From Haloprofundus halophilus (GTDB lineage: Archaea; Halobacteriota; Halobacteria; Halobacteriales; Haloferacaceae): DNA of 64,000 nt. Below, in pieces: positions 1 through 64,000 of the stretch. The stretch lies in contig NZ_QQRR01000002.1 in the NCBI RefSeq assembly GCF_003439925.1, forward strand, positions 992,001 to 1,056,000, written 5' to 3'. The first letter of the stretch is position 1; the number at the start of each line of letters is the position of its first letter. Under the pieces are notes generated by a model. That model worked only from the letters and a program-made list of their open reading frames with translations. It was not told the origin of the DNA and did not search any database. The position numbers were made by a program, and so were the translations under genes.

Positions 1-570
1 CAGGAACTCATGGGCGTCGGACCCTACACCGCTAACGCGGTGGCGAGTTTCGCGTTCAACGAGGGCGACGCCGTCGTCGACACGAACGTCAAGCGCGTGC
101 TCCACCGCGCATTTGCTGAAATCCATAATACGGACGAACCGTCCGACGAAACCTTCGCAGAACTGGCGAACGCGCTTATGCCGCCCGGAAAGTCCCGCGT
201 CTGGAACAACGCGATCATGGAACTGGGCGGTGTCGCCTGCGGGAAGACGCCGCGGTGTGACGAAGCATCCTGTCCGTGGCGGGAGTGGTGTCACGCCTAC
301 GAGACGGGCGACTTCACCGCACCGGACGTCCCGGCCCAGCCGTCCTTCGAAGGAAGCCGACGGCAGTTCCGCGGCCGCGTCGTCCGCATCCTGGGCGACA
401 ACGAGGAAGTCCCGCTGGATAACCTGGGCCACCGGGTCCGGGTCGACTACGCGCCGGACGGGGACCACGGCCGGGAGTGGCTTCGCGGCCTACTCTCCGA
501 CCTGCAGGATGACGGGTTGGTCGACGTGGACGAACGCGACGGAGAGACGGTAGCGCGGCTTCGAAGGTAA
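1..570 (+). CDS. mutY: A/G-specific adenine glycosylase MutY, C-terminal part (chimeric, 5' cut by window)
   Basis: MutY removes adenine mispaired with 8-oxoguanine or G in base excision repair. The visible part holds the end of the HhH glycosylase fold (GVGPYTANAVASFAFNEGDA, then VDTNVKRVLHRAF) and the FeS-cluster cysteines (C-x5-C-x4-C-x5-C around residues 75-95), followed by a short C-terminal domain. The frame is open from base 1, so the start lies upstream of the window. Up to about base 110 the codon use is chromosomal. From 111 on it changes (more GAA and CTG, an ATTTGCTGAAAT stretch) to the style of the adjacent element, so this 3' part was brought in by the element and restores the gene. 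A second, displaced 3' part lies at 15934-16406 with nearly the same protein sequence. Function is confident; activity of the hybrid is inferred. Confidence 0.9.
   Translation, partial: QELMGVGPYTANAVASFAFNEGDAVVDTNVKRVLHRAFAEIHNTDEPSDETFAELANALMPPGKSRVWNNAIMELGGVACGKTPRCDEASCPWREWCHAYETGDFTAPDVPAQPSFEGSRRQFRGRVVRILGDNEEVPLDNLGHRVRVDYAPDGDHGREWLRGLLSDLQDDGLVDVDERDGETVARLRR
104..122 (+). other. attL: core ACCGCGC plus element arm
   Basis: The core ACCGCGC (104-110) lies in the codons for His-Arg-Ala of mutY. To its right, 111-122 (ATTTGCTGAAAT) is element sequence. Its reverse complement, ATTTCAGCAAAT, matches the arm at the other element end (15922-15933) at 10 of 12 positions. This is the usual layout of a tyrosine recombinase core site: two inverted binding sites around a 6-8 bp overlap. 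Confidence 0.7.
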
Positions 571-702
571 CTGACGACACGAAAAGAAAATCCCTCGGAG
601 GGGAGACGTGAATAGGTAGGTAACCGATGTTCGAAGGTCAGGCGGTGTTCCACCTCAGGTGAGCGTATAGAACAGCTACCTCTTGTTAATTGCCTCCCTA
701 CT

Positions 703-1065
703 TCACCCATCGCCGCCGTCTTCTAGGTCGAACGAGGGCGCTTCGACGTCCAACTTCGACGCTGCCGACCGAAGAACCTGGGCGATGTCCTGAACCTCTT
801 TCCGTCGAACCTCTGGAGCGGCCCTCTGGTCAAACGACTTGGTGGCGAAGTAGATTTCCGACAGGGAGAACTGGGCGTGTCGGTAGAAGTACCAGTAGGC
901 GGCTTCCCAGAACGTCAATCCCTGGCGTGTCAGTTGAACGAGGATGCTCTCTTTTACCTGCGGGTCGTACCCGTGGCGGATGACATCGGACAGGGAGGGG
1001 TGTTCGGGAGGAGTCACGTCGTCGGGACAGGTTCGGGCGATGTCATGGCTAATGTCGTTCAACAT
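703..1065 (-). CDS. Element-borne hypothetical protein
   Basis: An unrecognised 120-residue protein. Its centre (KESILVQLTRQGLTFWEAAY, then WYFYRHAQFSLSEIYFATKS) is amphipathic and rich in aromatics and reads like a conserved helical fold. The tail is acidic. ATG 1065 has AAGGAG directly against it, too close for a normal Shine-Dalgarno site. The frame stays open about 17 codons upstream and still looks protein-like (RRGYAGKAAKE) but has no ATG or GTG, so the gene may have lost its true start. A TATA-like AATATAAAGG lies about 100 bp upstream on this strand. It is divergent from the operon starting at 1293. Confidence 0.5.
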   Translation of the reverse strand: MLNDISHDIARTCPDDVTPPEHPSLSDVIRHGYDPQVKESILVQLTRQGLTFWEAAYWYFYRHAQFSLSEIYFATKSFDQRAAPEVRRKEVQDIAQVLRSAASKLDVEAPSFDLEDGGDG

Positions 1066-1212
1066 CTCCTTGGCGGCCTTCCCAGCGTATCCGCGCCGTC
1101 CCCATACCTTCGAATCTCAGGATTTCGATGGACCTGCCACAATAGAGGCAACACGTCCAGCAGTCCTTTATATTCTATTCGTAAGTCCCCCGTCTCCCAA
1201 AACGCCGAAAAC

Positions 1213-1226
1213 GACCTTCGAAGGTC
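1213..1226. promoter_or_regulatory. Perfect 14-bp palindrome GACCTTCGAAGGTC
   Basis: The site lies in the 227-bp gap between the divergent genes at 703-1065 and 1293-1457. Related TTCGAA-centred sites occur nearby at 344-353 (CCTTCGAAGG), 559-569, 630-639 and 1106-1114, and one at 9441-9451 inside the first gene of the integration module. It is plausibly an operator or a recombinase arm-type site; no binding protein is known. Confidence 0.4.
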
Positions 1227-1292
1227 TTCTACCGTGGATATAGAGCCAGCGCGTCACGGTTGTTTAAGTGGTCGTCTTAATTATCCCGATTT

Positions 1293-1457
1293 GTGCCATC
1301 AAACAGCACCATTCCCGTATCGACTTCGACGCGGCTGAAGGTCCGCGCCCTGAAGCGAGCGGGAGAGTCCTACGACGAACTGCTTTCGAAGATGGTGGAC
1401 CAGTACAAACCGGACGCCATCGAAGACGACGCATCGGCCGCTACGGAGGCGAACTGA
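1293..1457 (+). CDS. Small ribbon-helix-helix-like protein (antitoxin-type)
   Basis: A 54-residue protein starting at GTG 1293. The pattern STRLKVRALKRAGESYDELL followed by SKMVDQY is that of haloarchaeal RHH or VapB/RelB-like proteins: a short strand and two helices, with the GESYDELL turn. Such proteins bind DNA as dimers and often autoregulate. No toxin of a known family follows it; the next gene (1457) overlaps its TGA by one base. It probably regulates the operon. The GTG start is chosen because it gives the complete RHH fold and follows an AT-rich stretch (TTTAAG at 1263, TTAATTAT at 1277) that could be the promoter. Confidence 0.6.
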   Translation: MPSNSTIPVSTSTRLKVRALKRAGESYDELLSKMVDQYKPDAIEDDASAATEAN

Positions 1458-1789
1458 TGTCGGTGAACGAGGACGCCGCCAAGCGACTTCTCTCCGGGGC
1501 CGAACGCATCGCCGCCCGTGCGGCTGGGGAGTCCCTTACGGAGTACGCCCGCGAGCACTACGGAACCAGCGCCCTGCTGGAAGCCGACGACGACGGCCCC
1601 AGCGCGTCGGAGACGGGCGAAGACGCCCTGGCGCTCCAGGCGATGGACGGCGCGGACCGCGTGAAGGCGAACGCGAAGAGCGTCAGCCCGGCCGCGTACC
1701 TTCGAGCAGAGTACGACGTCGACCCGCGCCGGTACTCCGACGTGGATGAACTTCACAACGACATCCTGGCTGAACTGGAGGGCCAATGA
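1457..1789 (+). CDS. Element-borne acidic hypothetical protein
   Basis: A 110-residue protein with no recognised domain. The ATG overlaps the stop of the RHH gene (TGATG), which fits translational coupling. It contains two similar segments, SLTEYAREHYGTSALLEADD near residue 30 and SPAAYLRAEYDVDPRRYSDV near residue 75, so it looks like two copies of a short helical S-x-x-x-Y-x-R-x-x-Y unit. The spacer between them is acidic. The downstream gene overlaps by ATGA. Confidence 0.55.
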   Translation: MSVNEDAAKRLLSGAERIAARAAGESLTEYAREHYGTSALLEADDDGPSASETGEDALALQAMDGADRVKANAKSVSPAAYLRAEYDVDPRRYSDVDELHNDILAELEGQ

Positions 1790-2472
1790 TGACGACCGTT
1801 ATCACCAGGTCCGTAGACGTCGACCCGGACAACGTCGGGGACGTCATCAGCCAGTTCACCGACGAACTCCCGCACGAGAACACGGCCATTGAACATGTCG
1901 CCCTCCGGAAAGCGTACTACTTCCTGAAGGACGCGAGCAGGGCCAGCGCCGACGCCATCGCCCTGGTGGTGTGGGAGGGGAGTAACCTGGGTCGGCAGTA
2001 TCCGCGACGGTCGGCATGGTGGACGGACGCCGGGGAACCGTTCTTGCCGCTTCTCCCCGGTATCGTCCGGGATGACGTTGGCTGGCGGTACGACCCCGAC
2101 GCGAACGGGTCACGGCCGCAGGTCCCGGACGACCCGACTGACCCGTCTGAAGACGCTGTCGACGCGGTCATCCAGGCGTTCGACTACCCCGGCGTGGAAG
2201 GAGACCGCGTGAAGACGAAGAATCGCCTGGGCGTGGAACGCGCCTTCGAGTACCTTCAGGAACACGCCGAAGCGGATGTCGAGGATCTGAAGGACCAGTT
2301 CACGCCGTCGGCCTACGGGCGGCAGGAAGGCCACTTCGCCAACCCGCACGACTGGTTCCGGGAGGTAGGACGTCCGGTCCTCCGTAGCCTGCCAGGAGTC
2401 GACCCGCCCCGTGTCGCGGGCCAGCCCTGGCGGTACGTCGGAGTGGACGCAGCGACCGGCGAGGACCAATGA
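1786..2472 (+). CDS. Element-borne hypothetical protein with internal duplication
   Basis: A 228-residue protein of unknown function. The halves resemble each other. Residues about 40-105 have RKAYYFLKDASRASADAIAL, then a W-x-x-x-G-x-P-F-L-P-L-L-P-G segment and VGWRYD. Residues about 150-225 have ERAFEYLQEHAEADVEDLKD, then WFREVGRPVLRSLPGV and QPWRYVG. The pattern (helix, helix, wing-like W-R-Y strand) is compatible with two winged-helix domains. ATG 1786 overlaps the previous stop; ATG 1789 is an alternative. The end overlaps the next mini-gene by ATGA. Confidence 0.55.
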   Translation: MMTTVITRSVDVDPDNVGDVISQFTDELPHENTAIEHVALRKAYYFLKDASRASADAIALVVWEGSNLGRQYPRRSAWWTDAGEPFLPLLPGIVRDDVGWRYDPDANGSRPQVPDDPTDPSEDAVDAVIQAFDYPGVEGDRVKTKNRLGVERAFEYLQEHAEADVEDLKDQFTPSAYGRQEGHFANPHDWFREVGRPVLRSLPGVDPPRVAGQPWRYVGVDAATGEDQ

Positions 2473-2573
2473 CGTCCGCCAGCATCACCACCGCCACCGA
2501 CCGTGGCGACCTGGCGGGACCCATCGTCGCCCAGGACGCCGGAGAGACGACCGACACCGGCACCGAACGATGA
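2469..2573 (+). CDS. 34-residue mini-protein within the coupled operon
   Basis: The reading frame is locked between two ATGA overlaps: its ATG overlaps the stop of the preceding gene and its TGA overlaps the ATG of the next. It encodes a small Thr/Ala/Asp-rich peptide (begins MTSASITTATDRGDLAGPIV) without a recognised fold. Because it exactly bridges two genes in an operon where every junction is overlapping, it is probably translated, if only to hand ribosomes to the 2570 gene. Confidence 0.5.
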   Translation: MTSASITTATDRGDLAGPIVAQDAGETTDTGTER

Positions 2574-3256
2574 CTAACACAGAGGACACGTTAGACGACG
2601 CCAGCACGCCCATCTGTGAGTCGAAAGAGACGACGACCGACGACCCGTGCCAGCGTCCCGTGTCGAACCCTGGGGACCGCTGTTACCTTCACCGGGACGA
2701 CGCCGACGGTCCTCCAGCCGGACACGGCGCACCGGAGGGGAACGACAACGCCCTTCAGAACGACGGCGGCGCACCGCCCGTGAACGGGAACGCCGAACGT
2801 CACGGTCTCCACGCCGACCGTTCGCTCTACTACCAGCGCCTGGAGGACGACGAACAGGCCTGGGTGGACGGTATGGTCAACGCCTGGCTAAAGGACGCGC
2901 CCTTTACACGCGAGAACCTGGCGGGGCTGGAACTACTCCGGAAGGCGGCCATCGACGAACACAAGCGCCGGAAGGCGAACGACTACATCGCCGCGAAGGG
3001 GGTCATCACGGAAAACGTCGTCGGCTACGACGACGAGGGCAACCCCATCGTCAAGAAGTCAGAGAATCCGGCGCACCTCCCGTACAGCCGCCTGGCCGGG
3101 GACACGATTCGGACCCTGAAGGAATTGGGCGTACTGGAGAGTCCCGACGCCCAACTGGCCGACTCCGTCGCATCCTGGGGCGAAGCCGCGCAGAAGGTGG
3201 CCCAGCGCAAGGACCGCGACATCGACGCGCCCTCCGGAGGTGACGATCACCGATGA
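2570..3256 (+). CDS. Terminase small-subunit-like protein
   Basis: A 228-residue protein. Residues about 15-40 have a C-x11-C-x10-C-Y-L-H pattern (ending CYLHRDD) like the small zinc-knuckle ends of halovirus packaging-region proteins. A GAPEGNDNAL and GNAERHGLH stretch follows, typical of phage small terminases (G-N-x-N-A, H-G-L), then a helical core (YYQRLEDDEQAWVDGMVNAW). A late motif, HLPYSRLAGDTIRTLKELGV, resembles the C-terminal part of P27-type small subunits. ATG 2570 is preferred to upstream starts because it overlaps the preceding stop. No large terminase gene is seen in the element, so the role is unclear. The assignment is by motif resemblance only. Confidence 0.4.
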   Translation: MTNTEDTLDDASTPICESKETTTDDPCQRPVSNPGDRCYLHRDDADGPPAGHGAPEGNDNALQNDGGAPPVNGNAERHGLHADRSLYYQRLEDDEQAWVDGMVNAWLKDAPFTRENLAGLELLRKAAIDEHKRRKANDYIAAKGVITENVVGYDDEGNPIVKKSENPAHLPYSRLAGDTIRTLKELGVLESPDAQLADSVASWGEAAQKVAQRKDRDIDAPSGGDDHR

Positions 3257-3660
3257 CGCCCGGCGACGGCTCTTCTGCGAACGGCGGCGGCGATCCCCTG
3301 GCCGCTGAAACAACTCAAAGCGGTCTACTCCAGTTCCTTCGAGCGGACGCTCTGGATGTCTACGACGACCTTCCCGCGGACGCTAGGGAGAACGTGGACC
3401 GTCTGTGGGCCGACTACCGAGCGGACGTCTCCGGGGACATGGACGACGACACGGAGCGTCTGCTGAAGCGCGTGGCCGTCGACCACCACCGAGAACGAGT
3501 GGCGATGACTGCCATTGTCTGGGACGGCCTGACGGTCAACGAGGACGGCGAGAACGTCCCGAACCCGGTGGTCGATGAACGGGTCCGTCTGTCCCGTCGC
3601 CAGCGTCACCGGCTTCGACGGCTAGGCGTGTATCCGGCCGGACCAGGTGGTAGTGTGTAG
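3253..3660 (+). CDS. Element-borne hypothetical protein
   Basis: A 135-residue acidic protein of unknown function and last gene of the overlapping operon (ATGA with the terminase-like gene). The middle (DALDVYDDLPADARENVDRL, then LLKRVAVDHHRERVAMTAIV) is helical. The C-terminus is basic (RLSRRQRHRLRRLGV) and could bind DNA. Its position after a terminase-small-like gene suggests a partner of that protein; this is inference from synteny. Confidence 0.5.
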   Translation: MTPGDGSSANGGGDPLAAETTQSGLLQFLRADALDVYDDLPADARENVDRLWADYRADVSGDMDDDTERLLKRVAVDHHRERVAMTAIVWDGLTVNEDGENVPNPVVDERVRLSRRQRHRLRRLGVYPAGPGGSV

Positions 3661-3758
3661 TTCTCAGAGGAAAGCCGTCAGGTGCTGGAATCACCCGACG
3701 GCGTTCGGACAACCGCCCCGCCAGGCTTCGAATTGACTCAACCTGAGGCAGTCATCCA

Positions 3759-4025
3759 ATGCAGAAAAACGACACACGAACTCATAAATCCACGGCAGAG
3801 ACGGAACGAGAAACGACCGACGACGAATCACTGGGTAATCCCGCATCCCGGCGAACGGCGAGTATCAATACGGACGGGTCCGGCGATCCCATCGGCGTCG
3901 CCCTGTGGGTGAACGCCGACGAACTGACCGACATCGGCATCAACCCCGCGGTCACGGATGCCGTCGACGTGTGGATCGAAGACGGCGGCCTCCGCGTCTC
4001 CCCAGCCGGAGGTGACGGCGAGTGA
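3759..4025 (+). CDS. Small AbrB/SpoVT-like protein
   Basis: An 88-residue protein. After a polar N-terminus, residues about 45-82 (IGVALWVNADELTDIGINPA, then DAVDVWIEDGGLRV) follow the strand, short helix and strand pattern of swapped-hairpin AbrB-like domains, in which a G-I-x-P/x-D turn precedes the V-x-V-x-x-E-D-G strand. It probably binds DNA as a regulator. It is separated from the preceding operon by 98 bp. Confidence 0.45.
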   Translation: MQKNDTRTHKSTAETERETTDDESLGNPASRRTASINTDGSGDPIGVALWVNADELTDIGINPAVTDAVDVWIEDGGLRVSPAGGDGE

Positions 4026-4244
4026 TGACGCCGATGTCGAACCGGACGCTGACGTGCTTTTTTTGTGCGAACGTTCCGCGACGGCGTCGGGAGGGGTGTC
4101 GAAGGACAACAGGAATGACTCGGATCACCCGACTTGAACGGGATAGACGACCGACCGACGGGACGTCGAGAGGGGACGACGGTCCGTCATTTATCCTTGT
4201 CTGCCCCCAGTATGGTGTAAGTAGTGGTGGTGAGAGACCCCGGT

Positions 4245-4263
4245 TTACACCAGCTTGGTGTAA
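4245..4263. promoter_or_regulatory. Dyad TTACACCA-GCT-TGGTGTAA
   Basis: A perfect 8-bp inverted repeat around 3 bp. An extra half-site, TGGTGTAA, lies at 4213-4220. The dyad ends 16-25 bp before the GTG start of the 400-residue RHH-type protein (4279 or 4288), a position suited to autoregulation or to an origin-proximal initiator site. A T7 run at 4058-4064 upstream may end transcription from the previous gene. Confidence 0.5.
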
Positions 4264-4278
4264 GCCCGTTCGTAGACG

Positions 4279-5481
4279 GTGGTCGGTGTGACGGTCCGTC
4301 CGAAAGTCGACTGGCGCGTCCCGTCCGACGAGTGGGATGCGTTCATCGACTTCGTCCACGGCGAACACGGGGAAATCCAGGGGTACGTCTCCCGTGAAGT
4401 CGAACGAGCGATGCTGGAGTGGGTCGACGGTGACGACTACGCGCCGGTCGAAGACCTGGTCGACCAACTGGTTCGGGCGGCTGGACACACTCCCGCGAAC
4501 CTCACGGAGAAAAAACCCGTCACGGTCCCCCCAGACGGCGAGGAAACTACCCGCGTGTCCTGCCGCGTGGACGGCGAGGTGAAGAACAACTTCGCCGCGT
4601 TCGTGAAGGAGACGTCGGACGACCGGCTGGGCGTCGCCCTGGCCCGCGCCCTTCGCCAACGATGTGACGGCGGCCGCGCCCGCCGAGTCCGGGAGAAGAT
4701 GGAACGAGTGGCCAACGACGCCGAAACCCTGCTGGCCGACGACGGGATCATGCTCCGCGAACGACGGACCGTGAGGATCTGCCGTCGGTTGGGCGAACAG
4801 TTCACCCAGGACGACCTTGAGGACGCCATCGCCGCCGTCGCGGGCGACTCCGCCCCGACGATTCGGGACTACACCGAGAAGGTCCTGGCCCGGTTGGAGT
4901 ACGTCGAACATCCGCGGAACGGCGACCTGTTCATCTCGAAGGACGACGCGGAGGACATCGCCACCGACTTGGGCGCTCCCTCCCCGGACGCGCCCGCCAT
5001 TGACCGGAAACCCTACGACTCCCTGTCCCGCACAGAGAAGGTCCGCGGGGTCCGCATTGAACTGGCGCGGGACGCACAGACGAACGGCGGGAAGAGCCAG
5101 ATGAATGCGACGACAGTCCGCCGGGACATCTTCGAGGACCGGCCATCGCCAGGTCACGTCCAGGACCTCCTGCGGCTGGCGGGCGACGCGGATGGTTTCG
5201 ATGTCGTCACCCGTCACGGGAAAGAACGGCTACGGGTTGACCTGTCGGATGTCACGGACTTAGATGTCCTTGAAGCCGCCTGCGACGACTTGGAACAGAC
5301 CAACCGGGCAGACTGGGTCCGGCGAAAATGCACGTTTTTACCCCATAAAACTCCGGATTCGACCGGGAAGAGCGCCGTACGTGATGGCGAATATGGGGCG
5401 GATTCTAATTCCGATACAGCGTCGGTGGACGAGCAAATAGATAATCTGTTGGCCGCGATGCCCGTTACCGATGGTGGCTAG
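4279..5481 (+). CDS. Putative replication- or maintenance-associated DNA-binding protein
   Basis: A 400-residue protein starting at GTG 4279 (GTG 4288 is equally possible). Residues about 10-50 (WRVPSDEWDAFIDFVHGEHG, then VSREVERAMLEWVDGDD) and about 95-130 (VSCRVDGEVKNNFAAFVKET) look like two successive ribbon-helix-helix-type segments. The middle carries a winged-helix-like block (FTQDDLEDAIAAVAG, then YTEKVLARLEYVEHPRNGDL). The part around residues 270-330 (TVRRDIFEDRPSPGHVQDLL, then RHGKERLRVDLSDV) resembles the C-terminal half of large conserved proteins I associate with small haloarchaeal plasmids and integrated elements. No enzyme motif is seen. The dyad just upstream and the backbone-type GC content support a replication or copy-control role, but this is not proven. 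Confidence 0.4.
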   Translation: MVGVTVRPKVDWRVPSDEWDAFIDFVHGEHGEIQGYVSREVERAMLEWVDGDDYAPVEDLVDQLVRAAGHTPANLTEKKPVTVPPDGEETTRVSCRVDGEVKNNFAAFVKETSDDRLGVALARALRQRCDGGRARRVREKMERVANDAETLLADDGIMLRERRTVRICRRLGEQFTQDDLEDAIAAVAGDSAPTIRDYTEKVLARLEYVEHPRNGDLFISKDDAEDIATDLGAPSPDAPAIDRKPYDSLSRTEKVRGVRIELARDAQTNGGKSQMNATTVRRDIFEDRPSPGHVQDLLRLAGDADGFDVVTRHGKERLRVDLSDVTDLDVLEAACDDLEQTNRADWVRRKCTFLPHKTPDSTGKSAVRDGEYGADSNSDTASVDEQIDNLLAAMPVTDGG

Positions 5482-5733
5482 GTGGAACGATAACAACGAG
5501 TCGGGTATCCCGGTCAATTCGGTCCTGGTCGAACGTCGTCCACGCCTGAGACCTTCAGCCGTCTCCCAGTTCGACCGACGGAGAAAGGCAGAAATTGACT
5601 CCGTTGAAACCCTCAGAGTACGATAAGATCTACATGCTAAATACAGAGAATCTATTTAACACACCGATTCCCCGCTATTAGCAGATTTCACAACGTTAGT
5701 GTAGGAGTCGTTAGATTCATCTTCGCATAAATA

Positions 5734-6753
5734 ATGTCATACTTAATGGTTAATCCGGCTTGGTTCTTTTCTACACTTTCCCAAGGAATTGCGGCAATTG
5801 TTGGTCTCCTTGTCTCTGCGCGGTTGATTCAATATCAGCTTGAAAGACAACGACGAGAAAGACGGACTGAAGACCTTCGTGAGGAGATTCAAGACTTTGA
5901 CGAGAAATTTGGTCATATTCTCTCACCGATGGCTGGGACATTTGCAGAAAGTGCAGATCTCTCGTTCTGGTCTCAGTCCAGATTTTTGTGGCTGTCAGGA
6001 GACAAATTAAATTTTGATATTGCGATAAATTCGCCTACGCCGGTAGTAACCATGTACTGGATACATATGGCTCGAATTAGTCATGTACTGATGACGGGTA
6101 TTTATCCATCTCCCAATCCACGAGCGCACTATTTGTTTTCACAAAAGGAGTTCGATAGGCTGCGTGAATCAATTACTTGGCTCAAAGAGAATGTCGATGA
6201 GCGGTCGCTGTTCATTGAGTATCTCTACGCGGACCTTGGGATACAGGGGAACAAACCGTATACGGCAAATGTCTTCAATCCAGATCCTCCGGGTGAGTCA
6301 CTTCAGGATTGGCTGCAGCGCTACCAAGATTATGCAACCCGGCACAGTACTTTGCTATCTGGTAAGAATCTACAATCATACCAGCGGGTGTTCGGTGAGC
6401 TTCACCGAGATTTTCAGCGGCTTGACTCGCTTCGGCAGAATACAATAATTACATTCAATCCAGGTATCAATACATTTCTTGCAAAGGTATCTTCGTTGAT
6501 TCTTGTAGGAGTAATACTGCCATTGGCAGCAATCACTTCTGATGTTCCTGATTTACTTGCTTGGTTGGTGATTGATTCAACGTTATTGTACCTATATGAG
6601 ATTGTTTTATTGTCTACGTCAACCGTACTAATATTTGTATTACTAGATGATCTTCAGCAAGAGTTTGGGACTACATCGTTTCCGGAGTACCTGAAAGAGA
6701 CAATAGGGGAGTATCAGCAGCGGGTCCGGGAACGGGCAGATTCTGTTTTGTGA
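5734..6753 (+). CDS. Unrecognised membrane protein, first of two in AT-rich cargo
   Basis: A 339-residue protein with one N-terminal membrane segment (about residues 9-30, FFSTLSQGIAAIVGLLVSA), a long soluble helical stretch beginning with a basic coiled-coil-like RQRRERRTEDLREEI, and a C-terminal hairpin of two membrane segments (about 245-308). The soluble middle (about 60-240) has conserved-looking aromatic motifs but no fold I can name. GC content is far lower than in backbone genes and codons such as AGA, ATA and TTA are common, which indicates acquisition. A TATA-like GCATAAATA lies directly before the ATG, so the start may be slightly internal (ATG 5746). A role in defence is a guess from context. 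Confidence 0.6.
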   Translation: MSYLMVNPAWFFSTLSQGIAAIVGLLVSARLIQYQLERQRRERRTEDLREEIQDFDEKFGHILSPMAGTFAESADLSFWSQSRFLWLSGDKLNFDIAINSPTPVVTMYWIHMARISHVLMTGIYPSPNPRAHYLFSQKEFDRLRESITWLKENVDERSLFIEYLYADLGIQGNKPYTANVFNPDPPGESLQDWLQRYQDYATRHSTLLSGKNLQSYQRVFGELHRDFQRLDSLRQNTIITFNPGINTFLAKVSSLILVGVILPLAAITSDVPDLLAWLVIDSTLLYLYEIVLLSTSTVLIFVLLDDLQQEFGTTSFPEYLKETIGEYQQRVRERADSVL

Positions 6754-6964
6754 GAACCGGTTGAGTGAGTTTGTTTGCCCAGTGAGATACGCACCTGCAA
6801 TTCTGCACGAACGGTCCTAATAAGTCTCCGAAAAAACCTTTGTTTCACTGTATTGTCTAAGAGACGAGAATACCATTTGAAAGACTCTGGAATCAATCCA
6901 CCAAATATCTGCTATTGATAAGTCACCGAAACCTTACTGTGGCATAGGCGAAAGTTAGTTCCTA

Positions 6965-9205
6965 ATGAAGAAGCTTCAATGGATTGTTCTGAAGCTGACC
7001 GGTTTTCTTAAGCCGATATATAGGCGTCTTGGAATTTTCCCATACCGAGGATCCATTTCACTACAAAAACACGCCAAAACAAAGACGTGGGCCAACACAG
7101 GTCAAATAAAGCAGTTAGGAAGCGCACTCTATGAACAGCGACATACATCCATCACCGCCCTTCTGCTGCTGATTGGTACACTCCTCCTCACGATTGCAGC
7201 GGATATCTCACCGTTCAAAGCTGCAAGTTGGTTTTCGATTAACACGGTCTGGCAAACCCACGCAACGATAATCGGTTTGAGCTTCGTCGTCCTAATTTTC
7301 CTCTTAGAGATTGTGTCCCAAAGTCGTCTCGTTGAGGGTGCATTAGAACAATTCCTGCGGAAATCGATGGTGCTGCCTATACTGGTCTACTCATTGCTTG
7401 GAAGCCTTATCATCGGTGTCTTGGCAATCTATCCAGATCTCCGCACAGGCTGGATCAGCCCAAATTTGCCAGCCATGCTTTTTGCTGGCACTGTTTTCGG
7501 TGTGATATTCGCCTACTGGAAAGTCATAACACTGGTCTTAACTGATAAAATAGATCAAGAAGCCTATATTATCTTGAAGGAGAATATATCACAAAAAATC
7601 CAGCAGGATACCACTATTTACGAGTACGACCAAATCCTAGAAACATATCTGCCTGACGGCGTTAAAACCGAGAAAACGCTGTACCCATACTATGGAGGGC
7701 GAACAGATTCGCTGACAGCGCATGATTTGGAGCTAAACGGTGTCATCGCAGACATCCACCTACCGACCTTCGTCTACGGAATCTCTGAGATCGTACGTAT
7801 CGGTGAGAAGCACCGAAAAAACGATGCAAAAACAGACGGCGATGAAACATCACCTGACGATGAAGAGGATACTCCCGTCGAGGTCCGCGTTAAAATCGGG
7901 GACAATCTGCAGGAACTCTCGTCGATACTTTACATCGACTCAGACTTCTTCCACGAAGACATGGAATCTGTCTACCCCATCATCGCTGCCAGTATCCTCA
8001 CCCGGCCAGGAACAGGACGTGACGACAGCATCCAGAAAATCCACAAATACACAGACTTCATTGATCAGGAAGGAAAGCGGATAGTCAGAAATGCAGAATC
8101 AAGGGCATTCCTCCATTTTTTGAACCAATACGAAGATGTAGTACAGCACTCCTTCCAAGAACTGGACGAAGCTCGGTTCCTTATTGAGGAACACCGATAT
8201 ACGAACGCTGATCTCCCCTTCTACAATCTCGACCAGATACTATTCCGCGTCTTCGAAGAATCCCTTGACGAGATGAACCGTGAATTCACTAACCACATCT
8301 TAGAATTACTGGAAGCACTCGTCCATACCACTACCCAAATGGAGCTGTACGGAGCCTATCAGAGATATATGAACCAATATTCACGGTTCTACTTCGCTGT
8401 TGCACTACGGGATGACAACCTCCCGGAAAATTTTTCGGTTGGAATCATCGACCATCTTATTGAGAAATTCGAATTTTCTGCCCTAAACGGGATGCATAGA
8501 GATTATAACACCTTCGACAACCTTGACGGATTTGAATATTACATAACCAGTTACAGCGAGGTTGCATTGGAGCAGGCTCACCGAATGTTCAAGTACGCCT
8601 TTGAGAACCAGGATGCTCGTGGATTCACAAAGATTTGGGACACAGTGACCCCTCAACGAGACACCGGCAACGATGCTGTCCAAGAAACAATCCGGAAGGA
8701 AAAACAAGATCTACGGTTCAATGCTGCTGCAATGACATATGACGTCTCAAAAGACCACGAAAAGTATCAAGAGACGTTTGACACTATCTATAATCGGTGT
8801 ATATTGAAGACGTATCATGATTTACCAGAATTGTTTGATATCTACTTTAGGATCAAAGAGAAGGAAGGGAATCGGACTCGATGGGGACAATGGCAGCGAC
8901 AAGAGCATGACATAATTCAAGAGATGCATGGAAAGCCGTACTCAATTGAGCCAGTGTACAGTTTGGGCGAGTTCTATTGTTTCACCGGTATCTTGACAGG
9001 GTATCTCTATGATGACCGCGATGTCAACCCTTTGAATGGGAAATCTTTAAGCGAGGAGGATTTTCGCCGTATTCGTATGTCAGTACACGATGTGAAGCGG
9101 AAAAAGCCGTTTATCGACGTGCGCCAGTACATCGATGAAGACGATTATGATAATTTGGCTGACCGGTTCTTGAAATATCACAAAGAGATTGTTGACGAGA
9201 CCTAA
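6965..9205 (+). CDS. Unrecognised large membrane protein with cytoplasmic helical domain
   Basis: A 746-residue protein. Four membrane segments lie near the N-terminus: about residues 58-80 (ALLLLIGTLLLTIAA), 95-118 (IIGLSFVVLIFLLEIV), 133-155 (VLPILVYSLLGSLIIGVLA) and 165-190. They are followed by roughly 550 residues of mostly helical, charged sequence without recognisable motifs. The first 55 residues are basic and cytoplasmic-looking. It follows another unknown membrane protein by 211 bp in the same orientation and AT-rich composition, so the two may form one system. The membrane module plus large soluble domain recalls membrane-effector architectures, but no family was recognised. Confidence 0.6.
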   Translation: MKKLQWIVLKLTGFLKPIYRRLGIFPYRGSISLQKHAKTKTWANTGQIKQLGSALYEQRHTSITALLLLIGTLLLTIAADISPFKAASWFSINTVWQTHATIIGLSFVVLIFLLEIVSQSRLVEGALEQFLRKSMVLPILVYSLLGSLIIGVLAIYPDLRTGWISPNLPAMLFAGTVFGVIFAYWKVITLVLTDKIDQEAYIILKENISQKIQQDTTIYEYDQILETYLPDGVKTEKTLYPYYGGRTDSLTAHDLELNGVIADIHLPTFVYGISEIVRIGEKHRKNDAKTDGDETSPDDEEDTPVEVRVKIGDNLQELSSILYIDSDFFHEDMESVYPIIAASILTRPGTGRDDSIQKIHKYTDFIDQEGKRIVRNAESRAFLHFLNQYEDVVQHSFQELDEARFLIEEHRYTNADLPFYNLDQILFRVFEESLDEMNREFTNHILELLEALVHTTTQMELYGAYQRYMNQYSRFYFAVALRDDNLPENFSVGIIDHLIEKFEFSALNGMHRDYNTFDNLDGFEYYITSYSEVALEQAHRMFKYAFENQDARGFTKIWDTVTPQRDTGNDAVQETIRKEKQDLRFNAAAMTYDVSKDHEKYQETFDTIYNRCILKTYHDLPELFDIYFRIKEKEGNRTRWGQWQRQEHDIIQEMHGKPYSIEPVYSLGEFYCFTGILTGYLYDDRDVNPLNGKSLSEEDFRRIRMSVHDVKRKKPFIDVRQYIDEDDYDNLADRFLKYHKEIVDET

Positions 9206-9370
9206 CTAAGTGAAGCTGCTGTTCATCTAAAAATCCACAACAGAGAGGATTTTGTCGATTCCTATTTGTTTTGAGAAGCATGGTTGGTGGATATGCGCCC
9301 TTTTTCAGCACGACCGGTGAAATCTATCACGTTTTAATGATTTCAACAAGGCCAATGATACGAATGCGAC

Positions 9371-9394
9371 ACCGTTTCGAAGTTAGGAAACGGT
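9371..9394. promoter_or_regulatory. Operator-like dyad ACCGTTTC-N8-GAAACGGT
   Basis: Perfect 8-bp arms separated by 8 bp, 34 bp before the ATG of the wHTH gene at 9428. A TATA-like GGTTAAGTG overlaps its right arm (9392-9400), so a bound protein would block initiation of the integration module. The nearby wHTH protein is the obvious candidate. Confidence 0.5.
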
Positions 9395-9427
9395 TAAGTG
9401 ACTGGTATCCCGTTGCGAATGTAGGAT

Positions 9428-9679
9428 ATGGCAGAAGACAGACCTTCGAAGAACGACCGCGACAACTCTGGAAAGTTCTCCGAACAGTACGACCCGGACG
9501 AATTCGTGGACGCGCTCCGTCAATTGGGCGGCGACGGGTCAACAAAGGAAGTTGCGGACAAAGTCGGATGTTCTCGCCGTACCGCTACCTATCGTCTGTC
9601 GTCGCTCCGCGACGATGGCCGAATCGGCGGCCGGGAAATCGGCCGGTCGATGCTATGGATGGTCAACGATGGGGAGTAG
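9428..9679 (+). CDS. Winged-helix regulator of the integration module
   Basis: An 83-residue protein. Residues about 25-75 form a compact wHTH: FVDALRQLGGDGSTKEVADK, then VGCSRRTATYRLSSLRDDGR (recognition helix) and a short wing ending in LWMVND. It is the typical haloarchaeal virus or element MarR/ArsR-like fold without an effector domain. It is the first gene of the run leading to the integrase and overlaps the next gene by 11 bp, so it is probably an autoregulator or excisionase-like factor acting on the dyad at 9371-9394. Confidence 0.7.
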   Translation: MAEDRPSKNDRDNSGKFSEQYDPDEFVDALRQLGGDGSTKEVADKVGCSRRTATYRLSSLRDDGRIGGREIGRSMLWMVNDGE

Positions 9680-10109
9680 CAAGCACGCTGCGACGTACCC
9701 GTCCGAACAGCAGTACGAGCGATGGCAGGACTGCGCCGACGACCTAGGGATGTCGACGTCGGAATTCATTGAAGCGATGGTCGAAGCGGGAATGAAGAAG
9801 TTCGACGCTGCCGTCGAACCCGACGAGACGAACCAGGAACTGCGGACCCAGCGGAACCAGTTGAAGACGGAACTGGATCGGACCAGAGGCCGGGTTCAGG
9901 AACTGGAGGACGCTGTTTACCACGGCGAGCGTCGGACGATAAAGCGGTACGTCGAAGCGAACCCGGGGGCGACCTACGACGAAGTCATCCAGCACGTCAT
10001 CAACACGGTTCCGGAGCGAGTGACGACGCACCTAGATGACCTGGAGGGCGACGAACTCTGCTTCGGGGACGGCGGGTACTACCCAGCTGACAATGGAGGC
10101 GGTTCGTGA
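9669..10109 (+). CDS. RHH/coiled-coil protein of the integration module
   Basis: A 146-residue protein starting at ATG 9669 inside the end of the wHTH gene. The N-terminus (AATYPSEQQYERWQDCADDL, then GMSTSEFIEAMVEAGMKKFD) is a ribbon-helix-helix-type DNA-binding segment. Residues about 58-85 form a coiled coil (QELRTQRNQLKTELDRTRGR). The rest (YDEVIQHVINTVPERVTTHL, ending in FGDGGYYPADN) looks like a small winged helix. Its ATG overlaps the wHTH frame and its end overlaps the next gene by 4 bp. It is probably an accessory factor for recombination or regulation. Confidence 0.6.
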   Translation: MGSSKHAATYPSEQQYERWQDCADDLGMSTSEFIEAMVEAGMKKFDAAVEPDETNQELRTQRNQLKTELDRTRGRVQELEDAVYHGERRTIKRYVEANPGATYDEVIQHVINTVPERVTTHLDDLEGDELCFGDGGYYPADNGGGS

Positions 10110-10648
10110 TGCCGCGAGCCGACGTCGACGTCTCAAACCGTCCCGACGACGCGCCCGGTGTCCGTGACGTCGAATACTGGCTGGGCGTCTACAAGTCGAT
10201 GGACGACATCCCAGACCGCTACCGGCTGAAGAGTTTTGAATCCAGGTTCCGGGAGGAAGACACCTGGGCAGAGTACCTGGCGACACGAGACGACCTGGCC
10301 GAATCTACGAAGAAGAATTCCTGGTATCCCTGCGGGGACCGCTTCAAGAAGTATATGCGGGAGGAAATCGGCCGACATCACGTCCTCCCGCACCCGGACG
10401 ACATCGAAGCGTACCTGGCGCACATCAAGGATGGAGGGTATTCGATTAAGGTGACGGAACGGTCGACAAACACGGTCTACTACCAGCACCTGTCCCCGCT
10501 GAAGACGTTCTTCAACTGGCTGGTCCATCACGTCGACTATCCGCACGTCTACAACCCGGTCCTGCTGGCGGCGCACGCCGGTGGTGTCACCCGCGAGGTG
10601 TGGTACTGGCAGACAGATTACAAACCCGACTACGAAGACAGAGAATGA
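10106..10648 (+). CDS. Recombinase-like protein with only the core-binding (SAM-like) domain
   Basis: A 180-residue protein resembling the N-terminal SAM-like domain of tyrosine recombinases: ESTKKNSWYPCGDRFKKYMR, DDIEAYLAHIKDGGYSIKVT, then TVYYQHLSPLKTFFNWLVHH. The catalytic domain (R, H-x-x-R, Y) is absent and the stop codon is followed at once, with ATGA overlap, by the complete integrase. The sequence shows no frameshift remnant, so it looks like a genuine partner subunit rather than debris. It may direct the integrase to att arms or act as a directionality factor. Confidence 0.6.
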   Translation: MMPRADVDVSNRPDDAPGVRDVEYWLGVYKSMDDIPDRYRLKSFESRFREEDTWAEYLATRDDLAESTKKNSWYPCGDRFKKYMREEIGRHHVLPHPDDIEAYLAHIKDGGYSIKVTERSTNTVYYQHLSPLKTFFNWLVHHVDYPHVYNPVLLAAHAGGVTREVWYWQTDYKPDYEDRE

Positions 10649-11748
10649 GTGACAACCAGACGACCCACGAGACGATAGCACAGGCGTTCGGACGGACGAC
10701 GGACCCGCTGGCGGAGTACGACACCCGCTTTCGGGATCTGGATATCGACCCATTCGAACTCTGGATGGACGAACAGGTCCACAGTCAGGACTACTCCGAC
10801 GGAACGGTGACGGCGATACAGCGTCGAATCGACCAATGGCGCGAATATATGGAGGACAACCACGACCGTCACCCGGCGGTCCCGACGACCCGTCACGTCC
10901 TCGACTTTGCGCACCACTACCTGGAGGAACGAGACAACGCGAAGAACACCGTCGCGGCGAAACTGGGTACGCTCAGCCGGGCGTTCCGGTATTTCCAGAA
11001 CGAACCAGCGTTCCCGCATCCGACGGACTTCAACCCGTTTGATGCCGCAAAAGGGAAAATCGACCTGAACGGCGAGGATCCCCAGGAACCGCGACCCATA
11101 CAACTGGAGGAACTACGCGACGTCATCCGTGACATCAAGCACATTCGGGACCGTGCGGTCATCGTCACCCAGTTCAAACTGGGGCTTCGTGCGTCGGAGA
11201 CGTCGAACATCAAACTGAGTGAACTCCATATCGCCAACACAGAACTTCAGGACCACTACGGGGAACTAGGGACGCACCCAGCCCTAGAGGGACGGGAGAA
11301 CGCAGTCTACATCCCGCATGACCGGGACAGGAACAAGTCGGAGCGTCCACGCGTCCTTCCGCTGGATGACGAACTCCGACGGGTCCTTCTCCAGTACCTT
11401 CTGTGCCGTCCCGACAACGGCCGCCCGTGGCTGTTTTTGTCAAAGTCGGGCGGGAAGAAGGTCAACCACACGAACATCAACGACATATGGAAGAAACACT
11501 TCCGCCCAGAGTACGGCCCGACGGAACGGTATCGGGGCGTGTCGTCGCACTACGGGCGACACTACTTCACCACCTGGTTCCGCATCGAACGCGAGTGGTC
11601 ACGGGACCTTATCAAATATCTTCGTGGCGACCGGCAGAGTGGTGGTAAGATTCGGTCAACTAGAGACGCTATTGACTCCTACATCCATGCCTGGTATGAG
11701 GATATCGATAACGAGTACCGCGAAGAAATCTACAAGCTACGAATTTAA
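10645..11748 (+). CDS. int: Tyrosine recombinase (integrase)
   Basis: A 367-residue site-specific recombinase that catalyses insertion and excision. Residues about 40-150 are the core-binding domain (DYSDGTVTAIQRRIDQWREY, then KNTVAAKLGTLSRAFRYFQN). The catalytic domain follows with the first Arg in FKLGLRASETSNIKL, a basic strand residue near DRDRNKSERPRVLPL, the H-x-x-R box in SSHYGRHYFTTW and the nucleophile Tyr in DAIDSYIHAWYED. The start at ATG 10645 overlaps the preceding stop. The gene is intact and coupled to the three upstream genes, so the element may still be mobile. Target choice in mutY instead of a tRNA is inferred from the element ends. Confidence 0.93.
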   Translation: MSDNQTTHETIAQAFGRTTDPLAEYDTRFRDLDIDPFELWMDEQVHSQDYSDGTVTAIQRRIDQWREYMEDNHDRHPAVPTTRHVLDFAHHYLEERDNAKNTVAAKLGTLSRAFRYFQNEPAFPHPTDFNPFDAAKGKIDLNGEDPQEPRPIQLEELRDVIRDIKHIRDRAVIVTQFKLGLRASETSNIKLSELHIANTELQDHYGELGTHPALEGRENAVYIPHDRDRNKSERPRVLPLDDELRRVLLQYLLCRPDNGRPWLFLSKSGGKKVNHTNINDIWKKHFRPEYGPTERYRGVSSHYGRHYFTTWFRIEREWSRDLIKYLRGDRQSGGKIRSTRDAIDSYIHAWYEDIDNEYREEIYKLRI

Positions 11749-11836
11749 GGTAGAATTCAATCGATTTAGATAATCAAGACCACGTGTCCTAAATCCAGAA
11801 CTTTCCAGTTTTCCTCTTGTGTGATGTCAGTGATTC

Positions 11837-12988
11837 TTACGAGTCACTTGCGTAAGCGTCATAATCAATGTCAGTGAGTGACTCATTTGGATTCTCCCAT
11901 TGGGACTTAGCCTTCTCAAAGGCAAGCCTTCCACATTCATCGGACATCCTATCTCGGAAGTGCTTGTACTTCACCATTTCTTTGATATCTCCTGCATTTT
12001 GTGAACTCCACATAATTTTGTAGTCATTTGGAGCTTCGGCGTCCTCAGAAAGTATTTCCAAGTCAAGCGCAGCCGTTATCAGATTCTCAACTTTCTCATG
12101 TACAATATCTTCGATTTCTGACCGATTGCTACCCAGTTCGATTTTGCTACGGTAGCACTCATGAAACTCAGATGCCTTCAATTCCTTAGGGTTATCCTTG
12201 TTTTCCCCTAAATGCTGAAGATAGATTCGCATACAGACTTCTCCGATTGGGAATATAGGATTTGACGTCAAGCAGTAACGAATATCATCGTTTTCAACCC
12301 GAGTTACATCGATACCACGTTCACCGATTTCACGCAACTTTGCGTGGTGTACTGTACCGTTCTTATGATGAATTGTCTGGTCATTCTCTTCAGGTAGTTC
12401 ACCCTCTACGAGCGACCAAATAGCATACTCATCAGGCTGAGTGGCTATTTTGACGACATCATAGTCAAGATCGATTAGGTCTCTGTCTCGTGTGAGAGTC
12501 AAGTATTGGACACTTCTGATGTTTTTAGATTCTGAATCCAAGTGAGATTTTAGACGGTTTTTGTTATCCTCTGATTCAACTACAGTAGCGATACTGTTGA
12601 TTTCTGTTGCTATCTTTTGAGAGTCCTCTGTACCGACGATACAAGAAACAAAGCAGAGGTGTATTTGACCATTAGCCTGAGATTTGGCTAATAATATCTC
12701 GGCGTCGGATTGTCCTGCCTCAAAAAGGGGGTTGACTATAGTGGTTTCAAACCCACTATCGCTACCATCAGCTCCATCTTTCGGAGAAAATCCGTCAACT
12801 ACAGCCCTGAATAAGCGGTGTTTTGGTTGGACTTGCGATTCAAAGTTAGTCCGTAGACTATCAAGGATAAATTCTTCATCAAGAGATTTGTATATTCTAT
12901 TATAGAGCCTTTTGAAATCCTTCTGGCTACTCTTGGGTATATTCTCATCTATCCAATCGTTTTCATCGTATTTCGACGGATCCCTCAT
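11837..12988 (-). CDS. Unrecognised cargo protein B of a two-gene operon
   Basis: A 383-residue acidic, low-GC protein, downstream member of a two-gene operon (ATGA overlap with the 12985-14079 gene). Residues about 85-130 (TTIVNPLFEAGQSDAEILLA, then GQIHLCFVSCIVG) alternate strand and acidic turns in a way that could be a nuclease-like alpha/beta core, but no complete PD-(D/E)xK or other catalytic signature is present. The C-terminal half is helical (EIEDIVHEKVENLITAALDL). No family recognised. Location next to the integrase in an AT-rich island is typical of accessory cargo. Confidence 0.6.
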   Translation of the reverse strand: MRDPSKYDENDWIDENIPKSSQKDFKRLYNRIYKSLDEEFILDSLRTNFESQVQPKHRLFRAVVDGFSPKDGADGSDSGFETTIVNPLFEAGQSDAEILLAKSQANGQIHLCFVSCIVGTEDSQKIATEINSIATVVESEDNKNRLKSHLDSESKNIRSVQYLTLTRDRDLIDLDYDVVKIATQPDEYAIWSLVEGELPEENDQTIHHKNGTVHHAKLREIGERGIDVTRVENDDIRYCLTSNPIFPIGEVCMRIYLQHLGENKDNPKELKASEFHECYRSKIELGSNRSEIEDIVHEKVENLITAALDLEILSEDAEAPNDYKIMWSSQNAGDIKEMVKYKHFRDRMSDECGRLAFEKAKSQWENPNESLTDIDYDAYASDS

Positions 12989-14079
12989 ACGACTTCGCGT
13001 GCCTCACACTCAGAATCAAAATGGTCGCTCACGAAATTGAAGATGCGAACAGATTGGTCAATGTCCGTCTGTTCCCTAGGGAATATCCGTATTTTATCAT
13101 TTTTCGACTTTAGAGTTAGAAGTTCGTGAGATGAGTCATCAATAATCTCTGCTTGGAAAGAGTCTGCATCAGAGGCAGTCTGGAACTCAGAAACGTTGAA
13201 TTCGTAAAAGTCCTCACTCAGATGGGACTCGAATCCCTCAAGTCCGGCTTTCTGAATTCCTCCATTCACTTTGATTTCCCACGGGGAGCTGATGTGCATC
13301 TCTCTATTCTCAAAGAATGTACTCTGCACATCACCAAATCCACCGGTATTGGCCGATTCTTTGATCGAGAGAGTTCTCTCCATTTCACGCTTTAACGCGC
13401 CCCAGAGGTCAAATATACTTCCTTTGACATGAACGAAGACACCATTCTGTTTAACTCGGAACTTAAACCGGTGTGGCCGCTCAAAGACCATAATCTTAGG
13501 AAGAATCCCATAATTGTACCTCATTTCCTTATAGGTCTCAATGCCATCTATTCCGCGGTACTGAATAGAACGTTCTACGTCAGGTCGACGACGAGCCGGA
13601 GTATTCGAGTCATACGACCTTCTGGCGCTGAAGTAGGGGATAATCAGGTCATCGTATTCAGAGACAAGCCGCTTTCTCAAATTATCTATTGCCCTTTTAG
13701 GAAGTTGAAGTCTCCCTACGTCCTGTGTCTCCTGCAGAAAGGCCCAAATCGTCGGCGGGAGTTCGTCGGTCTTGTTCGCAGTCGTAAAGAATACCGGAAA
13801 ATCATCCTGAAGATAAACGTAGGTGTAGACCGATTTTCCTTCGTATGAGGCTCGTAGAAGCTTCAAATCATCTGATTCCTCAGAGATGACAAAGTGGTCA
13901 CTCAACTTGACAGCCTCCAGGAACTCTTGTTTATCTTTTAAATTATTCACCGCTGCGAATATGTTGAATTCACCTGACAGCGATGAGAGGTCCGCCTCTG
14001 TGTCAAGATAATGGACAAGATTATCCGCCGAAGTGAACCGACGGTCCATCAATTCTAGGAAGTCGGGCTTCTGGCTCAT
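12985..14079 (-). CDS. Unrecognised cargo protein A of a two-gene operon
   Basis: A 364-residue protein, upstream member of the operon. Residues about 80-110 (KSVYTYVYLQDDFPVFFTTA) and 190-245 (GIDGIETYKEMRYNYGILPK, then FKFRVKQNGVFVHVKGSIFD) suggest an alpha/beta sensor-like or beta-rich fold. A cluster of Arg (TPARRRPDVERS) lies near residue 165. No enzyme motif or membrane segment. It is translated just before protein B with a 4-bp overlap, so the two probably act together. The function is unknown. Confidence 0.6.
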   Translation of the reverse strand: MSQKPDFLELMDRRFTSADNLVHYLDTEADLSSLSGEFNIFAAVNNLKDKQEFLEAVKLSDHFVISEESDDLKLLRASYEGKSVYTYVYLQDDFPVFFTTANKTDELPPTIWAFLQETQDVGRLQLPKRAIDNLRKRLVSEYDDLIIPYFSARRSYDSNTPARRRPDVERSIQYRGIDGIETYKEMRYNYGILPKIMVFERPHRFKFRVKQNGVFVHVKGSIFDLWGALKREMERTLSIKESANTGGFGDVQSTFFENREMHISSPWEIKVNGGIQKAGLEGFESHLSEDFYEFNVSEFQTASDADSFQAEIIDDSSHELLTLKSKNDKIRIFPREQTDIDQSVRIFNFVSDHFDSECEAREVV

Positions 14080-14179
14080 AGAATCTCACCCACCACTTCG
14101 AATAGCGAGTTGAATTCTGGCGAGTACCCGTGCATAACTGATGATAAACCCTTTCATAGAAAGTCCTTATGCAAAACGA

Positions 14180-14722
14180 CTAACTGATAAACGAGTTAGA
14201 ATCGATTATCTGGTTACGCCTGAGAGAGATATCTTCGATATCGTCATAGAGGTCTTCCTGATCTGCGTCCGAAACCTCTTCGTTTCTCACATCCTCAATT
14301 ATCGATTTGTACCTCATTACCTTGGAATAGAACTCTACGACCTCCTCCAGTTCCTTAGTGTTAAAGAATGATCCAAGTAAGCCTATTTGGCCCGTGTTAT
14401 TTTCGTAGACGACGGTAGGTATCGAGTTGGGAGCGGGGACATCATCCGGTTGAAGAGGACGTGAAGAAGGATCTGTTGAGATTCCGTCCATCTGGTCAGC
14501 ACACTTCTTTATACCATTCATCTGTCTCACCTCAGTGAGCAGGGCTATTCGAAGTTTTCTCCTCTCCCAGGCTTGTCGGGCGGAATAGACTATCAACGCC
14601 GCAATGACGGACACTGCGATACCGACGAGTGTCGAGTCCGGTAATCCAGAAGAAACGGACTGAGCAGCCGTAGTTGTGACTTGAACGCTGTCCGGAGTAG
14701 TGGGGACCGTTACAGGAGTCAT
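14180..14722 (-). CDS. Single-span membrane protein of unknown function
   Basis: A 180-residue protein. A Thr/Ser-rich N-terminus precedes one membrane segment (about residues 30-48, STLVGIAVSVIAALIVYSAR), followed by a basic stop-transfer (ERRKLR) and a cytoplasmic helical region. The stretch IPTVVYENNTGQIGLLGSFF, then LEEVVEFYSKV is a pattern I have seen in many bacterial and archaeal one-TM proteins of unknown role (P-x-x-V-Y-x-x-N-x-G-x-I-G-L-L, then FY). It lies between the unknown two-gene operon and the HEPN gene in AT-rich cargo. Confidence 0.6.
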   Translation of the reverse strand: MTPVTVPTTPDSVQVTTTAAQSVSSGLPDSTLVGIAVSVIAALIVYSARQAWERRKLRIALLTEVRQMNGIKKCADQMDGISTDPSSRPLQPDDVPAPNSIPTVVYENNTGQIGLLGSFFNTKELEEVVEFYSKVMRYKSIIEDVRNEEVSDADQEDLYDDIEDISLRRNQIIDSNSFIS

Positions 14723-14898
14723 ATTGATTATCAGTCTGCGTTGCTATCTGCTGGTGTAGCGAATGACATAAGATGCGTTGATAACTCTTCTAACAGTGAC
14801 TCATGAGTTGAAGTGACATACGATACTTTCCCTTATTATCGCGCTTAAGGATAAATTTGTGTAGGTAGTCTTTAGTATCTCTCCTACGGGGAAGGGAC

Positions 14899-15906
14899 AT
14901 GGCAGGTCCATTGGAAGTAAAGAGAAGAGAATGGAGACCGTCTATGAAAGATGATCCACTGGCGGTTGATATTGAAGATAGAAGACATACTGCATCCCAA
15001 ATAGATACTCATCCAGCGGATATTGAAACTCTTGATTCGTATGAAGAACGAATTGGAGATTATAAAGCAAGAGGATTTACGTATATACCAATGCCGAAAA
15101 ATGGTAAATATTATAACACAGAAGAAGGGTGGATTAGGGACCTGAATTCTAGCCAATTGATTGACGAAGAAACACATCTGCTGGAGGTTTTACGCTTGTT
15201 ACAGGAAGAAGCGTTTTTGCTGGTGGATTATTCTTCAATAAGTGCTGTCCTGATATATGAGGGAGATGAGCCTTACCTCCTTTACGGACAAAAGGATGAG
15301 GGCAAAGAGTACACATCAAGTGAATATGCAAGATATGTTGATAGTTTAGAAGAAGAACGAACAAAAGATGCTCATTTCTATACTATTGGTGAAGCGAAAG
15401 AGGAATTCCCGGAATTAGCCGAATTGATCGATAGACAAGCCTGGGAACATATAGAGCATGATGAAGACCGATATGGGATAATTACCCTGGCAGATGTTAA
15501 CCGAAGGGGAGTCAAACTGATGATATATGTTGTTTTATCTGGACTAGTGTCTAAACTATCGCATAAGATAGAGGATGAATATCCTGAGTCCGAGCCAATA
15601 TTGAAATATTTGCGAGCTGACACCATTGGCAGATGGTACAAGAATCAAATGGAGGGGCTAGAAATCCACGCTGCCGAACAAATGCATATGATCGAAATAA
15701 TGCAGGTAATTCAGGCATCTGATGAATCTTTTGTGAAGGAATGTGGATTTGATTCGAAAAGTGAAGTACAGGACTTAAATTCTATCAATGAAATTCGGAA
15801 CAGCGTAATGCATGCCAACCGATCACTTATTTACGATAGGCGTGATATTGAAGATATCCTGACAGCAATCAAGAGGGCTCAGGAGATCGTTTCCAATATC
15901 TCCTAA
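14899..15906 (+). CDS. CBS-like/HEPN domain protein (possible RNase effector)
   Basis: A 335-residue protein. Residues about 60-200 look like a CBS pair: GFTYIPMPKNGKYYNTEEGW, THLLEVLRLLQEEAFLLVDY, then YGIITLADVNRRGVKLMIYV. Residues about 200-330 are helical and end with NSINEIRNSVMHANRSLI, which carries the HEPN ribonuclease signature R-x4-H (R-N-S-V-M-H). HEPN proteins commonly cut RNA in toxin, abortive-infection and CRISPR-accessory systems, and CBS domains sense nucleotides, so a nucleotide-gated RNase is a reasonable hypothesis. The gene ends 16 bp before the attR arm, has AT-rich composition and its own promoter region (GGATAAATTTG about 40 bp upstream). The domain calls are by motif only. 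Confidence 0.6.
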   Translation: MAGPLEVKRREWRPSMKDDPLAVDIEDRRHTASQIDTHPADIETLDSYEERIGDYKARGFTYIPMPKNGKYYNTEEGWIRDLNSSQLIDEETHLLEVLRLLQEEAFLLVDYSSISAVLIYEGDEPYLLYGQKDEGKEYTSSEYARYVDSLEEERTKDAHFYTIGEAKEEFPELAELIDRQAWEHIEHDEDRYGIITLADVNRRGVKLMIYVVLSGLVSKLSHKIEDEYPESEPILKYLRADTIGRWYKNQMEGLEIHAAEQMHMIEIMQVIQASDESFVKECGFDSKSEVQDLNSINEIRNSVMHANRSLIYDRRDIEDILTAIKRAQEIVSNIS

Positions 15907-15921
15907 ACACATATATTGTAT

Positions 15922-15940
15922 ATTTCTGCAATTACCGCGC
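15922..15940 (+). other. attR: element arm plus core ACCGCGC
   Basis: ATTTCTGCAATT (15922-15933) is the right-end arm and ACCGCGC (15934-15940) the core; chromosomal mutY sequence resumes after it. Joined to the left arm it gives a symmetrical attP (12-bp arms, 10 of 12 complementary, 7-bp centre). The reconstructed attB, GTGCTCC-ACCGCGC-GTTCGAC, encodes Val-Leu-His-Arg-Ala-Phe-Asp. Confidence 0.7.
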
Positions 15941-16406
15941 GTTCGACGTTCCCGACGACGACGCGGCGTTCGAGGCGGCGGCAGCCGAACTGATGCCCGA
16001 GGGCGAGTCGCGCGTCTGGAACAACGCCATCATGGAACTCGGCGGCGTCGCCTGTACGAAGACGCCGACCTGCGACGAGTCGGGGTGTCCGTGGCGGAAG
16101 TGGTGTCACGCCTACGAAACCGGTGACTTCACCGCGCCGGACGTCCCGACGCAACCGAGTTTCGAGGGGAGTCGACGGCAGTTTCGCGGGCGGGTGATTC
16201 GGATTCTCGGCGAGTACGACGAACTCGCGCTCGACGCGCTCGGCCCGCGAGTCCGCGTCGACTACGGCGGCGAGACGGGTCGCGAGTGGCTGCGCGGGTT
16301 GGTCGGCGACCTGGCGAGCGACGGCCTCGTCGAAGTCGTCGCGGTCGGTGGCGAGGACGAGGGTGAGAGCGGGAGCGACGAGACGCTTGTTCGTCTCCGA
16401 CGCTGA
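15934..16406 (+). pseudogene. mutY: Displaced original 3' part of mutY
   Basis: An open frame encoding the MutY C-terminus from RAFDVPDDDAAFEAAAAELM through the FeS cysteines (C-x5-C-x4-C-x5-C) to the tail. It has no promoter or start of its own except internal ATG 15993. It is almost the same protein as 111-570 over the FeS region (SRVWNNAIMELGGVAC and FEGSRRQFRGRV are shared) but differs at most synonymous sites and has a longer, Gly/Glu-rich tail. This is the native chromosomal end cut off by the element, and excision would rejoin it. Confidence 0.88.
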
Positions 16407-16566
16407 GCCCTCGGTTCGGGTGACTTCGAGGTACGCGTAGCCGTCGGTCTGTCGACGCGTGAGTTCGGCGACGGCCTCCTCGACGGCGACGACGCTCGGA
16501 GGGATGAGTGTGGGGTGACGACTACTCGGCCGTACAGTTTTGTCGGGCGGCATCCGAGAACTCGTC

Positions 16567-17154
16567 ATGCCGACACACGTCGTCGCCGTCTGCGGGAGTC
16601 TCCGAGAGCGAAGCTACACCCGACTGTCGCTGCAGCGCGCGCTCGAAGCCGCCGAAGAGGCCGGCGGAACCGGTGAACTGGTCGACCTTCGGGAGTTCGA
16701 CCTCCCGATGCTGGACGCCGACGAGCGGACCGCGGGCGACGCCGAGCGGTTGCGTCGAACGCTCCGCGAAGCGGACGCGGTCTTGCTCGGGACGCCGGTG
16801 TACCATGGGTCGTACTCGGGCGTGCTGAAGAACGCGCTCGACTACTGCCGGTTCGACGAGTTCGAGGGGAAGACGGTCGGACTGCTCGCCGTCGCCGGCG
16901 GCGCGTTCCCGGTGACGGCGCTCGACCACCTCCGCTCGGTCTGCCGGGCGTTCAACGCCTGGGTGCTCCCGCACCAGGTCGCCGTCCCGCGCGCCAGTGG
17001 CGCGTTCGAGGACGGGGAGTTCGTCGACGAGCGACTCGACTCGCGCGTCGCCACGCTCGGACGGCGCGTCGTCGAGTACGCGACCATCGAACCCGACCCG
17101 CCGACGTTCGAGAGCGACCAGAACGTCGGCGCGGGCGAACGCTCCGCGGAGTGA
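16567..17154 (+). CDS. NADPH-dependent FMN reductase family protein
   Basis: A 195-residue flavodoxin-like protein. The N-terminal strand and loop CGSLRERSYTRLSL is the FMN phosphate-binding loop. LGTPVYHGSYSGVLKNALDY is the classical family motif (T-P-x-Y-x-x-S-x-x-G-x-L-K-N-x-L-D), and the VAGGAFPVTALDHLRSVCRA stretch contacts the flavin ring. It reduces FMN, quinones or azo compounds with NAD(P)H in the cytoplasm; the true substrate is unknown. ATG 16567 gives the full fold. It is a single gene, convergent with the GH5-like gene. Confidence 0.88.
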   Translation: MPTHVVAVCGSLRERSYTRLSLQRALEAAEEAGGTGELVDLREFDLPMLDADERTAGDAERLRRTLREADAVLLGTPVYHGSYSGVLKNALDYCRFDEFEGKTVGLLAVAGGAFPVTALDHLRSVCRAFNAWVLPHQVAVPRASGAFEDGEFVDERLDSRVATLGRRVVEYATIEPDPPTFESDQNVGAGERSAE

Positions 17155-17168
17155 CTCGGGCAGAGAAC

Positions 17169-18335
17169 TCAGTCCGTCTCGGCGCGGGTGAGGTCCGCCG
17201 GCAACCACGACGGTTGTCGGCGTCGCTCCTCGAACTCCGCCGAATCGTCGCCCGCGAGCGCTCGCGCGTCGACCGCCGAGTAGACGCTGCCGTCTCGGTG
17301 AAAGACGCCGTTGATTCGGCCCTTCTCGCGCTGGTCGGGGAGGTACGCCGGTTTCAGCATGAGCGACCAGAAGAAGTCGCCGTCGACGGGGCCATCGCGG
17401 ATGGTCCCGGCGAGCGACGCGTAGTTCGGGAGGAACTTGTTCGGCGGCTCTTTGCGCGTACGCTGCCACTCGGTGAGCCACACCGGTCTGCCGTGGTCGT
17501 CGGCGAACTCGCGGGCGTTCTGCATCCGCTCCTCCATCTTTTTCGCCGTCGGCGGTAGGTTGAGGTGGAACTGGAACACGTCGAGTTCGGGCTCGTCGTA
17601 CAGCGCGTTGTATCTGAGACCCTTACAGCCCATCGTCAGCGGCACGTCCGCTCGGTTGTCGTCGGCGACGCGGAGCATCCGACGCGCGAACTTCAGGCGT
17701 CGGTCCCAGTCGCCGGGTTCGTTCATGATTTCGAGCGCGAGCAGCGCGTCGTCGTCGCCGTAGCGGTCGACGAACCACTCGACGTACTCGCGCGGACCGC
17801 CCGCTCGCCGACCGAATCGGTCGTCGCCGTCGCGTCCTTCCTCGGCGTGTGTCGCGTCGTCGCCGAGGCCGAGCGCCCGCTTCGCCTCCGAGAGGACGCC
17901 GCCGTCTCGGTCGTCGCCGTCCCCGCTTCCGCGGCCGTCGTCTCGACCGCTCCACCGACTCTCGTCGTTGATGACGTCGTGCGACGGCGACCGGACGGCG
18001 CAGGCGGTGTGCGGGTCGCGGTCGCGACGGCGTTCGCGCGTCGGCTCCTCGCCCGCGCTCTCGAAGAGAATCGGGACGATTCGAAGTCCCTCCTCCTCGG
18101 CGGTCGACAGCAGGTTGTCGACGCGTCGTTCCATCGCCTCGGGGGCGTCGAACCAGTACTCGTAGCTGAGAAAGAGGCGGAGTGCGTCGCGGTTCAGTCG
18201 CTTGGCGAGGCGAAAGTCGCGCTCGGTCTCGTCGGGGTCGTACGCCTCCCAGAACTGGTAGGCGTTGAACGCCCGCGCGGGGACGTACACCGCGCCCCGA
18301 ACGTCCGAGAGAGCTCGGTCGCTGGCGGTCGTCAT
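17169..18335 (-). CDS. Glycoside hydrolase of the GH5/cellulase-like clan
   Basis: A 388-residue (beta/alpha)8-type protein. The acid/base Glu lies in LLALEIMNEPGDWDRR (N-E-P) near residue 230 and the probable nucleophile in RPVWLTEWQRTRK near residue 310, the spacing expected for clan GH-A. The N-terminus (RGAVYVPARAFNAYQFWEAY) is the first barrel strand. About 80 residues between (around 110-195) form an acidic, Gly/Arg/Asp-rich insertion with no fold. There is no signal peptide, so it would act on internal or short sugars. ATG 18335 is chosen because upstream codons are not protein-like. The substrate is unknown. Confidence 0.75.
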   Translation of the reverse strand: MTTASDRALSDVRGAVYVPARAFNAYQFWEAYDPDETERDFRLAKRLNRDALRLFLSYEYWFDAPEAMERRVDNLLSTAEEEGLRIVPILFESAGEEPTRERRRDRDPHTACAVRSPSHDVINDESRWSGRDDGRGSGDGDDRDGGVLSEAKRALGLGDDATHAEEGRDGDDRFGRRAGGPREYVEWFVDRYGDDDALLALEIMNEPGDWDRRLKFARRMLRVADDNRADVPLTMGCKGLRYNALYDEPELDVFQFHLNLPPTAKKMEERMQNAREFADDHGRPVWLTEWQRTRKEPPNKFLPNYASLAGTIRDGPVDGDFFWSLMLKPAYLPDQREKGRINGVFHRDGSVYSAVDARALAGDDSAEFEERRRQPSWLPADLTRAETD

Positions 18336-18441
18336 GGTGTTGACGGGTGCCACTCGGAGTCGGTTATCGGTTCGGTGCGATGCGACGACAGTCCGACGAA
18401 GAAGACAATCGTTTTGGTCTCGCTCGCACCGAGGACACCTC

Positions 18442-19029
18442 ATGCACGCCATCACCCGGAGCGGATGGGTCGAACTCATCACCGGCTCCATGTTCTCCGG
18501 AAAGACCGAGGAACTGCTGCGACGCCTCCGTCGCGCCGAGATCGCGGGACAGGAGGTGGCGGTGTTCAAACCGGCCATCGACGACCGCTACGGCGAGACG
18601 ACCATCGGGTCGCACAACGGTCGGCAGTGGGAGGCGGCCGTCGTCGACAACGAGGGCGAGGGCGTCTGGCAGATGCTCGACGACCTCAACGGCGAGCAGG
18701 TCGTCGCCGTCGACGAGGCGAACTTCTTCTCGGAGACGCTGGTCGAGGTGTGCGAGGCGCTCGCCGCCGACGGCCGCCGCGTCATCGTCTCCGGAACCGA
18801 CCAGACGTTCCGCGGCGAACCGTTCGACCCGGTTCCGCAGTTGATGGCGCTGGCCGAGTACGTCGACAAGCTACAGGCGATCTGTACGGTCTGCGGCGAA
18901 CCGGCGACGCGGAACCAGCGGCTCATCGACGGCGAACCCGCCCACGTCGACGACCCCACCATCATGGTCGGCGCCGAGGAGTCGTACGAGGCGCGCTGTC
19001 GGAACTGTCATACCCTCCGGAGCGACTAG
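18442..19029 (+). CDS. tdk: Thymidine kinase
   Basis: A 195-residue type II thymidine kinase that phosphorylates thymidine in the dTTP salvage pathway. It has the P-loop GSMFSGKTEELLRRLRR, the lasso-region DEANFF (V-V-A-V-D-E-A-N-F-F) carrying the catalytic Glu, the GTDQTFRGEPF loop, and a zinc site from ICTVCGEPAT and CRNCH. Length matches the family. ATG 18442 follows GAGGACACCTC. The Yip1-like gene follows after only 7 bp and may be cotranscribed. Confidence 0.95.
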   Translation: MHAITRSGWVELITGSMFSGKTEELLRRLRRAEIAGQEVAVFKPAIDDRYGETTIGSHNGRQWEAAVVDNEGEGVWQMLDDLNGEQVVAVDEANFFSETLVEVCEALAADGRRVIVSGTDQTFRGEPFDPVPQLMALAEYVDKLQAICTVCGEPATRNQRLIDGEPAHVDDPTIMVGAEESYEARCRNCHTLRSD

Positions 19030-19036
19030 GTCGACC

Positions 19037-19669
19037 GTGACTACGTGGGTGGAGAATCCCCGGAACGGTCGCGACCGCGGCCCGCGCGGCCTCGCCCGCG
19101 CGTGGGTCGAGGTGCTGATTCGCCCGCGGCGCTTCTTCCGCAACGGCGTCGCCCCCGGCGACCAGGCACCGGGGCTGGTGTTCGGCGTGCTGGTCGCGCT
19201 CTGCTTCGTCGGCGGGATGCTCGCGTTCTCCAGCGAGACGGTGCTGGGGACGGAACTCGTCCCCCTCGTCGCCGACAGCCGAGCGGTGACGAGCCTCCTC
19301 GTACTGTTGGTCGTCGCGCTGTTCGTCGCGCCCGCGACGCTTCACCTGACGGCGGCGCTGCAGACGGTGCTTCTCGTCCTCGCGGTTCGGGACCGCGCGG
19401 GCGTCAGCGAGACGGTCCAGACCATCGCGTACGCGACCGCGCCGTGCGTGTTCGCCGGCGTCCCGATACCGGAACTCCGGGTCGTCTGCGCGCTCTACGG
19501 GGCCGGACTCCTGACCATCGGCATCAGCGAGATACACCGGACGTCGCTGTTTCGGGCGGCGCTCGTCTCGGCGATTCCGTCGGCGTTCGTCTTCGGCTTC
19601 GCCTTCCGTGGGCTCGGTCCGCTCGTGGCGCTCGCCGAGGAACTGCTCCGCTCGCTGACGCTCATCTGA
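19037..19669 (+). CDS. Yip1-family membrane protein
   Basis: A 210-residue protein beginning at GTG 19037. An N-terminal WVEVLIRPRRFFRNGVAPGD motif (P-x-x-F-F) is typical of archaeal Yip1-domain proteins. Four to five membrane segments follow, at about 48-66, 84-110, 120-145, 150-165 and 175-195. Eukaryotic relatives act in membrane trafficking; the archaeal role is unknown. Confidence 0.75.
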   Translation: MTTWVENPRNGRDRGPRGLARAWVEVLIRPRRFFRNGVAPGDQAPGLVFGVLVALCFVGGMLAFSSETVLGTELVPLVADSRAVTSLLVLLVVALFVAPATLHLTAALQTVLLVLAVRDRAGVSETVQTIAYATAPCVFAGVPIPELRVVCALYGAGLLTIGISEIHRTSLFRAALVSAIPSAFVFGFAFRGLGPLVALAEELLRSLTLI

Positions 19670-19883
19670 GCGTCTCGGCCGGTACGGCGACCGTCGGCGC
19701 ACCGCGAGGGCGACGCGGAATCTGAGAATTAGTCCGGGAATCGACAGACTCCGTCGGGGTCAGCGCCGACCCGCGTGAGCGAGCGTTCGCTCGAACGCGG
19801 CGCGTCGTCGCGGTTCGCCTCGCCGCTCGCTCGCAGAGGACTTTCGACAACCGTTTTAGGGCGGGGCCATTTTCTCCGAGCAA

Positions 19884-22010
19884 ATGGGTACGTGTATCAT
19901 TTGCGGCACGCCCGTCGAGGGCCGAATTTGCGACAGCCACCAGGAGGACGTCGTGTTCGAGTTCCGTGGTAACGAAGCTTCACAACTAACCCCCGGCCGC
20001 TTCTACAGCGGCGTCGTCGACGGCTACGCCGACTTCGGCGTGTTCGTCGACCTCGCGTCGGGCGTCACCGGTCTGCTCCACCGCAGCGAGCTGGACCGTC
20101 GATTGGAGAGTCTCGACTGGGAGCCCGGAGACACCGTCTTCGTGCAGGTCAAGAACGTCCGCGACAACGGCAACATCGACCTCGGTTGGTCGATTCGCCA
20201 GTCCGAGCGCGACTTCCGCGGTGCGCTCGTCCAGGACGCAGACGGTGACCACGACGCGGAGGAGAGCGACGAGAGCGGCGACGCGGAGGACGAAGTCGAG
20301 ACGCCGACGGTCCGACACGGCAGCGCTTCCCGCGACGAGAGCAGCGAAAGCGACGAGAACGGCAAAAGCGACGAGAACGGCAAAAGCGACGGAAGCAAGG
20401 AGAGCAGCGAGAGCAGCGAGAACAGCGGGGCCGACGACCGAACCGGCGACGCACGCGAGGCCGAACCCACCGCCGACTACGAACGGGTCGAGATCGGCAC
20501 GCTGAGTGACCGCGTCGGCCAGACCGTCCGCATCGAGGGCGAGGTCGTCAGCGCCCAGCAGACCGGCGGACCGACCGTCTTCGAGGTCCGCGACGAGACG
20601 GGCGTCGTCGACGCCGCCGCGTTCGTCGAGGCGGGCGTCCGCGCCTACCCCGAGGTCGACGTCGGGTCGGTCGTTCGCCTCGACGGCGAGGTCGAACTCC
20701 GCCACAACGAGATTCAGGTCGAAACCGAGGCGCTCGTCTCCCTCGAGGGCGACGACGCCGAGACGGTCCAGTCCCGCCTCGACGACGCGCTCCGCGGCCG
20801 CGCGCGCCCCGACGACGTGACGCCGCTCGCCGACCACGACGCCATCGCCGCGGTCGGCACCCAGTTGCAGGACGCCGCCGAGGAGATTCGCCGCGCCGTC
20901 TTCGAGTCCCGCCCCATCATCGTCCGCCACACCGCCACCGCCGACGGCTACGTCGCCGGCGCGGCCGTCGAGCGCGCCGTGCTCCCGCTCATCCGCGAGG
21001 AGCACGCCAAATCCGACGCCGAGTACCACTACTTCGACCGACGCCCGCTCGAAGAGGCCGTCTACGGCATGGACGCCGCGACCAACGACGTGACTCGGAT
21101 GCTGCAGGACCGCGACCGACACGGCGAGAAACTGCCGCTCGTCCTCCTCGTCGGCACGGGTTCGACGGTCGAATCCAGCGACGGACTCGACCTGCTGAGC
21201 ATCTACGGCGCCAAGCGCGTCGTCGCCGACGCCGCCGCCGTCGACGCCGAGATAGAGGAGTCCACCGACGTGCTCGTCTCGCCGGTGCTCGCCGACGCCG
21301 ACGCGTCGGACCTCTCGACGGGCGCGCTCGTCGCCAACCTCGCCGCCGCCGTCAACGACGACGTGCGCGACGACCTGCGCCACCTCCCCGCGGTGAGCTA
21401 CTGGGAGGACGCCCCGCAGGCGTACCTCGACGCCGCGACGGACGCGGGCTACGACGAGACGTACGTCCGCGAACTCCGCGAGGCCGTCGCGCTGGAGGCG
21501 TACTACCAGTCCTACGAGGACAAGCGCGAACTCATCACGGACCTGCTGTTCGACAACGGCGTCACGCCCGACGGCGAGGGCGAGAACGCGGGTAACCTCG
21601 CCAGCCACGTCTCCGAGCAGTTCCGCCTGAAACTCGACGCGGAAGTCGAGACGGCGAAGGCGAACCTCGAATCCCGCGAGGCTGAGGGCGTGCAGTTCGC
21701 CGTCCTCGACACGGACGCGTACACCCACCGCTTCGACTTCCCACCGACGGCGCTGCTTCTCGACGAACTCCACCGCCGCGAGCGCGAGGGCGAGAAATTC
21801 GTCACCGTCGGCGTCGCCATGGACGAACTCTACCTCCGCAGCACCGCCGACGTGGACCTCCGAGCGGTCGCCGAGGCCGCGCGCGAACGCGCCCCCGAGG
21901 CCGGAATCACGGCCGTCGGCATCCGCGAGGGCCGCATCGAGTTCCTCTCGGGTCGCCGCGAACAGGTGAAGGAAGCCGTCGTCGAAGCCGTCGCCGAGCA
22001 ACTGGCGTAG
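19884..22010 (+). CDS. RecJ-related protein with S1 and OB domains (catalytic motifs degenerate)
   Basis: A 708-residue protein. In order: a small zinc motif (CIICGTPVEGRICDSH), an S1 RNA-binding domain (FYSGVVDGYADFGVFVDLAS, about 35-100), an acidic low-complexity linker with Ser/Glu/Asp/Lys repeats (about 115-190), an OB-fold (VGQTVRIEGEVVSAQQTGGP, about 200-280), and a DHH-phosphoesterase-like region (about 320-700). RecJ-family enzymes degrade single-stranded DNA, and archaeal relatives also bind GINS. Here the first motif reads TATADG instead of D-A-D-G, and where the DHH triplet is expected (after KRVV) the sequence reads ADAAAVD, so nuclease activity is doubtful. It may serve as a binding protein in replication, repair or RNA metabolism. 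Confidence 0.75.
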   Translation: MGTCIICGTPVEGRICDSHQEDVVFEFRGNEASQLTPGRFYSGVVDGYADFGVFVDLASGVTGLLHRSELDRRLESLDWEPGDTVFVQVKNVRDNGNIDLGWSIRQSERDFRGALVQDADGDHDAEESDESGDAEDEVETPTVRHGSASRDESSESDENGKSDENGKSDGSKESSESSENSGADDRTGDAREAEPTADYERVEIGTLSDRVGQTVRIEGEVVSAQQTGGPTVFEVRDETGVVDAAAFVEAGVRAYPEVDVGSVVRLDGEVELRHNEIQVETEALVSLEGDDAETVQSRLDDALRGRARPDDVTPLADHDAIAAVGTQLQDAAEEIRRAVFESRPIIVRHTATADGYVAGAAVERAVLPLIREEHAKSDAEYHYFDRRPLEEAVYGMDAATNDVTRMLQDRDRHGEKLPLVLLVGTGSTVESSDGLDLLSIYGAKRVVADAAAVDAEIEESTDVLVSPVLADADASDLSTGALVANLAAAVNDDVRDDLRHLPAVSYWEDAPQAYLDAATDAGYDETYVRELREAVALEAYYQSYEDKRELITDLLFDNGVTPDGEGENAGNLASHVSEQFRLKLDAEVETAKANLESREAEGVQFAVLDTDAYTHRFDFPPTALLLDELHRREREGEKFVTVGVAMDELYLRSTADVDLRAVAEAARERAPEAGITAVGIREGRIEFLSGRREQVKEAVVEAVAEQLA

Positions 22011-22122
22011 ACGGGGTCGAAACGCACCTTCTCTCGTCTCTGTCTCTCCCCCTCTCGTCTCCGTCTCTCTTCTCACCGCTCCTTTCTCGCCGCACCAGCC
22101 GCGTTCGACAGCGGTCGCGCCG

Positions 22123-22983
22123 TCACGTCTCGACCGTCGATTCCAGCGGTACCGAGTCGCGGCGGTACGCCTCGAAGACGCGGCGCGCCCACTCGCGGGC
22201 GATACCGTCGTCGGTGTCGACGAAGACGCGCATCGTCCCGGTCTCGTCGTCGTAACCGCCGATACCGACGCGGCCGTCGAAGATGGCGAGGCCGTACGGG
22301 AGCGCCTCGCGGGTCCGCAACGCGAGGTGTCCGTGTCCGATGGCGTCGGCGACCTGCTCGGGGTGCGTCGAGCGGAGCGTCTCGACGACGACGGGGAGGT
22401 AGATTAACTCGGTCTCGGTGTCGTCGAACAGCGAGGCGTAGAATCGCCCGACGCCCGGCGGGACCATGTGCGTCGTGTTGAACCCGCGGAAGGTGTTGCT
22501 GTTCTCCAGGAGTGAGAGGAACCGTTCGACGGGTTTGTAGGGGTCCTCGGGCGTCGGCGTCGTCACGACGGCGTCGGCGAACGGTTCGATGATGAACTCC
22601 TTGTGGTCGGGGCAGATACACTCCAAGAGCGGTTCGAGTCGGGCCGCCGCGCGGAGGTTCCGCTCGAAGCGAAGCACCTCCTCGGCGACCGTCTCCCCGT
22701 GCCCGGTGAGACCCCAAAGGCCGTCGCGACGCTCGGCCAACCCCTGTTGTTCGAGCCAACGCGTGAATCGGTGGCTGGTCGCGCGCGAGACGCCCAACTG
22801 CGTCTGGATGTCCCGCCTGTCCGACGGCCCCTCGATGAGCAGTTCCAGAAGTTCCCGGTGTCGGAGCACGTCCAGCAGTTCGTCCGTCTCCAGTCGTCGG
22901 CGTCCGGTCTCTCGCTCCAGCGAGTCCCGCCGGAGCGCGTACGACTGCTGGAGTAGCTCCTCGAATAGCGATGTTCCGTTCAT
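22123..22983 (-). CDS. FilR1-like winged-helix regulator
   Basis: A 286-residue haloarchaeal regulator. Residues about 35-105 are a wHTH (LLELLIEGPSDRRDIQTQLG, then VSRATSHRFTRWLEQQGLAE). The C-terminal 180 residues match the ligand-sensing part of FilR1-type proteins (NTFRGFNTTHMVPPGVGRFY, then LPYGLAIFDGRVGIGGYDDE and FVDTDDGIAREWA). It is divergent from the methyltransferase/MFS/thioesterase operon and probably controls it and itself through the mirrored sites at 23009-23020 and 23110-23121. The ligand is unknown. Confidence 0.78.
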   Translation of the reverse strand: MNGTSLFEELLQQSYALRRDSLERETGRRRLETDELLDVLRHRELLELLIEGPSDRRDIQTQLGVSRATSHRFTRWLEQQGLAERRDGLWGLTGHGETVAEEVLRFERNLRAAARLEPLLECICPDHKEFIIEPFADAVVTTPTPEDPYKPVERFLSLLENSNTFRGFNTTHMVPPGVGRFYASLFDDTETELIYLPVVVETLRSTHPEQVADAIGHGHLALRTREALPYGLAIFDGRVGIGGYDDETGTMRVFVDTDDGIAREWARRVFEAYRRDSVPLESTVET

Positions 22984-23008
22984 TGTCTCCCCCGTGAGGT
23001 GCCCTCAC

Positions 23009-23121
23009 AGAATCGGAGGCCGTGTCACGCCATAACCCTTGTCTCAGGGGTCGAGACACGTCGCTTCTCGGAGTATTACTCTCAGAAATTAACTATAGCA
23101 GGGTCGGTCGCCTCCGATTCT
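23009..23121. promoter_or_regulatory. Divergent promoter with mirrored 12-bp sites
   Basis: AGAATCGGAGGC (23009-23020) and its exact inverse GCCTCCGATTCT (23110-23121) flank the intergenic region, each close to one start codon. Between them lie a hairpin TGTCTC-N7-GAGACA (23040-23058) and a TATA-like AAATTAACTATA (23087-23098) about 26 bp before ATG 23124, indicating a leaderless or near-leaderless transcript. The arrangement suits one regulator controlling both directions. Confidence 0.55.
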
Positions 23122-23123
23122 CT

Positions 23124-24233
23124 ATGGCAGAGACAGCCGACACGACGACACCGACCCCGACCGACCGGACCGAAGCGCTCGCCGAGGAACTGTTCGCCGG
23201 CACGAACGCGGCCCTCACGCTGTTCAGCGTCTACCTCGGAACGCGACTCGAACTGTACGACGCGCTCGCGGCTGCGGGAGCGCAGACGTCCGCCGAACTC
23301 GCCGCGCGCACCGGAACCGACGAGCGGTACGTCCGCGAGTGGCTCGAACACCAGACCGTCTCGAACGTCCTCGCCGTCGACGACGAGCGCGCCCCGGCGG
23401 ACGAGCGACGCTACTCGCTCCCCGAAGCGCACGAACCCGTTCTCGTCGACGCCGACAGCCTCTACTACCTCGCGCCGCTGGCGCAGGCGGCCGCCGGCCT
23501 CGTCGGTCCCTTAGAGGATGTCGTCGACGCCTACCGCACCGGCGAGGGCGTCGCCTTCGCCGACTACGGGGCTGACCTCCACGAGGGGCAGGCGGCGATG
23601 AACCGCCCGGCGTTCCTCTACCTGCTCGGCGAAGAGTGGCTACCGAGCATCCCCGACGTTCACGAGCGACTCTCCTCGGAGACGCCCGCCCGCGTCGCCG
23701 ACATCGGCTGCGGCCACGGGTGGTCAAGCGTCGGTATCGCGCAGGCGTACCCGAACGTCAGAGTCGACGGCTACGACCTCGACGAGGCGTCTATCGACGC
23801 GGCGAGACGGAACGCCGAGGCGTACGGCGTCGCGGACCGCGTCACGTTCGAGGTGCGCGACGCCAGCGACCCGGAGTTAGAAGGCACGTACGACCTCGTC
23901 ACCGCCTTCGAATGCGTCCACGACATGGCCGACCCGGTCGGCGCGCTGGCGACGATGCGCCGCCTCGCCAACGGCGACGGCGTCGTCGTCGTGATGGACG
24001 AACGCGTCGGCGACGAGTTCAGCGCCGACGCGGGCGAGATGGAGCAGTTCCTCTACGGCTGCAGCGTCTTCCACTGCCTGCCCGTCGGGCGCGTCGGCGA
24101 GCACTCGGCCGCGACGGGGACCGTGATGCGAACCGAGACGCTCCGCGGCTACGCCGAGGAGGCGGGCTTCGGGACGTTCGAGGTGCTGCCGATCGAGAAC
24201 GAGTTCTGGCGGTTCTACCGCCTGGAGGCCTGA
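23124..24233 (+). CDS. SAM-dependent methyltransferase with N-terminal winged helix
   Basis: A 369-residue class I methyltransferase. Residues about 20-100 form an O-methyltransferase-type dimerisation winged helix (GTRLELYDALAAAGAQTSAE, then TDERYVREWLEHQ). The SAM-binding motif I is VADIGCGHGWSSVGIAQAYP near residue 193, followed by the acidic motif in VDGYDLDEASID and motif IV-like FECVHDMADPVGALATMRRL. The architecture resembles methyltransferases acting on small molecules; the substrate is unknown. ATG 23124 is favoured by the TATA box 26 bp upstream. It is first in an operon with MFS (1-bp gap) and thioesterase genes. Confidence 0.85.
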   Translation: MAETADTTTPTPTDRTEALAEELFAGTNAALTLFSVYLGTRLELYDALAAAGAQTSAELAARTGTDERYVREWLEHQTVSNVLAVDDERAPADERRYSLPEAHEPVLVDADSLYYLAPLAQAAAGLVGPLEDVVDAYRTGEGVAFADYGADLHEGQAAMNRPAFLYLLGEEWLPSIPDVHERLSSETPARVADIGCGHGWSSVGIAQAYPNVRVDGYDLDEASIDAARRNAEAYGVADRVTFEVRDASDPELEGTYDLVTAFECVHDMADPVGALATMRRLANGDGVVVVMDERVGDEFSADAGEMEQFLYGCSVFHCLPVGRVGEHSAATGTVMRTETLRGYAEEAGFGTFEVLPIENEFWRFYRLEA

Positions 24234-24234
24234 G

Positions 24235-25518
24235 ATGAGCGCGACGGCTTCCACGGAAAAGGCGTCGGTCCCGTGGCGCTCGCCGGTCGTCCAGGTCGTC
24301 CTCGCGAGCACGCTGCTCGCGCCGCTGGGCGTCCCCTTGGTCAGTCCGGCGCTGCCGGTCATCAGAGACGTCTTCGGCGTGACGGACGCCGCGGCGAGCC
24401 TGCTCATCACCGCGTACTTCCTGACGGGCATCGTCCTCTCGCCGTTCATCGGGATGCTCGCCGACCGAATCGGCCGGCGGCGCGTGCTCGTCGTGAGCCT
24501 CCTGGTCTTCGGTCTCTCCGGCGGCGCGGTGTACGTCGCCGCCGACTTCGCGACGGTGCTCGCGCTCCGCCTCGTCGGCGGGACCGCGGCGGCGGGGGTG
24601 TTCATCACGACCGTCACCATCATCGGCGACGCGTTCGACGGCGTCCAGCGCAACGCCGTCCTCGGCGCGAACACGGCGTTGCTGTCGGCGGGCGCGGCGG
24701 CGTTTCCCATCGTCGGCGGCGCGCTCGTCGCCTACGGCTGGAACGTCCCGTTTCTCGCCTACCTGCTGGCCGTGCCGCTTGCGGTCGTCGCGTGGTTCGC
24801 CCTCGCCGATCTCGAACACGACACTGAACCCGAGGACGAGGGACCAGTCCGGTACCTTCGCGGCGTCGCGGCGTCGCTCGTCGCCTCCGGAACCGTCGTG
24901 TACTACGTCGCGACGTTCGCCGCGGAGTTCCTCTTCTTCGGCGCGGTGCTGACGACGCTGCCGTTTCTCCTGACGGGAACGTTCGCGCTCACGCCGCTTC
25001 TCGTCGGGCTGACGCTGACCGCGGCGGAGGTGGTCGCCGTCGGCGTCTCGGCGGCCAACGGCCGGTTCGCGGCGCACGCCTCCAACGGGACGCTCGTGGC
25101 CGCCGGCTTCGCCTGCGCGGCCGTCGGCCTCGTCATCGCGTGGGGCGCTACTGGCCTCGGCCCCGCGTCGGCGGTTTCGGGCGTGCTCGTCGTCGGCGTC
25201 GGCGTGCTGTTCGTCGGCGCGAGTGCGGGGCTCGTCCTCCCCTCCGTCGACGCCGAGGTGAGTCGGCTCGTCCCGACGCACTTCCGCGCCGGTGCGCTCA
25301 GTCTGCGCAACAGCGCCACGTTCCTCGGGCGCGCCGCCGGACCCGTCGTCTTCGCCGGCGTCGCCGTCGCGGCCGGCTACGCGACGTTGCTTCTGGCTGC
25401 GGGCGTCGCGTCGCTCGTTTGCGCCGTTGCGCTCGCGGTGCTGACCGGCCGCGTCGTCGACGATGCGGCCGACGAGGCGGTCGTCGACGAGGCCGTCACC
25501 GCGTCGGAGGCGCGCTGA
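24235..25518 (+). CDS. MFS transporter (drug/metabolite efflux type)
   Basis: A 427-residue protein with 12 predicted membrane segments. It has the MFS motif A-like loop GMLADRIGRRRVLVVS between TM2 and TM3 and a typical N-terminal LVSPALPVIRDVFGVTDAAA. The overall pattern is that of the DHA1-type exporters. Its ATG lies 1 bp after the methyltransferase stop, and the thioesterase follows 1 bp after its own stop, so the three genes are one transcript and probably handle the same compound. Confidence 0.85.
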   Translation: MSATASTEKASVPWRSPVVQVVLASTLLAPLGVPLVSPALPVIRDVFGVTDAAASLLITAYFLTGIVLSPFIGMLADRIGRRRVLVVSLLVFGLSGGAVYVAADFATVLALRLVGGTAAAGVFITTVTIIGDAFDGVQRNAVLGANTALLSAGAAAFPIVGGALVAYGWNVPFLAYLLAVPLAVVAWFALADLEHDTEPEDEGPVRYLRGVAASLVASGTVVYYVATFAAEFLFFGAVLTTLPFLLTGTFALTPLLVGLTLTAAEVVAVGVSAANGRFAAHASNGTLVAAGFACAAVGLVIAWGATGLGPASAVSGVLVVGVGVLFVGASAGLVLPSVDAEVSRLVPTHFRAGALSLRNSATFLGRAAGPVVFAGVAVAAGYATLLLAAGVASLVCAVALAVLTGRVVDDAADEAVVDEAVTASEAR

Positions 25519-25519
25519 A

Positions 25520-26017
25520 ATGGCCGCCAAACGACGCGAGGACGGTTCTCCGCCGTTCACCGCCGCCGACATCCCCGTCCAGTCGTCGTGGCCGGAGTTG
25601 ACCTGCTACGGCTGCGGCCCGGCGAACCCGCACGGCCACCACCTGCACAGCTATCTGAGCGACGACGGCGAGTCGCTGGTGGCAACGGTCGACCCCGACG
25701 CTCGGTACAACGCGGGTGCGCCGAACGTGATGTACGGCGGCTACGTCGCCTCGCTGCTCGACTGCCACTCGATATGGACCGCGATGACGTTCGCGGCACA
25801 GGCCGAGGGGATACCGCTCGACAGCGACCCGCACGTCGCCTACGTCACCGCCGAGTTGCGCGTCGAGTATCGGCGACCGACGCCGCTGGACCGACCGATT
25901 CGTCTCCGCGCGTGGGTCGACGGCGACGTGGGTCGGCGGATGCGTATCCGGAGCGAACTCGGCCCCGAGGGCGAGGTGACGGCGACGGGGACCGTCGTCG
26001 CGGTGCGGGTCGCCTGA
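25520..26017 (+). CDS. Hotdog-fold thioesterase (PaaI-like)
   Basis: A 165-residue hotdog protein. YNAGAPNVMYGGYVASLLDC contains the G-G-x-x-A/S-x-L-x-D motif of PaaI/YbgC-type thioesterases, followed by VTAELRVEYRRPTPLDRPIR (central strand). A Cys-Gly-Cys pair (CYGCGPANPHGHH) precedes the domain, as in a subgroup of these enzymes. It probably hydrolyses an acyl-CoA. It is the last gene of the regulator-linked operon. Confidence 0.82.
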   Translation: MAAKRREDGSPPFTAADIPVQSSWPELTCYGCGPANPHGHHLHSYLSDDGESLVATVDPDARYNAGAPNVMYGGYVASLLDCHSIWTAMTFAAQAEGIPLDSDPHVAYVTAELRVEYRRPTPLDRPIRLRAWVDGDVGRRMRIRSELGPEGEVTATGTVVAVRVA

Positions 26018-26083
26018 CGCCCGCGGCCGTCGACGCTCGGCACTCTGCGCTCGACGCTCGACCGTCGCCCCCGGGAGCGACAC

Positions 26084-26091
26084 CCTTAACC
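26084..26091 (+). promoter_or_regulatory. TATA-like box for the mini-ORF/elp3 transcript
   Basis: CCCTTAACCCC in this position lies 25-32 bp before ATG 26116. Archaeal transcripts start about 25 bp downstream of the TATA box, so the message would begin at or just before the mini-ORF. Confidence 0.4.
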
Positions 26092-26115
26092 CCGAAAACC
26101 GACGACACGGAGGTA

Positions 26116-26160
26116 ATGAATCGACTCGTCGCCCACGCGGAGGTCCCACCGACGCGATGA
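26116..26160 (+). CDS. 14-codon mini-ORF upstream of elp3
   Basis: It encodes MNRLVAHAEVPPTR. Its TGA overlaps the elp3 ATG (ATGA at 26157-26160), so its translation would hand ribosomes directly to elp3. A GGAGGT lies 5 bp before its ATG, but the TATA-like element suggests the transcript starts close to the ATG, so either leaderless or SD-driven initiation is possible. It may be a regulatory leader peptide. Confidence 0.45.
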   Translation: MNRLVAHAEVPPTR

Positions 26161-27866
26161 GTACCGACAGCCCCGACGCCTCCGAAGAGGAACCCGAAGC
26201 GTTCCGCGAGGCGTGTGCCGAACTCGCCCGACGCATCGTCGACGGCGAGATCGACCGCGACGACCTCGAATCCGAGAAGCTGAGCGTCTGCTCGGAGTTC
26301 TCCTCGCCGAAGGTGCCGAAGAACGCCGAGATTCTCGAACACGCGCCCGACGAGCACCGCGACGACGTGAAGGAGGTCGTCCGCCGGAAACCCGTGCGGA
26401 CGGCGTCGGGCGTCTCGCCGGTCGCCATCATGACGTCTCCCGAGATGTGCCCGCACGGGAAGTGTCTGTACTGCCCCGGCGGGCCGGCGTCGGAGTTCTC
26501 CTCCTCGCAGAGCTACACCGGCCACGAACCCGCCGCCGCCCGCGGGGTGCAGAACGACTACGACCCGTACGGGCAGGTGACGCTCCGGCTCGAACAGCTC
26601 CGGCACATCGGCCACCCCGTCGACAAGGTCGAACTCATCCTGATGGGCGGGACGATGACTGCGCGGAGCCACGACTACCAGGAGTGGTTCGTCAAGCGCG
26701 CGCTGGAGGCGATGAACGACTACGACCTCGACGAAGAGCCGGCGCCCGCCGAGGACCAGTCGTTCAAGCCCGACCCCGACGAGGTCGAGTTCCGCTACCT
26801 GGAGGACGTCATCGCCGAGAACGAAACCGGAGACATCCGGAACATCGGGACGACGTTCGAGACCAAACCCGACTGGTGCGACCCCGAGCAGATAGACAGA
26901 ATGCTCGACCTGGGCGCGACGAAGGTGGAAGTCGGCGTCCAGACGACGTACGAGCGCATCAACCGCGAGATGCACCGCGGCCACGGCAATCAGGCCTCCA
27001 TCGACGCCAACCGCCGCCTCCGCGACGCGGCGTTCAAGGTCGGCTTCCACATGATGCCCGGTCAGCCGGGGATGACCCGCGAGATGTGCATCGAGGACTT
27101 CCGCCAGCTGTTCGAGAACCCGCAGTGGCGACCCGACTACCTCAAAATCTACCCGACGCTCGTGGTCCGCGGGACGCGCATCTACGACTGGTGGCGGCGC
27201 GACGACTTCGACCCGCTGACGAACGAGGAGGCCGCCGACATCGTCGCCGAGGCGATGGGGAAGATTCCGAAGTACACGCGCCTCCAGCGCGTCCAGCGCG
27301 ACATCCCCGCGGACTTCATCGACGCCGGGGTCTGGAAGTCGAACCTGCGTCAGTTGGCCGAACAGCGCGCCGAAGAGCGAGGAATCGAACTCCGCGACAT
27401 CCGCGCCCGCGAGGTGGGGATGAACGAGGCGAACCCCAACCCGGAGGACGTGGAACTCGACGTGATGACGTACGAAGCCGGCGGCGGCGTCGAGAAGTTC
27501 ATCAGTTTCGAGGACACCGAACAGGACTTACTCGTCGGCTTCTGTCGGCTCCGCTTCCCGTCGTACTCGCACGCCGCCCCCGACGGCGGCGCGGAACTCT
27601 CCGCGCGCGACCCGGTGCGTCGCGAACTCGAAGACGCGGCGCTCGTCCGCGAACTCCACGTCTACGGGAGCGAGGCGGGCATCGGTGCGGAGGGCGAATG
27701 GCAGCACAAGGGCTACGGGAAGAAGCTGTTGAGAGAGGCCGAGGATATCGCCACAGACGCCGGATTCGAGAAGATTTCGGTCATCTCCGGCATCGGCGTC
27801 CGGCAGTACTACCGCGAGAAGATGGGCTACCATCAGGACGGACCGTACGTCAGCAAGCGGCTGTAG
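26157..27866 (+). CDS. elp3: Elp3-type tRNA uridine(34) acetyltransferase, radical SAM
   Basis: A 569-residue enzyme that carboxymethylates wobble uridine C5 in tRNA using SAM and acetyl-CoA. The radical-SAM cluster is CPHGKCLYC (C-x4-C-x2-C) near residue 99. VGVQTTYERINREMHRGHG and FHMMPGQPGMTREM are conserved Elp3 core segments. The C-terminal GNAT domain ends with QHKGYGKKLLREAEDIATDA (acetyl-CoA loop) and GVRQYYREKMGYHQDGPYVS. Length equals the family. Start ATG 26157 overlaps the mini-ORF stop. The last 78 bp of the gene are copied in the downstream repeat. Confidence 0.96.
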   Translation: MSTDSPDASEEEPEAFREACAELARRIVDGEIDRDDLESEKLSVCSEFSSPKVPKNAEILEHAPDEHRDDVKEVVRRKPVRTASGVSPVAIMTSPEMCPHGKCLYCPGGPASEFSSSQSYTGHEPAAARGVQNDYDPYGQVTLRLEQLRHIGHPVDKVELILMGGTMTARSHDYQEWFVKRALEAMNDYDLDEEPAPAEDQSFKPDPDEVEFRYLEDVIAENETGDIRNIGTTFETKPDWCDPEQIDRMLDLGATKVEVGVQTTYERINREMHRGHGNQASIDANRRLRDAAFKVGFHMMPGQPGMTREMCIEDFRQLFENPQWRPDYLKIYPTLVVRGTRIYDWWRRDDFDPLTNEEAADIVAEAMGKIPKYTRLQRVQRDIPADFIDAGVWKSNLRQLAEQRAEERGIELRDIRAREVGMNEANPNPEDVELDVMTYEAGGGVEKFISFEDTEQDLLVGFCRLRFPSYSHAAPDGGAELSARDPVRRELEDAALVRELHVYGSEAGIGAEGEWQHKGYGKKLLREAEDIATDAGFEKISVISGIGVRQYYREKMGYHQDGPYVSKRL

Positions 27867-27930
27867 CTGTCCTCGTCACCGCTCCGTGAGCGAGTGAAAC
27901 GAGCGAACGGGTCGAGGAGGAGCGGAGACG
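27789..27930 (+). repeat. 142-bp direct repeat, copy A (elp3 3' end and trailer)
   Basis: It covers the last codons of elp3 (from the Gly-Ile-Gly-Val-Arg segment), its stop and 64 bp of trailer ending in GGAGCGGAGACG. Copy B at 28017-28158 has the same length with only a few substitutions. The start-to-start distance is 228 bp. Confidence 0.9.
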
Positions 27931-27970
27931 CCACCGGCGTCGGAGTGACCGACGAGCGCTTTTGGCCGAG

Positions 27971-28008
27971 CTTTTGCCGAGGGCCGCTTGCGGCCCGTAG
28001 CGCAAAAG
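27971..28008 (+). terminator. Long hairpin after elp3
   Basis: Nested stems CTTTTGC/GCAAAAG (27971-27977 and 28002-28008) and GGGCCGC/GCGGCCC (27981-27987 and 27990-27996) with a two-base loop. It lies between the repeat copies and could stop or process the elp3 transcript. No long T-run follows. Confidence 0.5.
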
Positions 28009-28016
28009 GTCGTCGT

Positions 28017-28158
28017 GGCATCGGCGTCCGGCAGTACTACCGCGAGAAGATGGGCTACCACCAGGACGGTCCGTACGTCAGCAAGCGGCTGTAGCTGTCC
28101 TCGACGCCGCTCCGTGAGCGAGTGAAACGAGCGAACGGGCCGAGGAGGAGCGGAGACG
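28017..28158 (+). repeat. 142-bp direct repeat, copy B
   Basis: A second copy of the elp3 3' end. It begins mid-gene, still encodes the same last residues (YYREKMGYHQDGPYVSKRL) but is not joined to a start, so it is a remnant and not a gene. Differences are mostly silent (CAT to CAC, GGA to GGT), so either a recent origin or gene conversion is possible. The rest of the 27867-28351 gap holds the hairpin and, from 28200 on, an AT-richer promoter region for the DUF4397 gene. Confidence 0.88.
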
Positions 28159-28351
28159 GACGGCCGCACGCGGACGAGACCGTCTCGCGAACGGACCGTG
28201 CCACTTCTCTGAGATACCGTTGTCGATTATTGTACGTCACTGCGGAAGAACTGCCAAATGAACCAATTTGTTCGCCACAATTTCCAAAATTTTTGAAGTA
28301 GTAGAGACTTTTGATGGTAGAACACCAGATACTGCATGGAGGAAACTCGAA

Positions 28352-29176
28352 ATGATAGACACGTCACGTCGAACAGCACTGAAAGTTCTCGGGGGGAGCG
28401 CACTAGCGTTGGGAGCGGGGTCCCAAACCGTCGCCGCACAGCAGCAGCAAACCGTCCGGGCGAGGGCGGTCCACGCGTCGCCAGACGCGCCAGCCGTCGA
28501 CGTCTACATAGACGGCGACGCCGCGGTCGAAGGTCTGGAGTTCCAGGACGTCAGTCCGTACCTGTCGGTCCCGGCCGGGACGTACCAGATCGCCATCGCC
28601 CCCGCGGGTGCCGGCGAAGACCAAGCGGTGATAGACCAGGAGGTCTCACTCGAGAAGGGTAACTACTCGCTGGCTGCCATCGGGCAGGTGAGCGACGGAA
28701 GCATCCAGCCGCTCGTTACGCGGACGCCGGTCATCCACGGTCAGGCGGGACAGGCGTTAGCGGTCGCGCAAGCAGTGCACGCGGCGCCCGACGCGCCACC
28801 GGTCGACGTGACGGCCGTCGTCGAGGACGAACAGCTCAACCGGCAGCTACGGATGCTCCCGCCGGAGCTGGTGATGGGTATTCCGGAGAGCCAACTCCGG
28901 TTCACCGACGAGGACCAGGCCGAACTGACGCTCATCGACGGGCTCAGTTTCGGTAACGCGAGCGACCCGCTGCCGGTGCCGGCGACCGAGTACACCCTGC
29001 AGATTCGCGCCGCGACGCCGAGCAACGACGGCGACGTGGTAGCGAGCGTTCCCGTCGCACTCGACGGTGGCGTCAGCTACACCGCCTTCGCCTCCGGCTA
29101 CCTCGAACCGCCGCAGGAGATCGTCGACGAGCTCGGTAACCGCGACTTCGAGCTGTTCTTCGGGACGACCGAATAG
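28352..29176 (+). CDS. Tat-exported DUF4397 protein
   Basis: A 274-residue secreted protein. The N-terminus TSRRTALKVLGGSALALGAG is a twin-arginine signal with a probable cleavage site near TVAA. Two DUF4397 repeats follow: VRARAVHASPDAPAVDVYID near residue 40 and VAQAVHAAPDAPPVDVTAVV near residue 135, each an Ig-like beta sandwich. Such proteins are found at haloarchaeal cell surfaces; the function is unknown. GGAGGA at 28338 gives a normal spacing to ATG 28352, better than the upstream in-frame starts, which would hide the Tat signal. Confidence 0.85.
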   Translation: MIDTSRRTALKVLGGSALALGAGSQTVAAQQQQTVRARAVHASPDAPAVDVYIDGDAAVEGLEFQDVSPYLSVPAGTYQIAIAPAGAGEDQAVIDQEVSLEKGNYSLAAIGQVSDGSIQPLVTRTPVIHGQAGQALAVAQAVHAAPDAPPVDVTAVVEDEQLNRQLRMLPPELVMGIPESQLRFTDEDQAELTLIDGLSFGNASDPLPVPATEYTLQIRAATPSNDGDVVASVPVALDGGVSYTAFASGYLEPPQEIVDELGNRDFELFFGTTE

Positions 29177-29236
29177 ACGCCGACGAGCGGTCGCGGGAAC
29201 GACACGCCTTTTTTGCCGCCGCGGGAACCGAACGAC

Positions 29237-31360
29237 ATGGACCCAAAGCGGGAGCTTTCGAGCATCGACCTCGCCGCGCTCGTCACCGAGCTGCGCCGAT
29301 ACGAGGGCGCGAAGGTCGACAAGGCCTACCTGTACGGCGACGACCTCCTGCGCCTCAAGATGCGGGATTTCGACCGCGGCCGCGTCGAGCTGCTCGTGGA
29401 AGTCGGCGACGTCAAGCGCGCGCACGTCGCCGCCGCAGAGCACGTGCCGGACGCCCCCGGCCGCCCACCGAACTTCGCGAAGATGCTCCGCAACCGCCTG
29501 TCGGGCGCGGACTTCGCCGGCGTCGAGCAGTTCGAGTTCGACCGGATTCTCGTCTTCCGCTTCGAGCGACCGGACGCCGACACGGAGATCGTCGCGGAAC
29601 TGTTCGGTCAAGGAAACGTCGCCGTCCTGGACGAGAACCGCGAAGTGGTGAGCAGCCTCTCGACGGTGCGGCTCAAATCGCGGACCGTCGCGCCGGGGAG
29701 TCAGTACGAGTTCCCGAACTCGCGGGTGAACCCCCTCGACGTGCGCTACGAGGCGTTCGCGCACAAGATGGACGACTCCGACACCGACGTCGTGCGGACG
29801 CTCGCGACGCAGCTCAACCTCGGCGGCCTCTACGCCGAGGAGGTGTGCAGTCGCGCGGGCGTCGAGAAGACGCTCGACATCGCCGACGCGGGCGACGAGC
29901 AGTACGAGAAACTGTACGACGCGCTCGGCCGACTTCGAGACCAACTCACCCAGGGGGAGTTCGACCCGCGCGTCTACCTCGAAGACGACGCCGTCGTCGA
30001 CGTGACCCCCTTCTCGCTCGAAGAGCACGAATCCGAAGGGTTGGACGCCGAGGCGTACGACTCGTTCAACGAGGCGCTCGACGAGTACTTCTACCGCCTC
30101 GACCGCAGCGACGACGACGGGAGCGGCGGGAGCGGGGCCGCCGGCGACACCGGCAGACCCGACTTCGAAGAGGAGATAGAGAAGAAAAAGCGCATCGTCG
30201 AACAGCAGGAGGGCGCTATCAGCGGCTTCGACGAGCAGGCGCAGGAGGAACGCGAGCGCGCCGAACAGGTGTACGCGCGCTACGACCTCGTGAACGAGAT
30301 TCTGACGACGATACGCGGCGCGCGCGAGCAGGGCGTTCCGTGGGACGAGATCGGCGAGAAGTTCGAGGAGGGGAAGGAACAGGGAATCGACGCGGCCGAG
30401 GCCGTCCGCGGCGTCGACGGCGCGAACGGCACCGTCACCGTCGCACTCGACGACACGACGGTGACGCTCGACGTGTCGATGGGCGTCGAGAAGAACGCCG
30501 ACCGGCTGTACAAGGAGGCAAAGCGCGTCGAGGAGAAGAAGGAGGGCGCGCTCGAAGCCATCGAGAACACCCGCGAACAGCTGGAGGCGCTCGAAAAACG
30601 CCGCGAGGAGTGGGAGGCCGACGACGAGGACGAAGCGGCCGACGACGACGAGGACGACGAACGCGAGGAGATAGATTGGCTCTCACGGGAGTCGGTGCCG
30701 ATTCGCCAGCAGGACCACTGGTTCGAGCGGTTCCGCTGGTTCCGCACCAGCGACGACTTCCTCGTCATCGGCGGGCGCAACGCCGACCAGAACGAGGAGC
30801 TGGTGAAGAAGTATCTCGGCAAAGGGGACCTCTTCTTCCACACGCAGGCCCGCGGCGGCCCGGTGACGATTCTGAAAGCGACCGGCCCGAGCGAGCCCGC
30901 CCGCGACGTGGAGATACCCGAGCGGAGCAGGGAGGAGGCCGCGCAGTTCGCCGTCTCCTACGCCTCCGTCTGGAAGGAGGGGCGCTTCGCCGAGGACGCG
31001 TACATGGTGACGCACGACCAGGTGTCGAAGACGCCCGAGAGCGGCGAGTACGTCGAGAAGGGGTCGTTCGTGATTCGCGGCGACCGGACGTACTACCGCG
31101 ACGTGAAAGCCGAAGTCGCCGTCGGCATCGCCTGCGAACCCGAGACGCGCGTCGTCGGCGGACCGCCGTCGGCCATCGAACCGCAGGCCGAAACGTCGAT
31201 TCGGGTCCGACCGGGTCGCTACGCGCAGAACGACATGGCGCAGATGTGCTACCGCGAACTCCGCAAGCGGTTCGCCGACCAGTCGTTCGTCCGTAAAGTT
31301 GCGAGCGCGGATAAGATTCAGGAGTTCCTCCCGCCGGGCGGCAGCGAGATAGTCGAGTAA
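29237..31360 (+). CDS. rqcH: RqcH/NEMF-family ribosome quality-control protein
   Basis: A 707-residue protein that binds 50S subunits with obstructed peptidyl-tRNA and marks stalled chains. The NFACT-N domain (ELRRYEGAKVDKAYLYGDDL and FAKMLRNRLSGA) is followed by HhH-like helices, two coiled coils (about 310-365 and 430-480, the latter with a very acidic stretch) and the NFACT-R domain (HWFERFRWFRTSDDFLVIGG, ADQNEELVKKYLGKGDLFFH, then QARGGPVTILKATG). Start ATG 29237 follows a TATA-like TTTTTTG at 29209. Pelota lies 3 kb downstream, so two rescue factors are near neighbours. Confidence 0.93.
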   Translation: MDPKRELSSIDLAALVTELRRYEGAKVDKAYLYGDDLLRLKMRDFDRGRVELLVEVGDVKRAHVAAAEHVPDAPGRPPNFAKMLRNRLSGADFAGVEQFEFDRILVFRFERPDADTEIVAELFGQGNVAVLDENREVVSSLSTVRLKSRTVAPGSQYEFPNSRVNPLDVRYEAFAHKMDDSDTDVVRTLATQLNLGGLYAEEVCSRAGVEKTLDIADAGDEQYEKLYDALGRLRDQLTQGEFDPRVYLEDDAVVDVTPFSLEEHESEGLDAEAYDSFNEALDEYFYRLDRSDDDGSGGSGAAGDTGRPDFEEEIEKKKRIVEQQEGAISGFDEQAQEERERAEQVYARYDLVNEILTTIRGAREQGVPWDEIGEKFEEGKEQGIDAAEAVRGVDGANGTVTVALDDTTVTLDVSMGVEKNADRLYKEAKRVEEKKEGALEAIENTREQLEALEKRREEWEADDEDEAADDDEDDEREEIDWLSRESVPIRQQDHWFERFRWFRTSDDFLVIGGRNADQNEELVKKYLGKGDLFFHTQARGGPVTILKATGPSEPARDVEIPERSREEAAQFAVSYASVWKEGRFAEDAYMVTHDQVSKTPESGEYVEKGSFVIRGDRTYYRDVKAEVAVGIACEPETRVVGGPPSAIEPQAETSIRVRPGRYAQNDMAQMCYRELRKRFADQSFVRKVASADKIQEFLPPGGSEIVE

Positions 31361-31515
31361 AGGGGAGGGAAACCGTCCCGAACCCCGGACAATCCGTTTT
31401 CCACGGAGAAAGAGATATATCCTCACGAGGAGTATCAAGAGGCTGAGAACTACACGAGGAGCGTCGCGTTCGTCACGAACGCCCGAGCGACTCGCGGGGG
31501 TTCTCGGAGAACATC

Positions 31516-32226
31516 ATGCTTACCGAATCACTCTCGTACGTGCGAAACAGCGACGACTGGGCGAAGAACGTCCTCATCGGCGGAATCCTCAGTCTGCTCG
31601 GCTTCCTCGTCGTCCCGACGTTCCTCGTCATCGGCTATCTGCTCCGCGTCGTCCGCAGTTCTATGCGCGGCGACGAGGAACCGCCCGCGTTCGACGAGTG
31701 GGGTGAGATGGGCGTCGACGGGCTGAAAGGGTTCGCTATCGCCCTCGCGTACGGCCTCGTCCCCGTGGTCCTGGCCGTCGTGTTCGCGGTGCTCGCCGGC
31801 CTGACGGCCAACGGCGGGAACGTCGGCGTCGTCAGCGGTCTCTTCGGTCTCGTCGGCGCGCTCCTCGTCTTCGTGACGGGGTTGGCCGTCGCCTACGCGC
31901 TGCCCGCCGGACTGGCGAACTACGCCGAGACCGGCCGGATGGGTGCCGCGTTCGACACCGGAACGCTCCGCTCGACGCTCACCTCCGGAACCTACGCGAC
32001 GGCGTGGGTGACGGCGGTCGTCGTCTTCCTCGCCGCCGGCCTCGTCGCGGGCGCGTTGAACTTCGTTCCGGTGCTCGGCACCGTCGTCGGCGTGTTCGTC
32101 ACGTTCTACGCCGCCGTCGCCGGCTACTACATCATCGGCCGCGCCTGGGGTGAGATGCACCCCGTGGAGCTGTCCGACGGTGAACTGTCCGACGGCGAGA
32201 TATCCGACGAGCGCGCCGCCATCTGA
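31516..32226 (+). CDS. DUF4013 membrane protein 1
   Basis: A 236-residue protein. The N-terminus MLTESLSYVRNSDDWAKNVL is the DUF4013 signature, followed by IGGILSLLGFLVVPTFLVIG. Three to four further membrane pairs follow, with FDEWGEMGVDGLKGF between TM1 and TM2 and a C-terminal GYYIIGRAW. First of three tandem paralogues. Function unknown. Confidence 0.85.
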   Translation: MLTESLSYVRNSDDWAKNVLIGGILSLLGFLVVPTFLVIGYLLRVVRSSMRGDEEPPAFDEWGEMGVDGLKGFAIALAYGLVPVVLAVVFAVLAGLTANGGNVGVVSGLFGLVGALLVFVTGLAVAYALPAGLANYAETGRMGAAFDTGTLRSTLTSGTYATAWVTAVVVFLAAGLVAGALNFVPVLGTVVGVFVTFYAAVAGYYIIGRAWGEMHPVELSDGELSDGEISDERAAI

Positions 32227-32310
32227 GCGCCGCCGGCGACCGACTTGATTTTTTCTGACGGACCGCGTCGGAGGTACGGTTATGTGTCGACGGTTCGACT
32301 GTGCGAGTAG

Positions 32311-33246
32311 ATGTTCCGCGACGCGCTGAACGCACCGGCCCGAACCGCCGACGCGATTCAGACGCTGTTCTTCGGTGGGTTTCTCTCGCTTCTGGCTCTC
32401 GCCTTTCCGCTCGGCTGGCTGGCGGCGGTCGCTACCGTGCCGCTTTCCGTCCTCGCGCTCCCGCTCGCAGTTCTACCGTCGCTGTTGCTTCGGGGCTACT
32501 ACGTCCGGACGATGCAAGCGGGATTCGAGAGACGAGACGCCGCGCCGTCGTTCGTGCAGTGGAGCGGACTCGTTCGGGACGGAGTCCGGTCGTACGTCGT
32601 CGCATTCGTCTACTTGCTGCCGGTCGTCACGCTGTGGCTCCTCGTCGCAGCGACGGCGATACCAGTTCAGCTACGTGGCGTCGGGGGAGACGCTGGCGGA
32701 AGTTTGATCGCCATCTCGGCGGCGCTCTCGGCGGTCGTCAGCGTGCTCTACCTGCCACTCTTCGCGTACCTGTACCCGGCTGCGCTCGTGAGCTACGCAG
32801 CGACGGGGCGGCTCGGCGCGGCGTTCTCGCCGCGGACCGTCGGCCGCGTCCTCGTCGACCGGGAGTACGCAACCGGGTGGCTGCTGGCGAGCGGACTGCT
32901 GTCGGTCGTCGTCTTCGTCGGCCTCCCGCTGTCGCTGTTTCTCGTCGGCGTGGTCGCCGTTTTCTACCTCCAGACCGTCGTGTATTCGGTGTACGGTCGG
33001 GCCGCGCGGACGGCCCTGGCGACCGAACTCGACGGCGGGAGGCCGAAACCCGAGACGCCCCGACGCGAACCCGAAGCGACGGCGGCGGTCCAGGTCGGGC
33101 GAAGCGTTGCCTACACCGGGGATCGTCTCGAAGTCACCGTTCCGGTCGACAACCCGGACGACGCCGAGAGAACGTCTCCACGGGAATCGACCGACGACGC
33201 GCTGACGACCGACGACGCGCTGACGGCTGACGAGACGACCGAGTAG
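32311..33246 (+). CDS. DUF4013 membrane protein 2
   Basis: A 311-residue paralogue of the preceding gene. N-terminal FRDALNAPARTADAIQTLFF replaces the usual start but the order of membrane segments is kept, including SFVQWSGLVRDGVRSYVVAF in place of the F-D-E-W loop. It has an extra cytoplasmic tail of about 75 residues, ending in TTDDALTADETTE, where TDDALT is repeated. TATA-like TTGATTTTTT lies about 65 bp upstream. Function unknown. Confidence 0.8.
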   Translation: MFRDALNAPARTADAIQTLFFGGFLSLLALAFPLGWLAAVATVPLSVLALPLAVLPSLLLRGYYVRTMQAGFERRDAAPSFVQWSGLVRDGVRSYVVAFVYLLPVVTLWLLVAATAIPVQLRGVGGDAGGSLIAISAALSAVVSVLYLPLFAYLYPAALVSYAATGRLGAAFSPRTVGRVLVDREYATGWLLASGLLSVVVFVGLPLSLFLVGVVAVFYLQTVVYSVYGRAARTALATELDGGRPKPETPRREPEATAAVQVGRSVAYTGDRLEVTVPVDNPDDAERTSPRESTDDALTTDDALTADETTE

Positions 33247-33340
33247 ACGGAGGCCGTTCGGCGACGACGAGTCCGGGGGTGTCGCACTCCAGCGACGCGG
33301 AGCGATACCGTGAAGCGACTCGCTCGAAAACGACCCACCG

Positions 33341-34045
33341 ATGCTACGGGAGTCGCTTCGGTATCCGCTCGGCGGCGACGGCGCAGCAGAGCGGATAATC
33401 GTCGGCGGCGGTCTCCACGTCGTCACCGCGTTCGTCCCGCTCGTGCCGCTGATTCTGGTGTTCGGCTACCTCGTTCGGGTGCTCGACCACGTCGGCGACG
33501 GTCCCGCGGCGTTCAGAGACGGGACGCCGCCGGGATTCGGGGACTGGCGCGCACTCGTCGTCGACGGGGTGAAGGCGACGCTGGTGATTCTCTGCTACGT
33601 AGCAGGTCCGCTCGTCGTGCTGCTCGTAACCCTCGGTGGAGCGAGCGAACTCTCGCCGGAGACGTTGGCCGGAACGGCCAGTATCGCCGTCCTCGCCGGG
33701 TCGACGGCGGCGCTGCTCGCGGCGCTCGGTGTCGCGTACCTCCTCCCGGCGGCGCTTGCCGGGTACGCGCGTGAGCGTCGGGTGCGAGCCGCGTTCGACC
33801 GGTCTCTGCTTCGGACGACGGCGACCGACGCGCGCTACTTCGTCGCCGTCGTCGCCGCCGCCGGCCTCCTGAGCGTCGCTGCGGTGCTGTCGTCGTTGGG
33901 CGCACCTCGGTCGGTTCCCCGCTTCGTCGGCTTCTTCCTGTTGTTCTACGCGGAAGTCGCGGCGGCGGCGCTGGTCGGCCGCGTTCTCGGCGAGAGCGTC
34001 CCGGCGGGAGAGAACGTCCCGGCGGGGCGGACAGAGGCGGGTTGA
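33341..34045 (+). CDS. DUF4013 membrane protein 3
   Basis: A 234-residue paralogue. It starts [20 protein letters not shown], has [20 protein letters not shown] in the conserved loop and ends at a membrane segment plus a short tail. It shares gene order and topology with the two upstream copies, so the three arose by tandem duplication and have diverged strongly in sequence. Confidence 0.8.
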
Positions 34046-34310
34046 CGCACGGCTACCGCGACTGACTGGCGAACTGGCGGTCGTCGTCTCGGTCTGCGGG
34101 CGGCGACCACGCGACGGCTTCGACCCCGCTCCGATGGTTGCTCGGAGCGACCCGCAGTCAGGTTTCGACGCACGGGACGGTGTGGTCCCGTTATCCCTCA
34201 TAAGGGTTCGTTGCGCGTCTCCTTCTGCACGTCGTCGGCTGTCACGGTCGCACGCGGCCGCGACTGCGACGATGCAAAGCCACCTTAACCCCCGAGGGCG
34301 AGATTCGAAC

Positions 34311-35378
34311 ATGCGAATCGCAGGCCGTGGTCGCGGCGAGGAGGGGCGCGAGCGCATCACGCTCGTCCCCGAGAACGTCGACGACCTCTGGCACCTCTCG
34401 TACGTACTCGAGCCCGGCGACCGCGTCTCGGGCGACACGACCCGGCGCATCCAGCGGGCCGACGACCAGATGCGCGACACCGGCGGCGAGCGCGAGCACC
34501 TCAACGTCACCATCGAAGTCGACGACGTGGAGTTCGCCCGCTTCGCCAACCGTCTCCGGGTCGGCGGCGTCATCGTCGGCTGTTCCCGCGAGGACCAACT
34601 CGGCCACCACCACACGCTCAACGTCGAGGAGCGCGGCGAGATAACCGTCGAGAAACACTTCAAGCCCGACCAGATAGACCGCATCGAGGAGGCCGAACGA
34701 GCCACCGAGAACCCCGACGTGGTCATCGCCACCGTCGAGGAGGGCGAGGCGTACATCCACACCGTCGCGCAGTACGGCACCGAGGAGTACGCGTCGTTCA
34801 CCGCGCCGACGGGGAAGGGCGAGTACGCCCGCCCGCGGAGCGAGCTGTTCGACGAACTGGGCTCCGCGCTGTCGCACGTCGACGCCGACACCGTGATTCT
34901 GGCCGGCCCGGGCTTCACGAAGCAGGACGCCCGCGACCACATCGCCGACAACTACCCCGAGGTGGCCGAGAAGCTGACGACCGTCGACACCGCGAGCGTC
35001 GGCGACCGCGGCGTCCACGAGGTGCTGAAACGCGGGGCGGTCGACGACGTGCAGAAGGAGACGCGCATCGCCCGCGAGGCCGAGCGCATCGACGACCTGA
35101 TGGAGCGCATCGCAGAGGGCGCGAAGGCCGCCTACGGCGTCGAGCAGGTGGCACAGGCCGCGGAGTTCGGCGCGATAGAGGAGCTGTTGATACTGGACTC
35201 CCGCCTGCGCGACGAGCGGCAGGGCCGCGGCGACTGGGAGCGGGACGTCAACGAGATAATCGAGACCGTCGAACAGAAGGGCGGCGAGGTCACGGTGTTC
35301 TCGGCGGAGTTCCAACCCGGCCAGCAGTTGAAGAACCTCGGCGGCGTCGCGGCGCTGCTCCGCTACCGGCTCGAATAG
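34311..35378 (+). CDS. pelA: Pelota (mRNA surveillance, Dom34 homologue)
   Basis: A 355-residue protein that enters the A site of stalled ribosomes together with aEF1A or ABCE1. The order is: Sm-like N-terminal domain ([20 protein letters not shown], about 1-130, with [20 protein letters not shown]), central eRF1 domain 2 (about 135-250, [20 protein letters not shown]) and the eRF1 domain 3 (about 260-350, [20 protein letters not shown]). Like other Pelota proteins it lacks the GGQ motif of release factors. Start ATG 34311 gives the standard N-terminus and follows a TATA-like CCTTAACC. Confidence 0.95.
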
Positions 35379-35482
35379 CGCTCCGGGCCGTCGTTTCTCC
35401 GCCTGCGGTCGACGCATTCACCCGTGAGAGACCGTCACGTCTCGGGGATGACGCTTTTGCCCGTCGAATCCTACCTCCGTCC

Positions 35483-35926
35483 GTGGCGCGCCGCAGACGG
35501 GACGGACGGACGACGACCGACCGGTTCGAGCGGTGGCTCGGCTTCGTCTTCTTCGCGGCGATGGAGGTGTCGTTCCTCACGCTACCGGTGCTCGTGCTCC
35601 TGCTGGGCGTTCGGCCCGCGGGGCCGGTGTCGGCAGCGGCGCTGGCCTCGCTTTCGATCGCCGTCGTCGCCGTCGGCAGTTTCCGGGGACGGTATCTCGA
35701 CGTCGGCGCGTGGCCGCGCGTCGGTCAGGTTCGGACGATGCCGATTCGGTCGGCGTACTACGGCGGCGCCGTCGCCGCCGGGACGCTTCTCGGTACCGAA
35801 CTCTACCTCCGTACCGGCGTTGGCTGGCTGGGCGTCTTCGCCCCGGTCGTCTTCGTCTTGCTCGCGTTAGCGGCGTTTCCCCGTGCGCTCGATGGGCTGT
35901 TCCGCATCTCCCGAGCGACCATCTAA
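35483..35926 (+). CDS. Small haloarchaeal membrane protein
   Basis: A 147-residue protein starting at GTG 35483. Basic N-terminus, then four membrane segments (about 20-42, 48-66, 88-108 and 112-132), with GAWPRVGQVRTMPIRSAYYG in a loop. No recognised family. High GC and position between conserved genes indicate it is native. Confidence 0.6.
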   Translation: MARRRRDGRTTTDRFERWLGFVFFAAMEVSFLTLPVLVLLLGVRPAGPVSAAALASLSIAVVAVGSFRGRYLDVGAWPRVGQVRTMPIRSAYYGGAVAAGTLLGTELYLRTGVGWLGVFAPVVFVLLALAAFPRALDGLFRISRATI

Positions 35927-35959
35927 CTCTAACCGGCGGCGGGCCGAAACGGAGCCCGC

Positions 35960-36958
35960 TCACTCGCCGGTGAGCGCCTCGCTGGCGGGCGCGAGGCCGA
36001 TGGACGTTCCGAGCCCGTCGTCGCGCGCCTTCTCGTACAGCATGTACGCCGCGGCGACCGTCTCGATACCGGTACCGCCGCTGTCGAACAGCGTGATCTC
36101 CTCGTCGTTCTCGCGTCCCGGCACCTCGCCGGCGACCACGTCACCGAGTTCGGCGTAGATGTCCTCCTCGGTGACGACGCCCTCCTCCATCGCGTGGAGG
36201 AACGCCCCGGCGTCTCTGGTCGCGCGCGCTCGGAGGTCGGGGACGTACTTCGCGCGCTCTATCGTCGTCGTGTCGACCTCTCGTTTGTCGGCGTTGTACT
36301 GGCCCATCGCCGTGACGTGAGTCCCCGGTTCGAGCAGGTCGCCGTCGAACACCGGTTCAGAGGCGTTCGTCGCGGTGACGACGACGTCCGCACCCTCGAC
36401 GGCGGCGGCGCTGGAGGCGACGGCGGCGACGCTCGCGTCCAGCAGTCGGTCCATCTCCCCGGCGAACGACTCGCGGTTCTCCTTCGTCGGCGAGTACACC
36501 CAGACGGTGTCGAGGTCGCGGACCGCGGCCGTCGCGCGCAACTGGCCGCGGGCCTGGGCACCGCTGCCGATGATGGCGACCGACTCGGCGTCCTCGCGGG
36601 CGAGGGCGTCGACGGCGACGCCGCCCGCCGCACCCGTCTTGAAGGGGTTCATGCTCGCGCCGTCGAGCAACGCGAGCGGTTCCCCCGACTCGGCGTCGAA
36701 AAGCGGTGTCATGAACCAGGCGTCGCGCTCGCCGAAGCCCGCCGCGTACATGTAGCCGCCCATCGCGCCCGTCTCGGGGAGGACGGCGGCGTAGGTGGTG
36801 AACATCCCCGGCGGGTCGCCGTTGACGAGTTTGGTCCGGGGCTCGGCCGGCGCGCCCTCGCCGCGTTGCCGATACCCCTCTCGCACTGCGTCGACGTACT
36901 CTGCGGGCGTTGCGAGTCCGGCGACGTCCTCGCTCGTGAGAAACAACGCGTCTGTCAT
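35960..36958 (-). CDS. Ornithine cyclodeaminase / mu-crystallin family protein
   Basis: A 332-residue NAD(P)-dependent enzyme. The Rossmann motif is AIIGSGAQARGQLRATAAVR near residue 128, preceded by LLDGASMNPFKTGAAGGVAV, and followed by VVTATNASEPVFDG and HVTAMGQYNADKREVD. N-terminal substrate loop: PRTKLVNGDPPGMFTTYAAV. Archaeal members include alanine dehydrogenase and ornithine cyclodeaminase; which one this is cannot be decided here. ATG 36958 is the natural start. Confidence 0.88.
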   Translation of the reverse strand: MTDALFLTSEDVAGLATPAEYVDAVREGYRQRGEGAPAEPRTKLVNGDPPGMFTTYAAVLPETGAMGGYMYAAGFGERDAWFMTPLFDAESGEPLALLDGASMNPFKTGAAGGVAVDALAREDAESVAIIGSGAQARGQLRATAAVRDLDTVWVYSPTKENRESFAGEMDRLLDASVAAVASSAAAVEGADVVVTATNASEPVFDGDLLEPGTHVTAMGQYNADKREVDTTTIERAKYVPDLRARATRDAGAFLHAMEEGVVTEEDIYAELGDVVAGEVPGRENDEEITLFDSGGTGIETVAAAYMLYEKARDDGLGTSIGLAPASEALTGE

Positions 36959-37060
36959 ACCCGACGAGACGGACGCGGGACCTAAAACCGTGAGGGCGTC
37001 GGACAGAAAGACGAGAGCTCGCCGAGGAGGCGAAGAAATGACGGGAGAACGCGACCCCGA

Positions 37061-37160
37061 GAAGAGAGAGGGTGGAGAAGAGAGGGGAGAGAGGATGGAG
37101 AAGAGAGGGGAGAGAGGATGGAGAAGAGAGGGGAGAGAGGATGGAGAAGAGAGAGGATGG
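37061..37160. repeat. Purine-rich minisatellite, 23-bp unit
   Basis: Three exact tandem copies of a 23-bp purine unit (AGAGGGGAGAGAGGATGG, then AGAAG) at 37081-37103, 37104-37126 and 37127-37149, with degraded units on each side. All purines on this strand except one T per unit. It lies between the divergent/convergent genes 35960-36958 and 37173-37397, outside any supported gene. Confidence 0.92.
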
Positions 37161-37172
37161 TCGGGAGCAGAC

Positions 37173-37397
37173 TCAGTCGGCGTTGAGTTGCTGGCTCTGG
37201 GCGTTCTGCGAAACGGCACCGGGCTGACTCTCCACCGGACCGTTGACGAACAGCGCGTGACCCATGATGCCGACCGAACCCATCGCCGCAATCGGGACGG
37301 CGGTCGTGAGACCGACGCCGGTGATGGTGAGTATTGCAGTGACTCCGAACAACACCAGAGGAATAAGCCCGAGAACGTAGTCGTAGTATCCGGTCAT
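37173..37397 (-). CDS. Small two-span haloarchaeal membrane protein
   Basis: A 74-residue protein. N-terminal MTGYYDYVLGLIPLVLFGVT opens a hydrophobic pair (about 7-28 and 32-52) with GVGLTTAVPIAAMGSVGIMG between. The tail is polar and Gln/Asn-rich. Closely similar short proteins are widespread in haloarchaea. TATA-like AATTATATAT on this strand lies about 30 bp before the ATG, so translation starts at or near the transcript end. Confidence 0.75.
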   Translation of the reverse strand: MTGYYDYVLGLIPLVLFGVTAILTITGVGLTTAVPIAAMGSVGIMGHALFVNGPVESQPGAVSQNAQSQQLNAD

Positions 37398-37743
37398 AAT
37401 GTATTACAAAGTATGCATGGGGGATATATAATTCTTTCCTGTGACCAAACGGCAACCACCAGAAAATCAGTGGGTGAGATTTCTATAACTTATGAGAATA
37501 CGAGTTCGCTCCGCGGTTTCGTCGACCGGGAGAACTGCTCTGAAGAGAGCCGCGTTTCGAGCTTCGAGGCGGCCGATATCGGCGGCTATCGTGAAATCCT
37601 AGCGTGTGTAGGTATCTCAAAGGTAGCTTGCAGCGTCCGTGTGACGACTCCGCTATTCTCCTTCGGTAGCGCGCGTCGGCCGGGGTTTCGTCCGGTTTGC
37701 CCCCATCGGTGAGTTAAACCGTTCCGTCGTCAGAATCACCACC
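37398..37743. other. Intergenic region with no supported gene
   Basis: 346 bp. The left 60 bp contain the promoter of the small membrane gene (TATA-like ATATATAATT at 37423-37432). The remainder, of intermediate GC, has only broken frames; the short AT-rich TTCTATAACTTATGAGAATA near 37480 may be a relic promoter. GTTAAACC at 37712 is a possible TATA box for the MFS gene at 37744. Confidence 0.6.
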
Positions 37744-39120
37744 GTGAACCGTAACGACCGTTCGATCGTGGCGCTCGTGATGCTCGCACACGGGATGGTC
37801 CACACCTACGAGTTGTCCGTTCCCATCTTCGTCACTATCTGGTTGAGCGAGTTCGAGACCATCAATCTCGGTCTCGCCCAGTTCCCGGTGAACTCGGCGA
37901 CGCTCGGCTTGGTCGTCACCGCCGGTTACGGCCTCTTCGGTCTCGGCGCGCTCCCCGGCGGCGTACTCGTCGACCGACTCGGCTCGCGCCGCCTCATCAC
38001 GCTCTGTCTTCTCGGGATGTCCGTGTCGTTCTTCGTGCTCGGCGTCTCGCCGAGCGTTCTCGCAATCGCCGCCGCCTTCCTCTGCTGGGGCGCGGCCGCG
38101 AGCGTCTATCACCCGGCGGGACTGGCGCTCATCAGTAAGGGCGTCGAGGAGCGCGGCACCGGCTTCGCGTACCACGGGATGGCCGGAAACATCGGCATCG
38201 GCCTCGGCCCGCTCGTCGCCGCGATTCTCCTCTTGTTCGTCGACTGGCGCATCGTCGCGATCATCCTCGCCGTTCCGGCGCTTCTGGCGGCGCTGTTCGC
38301 CAACCGCGCCGAGTTCGACGAGACCGCGGCCGTGAGGGGTACGACGGCCGAGACCGACGGGGGAACCTCCGGGTCCGACGACCCGGAGGCTCGCCAGTCG
38401 GCGGAGTCGTCCGGCGGCGGCTCCAAGGCCGACGCCGGCGTCGAGTCGTGGGGCGAGTTCGTCACCGAGTCGAGACGGCTGTTCGCCGGCAGTTTCGTCT
38501 TCGTCTTCGTCGTGGTGATGTGCTCGGGGCTGTACTACCGCGGCGTTCTCACGTTCCTGCCGCAGTTGCTGTCGGGACTGCCGGGCGTCGACCCCGTGTC
38601 GATTTCGTCGTTGGTCCCCGGCGACTTGCTCGCGTCGGTCGGCCTGGAGGCCTCCGGAGATAGCCAACTCAACCCCGAGCGCTACATCTACTCGGGGCTG
38701 CTCATGATCGGCGTCCTCGGCCAGTACGCGGGCGGGAAACTGACCGACAGCGTCGCTCCCGAGAAGGGTATCGCCGGCGCGTTCGCCGGACTGGCGATTC
38801 TCGCGCTCGTCTTCCTCCCGGTGGCGAACCTCGGTGTCGTCCCGCTGCTCGTCGTCGCCGCGGTTCTCGGCTTCGCGCTGTTCGTCGTGCAACCGCTGTA
38901 CCAGGCGACCGTCGCGGAGTACACGCCCGCCGGGACGCGCGGGCTCTCGTACGGTTACACCTACCTCGGCGTCTTCGGCGTCGGCGCGCTCGGCGGCGCT
39001 ATCGCGGGCGCGATTCTCGAGTACGCGTCGCCGGACGTGCTGTTCGTCACGCTCGCCGGCTTCGCCGCACTCGCGTCGCTGGTCGGCGTGTACCTTTCGC
39101 GGAACGCGTCGACGGCCTGA
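37744..39120 (+). CDS. MFS transporter, fosmidomycin-resistance-like
   Basis: A 458-residue protein with 11-12 membrane segments, starting at GTG 37744. LVMLAHGMVHTYELSVPIFV and AASVYHPAGLALISKGVEER are typical of the Fsr/NarK-related subgroup (H-P-A-G in TM4 region). GVLVDRLGSRRLITLC is motif A. An acidic, Ser/Gly-rich cytoplasmic loop of about 45 residues lies at the centre. The substrate is unknown. Confidence 0.82.
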   Translation: MNRNDRSIVALVMLAHGMVHTYELSVPIFVTIWLSEFETINLGLAQFPVNSATLGLVVTAGYGLFGLGALPGGVLVDRLGSRRLITLCLLGMSVSFFVLGVSPSVLAIAAAFLCWGAAASVYHPAGLALISKGVEERGTGFAYHGMAGNIGIGLGPLVAAILLLFVDWRIVAIILAVPALLAALFANRAEFDETAAVRGTTAETDGGTSGSDDPEARQSAESSGGGSKADAGVESWGEFVTESRRLFAGSFVFVFVVVMCSGLYYRGVLTFLPQLLSGLPGVDPVSISSLVPGDLLASVGLEASGDSQLNPERYIYSGLLMIGVLGQYAGGKLTDSVAPEKGIAGAFAGLAILALVFLPVANLGVVPLLVVAAVLGFALFVVQPLYQATVAEYTPAGTRGLSYGYTYLGVFGVGALGGAIAGAILEYASPDVLFVTLAGFAALASLVGVYLSRNASTA

Positions 39121-39153
39121 GTCGGTCTCGACCGCCGGAGCGGGAGTCTGTTT

Positions 39154-39573
39154 TCAGCGCACTTTGAACACGAGCCACCGGTAGACGCCGAGGCCGACGC
39201 CGACGGTGACGAGCGAGATGACGATGAAGATGGGGTCGGCACCGCCCTCGAAGAACGGTGAGGCGCGGAGGCCGAGCCCGACGATGTCCGCCGGGACCCA
39301 CGACCGAACGGCGAGCGGAATCGACGCCTTCGCGGACTCGCCCGCGCCGGCGGAGTACGCGCCGACCAGCGGCGCGCAGACGAGCCAGCCGACGTAGAAC
39401 GGTACGAGCGTCGAGAGCCAACCGACGGTGTCGGTCGTGAGGTAAGAGACGCCGTTGTGCGTGACGACGCCGAACGTGAGCACGAGGCCGATGACGAGCA
39501 GGTCGCCGACGGCCAAGGGCAGCGTTCCCCTGTCGATTCGTTGGTCCCAGAACGATTCCGATTGGGTGGCCAT
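39154..39573 (-). CDS. DUF3054 membrane protein
   Basis: A 139-residue protein with four membrane segments. LAVGDLLVIGLVLTFGVVTH (G-D-x-L near TM1), WLVCAPLVGAYSAGA and PFFEGGADPIFIVISLVTVG match the DUF3054 pattern, in which the TM1 Asp and the A-P-x-x-x-G-A-Y motif are conserved. ATG 39573. Function unknown. Confidence 0.8.
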   Translation of the reverse strand: MATQSESFWDQRIDRGTLPLAVGDLLVIGLVLTFGVVTHNGVSYLTTDTVGWLSTLVPFYVGWLVCAPLVGAYSAGAGESAKASIPLAVRSWVPADIVGLGLRASPFFEGGADPIFIVISLVTVGVGLGVYRWLVFKVR

Positions 39574-39680
39574 ATCGGGAGATTCGCATGGGGCCTAATG
39601 ATTGTCCGGTTTGTCGTCTTCGCACGTGAGAGCGTGACACGCTGGTCGCAGCGCGGCGTCCCGCTCGCGGTCGCTTCCGA

Positions 39681-39760
39681 CGAAGCGGACGGGTCGACCG
39701 CGGACCGCGCAGTTCGACTGCGAACCACACTGTTCGACTGCAAACTGCATAGTTCGACTC
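39681..39760 (+). repeat. Four 20-bp iterons upstream of the GNAT gene
   Basis: The 8-mer GTTCGACT recurs exactly 20 bp apart at 39712, 39732 and 39752, within 20-bp units starting at 39701, 39721 and 39741. A degraded unit at 39681-39700 (with GTCGAC in place) precedes them. They end 41 bp before ATG 39801, so they could be a regulator binding array on the promoter. Confidence 0.75.
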
Positions 39761-39800
39761 GGACCGCACGGCCTTTGTCGCGGCGTGCGAATCGGACGGT

Positions 39801-40421
39801 ATGGAGTACCGCGTGCTCGGCTGGCCGGCGGACGGGCCGACGCTGCGCCTCGACTACCGGCAGTTCAGCTACGCCGGGAAGTTCGTCATGTCGAACACGG
39901 GGAAAGCGGTCGTCCGCGTCGACGACGAGACATCGGCCGAGGAAGCGCGAGGGGCGGACGACGGTGACGAGTTCGACCGCGACGTGCTCGCCGCCGTCGC
40001 GTTCAACGAGGACCGAACGGACTCCGGTACGCTCTGGATTCGTTACGTCACCGTGCGCCAGGATTTCCGCGGCGACGGACTCGGACCGGGACTCGTCGCG
40101 TTTCTCGCGGAGCGAGCGACGGGTCGAGGGTACCGCCGTCTCCGAATCGCGGTCAACAACCCGTTCGCCTACGAGGCGCTGTACAAAGCCGGGTTCGCGT
40201 ACACGGGTCGGCAGACCGGGTTGGCGGAGTTGGTGCTGGAGCGCCAGTTGGGCGACGAGTGCGGCGAGGAGACGGACTACCGCGAGCGCGGCCGCTACCA
40301 GTCCGGACTGGACGTCTATCGAGCGCGCGACCTCGGCGACGACGAGCGAGCGTTTCTCGAATCGAGAGTCGACGCCGACCCGCCGGAACGAATCGACGCG
40401 CCCGAAAGGGCGGACGTTTAA
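39801..40421 (+). CDS. GNAT-family N-acetyltransferase
   Basis: A 206-residue protein. The acetyl-CoA binding loop (motif A) is VRQDFRGDGLGPGLVAFLAE near residue 80, followed by YRRLRIAVNNPFAYEALYKA and GFAYTGR (motif B). An acidic insertion sits before the core (residues 42-58). The C-terminal 45 residues are polar. Acceptor substrate unknown. It ends 25 bp before FEN-1. Confidence 0.82.
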   Translation: MEYRVLGWPADGPTLRLDYRQFSYAGKFVMSNTGKAVVRVDDETSAEEARGADDGDEFDRDVLAAVAFNEDRTDSGTLWIRYVTVRQDFRGDGLGPGLVAFLAERATGRGYRRLRIAVNNPFAYEALYKAGFAYTGRQTGLAELVLERQLGDECGEETDYRERGRYQSGLDVYRARDLGDDERAFLESRVDADPPERIDAPERADV

Positions 40422-40446
40422 CTCCGAGACCGCCTAACGACGGCCG

Positions 40447-41427
40447 ATGGGAAACGCAGCGTTGCGCCAGTTGGCGGCGCTCTCCGAGGTGTCGTTCGAC
40501 GACCTCGACGGGAGAATCGTCGCCGTCGACGCGCACAACTGGCTCTACCGGTATCTGACGACGACCGTCAAGTGGACCCGCGACGAGGTGTACACCACGA
40601 GCGACGGCGAGGAAGTCGCCAACCTCGTCGGCATCGTTCAAGGGTTGCCCAAATTCTTCGAGCACGACCTCGTCCCCGTCTTCGTCTTCGACGGCGGCGT
40701 CACGGAGCTGAAAGACGACGAGGTGGCCGAGCGACGCGAACAGCGCGAGAAGGCCGAAGAACTGCTCGAGGACGCCCGCGAGCGCGGCGACCACATCGAG
40801 GTCGCCCGCCTCGAAGCGCGCACGCAGCGGCTGACGAGCGTCATCCAGCGAACCAGCCGAGAGTTGCTCGACCTGCTCGACGTCCCCTACGTCGAAGCGC
40901 CCGCCGAAGGTGAGGCGCAGGCGTCGTACATGGCCCGCCGCGGCGACGCCGACTACGTCGGCAGCGAGGACTACGACACGCTGCTGTTCGGTGCGCCGCT
41001 GACGCTCCGCCAGCTCACGAGTTCCGGCAATCCCGAACTGATGGATCTGGACGCGACGCTCGAAGAACACGACCTCACCTACGAGCAACTCGTCGACGTG
41101 GGCATCCTCTGCGGGACGGACTTCAACCCCGGCGTCGACGGCATCGGTCCGAAGACGGCGCTCAAGTTGGTGAGAGAGCACGGCGACCTCTTCTCGGTTC
41201 TGGAGGCGCGCGGCGAGCACGTCGAGTTCGCCGACCGCATCCGCGACCTGTTCCTGGACCCGCCGGTGACCGACGAGTACGAGTTCGACACCGACCTCGA
41301 CCCCGACATCCCGGCGGCGCGGGCGTACGTCACCGAGGAGTGGGAAGTCGACGCCGACGAGGTCGAACGCGGCTTCGACCGCATCGACGACGCGCTGAGT
41401 CAGACGGGTCTCGACCGCTGGACCTGA
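40447..41427 (+). CDS. fen: Flap endonuclease 1
   Basis: A 326-residue structure-specific nuclease that removes 5' flaps in Okazaki-fragment maturation and repair. The N-terminus [29 protein letters not shown] (first metal Asp), VFVFDGG, the acidic cluster [13 protein letters not shown] and [13 protein letters not shown], and the H3TH region [20 protein letters not shown] are all present. The C-terminus ends QTGLDRWT, a short PCNA-interacting box (Q-x-x-L-x-x-W). Length is normal. Confidence 0.96.
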
Positions 41428-41901
41428 CTACCGGAGTTCGACCGAGACGATCTCTGCGGGCGTCTCACCTCGTCGACGGTATCGGAGGTCGCCCTCACTC
41501 GCATCGTCGCCGTTGCCGTCGCCGAAGCCATCGCAGCCGGCGTCTTCGCCGCGTTCGACCTCGAAGACGCGGAGCGAGACCACCAGGCGACCGGGTTCGA
41601 GCGTCGCTCGGAGCATCGGCCCCGTCGCGGTGACGACGACGTACGGCGGAGCGGCGACCGGCGGGGCCGCGAGATCGTACCCAGCGGCGTCGACGCAGCG
41701 GGCGAGCAAGCTCGGTAACTGGTCGGTGATACCCGCGCGGGCGAGGACAGTTTCGAACGGGGGAACGACGTTCGAGCGGTCGGTCGTCGTCCGCTCGGGC
41801 CACCCGGCGGCGACGGCGTCCGCGCAGTCTACGATGCCGGCGAGAAGGTCGGACTCCTCCGAGACGAGGTGCGCTCGAACGCGCTCGGTGACAGACGACA
41901 C
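41428..41901 (-). CDS. Conserved haloarchaeal hypothetical protein
   Basis: A 157-residue protein that ends on the base after the fen stop. An N-terminal helical part (VTERVRAHLVSEESDLLAGI, then ERTTTDRSNVVPPFETVLAR) is followed by strands (PPYVVVTATGPMLRATLEPG and RLVVSLRVFEVER). An acidic Gly/Asp loop near residue 122 precedes the last strand ETPAEIVSVELR. No known domain. Conservation is inferred from its well-structured look. Confidence 0.6.
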   Translation of the reverse strand: MSSVTERVRAHLVSEESDLLAGIVDCADAVAAGWPERTTTDRSNVVPPFETVLARAGITDQLPSLLARCVDAAGYDLAAPPVAAPPYVVVTATGPMLRATLEPGRLVVSLRVFEVERGEDAGCDGFGDGNGDDASEGDLRYRRRGETPAEIVSVELR

Positions 41902-42050
41902 GGCGGGTGCTCACGCCACGGACACTAAACGGTGACCACCGGAGGCAGCGTACCGTCCCGTAACCCGACCGGTTCCGGCGAGCGATTGTCGCAGCATTTA
42001 TAAACGCTAGCTTATGCTCTCACGTGGCTATTACGTCACTGTCGATTACT

Positions 42051-42656
42051 ATGAGTACTGAAGAAACATCCTCGATGCAGATGAGCGGTCCCGTCGCCGA
42101 CGTATCCGCGACGTGGCGCACGCTCATGATCGTCGGGGGAATCATCGCGGTGATGGGCGTTGTCGCCATCCTCGCACCGTTCGTCACGGGCGTCGCCCTC
42201 TCGATGCTGCTCGGCGCGCTGCTCGTCGTCGGAGCGGCGCTTCGCGGTATCCACGCGTTCGGCGCTGAGAGTTGGGCTGGTGCGCTCCTGCAGGGCGCGC
42301 TCGCGATTCTCTACACCGTCGCCGGTGTGGCGCTCATCGCGAATCCGGTGTACGGTCTCGTCTCGCTGACGATACTGCTCATCGCGTACTTCCTCGTCGA
42401 CGGGCTGCTGGAGGTCGCGATGGGCCTGCGCCTCCGTCCCGAGGCCAACTGGGGCTGGGTCGTCGCCAGCGGCGTCCTCGGCCTCGTCGTCGCGGCGCTG
42501 CTGTTCGTCGGCTTCCCGAGCACCGCCCTCTGGGCCGTCGGCCTCCTGTTCGGCGTGAACCTCCTCGCCTCGGGCGTCTCGATGGTGATGGTCGCTATGG
42601 ACGGCCGCAGCCACGCCCGCGAGGAGAGAACGGCGGCGGCGGCCCGGAGCGCCTGA
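42051..42656 (+). CDS. HdeD/DUF308-family membrane protein
   Basis: A 201-residue protein with six membrane segments in three hairpins, e.g. LMIVGGIIAVMGVVAILAPF, LLGALLVVGAALRGIHAF and VSLTILLIAYFLVDGLLEVA, matching the DUF308/HdeD repeat. ATG 42051 is preferred to upstream in-frame starts because a TATA-like TTTATAAACG at 41998 lies at the expected distance. In bacteria HdeD is linked to acid stress; in haloarchaea the role is unknown. Confidence 0.8.
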   Translation: MSTEETSSMQMSGPVADVSATWRTLMIVGGIIAVMGVVAILAPFVTGVALSMLLGALLVVGAALRGIHAFGAESWAGALLQGALAILYTVAGVALIANPVYGLVSLTILLIAYFLVDGLLEVAMGLRLRPEANWGWVVASGVLGLVVAALLFVGFPSTALWAVGLLFGVNLLASGVSMVMVAMDGRSHAREERTAAAARSA

Positions 42657-42762
42657 GCGGAGATTCGCCCGACGGAGCCGACGGCGGTCCGCCCGACGGG
42701 CCGCCGTAACTATTCCTAGAACATTCGCGTCGTTTTTAGTCGTTGCGCGCCCCGCATCCGAT

Positions 42763-43020
42763 ATGGATCTCAGCGAGATAGAGCGGCTCATCGAAGCCAG
42801 CATCGAGGGCGCGGACGCGACCGTGTCGAGACCGCGAAGCCCCGACGAGAATCACGAAGACGCCCACTTCGCGGCCGTCGTCGTCTCCCCGGCGTTCGAG
42901 GGGAAGTCGCTCGTCCAGCAACACCAGATGGTGTACGACGCCCTCGGTGAACGCATGACGACGGACATCCACGCGATGGAGATCAAGACGTACACGCCCG
43001 ACGAGTACGACGGGCAGTAG
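42763..43020 (+). CDS. BolA-family protein
   Basis: An 85-residue protein. VVVSPAFEGKSLVQQHQMVY (F-x-G-K-x-x-x-x-x-H-x-x-V-Y) is the BolA signature, followed by helix ALGERMTTDIHAMEIKTYTP. BolA proteins act with monothiol glutaredoxins in iron-sulphur cluster handling. The Cys/His ligand position is occupied by the H in the QQH motif. The GTCGTTTTTAGTCG stretch at 42730 may hold the promoter. Confidence 0.9.
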   Translation: MDLSEIERLIEASIEGADATVSRPRSPDENHEDAHFAAVVVSPAFEGKSLVQQHQMVYDALGERMTTDIHAMEIKTYTPDEYDGQ

Positions 43021-43099
43021 CCGACCGCTCGGCGTCCCGCCGCTTCGACTGCCCACGCCCCCACGCTTTTGCACCGCGCTCGCGTCGGGTCGCACAGCA

Positions 43100-44329
43100 A
43101 TGACCGACCGGTTTCGGGACCCAGCGTGGCTTCGCGGCCACGTCGCAGACGTGCTGACGTTTTACTATCCCACCTGCATCGACGAGACCCGCGGCGGCTT
43201 CGTCGCTCAACTCGACGAGCAGACGGGCCGCATCTACGACGCCGACTCCCGACATCTCGTCTCCTCTGCGCGGTTCGTCGTCAACTTCGCCCGCGGCGCG
43301 CGTCTCGACGAAGCGGCGACGGGCGCCGACGCCGCCGACGCCGACGCCGACGCGCTGAGTTGGTGCCGCTCCGCGGCGACTCGCGGCGTCGACTTCCTCG
43401 CCGACGCCCACCGCGACGCCGACACCGGCGGCTATCACTGGCTCCTCTCTGGGAGCACCCCCGTCGACGGGCGTCGCTCCTGCTACGGCCACGCGTTCGT
43501 CCTGCTCGCGTACGCCGAGGCGACGGCGGCGGGCGTCTCCGGCGCACGCGAACGCCTCGAAGAGACGGTCGACGTTATCGACGACCGCTTCTGGGAGGAC
43601 GAACACGGTCTCTGCCGGAGCGAACTCGACGCCGACTGGAACCCCGTCGAACCGTACCGCGGCCAGAACGCGAACATGCACATGTGCGAGGCGATGCTCG
43701 GCGCGTACGAGGCGACCGACGAGCGCCGATACCTCGACCGAGCGCTGACCATCGCGCGACGGATGACTGTCGACCTCGCCGAAGAGACGGGTGGGCGTAT
43801 CTGGGAGCATTACACCGATGCGTGGGAGCACGACTTCGAGTACAACCGAGAGAAACCCGACGACCAGTTCCGGCCGTGGGGGTATCAACCGGGCCACCAC
43901 GCCGAGTGGGCGAAGCTCACGGCCGCGCTCTCTCGACACGGCGACGAACCGCGGCTCCGAGCGCGGGCAACCGAACTGTTCGGGGCGGCGCTCGACGGCT
44001 GGGACGACAAGTACGGCGGGTTCTACTACACGCTCGACCGCGAGGGCGACCCGGTCGTCGACGACAAGTACGGCTGGCCGGTCGCGGAGGCCATCGGCGC
44101 GGCGGCGGCGCTGTCGGACGTCGTCGACGAGGGCGACCGGGAGCGCTATCTGGAGTGGTACGACCGACTCTGGTCGTACGCCGAGTCGAATCTCGTCGCC
44201 CCCGGCGGAAACTGGTACACGAAACTCACGCGCGAAAACGAGTACGTCGACACCGACGAGGGGCCGGCGGTCGAGCCGGGCTATCACCCGGTTGGAGCCT
44301 GCTGGGAGGCGCTGCGGAGTCTGGACTGA
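43100..44329 (+). CDS. AGE-family sugar epimerase/isomerase
   Basis: A 409-residue (alpha/alpha)6-barrel protein of the N-acylglucosamine 2-epimerase family. Recognisable are TRGGFVAQLDEQTGRIYDAD, VSSARFVVNFARGARL, YGHAFVLLAYAEATA (with the catalytic-type His), NANMHMCEAMLGAYEATDER (R-x-x-N-x-N-M-H), and GYQPGHHAEWAKL (G-H-x-x-E). It probably interconverts or isomerises a free sugar. It is convergent with the sugar ABC transporter operon (3-bp gap), which may import its substrate. Confidence 0.88.
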   Translation: MTDRFRDPAWLRGHVADVLTFYYPTCIDETRGGFVAQLDEQTGRIYDADSRHLVSSARFVVNFARGARLDEAATGADAADADADALSWCRSAATRGVDFLADAHRDADTGGYHWLLSGSTPVDGRRSCYGHAFVLLAYAEATAAGVSGARERLEETVDVIDDRFWEDEHGLCRSELDADWNPVEPYRGQNANMHMCEAMLGAYEATDERRYLDRALTIARRMTVDLAEETGGRIWEHYTDAWEHDFEYNREKPDDQFRPWGYQPGHHAEWAKLTAALSRHGDEPRLRARATELFGAALDGWDDKYGGFYYTLDREGDPVVDDKYGWPVAEAIGAAAALSDVVDEGDRERYLEWYDRLWSYAESNLVAPGGNWYTKLTRENEYVDTDEGPAVEPGYHPVGACWEALRSLD

Positions 44330-44332
44330 GCC

Positions 44333-45472
44333 TCAGAGCTGCGGTTCGGTGTCTTCGAGTTCGTCGAGCGTCCGGTTCTGCAGCGCCTCGCCGCTCTCGG
44401 CGTCGAAGAGGTGAATCGCGGACTCGGGAATTCGCACGACGACCGGTTGCCCCGCCTCGACCGAACGCATTCCGCCGATGGTCGCGACGAACGTCGTCGC
44501 GCTGTCGGCGGAGAAGTTCAGGTAGACGTTGTTCTCGTTGCCCATCGGTTCGACCACGTCGACGACCGTCTCGTAGTCGTGGTCGCCGTCGGCGTCGGAG
44601 ACGAGTTCGATGTCCTCCGGACGGATGCCGAGGGTGACGTGTTCGGTCCCTCCGATGCTCTCGCGGGTTCGTTGCGAGATGGGGTAGGCGAACTCGTCGC
44701 CGACGAGTCTGTCGTCCCGCACCTCCATCCGGAAGAAGTTCATCGACGGGTCGCCGATGAAGCCGGCGACGAACTGGTTTGCGGGCTGGTGGTACGCCTC
44801 CAGCGGCGTCGCCACCTGCTGGAGCTTGCCGTCGTCGAGGATGGCGATGCGGTCGCCCATCGTCATCGCCTCCGTCTGGTCGTGCGTGACGTACATCGTC
44901 GTCACGCCGAGGTTCTCCTGGAGGCGCTGGAGCTCCGTCCGCATCCCCGACCGGAGTTTGGCGTCCAGATTCGACAGCGGTTCGTCCATCAGGAACACCT
45001 CCGGGTCGCGGACGATGGCGCGGCCGAGCGCGACTCGCTGGCGCTGGCCGCCGGAGAGCTCTCGGGGTTTGCGGTCGAGCAACTCGCCGATGTCGAGCAT
45101 CTCCGCGGTCTCGGTCACTTTCCGCGATATCTCGTCGTTCGAGAGGTCGGTCGACTCCTCGAGCCCGAACGACATGTTCTCGCGGACGGTCATGTGCGGG
45201 TACAGCGCGTACGACTGAAACACCATCGCGATGTCCCGGTCGCGCGGCGACGCGTCGTTGATGACGCGGTCGCCGAGGCGGATGTCGCCGCTGGTCACCG
45301 ACTCCAGGCCGGCGACCATCCGCAGCGTCGTCGACTTGCCGCAGCCGGAGGGTCCGACGAGAACGAGGAACTCGCCGTCGGCGAGGTCGATGTTCACGTC
45401 GTCGACGGCGACGATGTCGGTTCCGTTGTCGTCGAACACTTTCGTGACGTGGTCCAGTGTGAGTTGTGCCAT
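44333..45472 (-). CDS. Sugar ABC transporter ATP-binding protein (UgpC/MsmK type)
   Basis: A 379-residue ATPase that energises sugar uptake. Walker A LVGPSGCGKSTTLRMVAGLE, signature LSGGQRQRVALGRAIV, Walker B EVFLMDEPLSNLDAKLRSGM, and the switch His in TMYVTHDQTEAMT. The C-terminal OB/TOBE domain (about 240-370, with ITLGIRPEDIE-like VTLGIRPEDIELVSDADG) marks the CUT1 subgroup. Last gene of a four-gene operon, 1 bp after its permease partner. Confidence 0.95.
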   Translation of the reverse strand: MAQLTLDHVTKVFDDNGTDIVAVDDVNIDLADGEFLVLVGPSGCGKSTTLRMVAGLESVTSGDIRLGDRVINDASPRDRDIAMVFQSYALYPHMTVRENMSFGLEESTDLSNDEISRKVTETAEMLDIGELLDRKPRELSGGQRQRVALGRAIVRDPEVFLMDEPLSNLDAKLRSGMRTELQRLQENLGVTTMYVTHDQTEAMTMGDRIAILDDGKLQQVATPLEAYHQPANQFVAGFIGDPSMNFFRMEVRDDRLVGDEFAYPISQRTRESIGGTEHVTLGIRPEDIELVSDADGDHDYETVVDVVEPMGNENNVYLNFSADSATTFVATIGGMRSVEAGQPVVVRIPESAIHLFDAESGEALQNRTLDELEDTEPQL

Positions 45473-45473
45473 G

Positions 45474-46358
45474 TTAGGTTTCTCCCGCGACGCCTTCCGC
45501 GAACTGTTCGCCGAACAGCACGTAGACGACGAGCGTCGGAAGCGCCGCGACGAACGCGCCCGCCATCTGTAGGTTGTACTGTTGGACCATCGAGCCCTGT
45601 AACTGGTTCAGAGAGAGGGTGACGACCTGGTTGCCCGGGCTGGTGAGAAGCACCAGCGCGAACAGGAGGTCGTTCCAAATCTGGGTGAACTGGTAGATGA
45701 GCGTCACCGCGAAGATGGGCACCGACAGCGGCAGGATGATCTTCCAGTAGATGCGTGCCACCGTCGCGCCGTCGAGCCGAGCCGCCTCCAGCATCTCCGG
45801 GTCGATGGTCGCGTAGTACGACCGAAAGAGGATGGTGCAGATGGGGATGCCGTAGGCGGTGTGGGTGATGATGAGTTCGATGAGACCCGAACGCTCCGCG
45901 AGCATCGGGACGGCCGCCAGAATCTCGTCGAGTCCGACCATCGTCCAGAACTGCGTCAAGGGGACGAGTACCGACTGGTAGGGGACGAAGATGCCGGCGA
46001 CGAACAGCACGATGACCGCGACCTGTCCGCGCCAGTTCACGTTCGTCAGGCCGTACGCCGCGAGCGAGCCGAAAACCGCCGACAGCGCGGTGGCGGGAAT
46101 CGCCAACAGGAGGCTGTTGAACACGCCCAACTGGAGGCGACTCCACGCCTCGAACCACGGTTCGACCGTAAAGCCAGACGGCGGCGGCGGGACGAACGGC
46201 GTCGACCCGATGAACGCCTCCTGGGATTTGAACGCCGTCATCAGACCGCTTTCGAGCGGCGAGAGATAGAACGCGGCCATCACGGCGAGCACCGCGTACA
46301 GTCCGATTCGCTGGAAGTCGATACCGCTCGTCGAATCGTTCGCTGTCTGTGAACTCAT
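45474..46358 (-). CDS. Sugar ABC permease (MalG type)
   Basis: A 294-residue membrane protein with six segments and the cytoplasmic EAA loop EAARLDGATVARIYWKIILP, which docks to the ATPase. N-terminal region of about 85 residues, with PFVPPPPSGFTVEPWFEAWS outside the membrane, is standard for MalG-like proteins. Its ATG overlaps the upstream permease stop by ATGA, so the pair is translated together. Confidence 0.92.
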   Translation of the reverse strand: MSSQTANDSTSGIDFQRIGLYAVLAVMAAFYLSPLESGLMTAFKSQEAFIGSTPFVPPPPSGFTVEPWFEAWSRLQLGVFNSLLLAIPATALSAVFGSLAAYGLTNVNWRGQVAVIVLFVAGIFVPYQSVLVPLTQFWTMVGLDEILAAVPMLAERSGLIELIITHTAYGIPICTILFRSYYATIDPEMLEAARLDGATVARIYWKIILPLSVPIFAVTLIYQFTQIWNDLLFALVLLTSPGNQVVTLSLNQLQGSMVQQYNLQMAGAFVAALPTLVVYVLFGEQFAEGVAGET

Positions 46359-47395
46359 AGGTCACCTCGGCTGTACTGGAGATAGAGGTACGGCCCGATA
46401 ACGCCGAGCGCCATCACGAAGAGGACGGTGGCGATAGCCGACCCGTACGCCCAGTTCGTCGCGCGGAACGCCTCGCGGAACATCATCACCGAGAGGATGT
46501 CCGTCGAGGGGCCGGGCGTCGGCCCGAACAGGACGAACAGGAAGTCGAACGCTTTCAGCGCGAACACCATCAGCACGACCGCGGCGCTCGTCGTCGAGGC
46601 GCGCAGTTGCGGGATGATGACGCGGCGGTACATGCGGAGCGTGCTCGCGCCGTCGGTACGGGCCGCCTCGTACTGTTCTGTCGGTATCGCCCGCAGTCCG
46701 GCGAGGTAGACGACCATGCAGTAGCCGGAGAACTGCCACATCAGCGCGAAGATGACCGCCCCGAGCGAGAAGCGCGGGTCCGACAGCCACGCGTACGCGA
46801 GGAAGTCGAGACCGAGCGACCGGAGGCCGACGTTTATCAGCCCGATCTCGGGGTTGTACATCCACGACCAGAAGATAGCCGTCACGACGAACGAGAGGCT
46901 CATCGGCAGCAGGTAGATGGTCCGGAACGTGTTCTCGAACCGTATCTTCTGGTCGACGAGAATCGCCAGCAACAGCCCCAACAGCAGGGTGACCGCGGTG
47001 AAGACGATGAGCAGGACGAACGTGTTCTGCGTCGCCGTCCAGAACGTCGGGTCCGACAGCATCTCCTCGTACATCGCGAAGCTCAGAGAGTCGTAGTCGG
47101 GTTGGCCGAGGCCGCTCCAATCGGTCAACGAGATGAGGACGTTCCAGCCGATAGCGCCGTAGACGAACAGACCGATGAGCAGCGCCGGCGGGAGCCAGAA
47201 CGGCAACGACCCGACCAGGTCGCTGTCGAGGGCCTCCTGTACGCGCGAGCGACCGACGGTCTGTTCTTTCGTCACCGTTCCGCCGTCCGTCCGTGCTTGG
47301 CCGTCGGCCCCGACTCCACCCTCGGTCCGCGCGTCGCCGTCGCTGTCGGGAGGGCGGCGGCCACGTCCAAACAGTCGAAAAATAAACTCTCGCAT
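46355..47395 (-). CDS. Sugar ABC permease (MalF type)
   Basis: A 346-residue membrane protein with six segments and EAA loop YEAARTDGASTLRMYRRVII. The first 50 residues are charged and rich in Gly/Thr repeats (ARTDGGTVTKEQTVG). ATG 47395 is taken; a GTG directly before it (47398) is possible. Partner of the MalG-type permease. FWLPPALLIGLFVYGAIGWN is the first membrane segment. Confidence 0.92.
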   Translation of the reverse strand: MREFIFRLFGRGRRPPDSDGDARTEGGVGADGQARTDGGTVTKEQTVGRSRVQEALDSDLVGSLPFWLPPALLIGLFVYGAIGWNVLISLTDWSGLGQPDYDSLSFAMYEEMLSDPTFWTATQNTFVLLIVFTAVTLLLGLLLAILVDQKIRFENTFRTIYLLPMSLSFVVTAIFWSWMYNPEIGLINVGLRSLGLDFLAYAWLSDPRFSLGAVIFALMWQFSGYCMVVYLAGLRAIPTEQYEAARTDGASTLRMYRRVIIPQLRASTTSAAVVLMVFALKAFDFLFVLFGPTPGPSTDILSVMMFREAFRATNWAYGSAIATVLFVMALGVIGPYLYLQYSRGDL

Positions 47396-47407
47396 CACTC
47401 GCTCCGG

Positions 47408-48763
47408 TTAGAACGAGTTCGCGATGCGGTCGTACGCGCCGTCGACGTCCCAGTTCTCGTTGAACGCCGCGAACGCTTCCTCGAGGCTACTCTTGACGTC
47501 CGGCGAGACGGCGGTGCCGTGCGCGATGGTCGGCGGCTGCGCGTCGGAGTTCTCGAAGTCCTGGCGCTGCTGCTGGAGGAACGGCCCGAACGGTTCGTTC
47601 GGCACGTCGGTCCGCGGCGGAATCGACCCCTTGATGGGGTTGAACCGCTCCTGTGCGTCGACGGAGCCGCAGTAGGTGAGGAACTGGCGGGTCGTCTCCG
47701 GCGACGGGTTGTTCGTCGGCATGACGAACGAGTCCGTGACGACGGCGTAGAGGCCGCTCGTCCCCGGGAACGGGACGTGCTCCCACTGCTCGCCGTAGTT
47801 GAAGTCGTCGGCGCCGTCGTACTGGCCGGCCGCCCAGTCGCCCTGGTGAATCATGGCGGCGTCGCCGTTGATGACTTTGCTGTTACCCTGGTCCCACGTG
47901 ATGGAGCCCGCGTCCTCGTTGAAGTGGTCGCTGTAGGAACTCAGCCGCGAGAGCGCGTCCTTGACGCCCTGCTCGTGGTTCGAGACGTTACCCTGCGTGA
48001 AGTCCAGGTAGGCGTCGATGCCCTGTTCGGCCTGGAAGATGGCCTCCCAGAGCTGGAGCGACGACCACGGCGACTGCGTCTGGTGGGCCATCGGCACGGC
48101 GTCGGTGTTGTTCGAGATGGTCTCCATCGCGTCGAGCAGCGCCTGTGGGCTGTCGACGCTCTGCATGTCGACGCCGGCCTCCTCGACCACCGAGACGTTG
48201 TAGAACAGGTTGTTCAGCCGGTGGATGTTGATGGGGACGGCGACGTAGCTTCCGTCGGACTGCGCGGCGTCGCGGACGCCCTGGAGGTACGCGTCCTCCA
48301 TGTCGCCGGACCAGATGTCGCTGATGTCTTCGAGCATGTCGCTCTCGGTGTACGGCGTCAGCGCCTGTCCCGGCCAGATTTGGAACGTACTCGGCGGATT
48401 CTCGTTGAGCACGCGGTTCCGGATGACGGTGTCGAGCGCGCTCCCCGCGCCGCCGGGGGCGGGGTTGTTGTTCACGCTCGCGTCCGGATACTCCTCCTGG
48501 AACCCTTCGAGCAACGCGTTCAGCGCGTCCTGCTCGCCGCCGGCGGTCCACCAGTGGACGATTTCGAGTTCCTGGTTGCCGCTACCGCCGTCGCCGTCAC
48601 CGCCGCCGCTCTGATTGCCGCTGTCGTTACCGCTCTGGTTGCCGCCGTCGTCGCCGTCGCTTCCCTGCGAACAACCGGCGAGGGCGGTGACGCCAGCGGT
48701 GCCTGCGAGGCCGGTCAACTTCAGATACGAGCGTCGAGAGACGGGTGTGTCGTTATCGGTCAT
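47408..48763 (-). CDS. Sugar-binding lipoprotein of ABC transporter
   Basis: A 451-residue periplasmic-type binding protein. The N-terminus has a Tat motif (SRRSYLKLTGLAGTAGVTAL) and a lipobox LAGC, so it is exported folded and anchored by a lipid, followed by an acidic Gly/Ser/Asn linker. The body shows the extracellular solute-binding fold: EIVHWWTAGGEQDALNALLE, PSTFQIWPGQALTPYTESDM, GDAAMIHQGDWAAGQYDGAD and NFGEQWEHVPFPG-like segments. First gene of the operon, with the palindrome at 48850-48865 upstream. Confidence 0.93.
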   Translation of the reverse strand: MTDNDTPVSRRSYLKLTGLAGTAGVTALAGCSQGSDGDDGGNQSGNDSGNQSGGGDGDGGSGNQELEIVHWWTAGGEQDALNALLEGFQEEYPDASVNNNPAPGGAGSALDTVIRNRVLNENPPSTFQIWPGQALTPYTESDMLEDISDIWSGDMEDAYLQGVRDAAQSDGSYVAVPINIHRLNNLFYNVSVVEEAGVDMQSVDSPQALLDAMETISNNTDAVPMAHQTQSPWSSLQLWEAIFQAEQGIDAYLDFTQGNVSNHEQGVKDALSRLSSYSDHFNEDAGSITWDQGNSKVINGDAAMIHQGDWAAGQYDGADDFNYGEQWEHVPFPGTSGLYAVVTDSFVMPTNNPSPETTRQFLTYCGSVDAQERFNPIKGSIPPRTDVPNEPFGPFLQQQRQDFENSDAQPPTIAHGTAVSPDVKSSLEEAFAAFNENWDVDGAYDRIANSF

Positions 48764-48849
48764 GGTGTATCCTCAACGAGTTACGCGGATATATGTCCCC
48801 TATCGATAGTTAAGTATTGTCCTAGGTTTCTTCAGTAACGAGTGAATTG

Positions 48850-48865
48850 TTATCACGTGTGATAA
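48850..48865. promoter_or_regulatory. Operator-like palindrome TTATCAC-GT-GTGATAA
   Basis: Perfect 7-bp arms with a 2-bp centre, about 87 bp upstream of the start of the sugar-binding protein gene. AT-rich TTAACTATC (on that strand) between it and the start is a probable TATA box. It could serve a sugar-responsive regulator; fumC on the other side starts 160 bp away. Confidence 0.5.
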
Positions 48866-49025
48866 CTGACCGTCTAGCGAACCTGTAACGGTGTCCGAGC
48901 GTCTCGCAGACCGGCAGGCGTCGAGCGTCGAGACCCGCGAGATGGTCGGAGAACAGCTCTATCGGTTCGCGCGCGTGTCGTCCGGTACCGGTGGCTTTTA
49001 CGCCTCAGTCTACGTGGGGGCGACC

Positions 49026-50432
49026 ATGAGCGACGACTACCGCACGGAGCGGGACAGCCTCGGCGAGATGCAGGTACCGGCCGACGCCTACTGGGGCGCA
49101 CAGACCCAGCGCGCCGTGGAGAACTTCCCCATCTCGGGCATCACCTTCGGGCGACGATTCGTCCGCGCGCTCGGGGTCGTGAAGAAGGCGGCCGCGCAGG
49201 CGAACCGCGACCTCGGACTGATTCCCGAGGAGAAAGCCGACGCCATCGTCGAGGCCGCCGACGAGGTCATCGCCGGCGACCACGACGACCAGTTCCCCGT
49301 CGACGTGTTCCAGACCGGCTCCGGCACGTCGTCGAACATGAACGCCAACGAGGTCATCGCCAACCGCGCCGCCGAACTCGTCGGCGCGGAGATCGGCTCC
49401 CGCGAGGTCCACCCGAATGACCACGTCAACTTCGGGCAGTCCTCCAACGACGTCATCCCGACGGCGATGCACGTCTCGGCGCTCGAAGCCGTCGAGAAGG
49501 ACCTGCTTCCGGCGCTAGAGGAGCTCGCCGCGGCGCTCGGCGAGAAAGAGGAGGAGTTCGACGGCGTCGTCAAGACCGGTCGAACGCACCTGCAGGACGC
49601 GACGCCGGTCCGCCTCGGCCAGGAGTTCGGCGGCTACCGTACCCAGATAGAGAAGGGAATCCGCCGCGTCGAACACACCCGCGAACACCTCTCGGAGCTG
49701 GCGCTCGGCGGTACGGCCGTCGGGACGGGTCTCAACACGCACCCCGAGTTCCCGGAGAAAGCCGCGGCGTACATCGCCGAGGAGACGGGCGTCGAGTTCC
49801 GCGAGGCCGACGACCACTTCGAGGCGCAGGCCGCCCACGACGCGATGGGCGAGGCCCACGGCGCGCTTCGGACGGTCGCCGGGTCGATGAACAAGATAGC
49901 GAACGACCTCCGCCTGCTCGCGTCGGGTCCGCGAAACGGCCTCGGCGAGATAGAGCAGCCCGAGAACCAGCCCGGCAGTTCCATCATGCCCGGTAAAATC
50001 AACCCGGTCGTCGCCGAGGCCGTCAACCAGGTCCACAAGCAGGTCGTCGGCAACGACGCGGCCGTCGCCGCGGGTGCGGCGGAGGGCCAGATAGACCTCA
50101 ACCTCTACAAACCCGTACTGGCCCACAACTTCCTCGAATCGGCGTCGCTGCTGTCGAACTCGGCGACCGTGTTCGCCGACCGGTTCGTCCGCAAACTCGA
50201 AGCCAACGAGGAGTACGCCGCCGAACAGGTCGAGCGGAGCATGGCGCTGGCGACGGCGCTCAACCCCGCCATCGGCTACGACAAGGCGTCGAAAGTCGCC
50301 AAGAAAGCGCTCGCGGAGAACAAGACGGTCCGCGAAGTCGCCGTCGACGAAGGGTACCTCACCGAGGAGGAGGCCGACGAGGTGCTCGACCCCGAGAGGA
50401 TGACCCACCGAGGCATCCTCGGCGACGACTGA
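49026..50432 (+). CDS. fumC: Class II fumarate hydratase
   Basis: A 468-residue TCA-cycle enzyme converting fumarate to malate. FQTGSGTSSNMNANEVIANR, NDHVNFGQSSNDVIPTAMHV (catalytic His/Thr region), KTGRTHLQDATPVRLGQEFG and the signature GSSIMPGKINPV are all conserved. Start ATG 49026 gives the family N-terminus (RTERDSLGEMQVPADAYWGA); upstream codons in frame are not conserved-looking. Confidence 0.96.
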   Translation: MSDDYRTERDSLGEMQVPADAYWGAQTQRAVENFPISGITFGRRFVRALGVVKKAAAQANRDLGLIPEEKADAIVEAADEVIAGDHDDQFPVDVFQTGSGTSSNMNANEVIANRAAELVGAEIGSREVHPNDHVNFGQSSNDVIPTAMHVSALEAVEKDLLPALEELAAALGEKEEEFDGVVKTGRTHLQDATPVRLGQEFGGYRTQIEKGIRRVEHTREHLSELALGGTAVGTGLNTHPEFPEKAAAYIAEETGVEFREADDHFEAQAAHDAMGEAHGALRTVAGSMNKIANDLRLLASGPRNGLGEIEQPENQPGSSIMPGKINPVVAEAVNQVHKQVVGNDAAVAAGAAEGQIDLNLYKPVLAHNFLESASLLSNSATVFADRFVRKLEANEEYAAEQVERSMALATALNPAIGYDKASKVAKKALAENKTVREVAVDEGYLTEEEADEVLDPERMTHRGILGDD

Positions 50433-50460
50433 ACGAGCGAAACCGGACTCGGTTCTCGTT
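50432..50460 (+). terminator. Hairpin after fumC
   Basis: AACGAG pairs with CTCGTT and AACCG with CGGTT around a GACT loop, with CGA bulged on one side. It overlaps the last base of the stop codon. No T-run follows, so it may be a processing or stability element rather than a terminator. Confidence 0.45.
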
Positions 50461-50594
50461 AGTGAACGACAGCTGACTGCGCGTGACACAGTGTCGCCGA
50501 GGCGAAATCAGCAGACGGCGACACGACGCGTCGACCGGTCACGAAACCGGCGAAAAGCGACATCTTGATGGGGTGTGCGCGTGATTTTCCCGTC

Positions 50595-50765
50595 ATGGTC
50601 GGGATGAACGTCCTACGCGAGTCGAAGGGCCGCGACATGTTGCTGTGCCGAAAGTGCGGAGCCGAGTTCCCGGAGGGTCAGGCCACCCGAGACGGTTGGC
50701 ACTATCGATGCCCGGAGGACGACTGCGACGCCGAAGGACTCGGCGAGGGACTTCGGCGCGCCTGA
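50595..50765 (+). CDS. Small zinc-ribbon protein
   Basis: A 56-residue protein with LLCRKCGAEFPEGQATRDGW and HYRCPEDDCDAEG, giving C-x2-C and C-x4-C metal sites. Haloarchaeal zinc-finger micro-proteins of this size are common and act as regulators. ATG 50595 is chosen; ATG 50637 would still include the zinc site. Confidence 0.65.
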   Translation: MVGMNVLRESKGRDMLLCRKCGAEFPEGQATRDGWHYRCPEDDCDAEGLGEGLRRA

Positions 50766-50966
50766 GCGCGCCTCGCAAACCGCATCGCCACGAAAACGCC
50801 CCACTGCGGCCCTTCGAAACGTCGGCGGCGGGCGACCGCGCCCGTGCCGGACGCTCTCATCACTCACGTTCTCCCCGTCTCCTCGCCACCGAGAGGGCGC
50901 CTCCGACGACGCTCCGCGGACGGGAGACTGAACCATTTTTACGCCCCCCGCGCACAGGGAGAGACA

Positions 50967-52886
50967 ATGACGGAGTACGACTACGAGGAGCTCGGCCTCG
51001 TCGCGGGGCTGGAGATTCACCAGCAGCTCGACACCGCGACGAAGCTGTTCTGCGACTCGCCGACGGTGCGCCGCGAACCCGAGGAGGCGACGCGAACGTT
51101 CACGCGCTATCTCCACCCCACGCGGAGCGAACTCGGCGAGATGGACGAGGCGGCGCTGGAGGAGAGCCGCGTCGACCGCGAGTTCGAGTATCTCGCCTAC
51201 GACACCACCTGTCTCGTCGAGGAGGACGACGAGCCGCCGGCGGAACTCGACGGCGAAGCGCTCGACGTGGTGATGCAGATCGCGGAACTGATGGAGATGT
51301 CGGTCGTCGACCAGGTTCACGTGATGCGCAAAATCGTCGTCGACGGGTCGAACACCTCGGGGTTCCAGCGCTCGTCGCTCGTCGCCCAGGACGGCGAAAT
51401 CGAGACGAGCGAGGGCGCGGTGGGCATCGAGGACCTGATGCTCGAAGAGGAGTCCGCCCAGCGCATCGAAGAGCGCGACGACGGCGTGCTCTACGGCCTC
51501 GACCGCCTCGGCATCCCGCTGGTCGAAATCGGCACCAAACCGGACATCGCCTCGCCCGAGCAGGCGCGGGAAGCCGCCGAGACCATCGGGATGCTGCTCC
51601 GGTCGACGGGCAAAGTCAAGCGCGGGCTCGGCACGATTCGACAGGACGTCAACGTCTCCATCGCCGACGGCGCGCGCGTGGAGATGAAGGGCGTCCAGAG
51701 CCTCGACGACATCGACGACATCGTCCGCAACGAGGTCGGCCGACAGGTCGAACTGCTCGCCATCCGCGACGAGTTACGGGAGCGAGACGCCCACGTCGGC
51801 GACCCGCAGGACGTGACCGACGTGTTCGCCGACAGCGATTCCGGGGTCATTCGCGGCGCGCTGGATAGCGCGGAACGGAGTTCCGCGGATAGCTCGAGCG
51901 GGCAGAGCCCGCGAGAGGCGGGCGGCAAGGTCACCGGCGTCCGCCTCGCCGGCTTCGACGGGCTGGTCGGACGCGAGCTCCAGCCGGACCGCCGCCTCGG
52001 CACCGAACTGTCGGACCACGCCAAGCGCCACGGCGCGGGCGGCATCTTCCACACCGACGAACTGCCCGCCTACGGCGTCACCGAGGAGGAGGTCGAAGCG
52101 CTCCGCGAAGCCGTGGGAGCCGAGCCCGACGACGCGGTGGCCATCGTCGCCGCCGACGCTCAGACCGCGGACCTCGCCATCGACGCCGCCGCGGCGCGTG
52201 CGGCGGCCGCCATCGAGGGCGTCCCCGAGGAGACGCGAGGCGCGAACGACGACGGCACGACGCGCTACCTCCGGCCGCTGCCGGGCGCGGCGCGGATGTA
52301 CCCCGAGACGGACGTGCCGCCGGTCGAACCGGACCCCTCGGAGGTCGAGACGCCCGAACTGCTCACCGAGAAGGTCGACCGCTACCAGTCGGAGTTCGGT
52401 CTCGACGCGGGACTCGCCGAACAGGTGGCGTACGGCCGCCGGATGCCGCTGTTCGAGCGAGCCGTCGACGACGGTGCGGACCCGACGTTCGTCGCCGGGT
52501 TGGTCGAGAGTACCGTGACCGAACTGCGACGCGACGACGTAGCCGTCGAGAACCTCGGCGACGGCCACCTCCTGGCGGTCGTCGAACTCGTCACCGACGG
52601 CGACCTCGCCAAAGAGGGCGTCAACGAAGTGCTGACCCTCTTGGCGGAGAACCCGCAACTGTCCGCCGAGGAGGCCGTCGAGGAGGCGGGCCTCTCGGGC
52701 GTGAGCGAGGACGAAGTACGGGACGCTGTCGTCGGCGTCGTCGAGCGCAACGAAGAACAGGTCGAGGAGGAGGGGATGGCCGCCTTCTCGGGACTGATGG
52801 GCGAAGCGATGGGCGCGCTCCGCGGCCGCGCCGACGGCGAAGTGGTGAGCAGCGTACTCCGCGAAGAGATTCAAAAGCGCGCCTGA
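50967..52886 (+). CDS. gatE: Glu-tRNA(Gln) amidotransferase subunit E
   Basis: A 639-residue archaeal amidotransferase subunit that binds tRNA-Gln and works with GatD to make Gln-tRNA. GLVAGLEIHQQLDTATKLFC, DTTCLVEEDDEPP, VHVMRKIVVDGSNTSGFQRS, VPLVEIGTKPDI-like IPLVEIGTKPDIASPEQARE and GLGTIRQDVNVSIADGARVE are conserved. The central AspRS-like insertion (GFDGLVGRELQPDRRLGTEL) and the C-terminal YqeY-like helical domain are present. About 20 residues (around 301-321) before GKVTGVRLAGFDG are an unusual Ser/Arg-rich insertion encoded by palindromes. Confidence 0.95.
   Translation: MTEYDYEELGLVAGLEIHQQLDTATKLFCDSPTVRREPEEATRTFTRYLHPTRSELGEMDEAALEESRVDREFEYLAYDTTCLVEEDDEPPAELDGEALDVVMQIAELMEMSVVDQVHVMRKIVVDGSNTSGFQRSSLVAQDGEIETSEGAVGIEDLMLEEESAQRIEERDDGVLYGLDRLGIPLVEIGTKPDIASPEQAREAAETIGMLLRSTGKVKRGLGTIRQDVNVSIADGARVEMKGVQSLDDIDDIVRNEVGRQVELLAIRDELRERDAHVGDPQDVTDVFADSDSGVIRGALDSAERSSADSSSGQSPREAGGKVTGVRLAGFDGLVGRELQPDRRLGTELSDHAKRHGAGGIFHTDELPAYGVTEEEVEALREAVGAEPDDAVAIVAADAQTADLAIDAAAARAAAAIEGVPEETRGANDDGTTRYLRPLPGAARMYPETDVPPVEPDPSEVETPELLTEKVDRYQSEFGLDAGLAEQVAYGRRMPLFERAVDDGADPTFVAGLVESTVTELRRDDVAVENLGDGHLLAVVELVTDGDLAKEGVNEVLTLLAENPQLSAEEAVEEAGLSGVSEDEVRDAVVGVVERNEEQVEEEGMAAFSGLMGEAMGALRGRADGEVVSSVLREEIQKRA
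51864..51912 (+). repeat. Two palindromes forming an insertion inside gatE
   Basis: CGCGGAAC-GGA-GTTCCGCG (51869-51887) is flanked by GATAGC direct repeats (51864-51869 and 51888-51893), and GCGGGC-AGA-GCCCGC (51898-51912) follows. Together they encode an insertion (AERSSADSSSGQSPREAGG) in a surface loop where related GatE proteins run straight through. It is in frame, so the gene stays open. Confidence 0.75.
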
Positions 52887-52958
52887 GTCGCGAGCGCCCC
52901 GATTCTGTCGGTTGTTTTGGTTCCGACCGCGATTCACCGGTCCGTCGGCTCGCGTCCG

Positions 52959-53264
52959 CTACGCCGTCTCGACGGGGGAGAGGGTTATACAGCCGGGGCT
53001 CCGAACCGTCACCTCGAACCCCTCGTAGTCGAACGTGACGACTCGTCCGTTCGGTCGCGCTCCCGTGGCCGACTCGCCGAACAGCGTTTCGAGCGCATCG
53101 GGGTCGACGGCCGTGTACAGCGGGGTGATTTCGGTGGGAGAGCTGTTGCGTAGCGCCGAAACCGTCCGGACGAGCTCTTCGACGACGGAGTCGACGCACG
53201 GGTTGAACAGCGTACAGTAGTCGCTCGGAATCGAAGCACCGCTCACGTAGTTCTGTGCCGACAT
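52959..53264 (-). CDS. HalOD1 output domain protein
   Basis: A 101-residue protein. ITPLYTAVDPDALETLFGES (P-L-Y-x-x-V-D-P-D-A-L-x-x-L) is the HalOD1 signature, followed by VVTFDYEGFEVTVRSPGCIT. The N-terminal half (DSVVEELVRTVSALRNSSPT) fits too. ATG 53264 is preferred over an upstream in-frame start in AT-rich, non-conserved sequence. The output is thought to be signalling, but targets are unknown. Confidence 0.82.
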   Translation of the reverse strand: MSAQNYVSGASIPSDYCTLFNPCVDSVVEELVRTVSALRNSSPTEITPLYTAVDPDALETLFGESATGARPNGRVVTFDYEGFEVTVRSPGCITLSPVETA

Positions 53265-53402
53265 CAGACGGGTTACGGAACCGAGGCAAATAACCCGGCG
53301 TATCCCCCCAAATTTGGCTGCTTCCACTCGTTCGAGAGAGTCGTCTCGGCGAACCGATACGTCGGCCGAACGCCGAGACGGCGAAACGAGGAAACGGAGC
53401 GG

Positions 53403-53888
53403 TCACTCCTCGCCGAGTTCCTCGACGAGCGTTTCGACGCTGTAACTCTGTAACACCCGTTGGCTGTCGCGCAGCGTCGAGATGACGTACGTCGAGTTCG
53501 TCCGGTCGACCTCCTCGATCGACTCGAACTCCGAGATGAGTCGCTCGACCATCTCGCTGCCGGTCAGCCGAGCGATGACGATGAAGTCCGTCTCGCCCAT
53601 CGTGAAGTACGTCTGCGTGACTCCTTCGACCGCCATCAGCTTCTCGCCGACGTCCTCGTACGACCCGCTGTAGTCGGCCAGCACCTCGACGATGACGGTG
53701 ACGCCGAGTCCGAACTTCTCCAGGTCGACGTCGTAGAGGTCGTTCTCGATGATGCCGTCCTCCTTCAGGTTGTTCAGCCGGTAGTGAATCGTCGACACCG
53801 GGATACCCGTCGCTTCGTGGAGGCGCTCGGGGCTACCGGTCCCGAGGTCGGAGATGGCCTTCAGAAGCGTGATGTCGCGTTCGTCCAT
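53403..53888 (-). CDS. Lrp/AsnC-family regulator
   Basis: A 161-residue protein. The wHTH is MDERDITLLKAISDLGTGSP, then LHEATGIPVSTIHYRLNNLK. The RAM ligand domain spans about 60-145 (VTVIVEVLADYSGSYEDVGE, then MGETDFIVIARLTGSEMVER). It is divergent from the EamA transporter gene at 54081 with a 192-bp gap and may control it. Confidence 0.88.
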   Translation of the reverse strand: MDERDITLLKAISDLGTGSPERLHEATGIPVSTIHYRLNNLKEDGIIENDLYDVDLEKFGLGVTVIVEVLADYSGSYEDVGEKLMAVEGVTQTYFTMGETDFIVIARLTGSEMVERLISEFESIEEVDRTNSTYVISTLRDSQRVLQSYSVETLVEELGEE

Positions 53889-54080
53889 TGCGAACCGATT
53901 CGACCGTCGACCCTATGTAGCCACCGACGGGGGCGAGTTGGACGATTCTCCAACGATTGGGGTCCACGGGGCAGGTATCTACAGCGACCGCGACGGCAGT
54001 AACCCTCACGTTCTATCGGATGGGATTTTGTTGTAGCCAGATTTAATAAGGAGCGTAAATTACGAACGTGATACGAATCC

Positions 54081-55037
54081 ATGTCTCTTCGCCGGCTCTA
54101 TCGCCAACATTCGACCGCAGTGTTGTTCGCCTTCCTCGCCGCGTTCTGGGGCACCTCCTTCGTCGCCATCGAAGTCGGTCTCCACTACGTCCCGCCGCTG
54201 TACTTCGCGGGCGCGCGGTACGCCGTCGCGGGCGCGGTCGTCTTCGCGTACGCGTACGCGAAGGCCGACCGGTGGCTCCCCTCGGGACGCGACGAGTGGC
54301 TCGTCGTGAGCATCGCCGGACTGTTCCTCATCGGCGCGTACCACGGGCTGCTGTACCTCGGTGAGCTCCGCATCTCCGGTCCCGTCGCCGCCGTCGTCAT
54401 CAGCCTCACGCCCATCCTCACGGCCGTCTGCGCGAGCGCGCTCCTCCCCTCGAACGACCTCGGCGCCGCCGAACTCGCCGGTCTCGGGCTCGGTCTCGTC
54501 GGCGTCGTCGTGCTCGTCGCCCCCGACCCGACGGCGTTCGAACTCGGGTCGGCGCTCGGCGTCGCGCTCGTGTTCCTCAGCGCCGTCTCGTTCGCGCTCG
54601 GCGCGGTTCTGACCCGGCCGTTCGACTCCGACCTCCCGCTCGTCTCGATGGAGGCGTGGGCGATGCTACTCGGCGCTGGGTCGCTTTTCGTCGGCGGTGC
54701 GCTCCGCGGCGAATCGCTGTCGGCGGTTCACGTCACCCCGGTCGCCGTCGCCTCGTTTCTCTACCTGACGTTCGTCTCCGGCGTCGTCGGTTTCCTGCTC
54801 TACTTCGAACTGCTCGACCGGACCGGCCCGACCGAGATAAATCTCGTCGGCTACGCCGAACCGGTCGTCGCGACGCTGGCGAGCGCGGCGCTCGTCGGGC
54901 ACGTCGTCGAGACGAGTGCGGTCGTCGGTTTCGTCGCTATCTTCGCCGGCTTCGCCGTGTTGAAACGCGACGCGCTTCGGGAGTTCGCCACGCGGGACGT
55001 GCCGGCAACCAGCGACGTGTACCCGGACGCGGACTAG
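54081..55037 (+). CDS. EamA/DMT-superfamily transporter
   Basis: A 318-residue protein with ten membrane segments in two EamA repeats, e.g. VLFAFLAAFWGTSFVAIEVG (first repeat, W-G-x-x-F) and LVFLSAVSFALGAVLTRPFD (second). PVAAVVISLTPILTAVCASA is the conserved TM4 proline-rich segment. An exporter of amino acids or metabolites is likely. TATA-like TTTAATAAGG lies about 45 bp upstream. Confidence 0.87.
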   Translation: MSLRRLYRQHSTAVLFAFLAAFWGTSFVAIEVGLHYVPPLYFAGARYAVAGAVVFAYAYAKADRWLPSGRDEWLVVSIAGLFLIGAYHGLLYLGELRISGPVAAVVISLTPILTAVCASALLPSNDLGAAELAGLGLGLVGVVVLVAPDPTAFELGSALGVALVFLSAVSFALGAVLTRPFDSDLPLVSMEAWAMLLGAGSLFVGGALRGESLSAVHVTPVAVASFLYLTFVSGVVGFLLYFELLDRTGPTEINLVGYAEPVVATLASAALVGHVVETSAVVGFVAIFAGFAVLKRDALREFATRDVPATSDVYPDAD

Positions 55038-55058
55038 CCGTCTCCGGTGGGGCTCCGC

Positions 55059-56351
55059 TCAATCGGCCGAAAACGGCGACCGTCGGGTCGTCACGGTCTC
55101 TTCGACCTGCGTCCAGACCAACACCGCGCCGACGGCCGCCAGCGCCGCCCCGAAAGCGAACGGAACGGCGAACCCGAACGAGACGAGAAAGCCCGCCGAC
55201 AGCGGGCCGAACGCGACGCCGAAACCGAACGCCATCGTCAACACCGAGAGCGTCGTCCCCGACTTGCCGTCGGGCGCGAGGTCGCCCGCGAGTGCGAGCG
55301 CCGGCGCGAACACCATCGCTCCGGCGACGCCCTGCCCGAAGCGGGCGGCGAACATCAGCCACGGGTCGTACAGCACGCCCTGGACGAGCGTCGTCGGAAT
55401 CAACAGCACCATCCCGACCAGGATGAATATCCGCCGACCGTAGAAGTCGGTCGCCCGGCCGATCGGCACCTGGAGGAATATCTGGGCCAACACGAACGCC
55501 GCGAACTGGAGCCCGAACAGCGTCGGCCCCTGGTCGAGCCGCGTGTTGATGATGTCGCCCAGCGTGGCGAACAGCGCGATACCGACCGCCATGAAGAAGG
55601 AGACGACGCCGAGCGTGAACACCGGGTCGAGCACGCCTCGGCCGCTACGGTCGAACACGGAGAAGCTGTCCAGCGCGCCCCCGTCCTCGCCGGGCGACGC
55701 GTCCGCGGTGACGTTCTCGGGGTCGCGGATCAACCAGAGAATCAGGAAGAAACTGAGGCTCGCGGTCAGCGTCGCGAAGTAGAACGCGGCGTCGAAGCCG
55801 CTGAACTGAAGCTGCGTCCCGCCCACGCCGAACGCGTACGGACCCGCCGAGACGACGGCACCGGCCGCGATGGGGCCGACGCCGAAGCCGACGAGTCTGA
55901 ACGTGTTGTACGTCCCCATGTTGCCGCCGCGGTTCGTCTCCGAGGCCAGGTCGTTGACGAGCGCGACGGTGGTCGGGATGATGAGCGCGCCGGCGACTCC
56001 CTGGAGCACGCGCAAGCCGACGAGATGCCAGTACGACGACGCCAACGAGTACGAGAAACTGGCGACGCCGATGAGCAGCAAACCGACGAGGACGAATATT
56101 TTGCGCCTGCCGGTGCGGTCGGAGAGCCGCCCGGTAAAGGGCTGCAGCGGGCTGTTGACGAGGCCGAACAGCGAGAGGACGATACCGGTGATGGCGACTT
56201 CGGTCAGCCCGAACGTGTTGCCGGTGACGAACTCGCTCCCGATGAAAAGCGGGAGCACGACGATGAGAAACGAGTTGCCGACCGACTCGGTCATCCGCGC
56301 CAGCGCCAACGCCAGCACCTGCGGGTCGACTCCCAACCGGTTCGAGGTCAC
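55059..56351 (-). CDS. MFS transporter
   Basis: A 430-residue protein with 12 membrane segments. GTG 56351 is chosen because VTSNRLGVDPQVLALALARM leads directly into TM1 and because GGTGAG lies about 8 bp upstream; an earlier start would add non-conserved residues. Motif A: FTGRLSDRTGRRKIFVLVGL. A second copy, IGRATDFYGRRIFILVGMVL, lies after TM7. Sugar or drug family cannot be decided. Confidence 0.85.
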   Translation of the reverse strand: MTSNRLGVDPQVLALALARMTESVGNSFLIVVLPLFIGSEFVTGNTFGLTEVAITGIVLSLFGLVNSPLQPFTGRLSDRTGRRKIFVLVGLLLIGVASFSYSLASSYWHLVGLRVLQGVAGALIIPTTVALVNDLASETNRGGNMGTYNTFRLVGFGVGPIAAGAVVSAGPYAFGVGGTQLQFSGFDAAFYFATLTASLSFFLILWLIRDPENVTADASPGEDGGALDSFSVFDRSGRGVLDPVFTLGVVSFFMAVGIALFATLGDIINTRLDQGPTLFGLQFAAFVLAQIFLQVPIGRATDFYGRRIFILVGMVLLIPTTLVQGVLYDPWLMFAARFGQGVAGAMVFAPALALAGDLAPDGKSGTTLSVLTMAFGFGVAFGPLSAGFLVSFGFAVPFAFGAALAAVGAVLVWTQVEETVTTRRSPFSAD

Positions 56352-56560
56352 TCGGACCTCACCGAGGCTGTCACACTCATACACACGGTTGGGGGCATCA
56401 GCCCAATACGGTTGTGGAAGCGGCGGTCGGCGAGTGCACCTATCTGAGCGAGCGCCGGCGACCACAGCGGCTCCGAAAGCGACCGTCCGGGCGGTTACGC
56501 CGCGTCGTCGGGGACGGGACGCCGCAAAACTATTTGGACCGCTCGCGTGTCTGGACGGAC

Positions 56561-57001
56561 ATGCCCATCTACTTCGAGGATTTGGAGGTCGGAGCGACGA
56601 CCGAGTTCGGCGAGTACGAAGTGACCGAAGACGAGATAATCGAGTTCGCCGAGCGCTACGACCCGCAGTTCTTCCACGTCGACCCCGAGCGCGCCGCGGA
56701 GACGATGTACGGCGGCCTCATCGCCTCCGGATGGCACACGGCGTCGATGACGATGCGGATGCTCGTCGACGGCTTCCTCTCGAACGCCGCCTCGATGGGC
56801 GCGAAGGGCGTCGACGAACTCCGGTGGTACCGCCCGGTGCGGCCGGGCGACGTGCTGACGCTGCGAAACGAAGTGCTGGAGAAGACCGTCGAGAGCGACG
56901 AGCGCGGCCTCGCGCACGTGCGGACGACGACGCTGAACGGCGACGGCGAGGAGGTGTTCTCGATGGTCGGACTGGTGATGTTCGGTCGAAAACCGGAGTA
57001 G
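56561..57001 (+). CDS. MaoC-like (R)-specific hydratase
   Basis: A 146-residue hotdog-fold protein. EFAERYDPQFFHVDPERAAE is the hydratase-2 motif (D-x-x-x-x-H, catalytic Asp and His), then MYGGLIASGWHTASMTMRML and the RPVRPGDVLTLRNEV strand. It hydrates trans-2-enoyl-CoA, or acts on a related CoA ester. ATG 56561 gives the standard N-terminus. TATA-like AACTATTTGG lies about 30 bp upstream. Confidence 0.9.
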   Translation: MPIYFEDLEVGATTEFGEYEVTEDEIIEFAERYDPQFFHVDPERAAETMYGGLIASGWHTASMTMRMLVDGFLSNAASMGAKGVDELRWYRPVRPGDVLTLRNEVLEKTVESDERGLAHVRTTTLNGDGEEVFSMVGLVMFGRKPE

Positions 57002-57007
57002 GTCGAG

Positions 57008-57778
57008 CTATCGCCAGCGGTCGGGTTCGTCGTGCTTTTCGAGCAACTGGCGTCGGTGTCGGAGTTGGCGGTTCGTCCGCCGAAAGAGGCCCAGAAGCGT
57101 CGAAATCTCGCGGTCGGTCGGGTGCGCTCGGCCGACGAGGCGGCGCATCAGCCGCGTCGTCTTGTCGCGTTTGTGCTCGTCGTAGCCCGTCGCGTCGAGC
57201 AGGTCGCCGAAGAGGTCGTAGAATCGTTCGATATCCTCCTCGGGCGCGCGCGACAGCTCCACGTCGGGCAACTGCGTCTCCTCGACGGTCAGTTCCCGAA
57301 GTTCGTACATGAGCACGGTGGCGGCCTGTCCGAGGTTGAGCACGGGGTACTCCTCACTCGCGGGAATCGAACAGATCTCGTCCATCCGCTCCAGTTCCCC
57401 GTTGTCGAGGCCGGTCCCCTCGCGGCCGAAGACGAGCGCGGTGCGCGTCTCGACCTCTTTCAGGCTCTCGCGGAGTTCGACCGGCGTCTTGAACGGGTAG
57501 CGGACGTGACGACGGCTGTCCTCGTTCGTGATGGCCGTCGTGGCGACGGTGTGGTAGTTCTCGACGATATCGTCGAACTCGACCGTCTCGGCGTTCGGCA
57601 GGATGTCCTCGCGGGCGTGGCCGGCGAACCCGTAGGCGTCGCCGTCGCGGTGCAGTTCCGGGGGGTCGACGAGCTTCAGTTCCGAGAGCCCGAAGTTCTT
57701 CATCGCCCGCGCGATGGTGCCGACGTTGCCGGGCGTCTTCGGGTCGACGACGACGACGACCGGTTTCCGCCCGCTCAT
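57008..57778 (-). CDS. trmJ: SPOUT tRNA/rRNA 2'-O-methyltransferase, TrmJ family
   Basis: A 256-residue SPOUT enzyme. VVVVVDPKTPGNVGTIARAM (motif 1, with the Asn), TALVFGREGTGLDNGELERM (motif 2) and IPASEEYPVLNLGQAATVLM (motif 3) are the knotted SAM-binding segments. Its helical C-terminus (LMRRLVGRAHPTDREISTLL) matches archaeal TrmJ, which methylates nucleotide 32 of tRNA. ATG overlaps the stop of the upstream conserved gene by 4 bp. Confidence 0.92.
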   Translation of the reverse strand: MSGRKPVVVVVDPKTPGNVGTIARAMKNFGLSELKLVDPPELHRDGDAYGFAGHAREDILPNAETVEFDDIVENYHTVATTAITNEDSRRHVRYPFKTPVELRESLKEVETRTALVFGREGTGLDNGELERMDEICSIPASEEYPVLNLGQAATVLMYELRELTVEETQLPDVELSRAPEEDIERFYDLFGDLLDATGYDEHKRDKTTRLMRRLVGRAHPTDREISTLLGLFRRTNRQLRHRRQLLEKHDEPDRWR

Positions 57779-58377
57779 TTCTTCGGGTACTGCTGGCCGA
57801 GGTCCACGCCGTCGAAGTCCATCTCCTCGGGTTCGTCGTCGCCTTCCTCGTCGTTGTCGTCGCCTTCGTCCGCGTCGGGACCGTACTCGCGCAGGTCGAT
57901 TCGCTCGCCCTCGAACTCCTCGTTGATTCGTTGGTGGAGTTCGTTCGCGTCGGGGGGACTCGGCAGGTCGTCGGGGTCGGTGTCGACGTGTTCCATCCCG
58001 CCGTAGCCGTCGGGCGCGCGGCCGCCGTCGGCGAACCACTCCTGGAACTCGTCGCGGAACAGCTCGTCGCCGACGAACTCGCGGCCGCCGGCCTCGCGGA
58101 ACCAGTAGAGGAGGTCCGCCTCGTGCTCGTCGCAGAGGACGACTTCGTTCAGCGGTTCGCCGTAGACGATCGTCGCCTGTCGGCAGCGCCCGACGTTCTC
58201 CTCGCCGTGGACCAAGTAGCAGGCCTGGCACGGTTTCTCGACGAGCAGACTCAGGCGGAGGAGTCGCTGTCGGGGGTCCTCCGGAATCTCGTCGAGCGGT
58301 TTGAACTCTCCCTCCTCGGTGAAGATTTCGGACTCCTCGAACCGCCAGCCGCGGAGTCCGACGCTGACTTTCGCCAT
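57775..58377 (-). CDS. Conserved haloarchaeal hypothetical protein
   Basis: A 200-residue protein first in the trmJ operon. MAKVSVGLRGWRFEESEIFT opens a beta-rich region, then a probable zinc site CQACYLVHGEENVGRC with VLCDEHEADLLYWFRE (C-x2-C and C-x2-H). The last 60 residues are highly acidic (DEGDDNDEEGDDEPEEMDFD). The coupling with trmJ suggests a role in tRNA metabolism; no defined family. Confidence 0.7.
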   Translation of the reverse strand: MAKVSVGLRGWRFEESEIFTEEGEFKPLDEIPEDPRQRLLRLSLLVEKPCQACYLVHGEENVGRCRQATIVYGEPLNEVVLCDEHEADLLYWFREAGGREFVGDELFRDEFQEWFADGGRAPDGYGGMEHVDTDPDDLPSPPDANELHQRINEEFEGERIDLREYGPDADEGDDNDEEGDDEPEEMDFDGVDLGQQYPKK

Positions 58378-58447
58378 TACGCGGTGGTAGCCGGTCGCCG
58401 GATAAAAAGCACGTGACTTCGGCGGTTCGGGGGAGCGAGAGCACGAG

Positions 58448-59482
58448 CTACCGCGACTGAACCTCGCGCTCGGCCTGCTGAAGCCGCGACACCCGGTCGC
58501 TCACGGACGGGTGGGTCCGCAGGAACGTCCGGTAGACGAACGCCTCGTATCGGTCCGAGTAGTACGTCAGTGTCGCCGGTTGGTCGCCCTCCGCACCGAG
58601 CATGATGGGGTCGTCCGGTTCGACCTGCTCGGGGGAGACGACGGTGAACGCGGCGACGCTCTGGGCGCTGCGGAGGTCTTCGACCGGGTGTTTCCCGAGT
58701 TCCGTTTCGATGGACGCGAGCGCGCTCGCAAGCGACGCCGGGTCGCCGGTGATGGCGACGGCCCCGCGGTCGGCGGCGAGTTCGCGCACGCGGGAGAACG
58801 ACGCGATGAGCGACCGGCCCACGAAGGAGAACAGGCCGGCGACGAGCGCGACGACGGCCGAGAGAAACGCGACGACGAAGACGAGGCCGCGACCTCTGAC
58901 TGCACCGCCGCTACCGCTGGTGAGTCGCTCGCTGGTCGCACTCGACAGTTCGTGTAACCGGCTGGCGACGGCCGTCGGCACCGAAATCGCGGTCATCAGC
59001 GCAACGTCGCGATTCTTCACGTGCGCGAGTTCGTGAGCGACGACGGCCCGGAGTTCGGCGTCGTCGAGCGCGCGGAGCATCCCGAGCGAGACGACGAGTG
59101 TCGCGCCACCGGCCGTGTAGCCCGTGACGAACGCCTCGGGGGCGTCGTCGTCGGAGACGGCGATGGCGGGCATCGGGAGGTCGGCCTGCTGGGCGACGCT
59201 GCGGACGACGCGGTGGAGGCGCGGCGCGGTTTCGGCGTCGACTTCGTAGGCGTCGGCCTCGCGGACGACACGCGCACCTTGGGTCAGTTCGAGCGCGCCG
59301 AACCCGAGGAGAACGACGGCAGCGCCGACGGGCGCGACGACCATCGGCCAACCGAAGAACGCCGCGAGTCCGGCGAACCCGGCGACGAGGGCGGCGGCGA
59401 ACGTGAGGGAGACGACGCCGAGGAGGACGGTGGCGAGCGCCATGCGAACGAGGAGGGACCGGTCCATGCGTCTACTGGTCAT
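58448..59482 (-). CDS. htpX: HtpX-like M48 membrane metalloprotease
   Basis: A 344-residue protease acting in membrane quality control. Two N-terminal membrane segments (about 12-35 and 37-58), the zinc motif HELAHVKNRD (H-E-x-x-H) near residue 145, a second hydrophobic pair (about 185-225) and ELAADRGAV, which supplies the third zinc ligand. ATG 59482 is used; ATG 59467 is possible. Divergent from folP with 78 bp between. Confidence 0.92.
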   Translation of the reverse strand: MTSRRMDRSLLVRMALATVLLGVVSLTFAAALVAGFAGLAAFFGWPMVVAPVGAAVVLLGFGALELTQGARVVREADAYEVDAETAPRLHRVVRSVAQQADLPMPAIAVSDDDAPEAFVTGYTAGGATLVVSLGMLRALDDAELRAVVAHELAHVKNRDVALMTAISVPTAVASRLHELSSATSERLTSGSGGAVRGRGLVFVVAFLSAVVALVAGLFSFVGRSLIASFSRVRELAADRGAVAITGDPASLASALASIETELGKHPVEDLRSAQSVAAFTVVSPEQVEPDDPIMLGAEGDQPATLTYYSDRYEAFVYRTFLRTHPSVSDRVSRLQQAEREVQSR

Positions 59483-59560
59483 TCCGGTATCATAACTCCG
59501 TCGTCGACCACGACTACCGACACCGGACTGCCTATCACGGAGGCGTCCTTCCGAGAGGAT

Positions 59561-60730
59561 ATGCGAAACGTGGACGCCGCCGGTCTCGGCATCGGCGACG
59601 ACTATCCGCCCCGAATCATGGGCGTGCTCAACGTCTCCGAGGAGTCGCCGTACGAGCCGAGCGTCTTCGACGACGCCGCCGAAGCCGCCGACTACGTCGA
59701 CACCGCGCTCATCGACGAGGGCGCGGACATCGTCGACATCGGCCTCGAATCCGCGAACAAGCGCTTCGAGGTGCTCTCCGCCGAACAGGAACTCGACCGC
59801 CTCGACACCGCCGTCGAGGTGCTCGACCACGTCTCCGGCGACGCGGTGTTCTCCATCGAGACGCGGTACCACGAAGTCGCCGACGAGGCGCTCTCGCGCG
59901 GGTTCGACATGGTGAACGACATCTGCGGCTTCGCGGACCCGAAGATGCCCGAGGTGTGCGAGGCCCACGACGTCGCCGTCGCGAAGATGGCGAGTCCGCC
60001 GGACCTCGAACGCCCCGGCGCGGTCGAGGAGGTCGACGACATCTACGAGGCGCTGAAGCAGAACGGCCTGACGGACAAGACCATCGTCGATCCGGCGTTC
60101 GGCGGGTGGTCCGAGGCGAAAACACTAGAGGACGACCGCGAGACGTTCCGCCGCCTCCGCGAGTTCCGCGGCCTCGGTCAACCCATCTTAGTCTCCATCA
60201 ACCGCAAGAACTTCCTGCGCGAACTCGCCGGCCGGTCCACCGAGGAGGCGCTGCCGGTCAGCCTCGCGGCCACGTCGATGGCCGTCGAACGCGGCGCACA
60301 CGTGGTCCGAACCCACGACGTCGCGGAGACGCGCGACGCGGCGCTCGTCGGCGCGGCGTTCAAACGCGAACGCGTCCGCGAGGCGGGCGCAGTCGAGGTC
60401 GAAGAACTCGACGTGACGACGCCGCGGGAGGCCGCCCGCCACATCGAGCGCGTCGGCGGCGACCCCCGGGCCGCACCCGATGCCGTCTCGAACGTGTTCG
60501 AGTTTGCGTCGTTGTCGCCGGAGCAGCGGGGCGCGCTCGTCGCGGCGACGAAGGAGTCGGGGGCGATGCTCGTCGGCGGCGAAAGCGGTCGGACGCTGCT
60601 CGTGGGGACGCCGGGGGCTCTCGTCCGGACGTCGGTCGCCGCATCGGGCGTCTCGGAGGCGCTCGACGCGGTGTTGGCCGAGATAGCGGAGACATTCACG
60701 TACGAGAAAACTTATGCCGAACGCGCCTGA
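59561..60730 (+). CDS. folP: Dihydropteroate synthase-like protein
   Basis: A 389-residue TIM-barrel protein. PPRIMGVLNVSEESPYEPSV corresponds to the pterin-loop motif, VDIGLESANKR to the D-I-G-G-E-S-T strand, GFDMVNDICGFADPKMPEVC and IVDPAFGGWSE to later barrel strands. Several motifs differ from bacterial DHPS (LESANK for GESTRP), as in archaeal relatives. A C-terminal extension of about 110 residues (about 280-389) is unrelated to bacterial DHPS. It lies next to mptE, so the pair makes folate or tetrahydromethanopterin-type cofactors. Confidence 0.82.
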   Translation: MRNVDAAGLGIGDDYPPRIMGVLNVSEESPYEPSVFDDAAEAADYVDTALIDEGADIVDIGLESANKRFEVLSAEQELDRLDTAVEVLDHVSGDAVFSIETRYHEVADEALSRGFDMVNDICGFADPKMPEVCEAHDVAVAKMASPPDLERPGAVEEVDDIYEALKQNGLTDKTIVDPAFGGWSEAKTLEDDRETFRRLREFRGLGQPILVSINRKNFLRELAGRSTEEALPVSLAATSMAVERGAHVVRTHDVAETRDAALVGAAFKRERVREAGAVEVEELDVTTPREAARHIERVGGDPRAAPDAVSNVFEFASLSPEQRGALVAATKESGAMLVGGESGRTLLVGTPGALVRTSVAASGVSEALDAVLAEIAETFTYEKTYAERA

Positions 60731-60940
60731 ACCGGAGAAGTGGACGCCGGAACGGCACGCGGGTAGGGGTACTTGGTGCCACTCCGGCCCATACCGTATT
60801 ATTATTGCCGAGCGCTCGCGCCGTGAGCGCCTACGCCGCGACCACCTGCGCCGCGACCGCTCCCGCCGAAACCGCGCAGTCGTGACGCCGCCGACAGCCA
60901 CGGCCGACGAGCGGCGCCCCCGAGCGCGACGGAGCGAGCC

Positions 60941-61654
60941 GTGAACTTCGAGACGTGGGAGCCCGTCTACGAGCGGATTCTCGCCGACTTCGGCTTCGAC
61001 CGCAGCGCCGACGAACGCGCCCGAGACGACCTGGCGAGGCTCGCCGAACCGTTCGACGAGTCGCGCCTCCGCGTCGTCGACGGCGAGACCGTCGCCGTCG
61101 TCGGTGCCGCGCCGTCGCTTCCCGACGAGGTCGACCGCGCGGCCGACGCCGACTACGTCTTCGCCGCCTCGACGGCCGCCGACGTTCTTCGCGACCGCGG
61201 TGTCGCCGTCGACCTGATGGTGACCGACCTCGACAAGAACCCCGAGACGGCCCGCGAGTTGACCCGAGAGGGCGTCGCTGTGGCCGCGCACGCCCACGGC
61301 GACAACCGGCCGGCGATACGCGAGTGGGTGCCCCGATTCGACTCGGAGCACGTGCTGGCGACGACGCAGGCGGCCCCCGTCGGACCGGTCGTCGACTACG
61401 GCGGGTTCACCGACGGCGACCGGGCGGCGTTTCTGGCCGACGAGTTCGGGGCCGAGGAGTTGACGTTCGTCGGCTGGCAGTTCGACGACCCGACGGTCGA
61501 CGAGGCGAAAGCGAGGAAGCTCGCGTGGGCCGAGCGGCTGCTCGGCTGGTTGGAGCGACGCCGCGGCGAGCGGTTTTCGGTTCTCGACGGCCGCCGGCCG
61601 TCGCTCGACCTGCTCACCTCAGAGAGCGAAGTCGACGACGAGAGCCAGCAGTAA
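60941..61654 (+). CDS. mptE: 6-hydroxymethyl-7,8-dihydropterin pyrophosphokinase MptE
   Basis: A 237-residue archaeal enzyme that activates hydroxymethyl-dihydropterin for DHPS. The start is GTG 60941. VAVVGAAPSLPDEV, VFAASTAADVLRDRGVAVDL, MVTDLDKNPE (the metal-binding D-L-D) and AHAHGDNRPAIREWV are the conserved segments of the DUF115/MptE family. It is near folP in the same orientation, with a 210-bp gap of no supported gene; the gap has a TATA-like GTATTATTATTG at 60795-60806, so mptE may have its own promoter. Confidence 0.92.
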   Translation: MNFETWEPVYERILADFGFDRSADERARDDLARLAEPFDESRLRVVDGETVAVVGAAPSLPDEVDRAADADYVFAASTAADVLRDRGVAVDLMVTDLDKNPETARELTREGVAVAAHAHGDNRPAIREWVPRFDSEHVLATTQAAPVGPVVDYGGFTDGDRAAFLADEFGAEELTFVGWQFDDPTVDEAKARKLAWAERLLGWLERRRGERFSVLDGRRPSLDLLTSESEVDDESQQ

Positions 61655-61771
61655 CAGATACCGGAGTACGAGCAGGCGTCGCGCTTCGGAGCGTCGGCAC
61701 GGAGTACGAACCGCGAGGTGACCGTTTGGGCGGGTTCGTCCGGCGTCTACCGACCGGTCCTCGGGTGAGTG

Positions 61772-62161
61772 TCACGGCGAATCGCTGATCGGTCCTCGGG
61801 CGAGCGGTGTCGACTGGACCGAGTCGGCGTCCGCGACGGTGAACGACTCGGTATCCCCGTCTCCGGAGGTTCCGTTAGGAGCCGTCGCGTTCGTCTCGTC
61901 GGGCGTCGCCGCGTCTGTTTCGTCGGACGGAGCCGTCGCATTCGTCTCGTCGGGAGTGGTCGTGTCCGGAGTCGACGGCGGGAGGCTCGCTCCGCTCTGT
62001 TGCCCGGGCGTGTCGGTTCCGGCGTCCTCGGCGACGCTGATGGCGACGTCGACGTCGGCACGGTCGGTGTAGAGCGCGTAGGTGACTCCGCCACCGAACG
62101 CCGAGAGGAACACGCAACACAGCACGGCGAGCACGACGACGCGACCACCGGGGCGGTTCAC
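61772..62161 (-). CDS. SipW-type signal-peptide protein
   Basis: A 129-residue protein. The N-terminus VVVLAVLCCVFLSAFGGGVT, then YALYTDRADVDVAISVAEDA has the SipW-dependent signal-peptide pattern (hydrophobic stretch, G-G-G-x-T-Y-A-x-Y-T-D, small residues). The rest is acidic and Thr/Ala-rich with a duplicated TPDETNATAP unit (about 68-92). It is cotranslated with the signal peptidase I gene (ATGA overlap). Likely a substrate of that enzyme, exported to the cell surface. Confidence 0.7.
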   Translation of the reverse strand: MNRPGGRVVVLAVLCCVFLSAFGGGVTYALYTDRADVDVAISVAEDAGTDTPGQQSGASLPPSTPDTTTPDETNATAPSDETDAATPDETNATAPNGTSGDGDTESFTVADADSVQSTPLARGPISDSP

Positions 62162-63435
62162 CGCGTCGCCTCCGCAGCAGCGTCGTCGGTCGGAGCGTCT
62201 ACGCCGGCGTAGACCGCATGGAGGCTCGAATCGGGCTCTTCGTCGGCCGCCGCGTGAGCGTACAACACGTCGCCGTCGACGACGAGGAGCGTGCCGTCGT
62301 GCTCGTCGGCGACGAGCGGTCGGCCGACGGTGGTGGCGATAGTGGAGAGCTCGTGGCGCTCGCTGACCTCGATTCGCGGCAGGTCGGCGACCCCGGACGA
62401 GAGCCGGACCTCGGCGAGAGCGGCGGTGGAATCGGTACCCGGGAAGTGTTCCGAACTCCCGGCGGGGAACGGTTCGTCGGTGTCGGGCGAATCGCCCGGG
62501 TTGCCGCCACCCTCGCTCGACGAGGACGCGTCACCGAGACCGAACCGACGGGCCAGGAGCAACAGCAGCGCTGCGGTGAGTGCGCCGACGGCGACGGTGA
62601 CCGAGAGCGGGTCCTCGCCGGTCACGCCGACGTAGCCGGCGTACACGCCGAGAACGGCCAACAGCACCGGAGAGAGGGTGAGGTCCGCTCGCGTCAGCGT
62701 GATACCGGAGTCGGACGGCTCAGGGCGGTCGGACGAGTCGGGTCGGTCAGACGGGTCGAGTCGGTCGGTCGGAGTCGTCTCTGTATCGGATACGTTCATG
62801 GGTGTGGGTTCGGTTGCGTCGGTCGGTGAGTCGTCGTCGGACGACGCGGCGGAAGCAGCGTCGACGCCAGTGCGTTCGCTCGTCACTTTGTCCTCGGGCG
62901 CGCGAGTCTCCGCGTGGTCGCCGCGGCGAGCGTGGAGAAAGCCCCGGAGTTCGGTTGTCGCGAGGAACCCGAACGGGACGAGCACGAGCGCGACGAAGCC
63001 GACGGGGGTGTCGGCGAACGTGGAGACGTAGCCGACGTACGGCAGCGTCAGGACGACTCGGCCGATGACGGCGTCGGCAGCGACCGGAGCCGGGTCGACG
63101 TCCTCGTTGGCGTCGCCTTTCGTGACGAACCGGCGCTCCGCCCCGTTCCGTTCGACATCCACGACGCGGTGGGTGACCGGCGTGTCGCTCGTCTCGGAGC
63201 GATGGAACGTGATGACGTCGCCCTCCGCGATCCGTTCGGGAGCGACGCTCCCGACGACGACGGCGTCGCCGGGCTGTATGTCGGGCGACATGCTGGCCGA
63301 GAGGACGACGTAACTCTGGTCCGCGCCGACGACCTGCGGCACCGCGTAGACGACGAACGGGGCGACTGCGCCGACGAGGAGGAGCGCCGCGAGTACGTTG
63401 AGCACTTTTCGGGAGCGGCCATCGAGGAGGTTCAT
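62158..63435 (-). CDS. Signal peptidase I, archaeal type
   Basis: A 425-residue protein. The N-terminal membrane helix (VLAALLLVGAVAPFVVYAVP) is followed by SYVVLSASMSPDIQPGDAVV (catalytic Ser in S-x-S-M), DTPVTHRVVDVER (His in place of Lys, as in Sec11) and FVTKGDANEDVDP (Asp). A second membrane hairpin (about 143-160) is followed by a long acidic linker, two further membrane segments (about 248-290) and a 120-residue cytosolic domain that is not in typical signal peptidases. It is sandwiched between genes for secreted proteins, with overlapping stops and starts. Confidence 0.88.
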   Translation of the reverse strand: MNLLDGRSRKVLNVLAALLLVGAVAPFVVYAVPQVVGADQSYVVLSASMSPDIQPGDAVVVGSVAPERIAEGDVITFHRSETSDTPVTHRVVDVERNGAERRFVTKGDANEDVDPAPVAADAVIGRVVLTLPYVGYVSTFADTPVGFVALVLVPFGFLATTELRGFLHARRGDHAETRAPEDKVTSERTGVDAASAASSDDDSPTDATEPTPMNVSDTETTPTDRLDPSDRPDSSDRPEPSDSGITLTRADLTLSPVLLAVLGVYAGYVGVTGEDPLSVTVAVGALTAALLLLLARRFGLGDASSSSEGGGNPGDSPDTDEPFPAGSSEHFPGTDSTAALAEVRLSSGVADLPRIEVSERHELSTIATTVGRPLVADEHDGTLLVVDGDVLYAHAAADEEPDSSLHAVYAGVDAPTDDAAAEATR

Positions 63436-64000
63436 TCGTCGCCTCCGTCGCCCCGTCCTCTGTTCCCGTCGCCGCTGCTGCTCCCATTGCCTTCTCCGTC
63501 GTTGCCGCTGCCACCACCGTTTCCGTCGCCACCACCGTTTCCGTCGCCACCGTTGTTGCCGCCACCACCATTGCCACCGCCACCACCTCCGTTGCCACCG
63601 CCCCCGTTGTTGCCGCCTTCGGCGACGAACTCGTCGCCACTCCACTCGAACTTGACGCCGCTGGAGCCGGCGGGGCAGGGCCGTGAGGCGGTGAGCGACG
63701 AATCCGGCGTTCCGGTGCCGACTTCGACGTACTCGGGACCGGTCGTCGCCGGGGAGTACTCGAAGTACTCGATTCGCTGACCGGCTTTGAGGACGACGTA
63801 TCTCACGGGGTCGGTCGACTCCCACGTGAGCGCGACGACCTCGCCGGGCTCTTTCTCGACGAAGTTCGAGAGGGTGACGGCGTCGTCCGGGAGCTCGCCG
63901 GAGTCGCTGCAGAACGCGACGAAGCTGATGGCCTTCTGGTCGGTCGGCGGTTCGGGCGTCGGAGTCGACGTCTCGCCGCAGCGTTCGGACCACGGACTCG
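63432..64000 (-). CDS. Secreted Gly/Asn-rich protein (5' end beyond the window)
   Basis: The 3' 189 codons of a gene that continues past the right edge. The visible part starts SPWSERCGETSTPTPEPPTD, then a folded domain (KAISFVAFCSDSGELPDDAV, then LTWESTDPVRYVVLKAGQRI, YFEYSPATTGPEYVEVGTG) rich in strands, then a Gly/Asn low-complexity tail (NNGGGGNGGGGGGNGGGG) and an Asp/Gly end. Its TGA overlaps the signal peptidase ATG. The Gly/Asn tail and neighbours suggest a surface or matrix protein. Confidence 0.65.
   Translation of the reverse strand, partial: SPWSERCGETSTPTPEPPTDQKAISFVAFCSDSGELPDDAVTLSNFVEKEPGEVVALTWESTDPVRYVVLKAGQRIEYFEYSPATTGPEYVEVGTGTPDSSLTASRPCPAGSSGVKFEWSGDEFVAEGGNNGGGGNGGGGGGNGGGGNNGGDGNGGGDGNGGGSGNDGEGNGSSSGDGNRGRGDGGDE

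Follow-up and report, generated by a model that had tools for sequence, protein, structure and literature searches.

Two overlapping genes, here called A and B, form an obligate pair, and loss of the nuclease motif in B is coupled to the presence of a membrane-protein gene beside A. In the window (the whole 64,000-nucleotide stretch of DNA analysed) B has, judged from alignments, lost the catalytic Glu and Lys found in the majority of its family, and A is preceded by a membrane-protein gene, T. We see about an even chance that T-A-B is a three-gene sensor-effector module, probably antiviral or acting in exclusion, on an integrative element. The genes and domains concerned are as follows.

14180..14722, minus strand: gene T, putative membrane effector with an N-terminal transmembrane (TM) segment (PHROG phrog_33818; TM prediction)
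12985..14079, minus strand: gene A, putative sensor with three TBP-like/helix-grip-like domains (PHROG phrog_24372, E 1.2e-111)
11837..12988, minus strand: gene B, predicted PD-(D/E)XK fold and winged helix, with other residues in place of the catalytic E and K (PHROG phrog_35712, E 1.5e-77)
12281..12838, minus strand: PD-(D/E)XK-like core of B, residues ~51-236 (VIA)
12638..12646, minus strand: Ser-Cys-Ile at B residues 115-117, the site of Glu-x-Lys in most relatives (alignments)
11969..12268, minus strand: winged-helix domain of B, residues ~241-340 (VIA)
10645..11748, plus strand: the element's tyrosine integrase, facing B tail to tail (Pfam PF00589, E 4.3e-9)
10106..10648, plus strand: helper ORF overlapping the integrase, with a weak SAM-like N-terminal match (PF02899, E 0.021)

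The ORF coordinates and pI values bear out the sequence-only reading of two overlapping genes with acidic products: A (364 aa, pI 5.02) and B (383 aa, pI 4.74) share the ATGA at 12985-12988. Acidic proteins are the norm in haloarchaea. The same reading had placed the pair directly downstream of the integrase, in a typical cargo position. The genes do lie next to the integrase, but not in one operon with it, as integrase and B are convergent, tail to tail, with 88 bp between them. It had also counted two genes and overlooked T (180 aa), located 100 bp upstream of A, with which the natural unit begins. T has a single predicted TM segment near its N-terminus, followed by basic residues and a soluble domain, and showed no match to a known effector domain. 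No conserved element was seen in the aligned gap between T and A. For T, A and B of the nuclease-dead pairs with computable values, dN/dS was 0.03-0.16, and by this measure purifying selection acts on the dead B and on T.

Searches of 391 haloarchaeal genomes (the class) with single sequences detected A in 56 and B in 24, and family profiles raised these numbers to 62 and 57, respectively. All genomes with a full-length A also hold B (56/56), and the only genome with B alone, G018, carries broken pieces of B at a contig end that leaves no space for A. In the six extra A genomes of the profile search the A matches are weak and partial. Five of them have an ORF of ~280-330 aa directly after A (2-5 bp gap or short overlap), while the sixth is a fragment. 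A profile built from four of these five partner ORFs and one from G106 (A6) matched the B profile in hhalign (probability 92.6, E 4.7e-7); the fifth partner, L156, contained in profile A7, matched it weakly (probability 27, E 6.6e-4). Of 62 stretches read by script (gene and TM calls were made with simple scripts of our own), 61 contain A, and the next gene was B in every case (61/61), which exceeds what chance would give, although B is broken in a few copies. A search of the phylum gave matches in 21/392 genomes, nine of them outside the class. In the full-length loci fetched from outside the class B lies alongside A in 7/7, and the pair is also present in a nanohaloarchaeon (locus L130). The proposal of an obligate pair is thus strongly supported, and neither gene was found widely alone. 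One genome, G304, holds four T-A copies on three contigs with equal A score, one of them with a broken B (L063-L066), which suggests recent movement.

That the sequence-only reading could name no motif or family in either protein agrees with the profile searches: Pfam, PADLOC, NCBIfam and PHROGs profiles yielded no function for A or B. PADLOC 2.0.0 had no match to A, B or T at E up to 1; more recent releases of defence databases might contain the system. In NCBIfam (June 2026) B matched only ParB (E 0.059) and T only GntP (E 0.065), both far under the cut-offs, and family profiles searched against PDB sequences gave short, chance-like matches only.

The AF2 model of A was built from a 10-sequence alignment (pLDDT 86.3) and consists throughout of three mixed alpha/beta, TBP-like domains. 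Its top match in Foldseek was RnlA (6y2p_A, from the E. coli RnlA-RnlB structure; E 8.3e-4, probability 0.97). In VIA it matched CENP-N (Z 8.6), RdgC (Z 7.3, 183 residues aligned), RnlA (Z 7.2, 93 aligned, 3.4 A) and an archaeal TBP (Z 6.5), all Z values staying below 9 and in the range of common arrangements, so that "TBP-like repeats" names a fold and not a function. Phage RdgC-like and RNase LS-like proteins were matched in a library of viral structures. Thus A resembles RdgC and RnlA (RNase LS) in the repeated TBP-like domains of its model. Unlike A, RdgC works as a DNA-binding ring made of one protein and is not known to have a nuclease partner. RnlA differs from A in its HEPN domain, and no sequence similarity to RnlA or RdgC was found.

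A toxin-antitoxin system, with A or B as the toxin, the other as its antidote and A as a remote RnlA relative, would account for overlapping obligate genes as well as for the Foldseek match to the RnlA-RnlB structure. By Foldseek and VIA, at middling strength, the model of A indeed matches the TBP-like N-terminal domains of RnlA. Nevertheless, the VIA rows for RnlA span chain residues 91-196 only and miss its HEPN nuclease part, the mixed alpha/beta AF2 model of A has no HEPN-like or separate helical domain, and Pfam gave no HEPN match for A at E up to 1. Moreover, the catalytic motif of the relatives sits in B, and the catalytically dead versions retain both proteins plus the membrane protein. 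We therefore hold a toxin-antitoxin system for improbable, at roughly one chance in eight. According to a paper on HEPN proteins (PMC3710099), the TBP-like domain of RNase HIII binds DNA-RNA hybrids, and certain RNase LS proteins carry a fused domain similar to it.

For B the AF2 model was derived from a 9-sequence alignment (pLDDT 80.5). Foldseek alone gave no match to it at E < 0.001. With VIA, residues 51-236 matched BsmI (Z 9.2, 145 aligned), XisH (Z 9.0, 114 aligned) and FokI (Z 8.0, 132 aligned), and residues 241-340 matched MukE (Z 7.6), ORC winged helices including that of ORC2 (Z 6-6.5) and the winged helix of DpnI (Z 6.4). Cap4 and Cdn1, at Z ~6, were the only defence nucleases among the VIA matches; Shedu and Argonaute did not appear, an absence that says nothing. 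According to the model, B combines a PD-(D/E)XK fold with a winged helix; Z values of 8-9 are only moderate, and the motif of the relatives supports the assignment. B shares the PD-(D/E)XK core with the restriction enzymes BsmI, FokI and DpnI, the last of which likewise has a winged helix after the core. It differs from them in that no PDB or Pfam sequence match was found, the B of the window lacks the catalytic residues, and B is always paired with A.

The motif D...[ED]xK is intact in 41 of 75 aligned B rows, lost in 30 and ambiguous in four (L100, L102 and L103 with ExE, L144 with SxK). Intact examples are L089 (D..ECK), L106 (D..EAK), L142 from outside the class (D..ECK) and the remote L152 (D..EIK). 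The D at the motif column is present in each of the 36 rows of the main family that were selected for their ExK. The B of the window has E97 and S115-C116-I117 and thus no catalytic D...(D/E)xK. In the rows with T (T-type) the catalytic Glu is gone in 23/23 aligned, the 24th being a broken copy. Position 97 is still D or E in all T-type B proteins compared, and ~13/19 have Glu in the Lys position; B may retain residual activity through moved catalytic residues.

A membrane partner was scored when a gene lying <= 450 bp upstream of A belonged to family T or encoded a predicted TM segment. Such a gene is found beside A in 29/30 lost-motif loci; in the remaining one (L094) the contig stops 67 bp upstream of A, and it was left unscored. 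Among the intact-motif loci the partner is present in 5/41, absent in 28 and without a call in eight, and one of the five positives (L080b) is the neighbouring T of another system. The ambiguous rows have a partner in 1/4. Three kinds of partner were distinguished. T lies upstream of A in 24/61 A-holding loci and is the partner in 20 rows of the tree. The second kind, a pentapeptide-repeat protein with two C-terminal TM segments, is encoded on the opposite strand in eight loci (L097, L098, L099, L121, L149, L150, L151, L156), where it is full-length and divergent to a nuclease-dead A-B. The third is a 291-aa protein with two TM segments (L158). Pfam confirmed the pentapeptide repeats in all four pentapeptide-type proteins scanned and identified no channel domain in these four, although the C-terminal part looks like a two-TM pore module. 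The haloarchaeal pentapeptide-repeat two-TM proteins are a candidate membrane effector family. A weak pentapeptide match (PDB 9nyi, E 0.0015) hinted at Hailong, for which the literature search turned up no paper plainly devoted to it.

The A tree comprises 75 rows, 70 of them scored; the identical copies L064-L067, and L087 and L157, which have no usable A, were left out. On the careful tree the motif changed four times and the partner four times. The independent starred pairs all point in the same direction (4/4, p 0.125, the lowest value possible with four events, so that p 0.05 is out of reach), and one of the four rests on L158, which was relabelled partner-positive after inspection of its neighbour. 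An earlier quick tree, with L158 as partnerless, gave three pairs (median p 0.25), five motif changes and four partner changes. Several rows have long branches, and some joins of the tree may therefore be false. On the careful tree the coupling arose about four times, with three kinds of membrane partner.

The order T-A-B also occurs in the pleolipovirus Harhisp1 (MW344767) as HarHp1_100, HarHp1_105 and HarHp1_110, all called hypothetical. Harhisp1 (Pleolipoviridae) shows the same gene order and strand as the window, with 48.9% identity in A and 35.3% in B, and its B motif is likewise degenerate (Ser-Cys-Glu). As far as PMC7911831 was consulted, it is described as an induced provirus of Haloarcula hispanica that inserts in a tRNA-Ala gene, whereas the element of the window lies in mutY. 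In a search of 50,697 phage records (E up to 0.01), Harhisp1 was the only one to match A or B. The idea that A-B are pleolipovirus core genes was rejected, since within the phage records only Harhisp1 has matches. Five scans of viral contigs revealed no relatives, and the integrase search in the phage records gave no match.

With T-type loci on a pleolipovirus and on integrative elements, a nuclease-dead proviral T-A-B could also serve in counter-defence or host takeover by binding and blocking host systems, with the dead enzyme as a decoy. The dead lineages retain A, however, and have membrane genes in separate lineages, which fits a change of effector better, and the pentapeptide-type partners are full-length membrane proteins. 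We regard counter-defence as an unlikely role, and give the same low weight to maintenance of the element, that is, to the B winged helix and the TBP-like repeats of A acting in its replication, partition or transcription control with no part in defence. Carriage on a provirus and on integrative elements and the B matches to ORC2 and MukE would suit maintenance. The pair is rare in viruses, however (1/50,697 phage records), and most relatives have kept the active site of the nuclease. In addition, a search of the fetched stretches with two query integrases found an integrase-like ORF nearby in just 3/41 intact-motif loci, against 6/20 T-type and 6/8 pentapeptide-type loci. These counts, which leave most loci without a detected integrase, likewise argue against a role of B in excision or integration control beside the integrase. 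The match to XisH, which controls the excision of elements, and the adjoining integrase in the window had pointed to such control, but the XisH score is tied with those of restriction enzymes and the integrase already has its own overlapping helper ORFs; we consider it very unlikely.

Ten representatives of neighbour clusters, taken from A-B loci only, were scanned. They include PLD/SNF2 helicase, UvrD and PDDEXK proteins, a DUF1156 methylase, McrBC-like proteins and an Eco57I methylase; the others had no match. Predicted nucleic-acid-binding folds, the intact nuclease site in most relatives, these defence-type neighbours and provirus carriage are best explained by sensor-effector defence. Of the two kinds of system suggested by the sequence-only reading, this one has therefore gained, while toxin-antitoxin has lost ground: neither A nor B shows a toxin domain, both proteins are large, and a membrane protein is involved. 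In one locus (L080, 10038-16072) a further, distantly related A'-B' pair, its D..DCK motif intact, lies divergent from T-A-B. After it comes a 1270-aa protein belonging to the PLD/SNF2 helicase cluster, another member of which lies behind A-B in L095.

In a sensor-effector module A would recognise a nucleic acid or protein associated with an invader and then act on B. In most relatives B, triggered by A, would cut DNA. In the lineage of the window B would instead be a non-cutting adaptor that relays the signal to T, and T would act at the membrane, making the infected cell go dormant or die, or shutting out a second virus. A wider reading, to which we give somewhat less than an even chance, is that A-B is an undescribed archaeal immune core. 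Its nuclease would have been inactivated on about four independent occasions, and on each of them a membrane-protein gene, of another kind or acquired on its own, would have accompanied the loss; one and the same sensor would thereby have turned from cleaving DNA to attacking the membrane, the dead nuclease staying on as adaptor. Inactive prokaryotic Argonautes offer a parallel, as their catalysis-dead core relies on a partner effector (PMC11442185, seen in part), but the proteins are unrelated, and no Argonaute domain was seen in A or B. By titles and the beginnings of abstracts, no paper describing the A-B pair was found, and the paper on archaeal 'dark matter' islands (PMC4158269) contained none of the terms looked for. 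Archaeal antiviral defence systems are still poorly characterised (PMC12988326, in the part consulted). The pair is a candidate that is conserved and open to testing, both in haloarchaea that can be cultured and in some genomes from other classes of the phylum. Its related systems differ in whether the nuclease site has been lost and a membrane protein is present, and so amount to a natural experiment that would allow asking how immune systems swap effectors but retain the sensor.

The window is part of a haloarchaeal chromosome, and the element itself is delimited by the 3′ end of mutY, which is present twice. The right copy (15934-16406) shows 85-91% protein identity to mutY of four genus mates, and the left copy (1-570) is 77% identical to the right one. 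DNA identity to the intact mutY of relatives drops after ~100 on the left and climbs at ~15931 on the right, and the 7-mer ACCGCGC is common to both ends.

104..110, plus strand: putative att core ACCGCGC, left end, within mutY; followed by the element's own mutY 3′ end, up to 570
15934..15940, plus strand: putative att core ACCGCGC, right end; followed by the displaced native mutY 3′ end, to 16406

The duplicated 3′ end, the identity breakpoints and the common 7-mer indicate that a 15.8-kb element probably inserted into mutY, bringing its own diverged 3′ end. The attachment site is thus a protein gene for which a diverged replacement 3′ end is supplied. GC content is 41-47% at ~5.5-9.5 kb and 11.5-16 kb of the element, whereas the 14 kb that adjoin it on the right have 62-73%. 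The same element holds two low-GC ORFs with hydrophobic stretches (339 and 746 aa; window 5734-9205, plus strand), and profile searches found no family for the 746-aa ORF. Divergent from T lies a 335-aa ORF (window 14899-15906, plus strand), the C-terminal part of which resembles HEPN domains (RNSVMH; PF18735, E 0.0087). It also weakly matches DS11, an anti-phage family in NCBIfam (E 3.9e-4, well short of the cut-off), and is possibly a second defence gene of the element.
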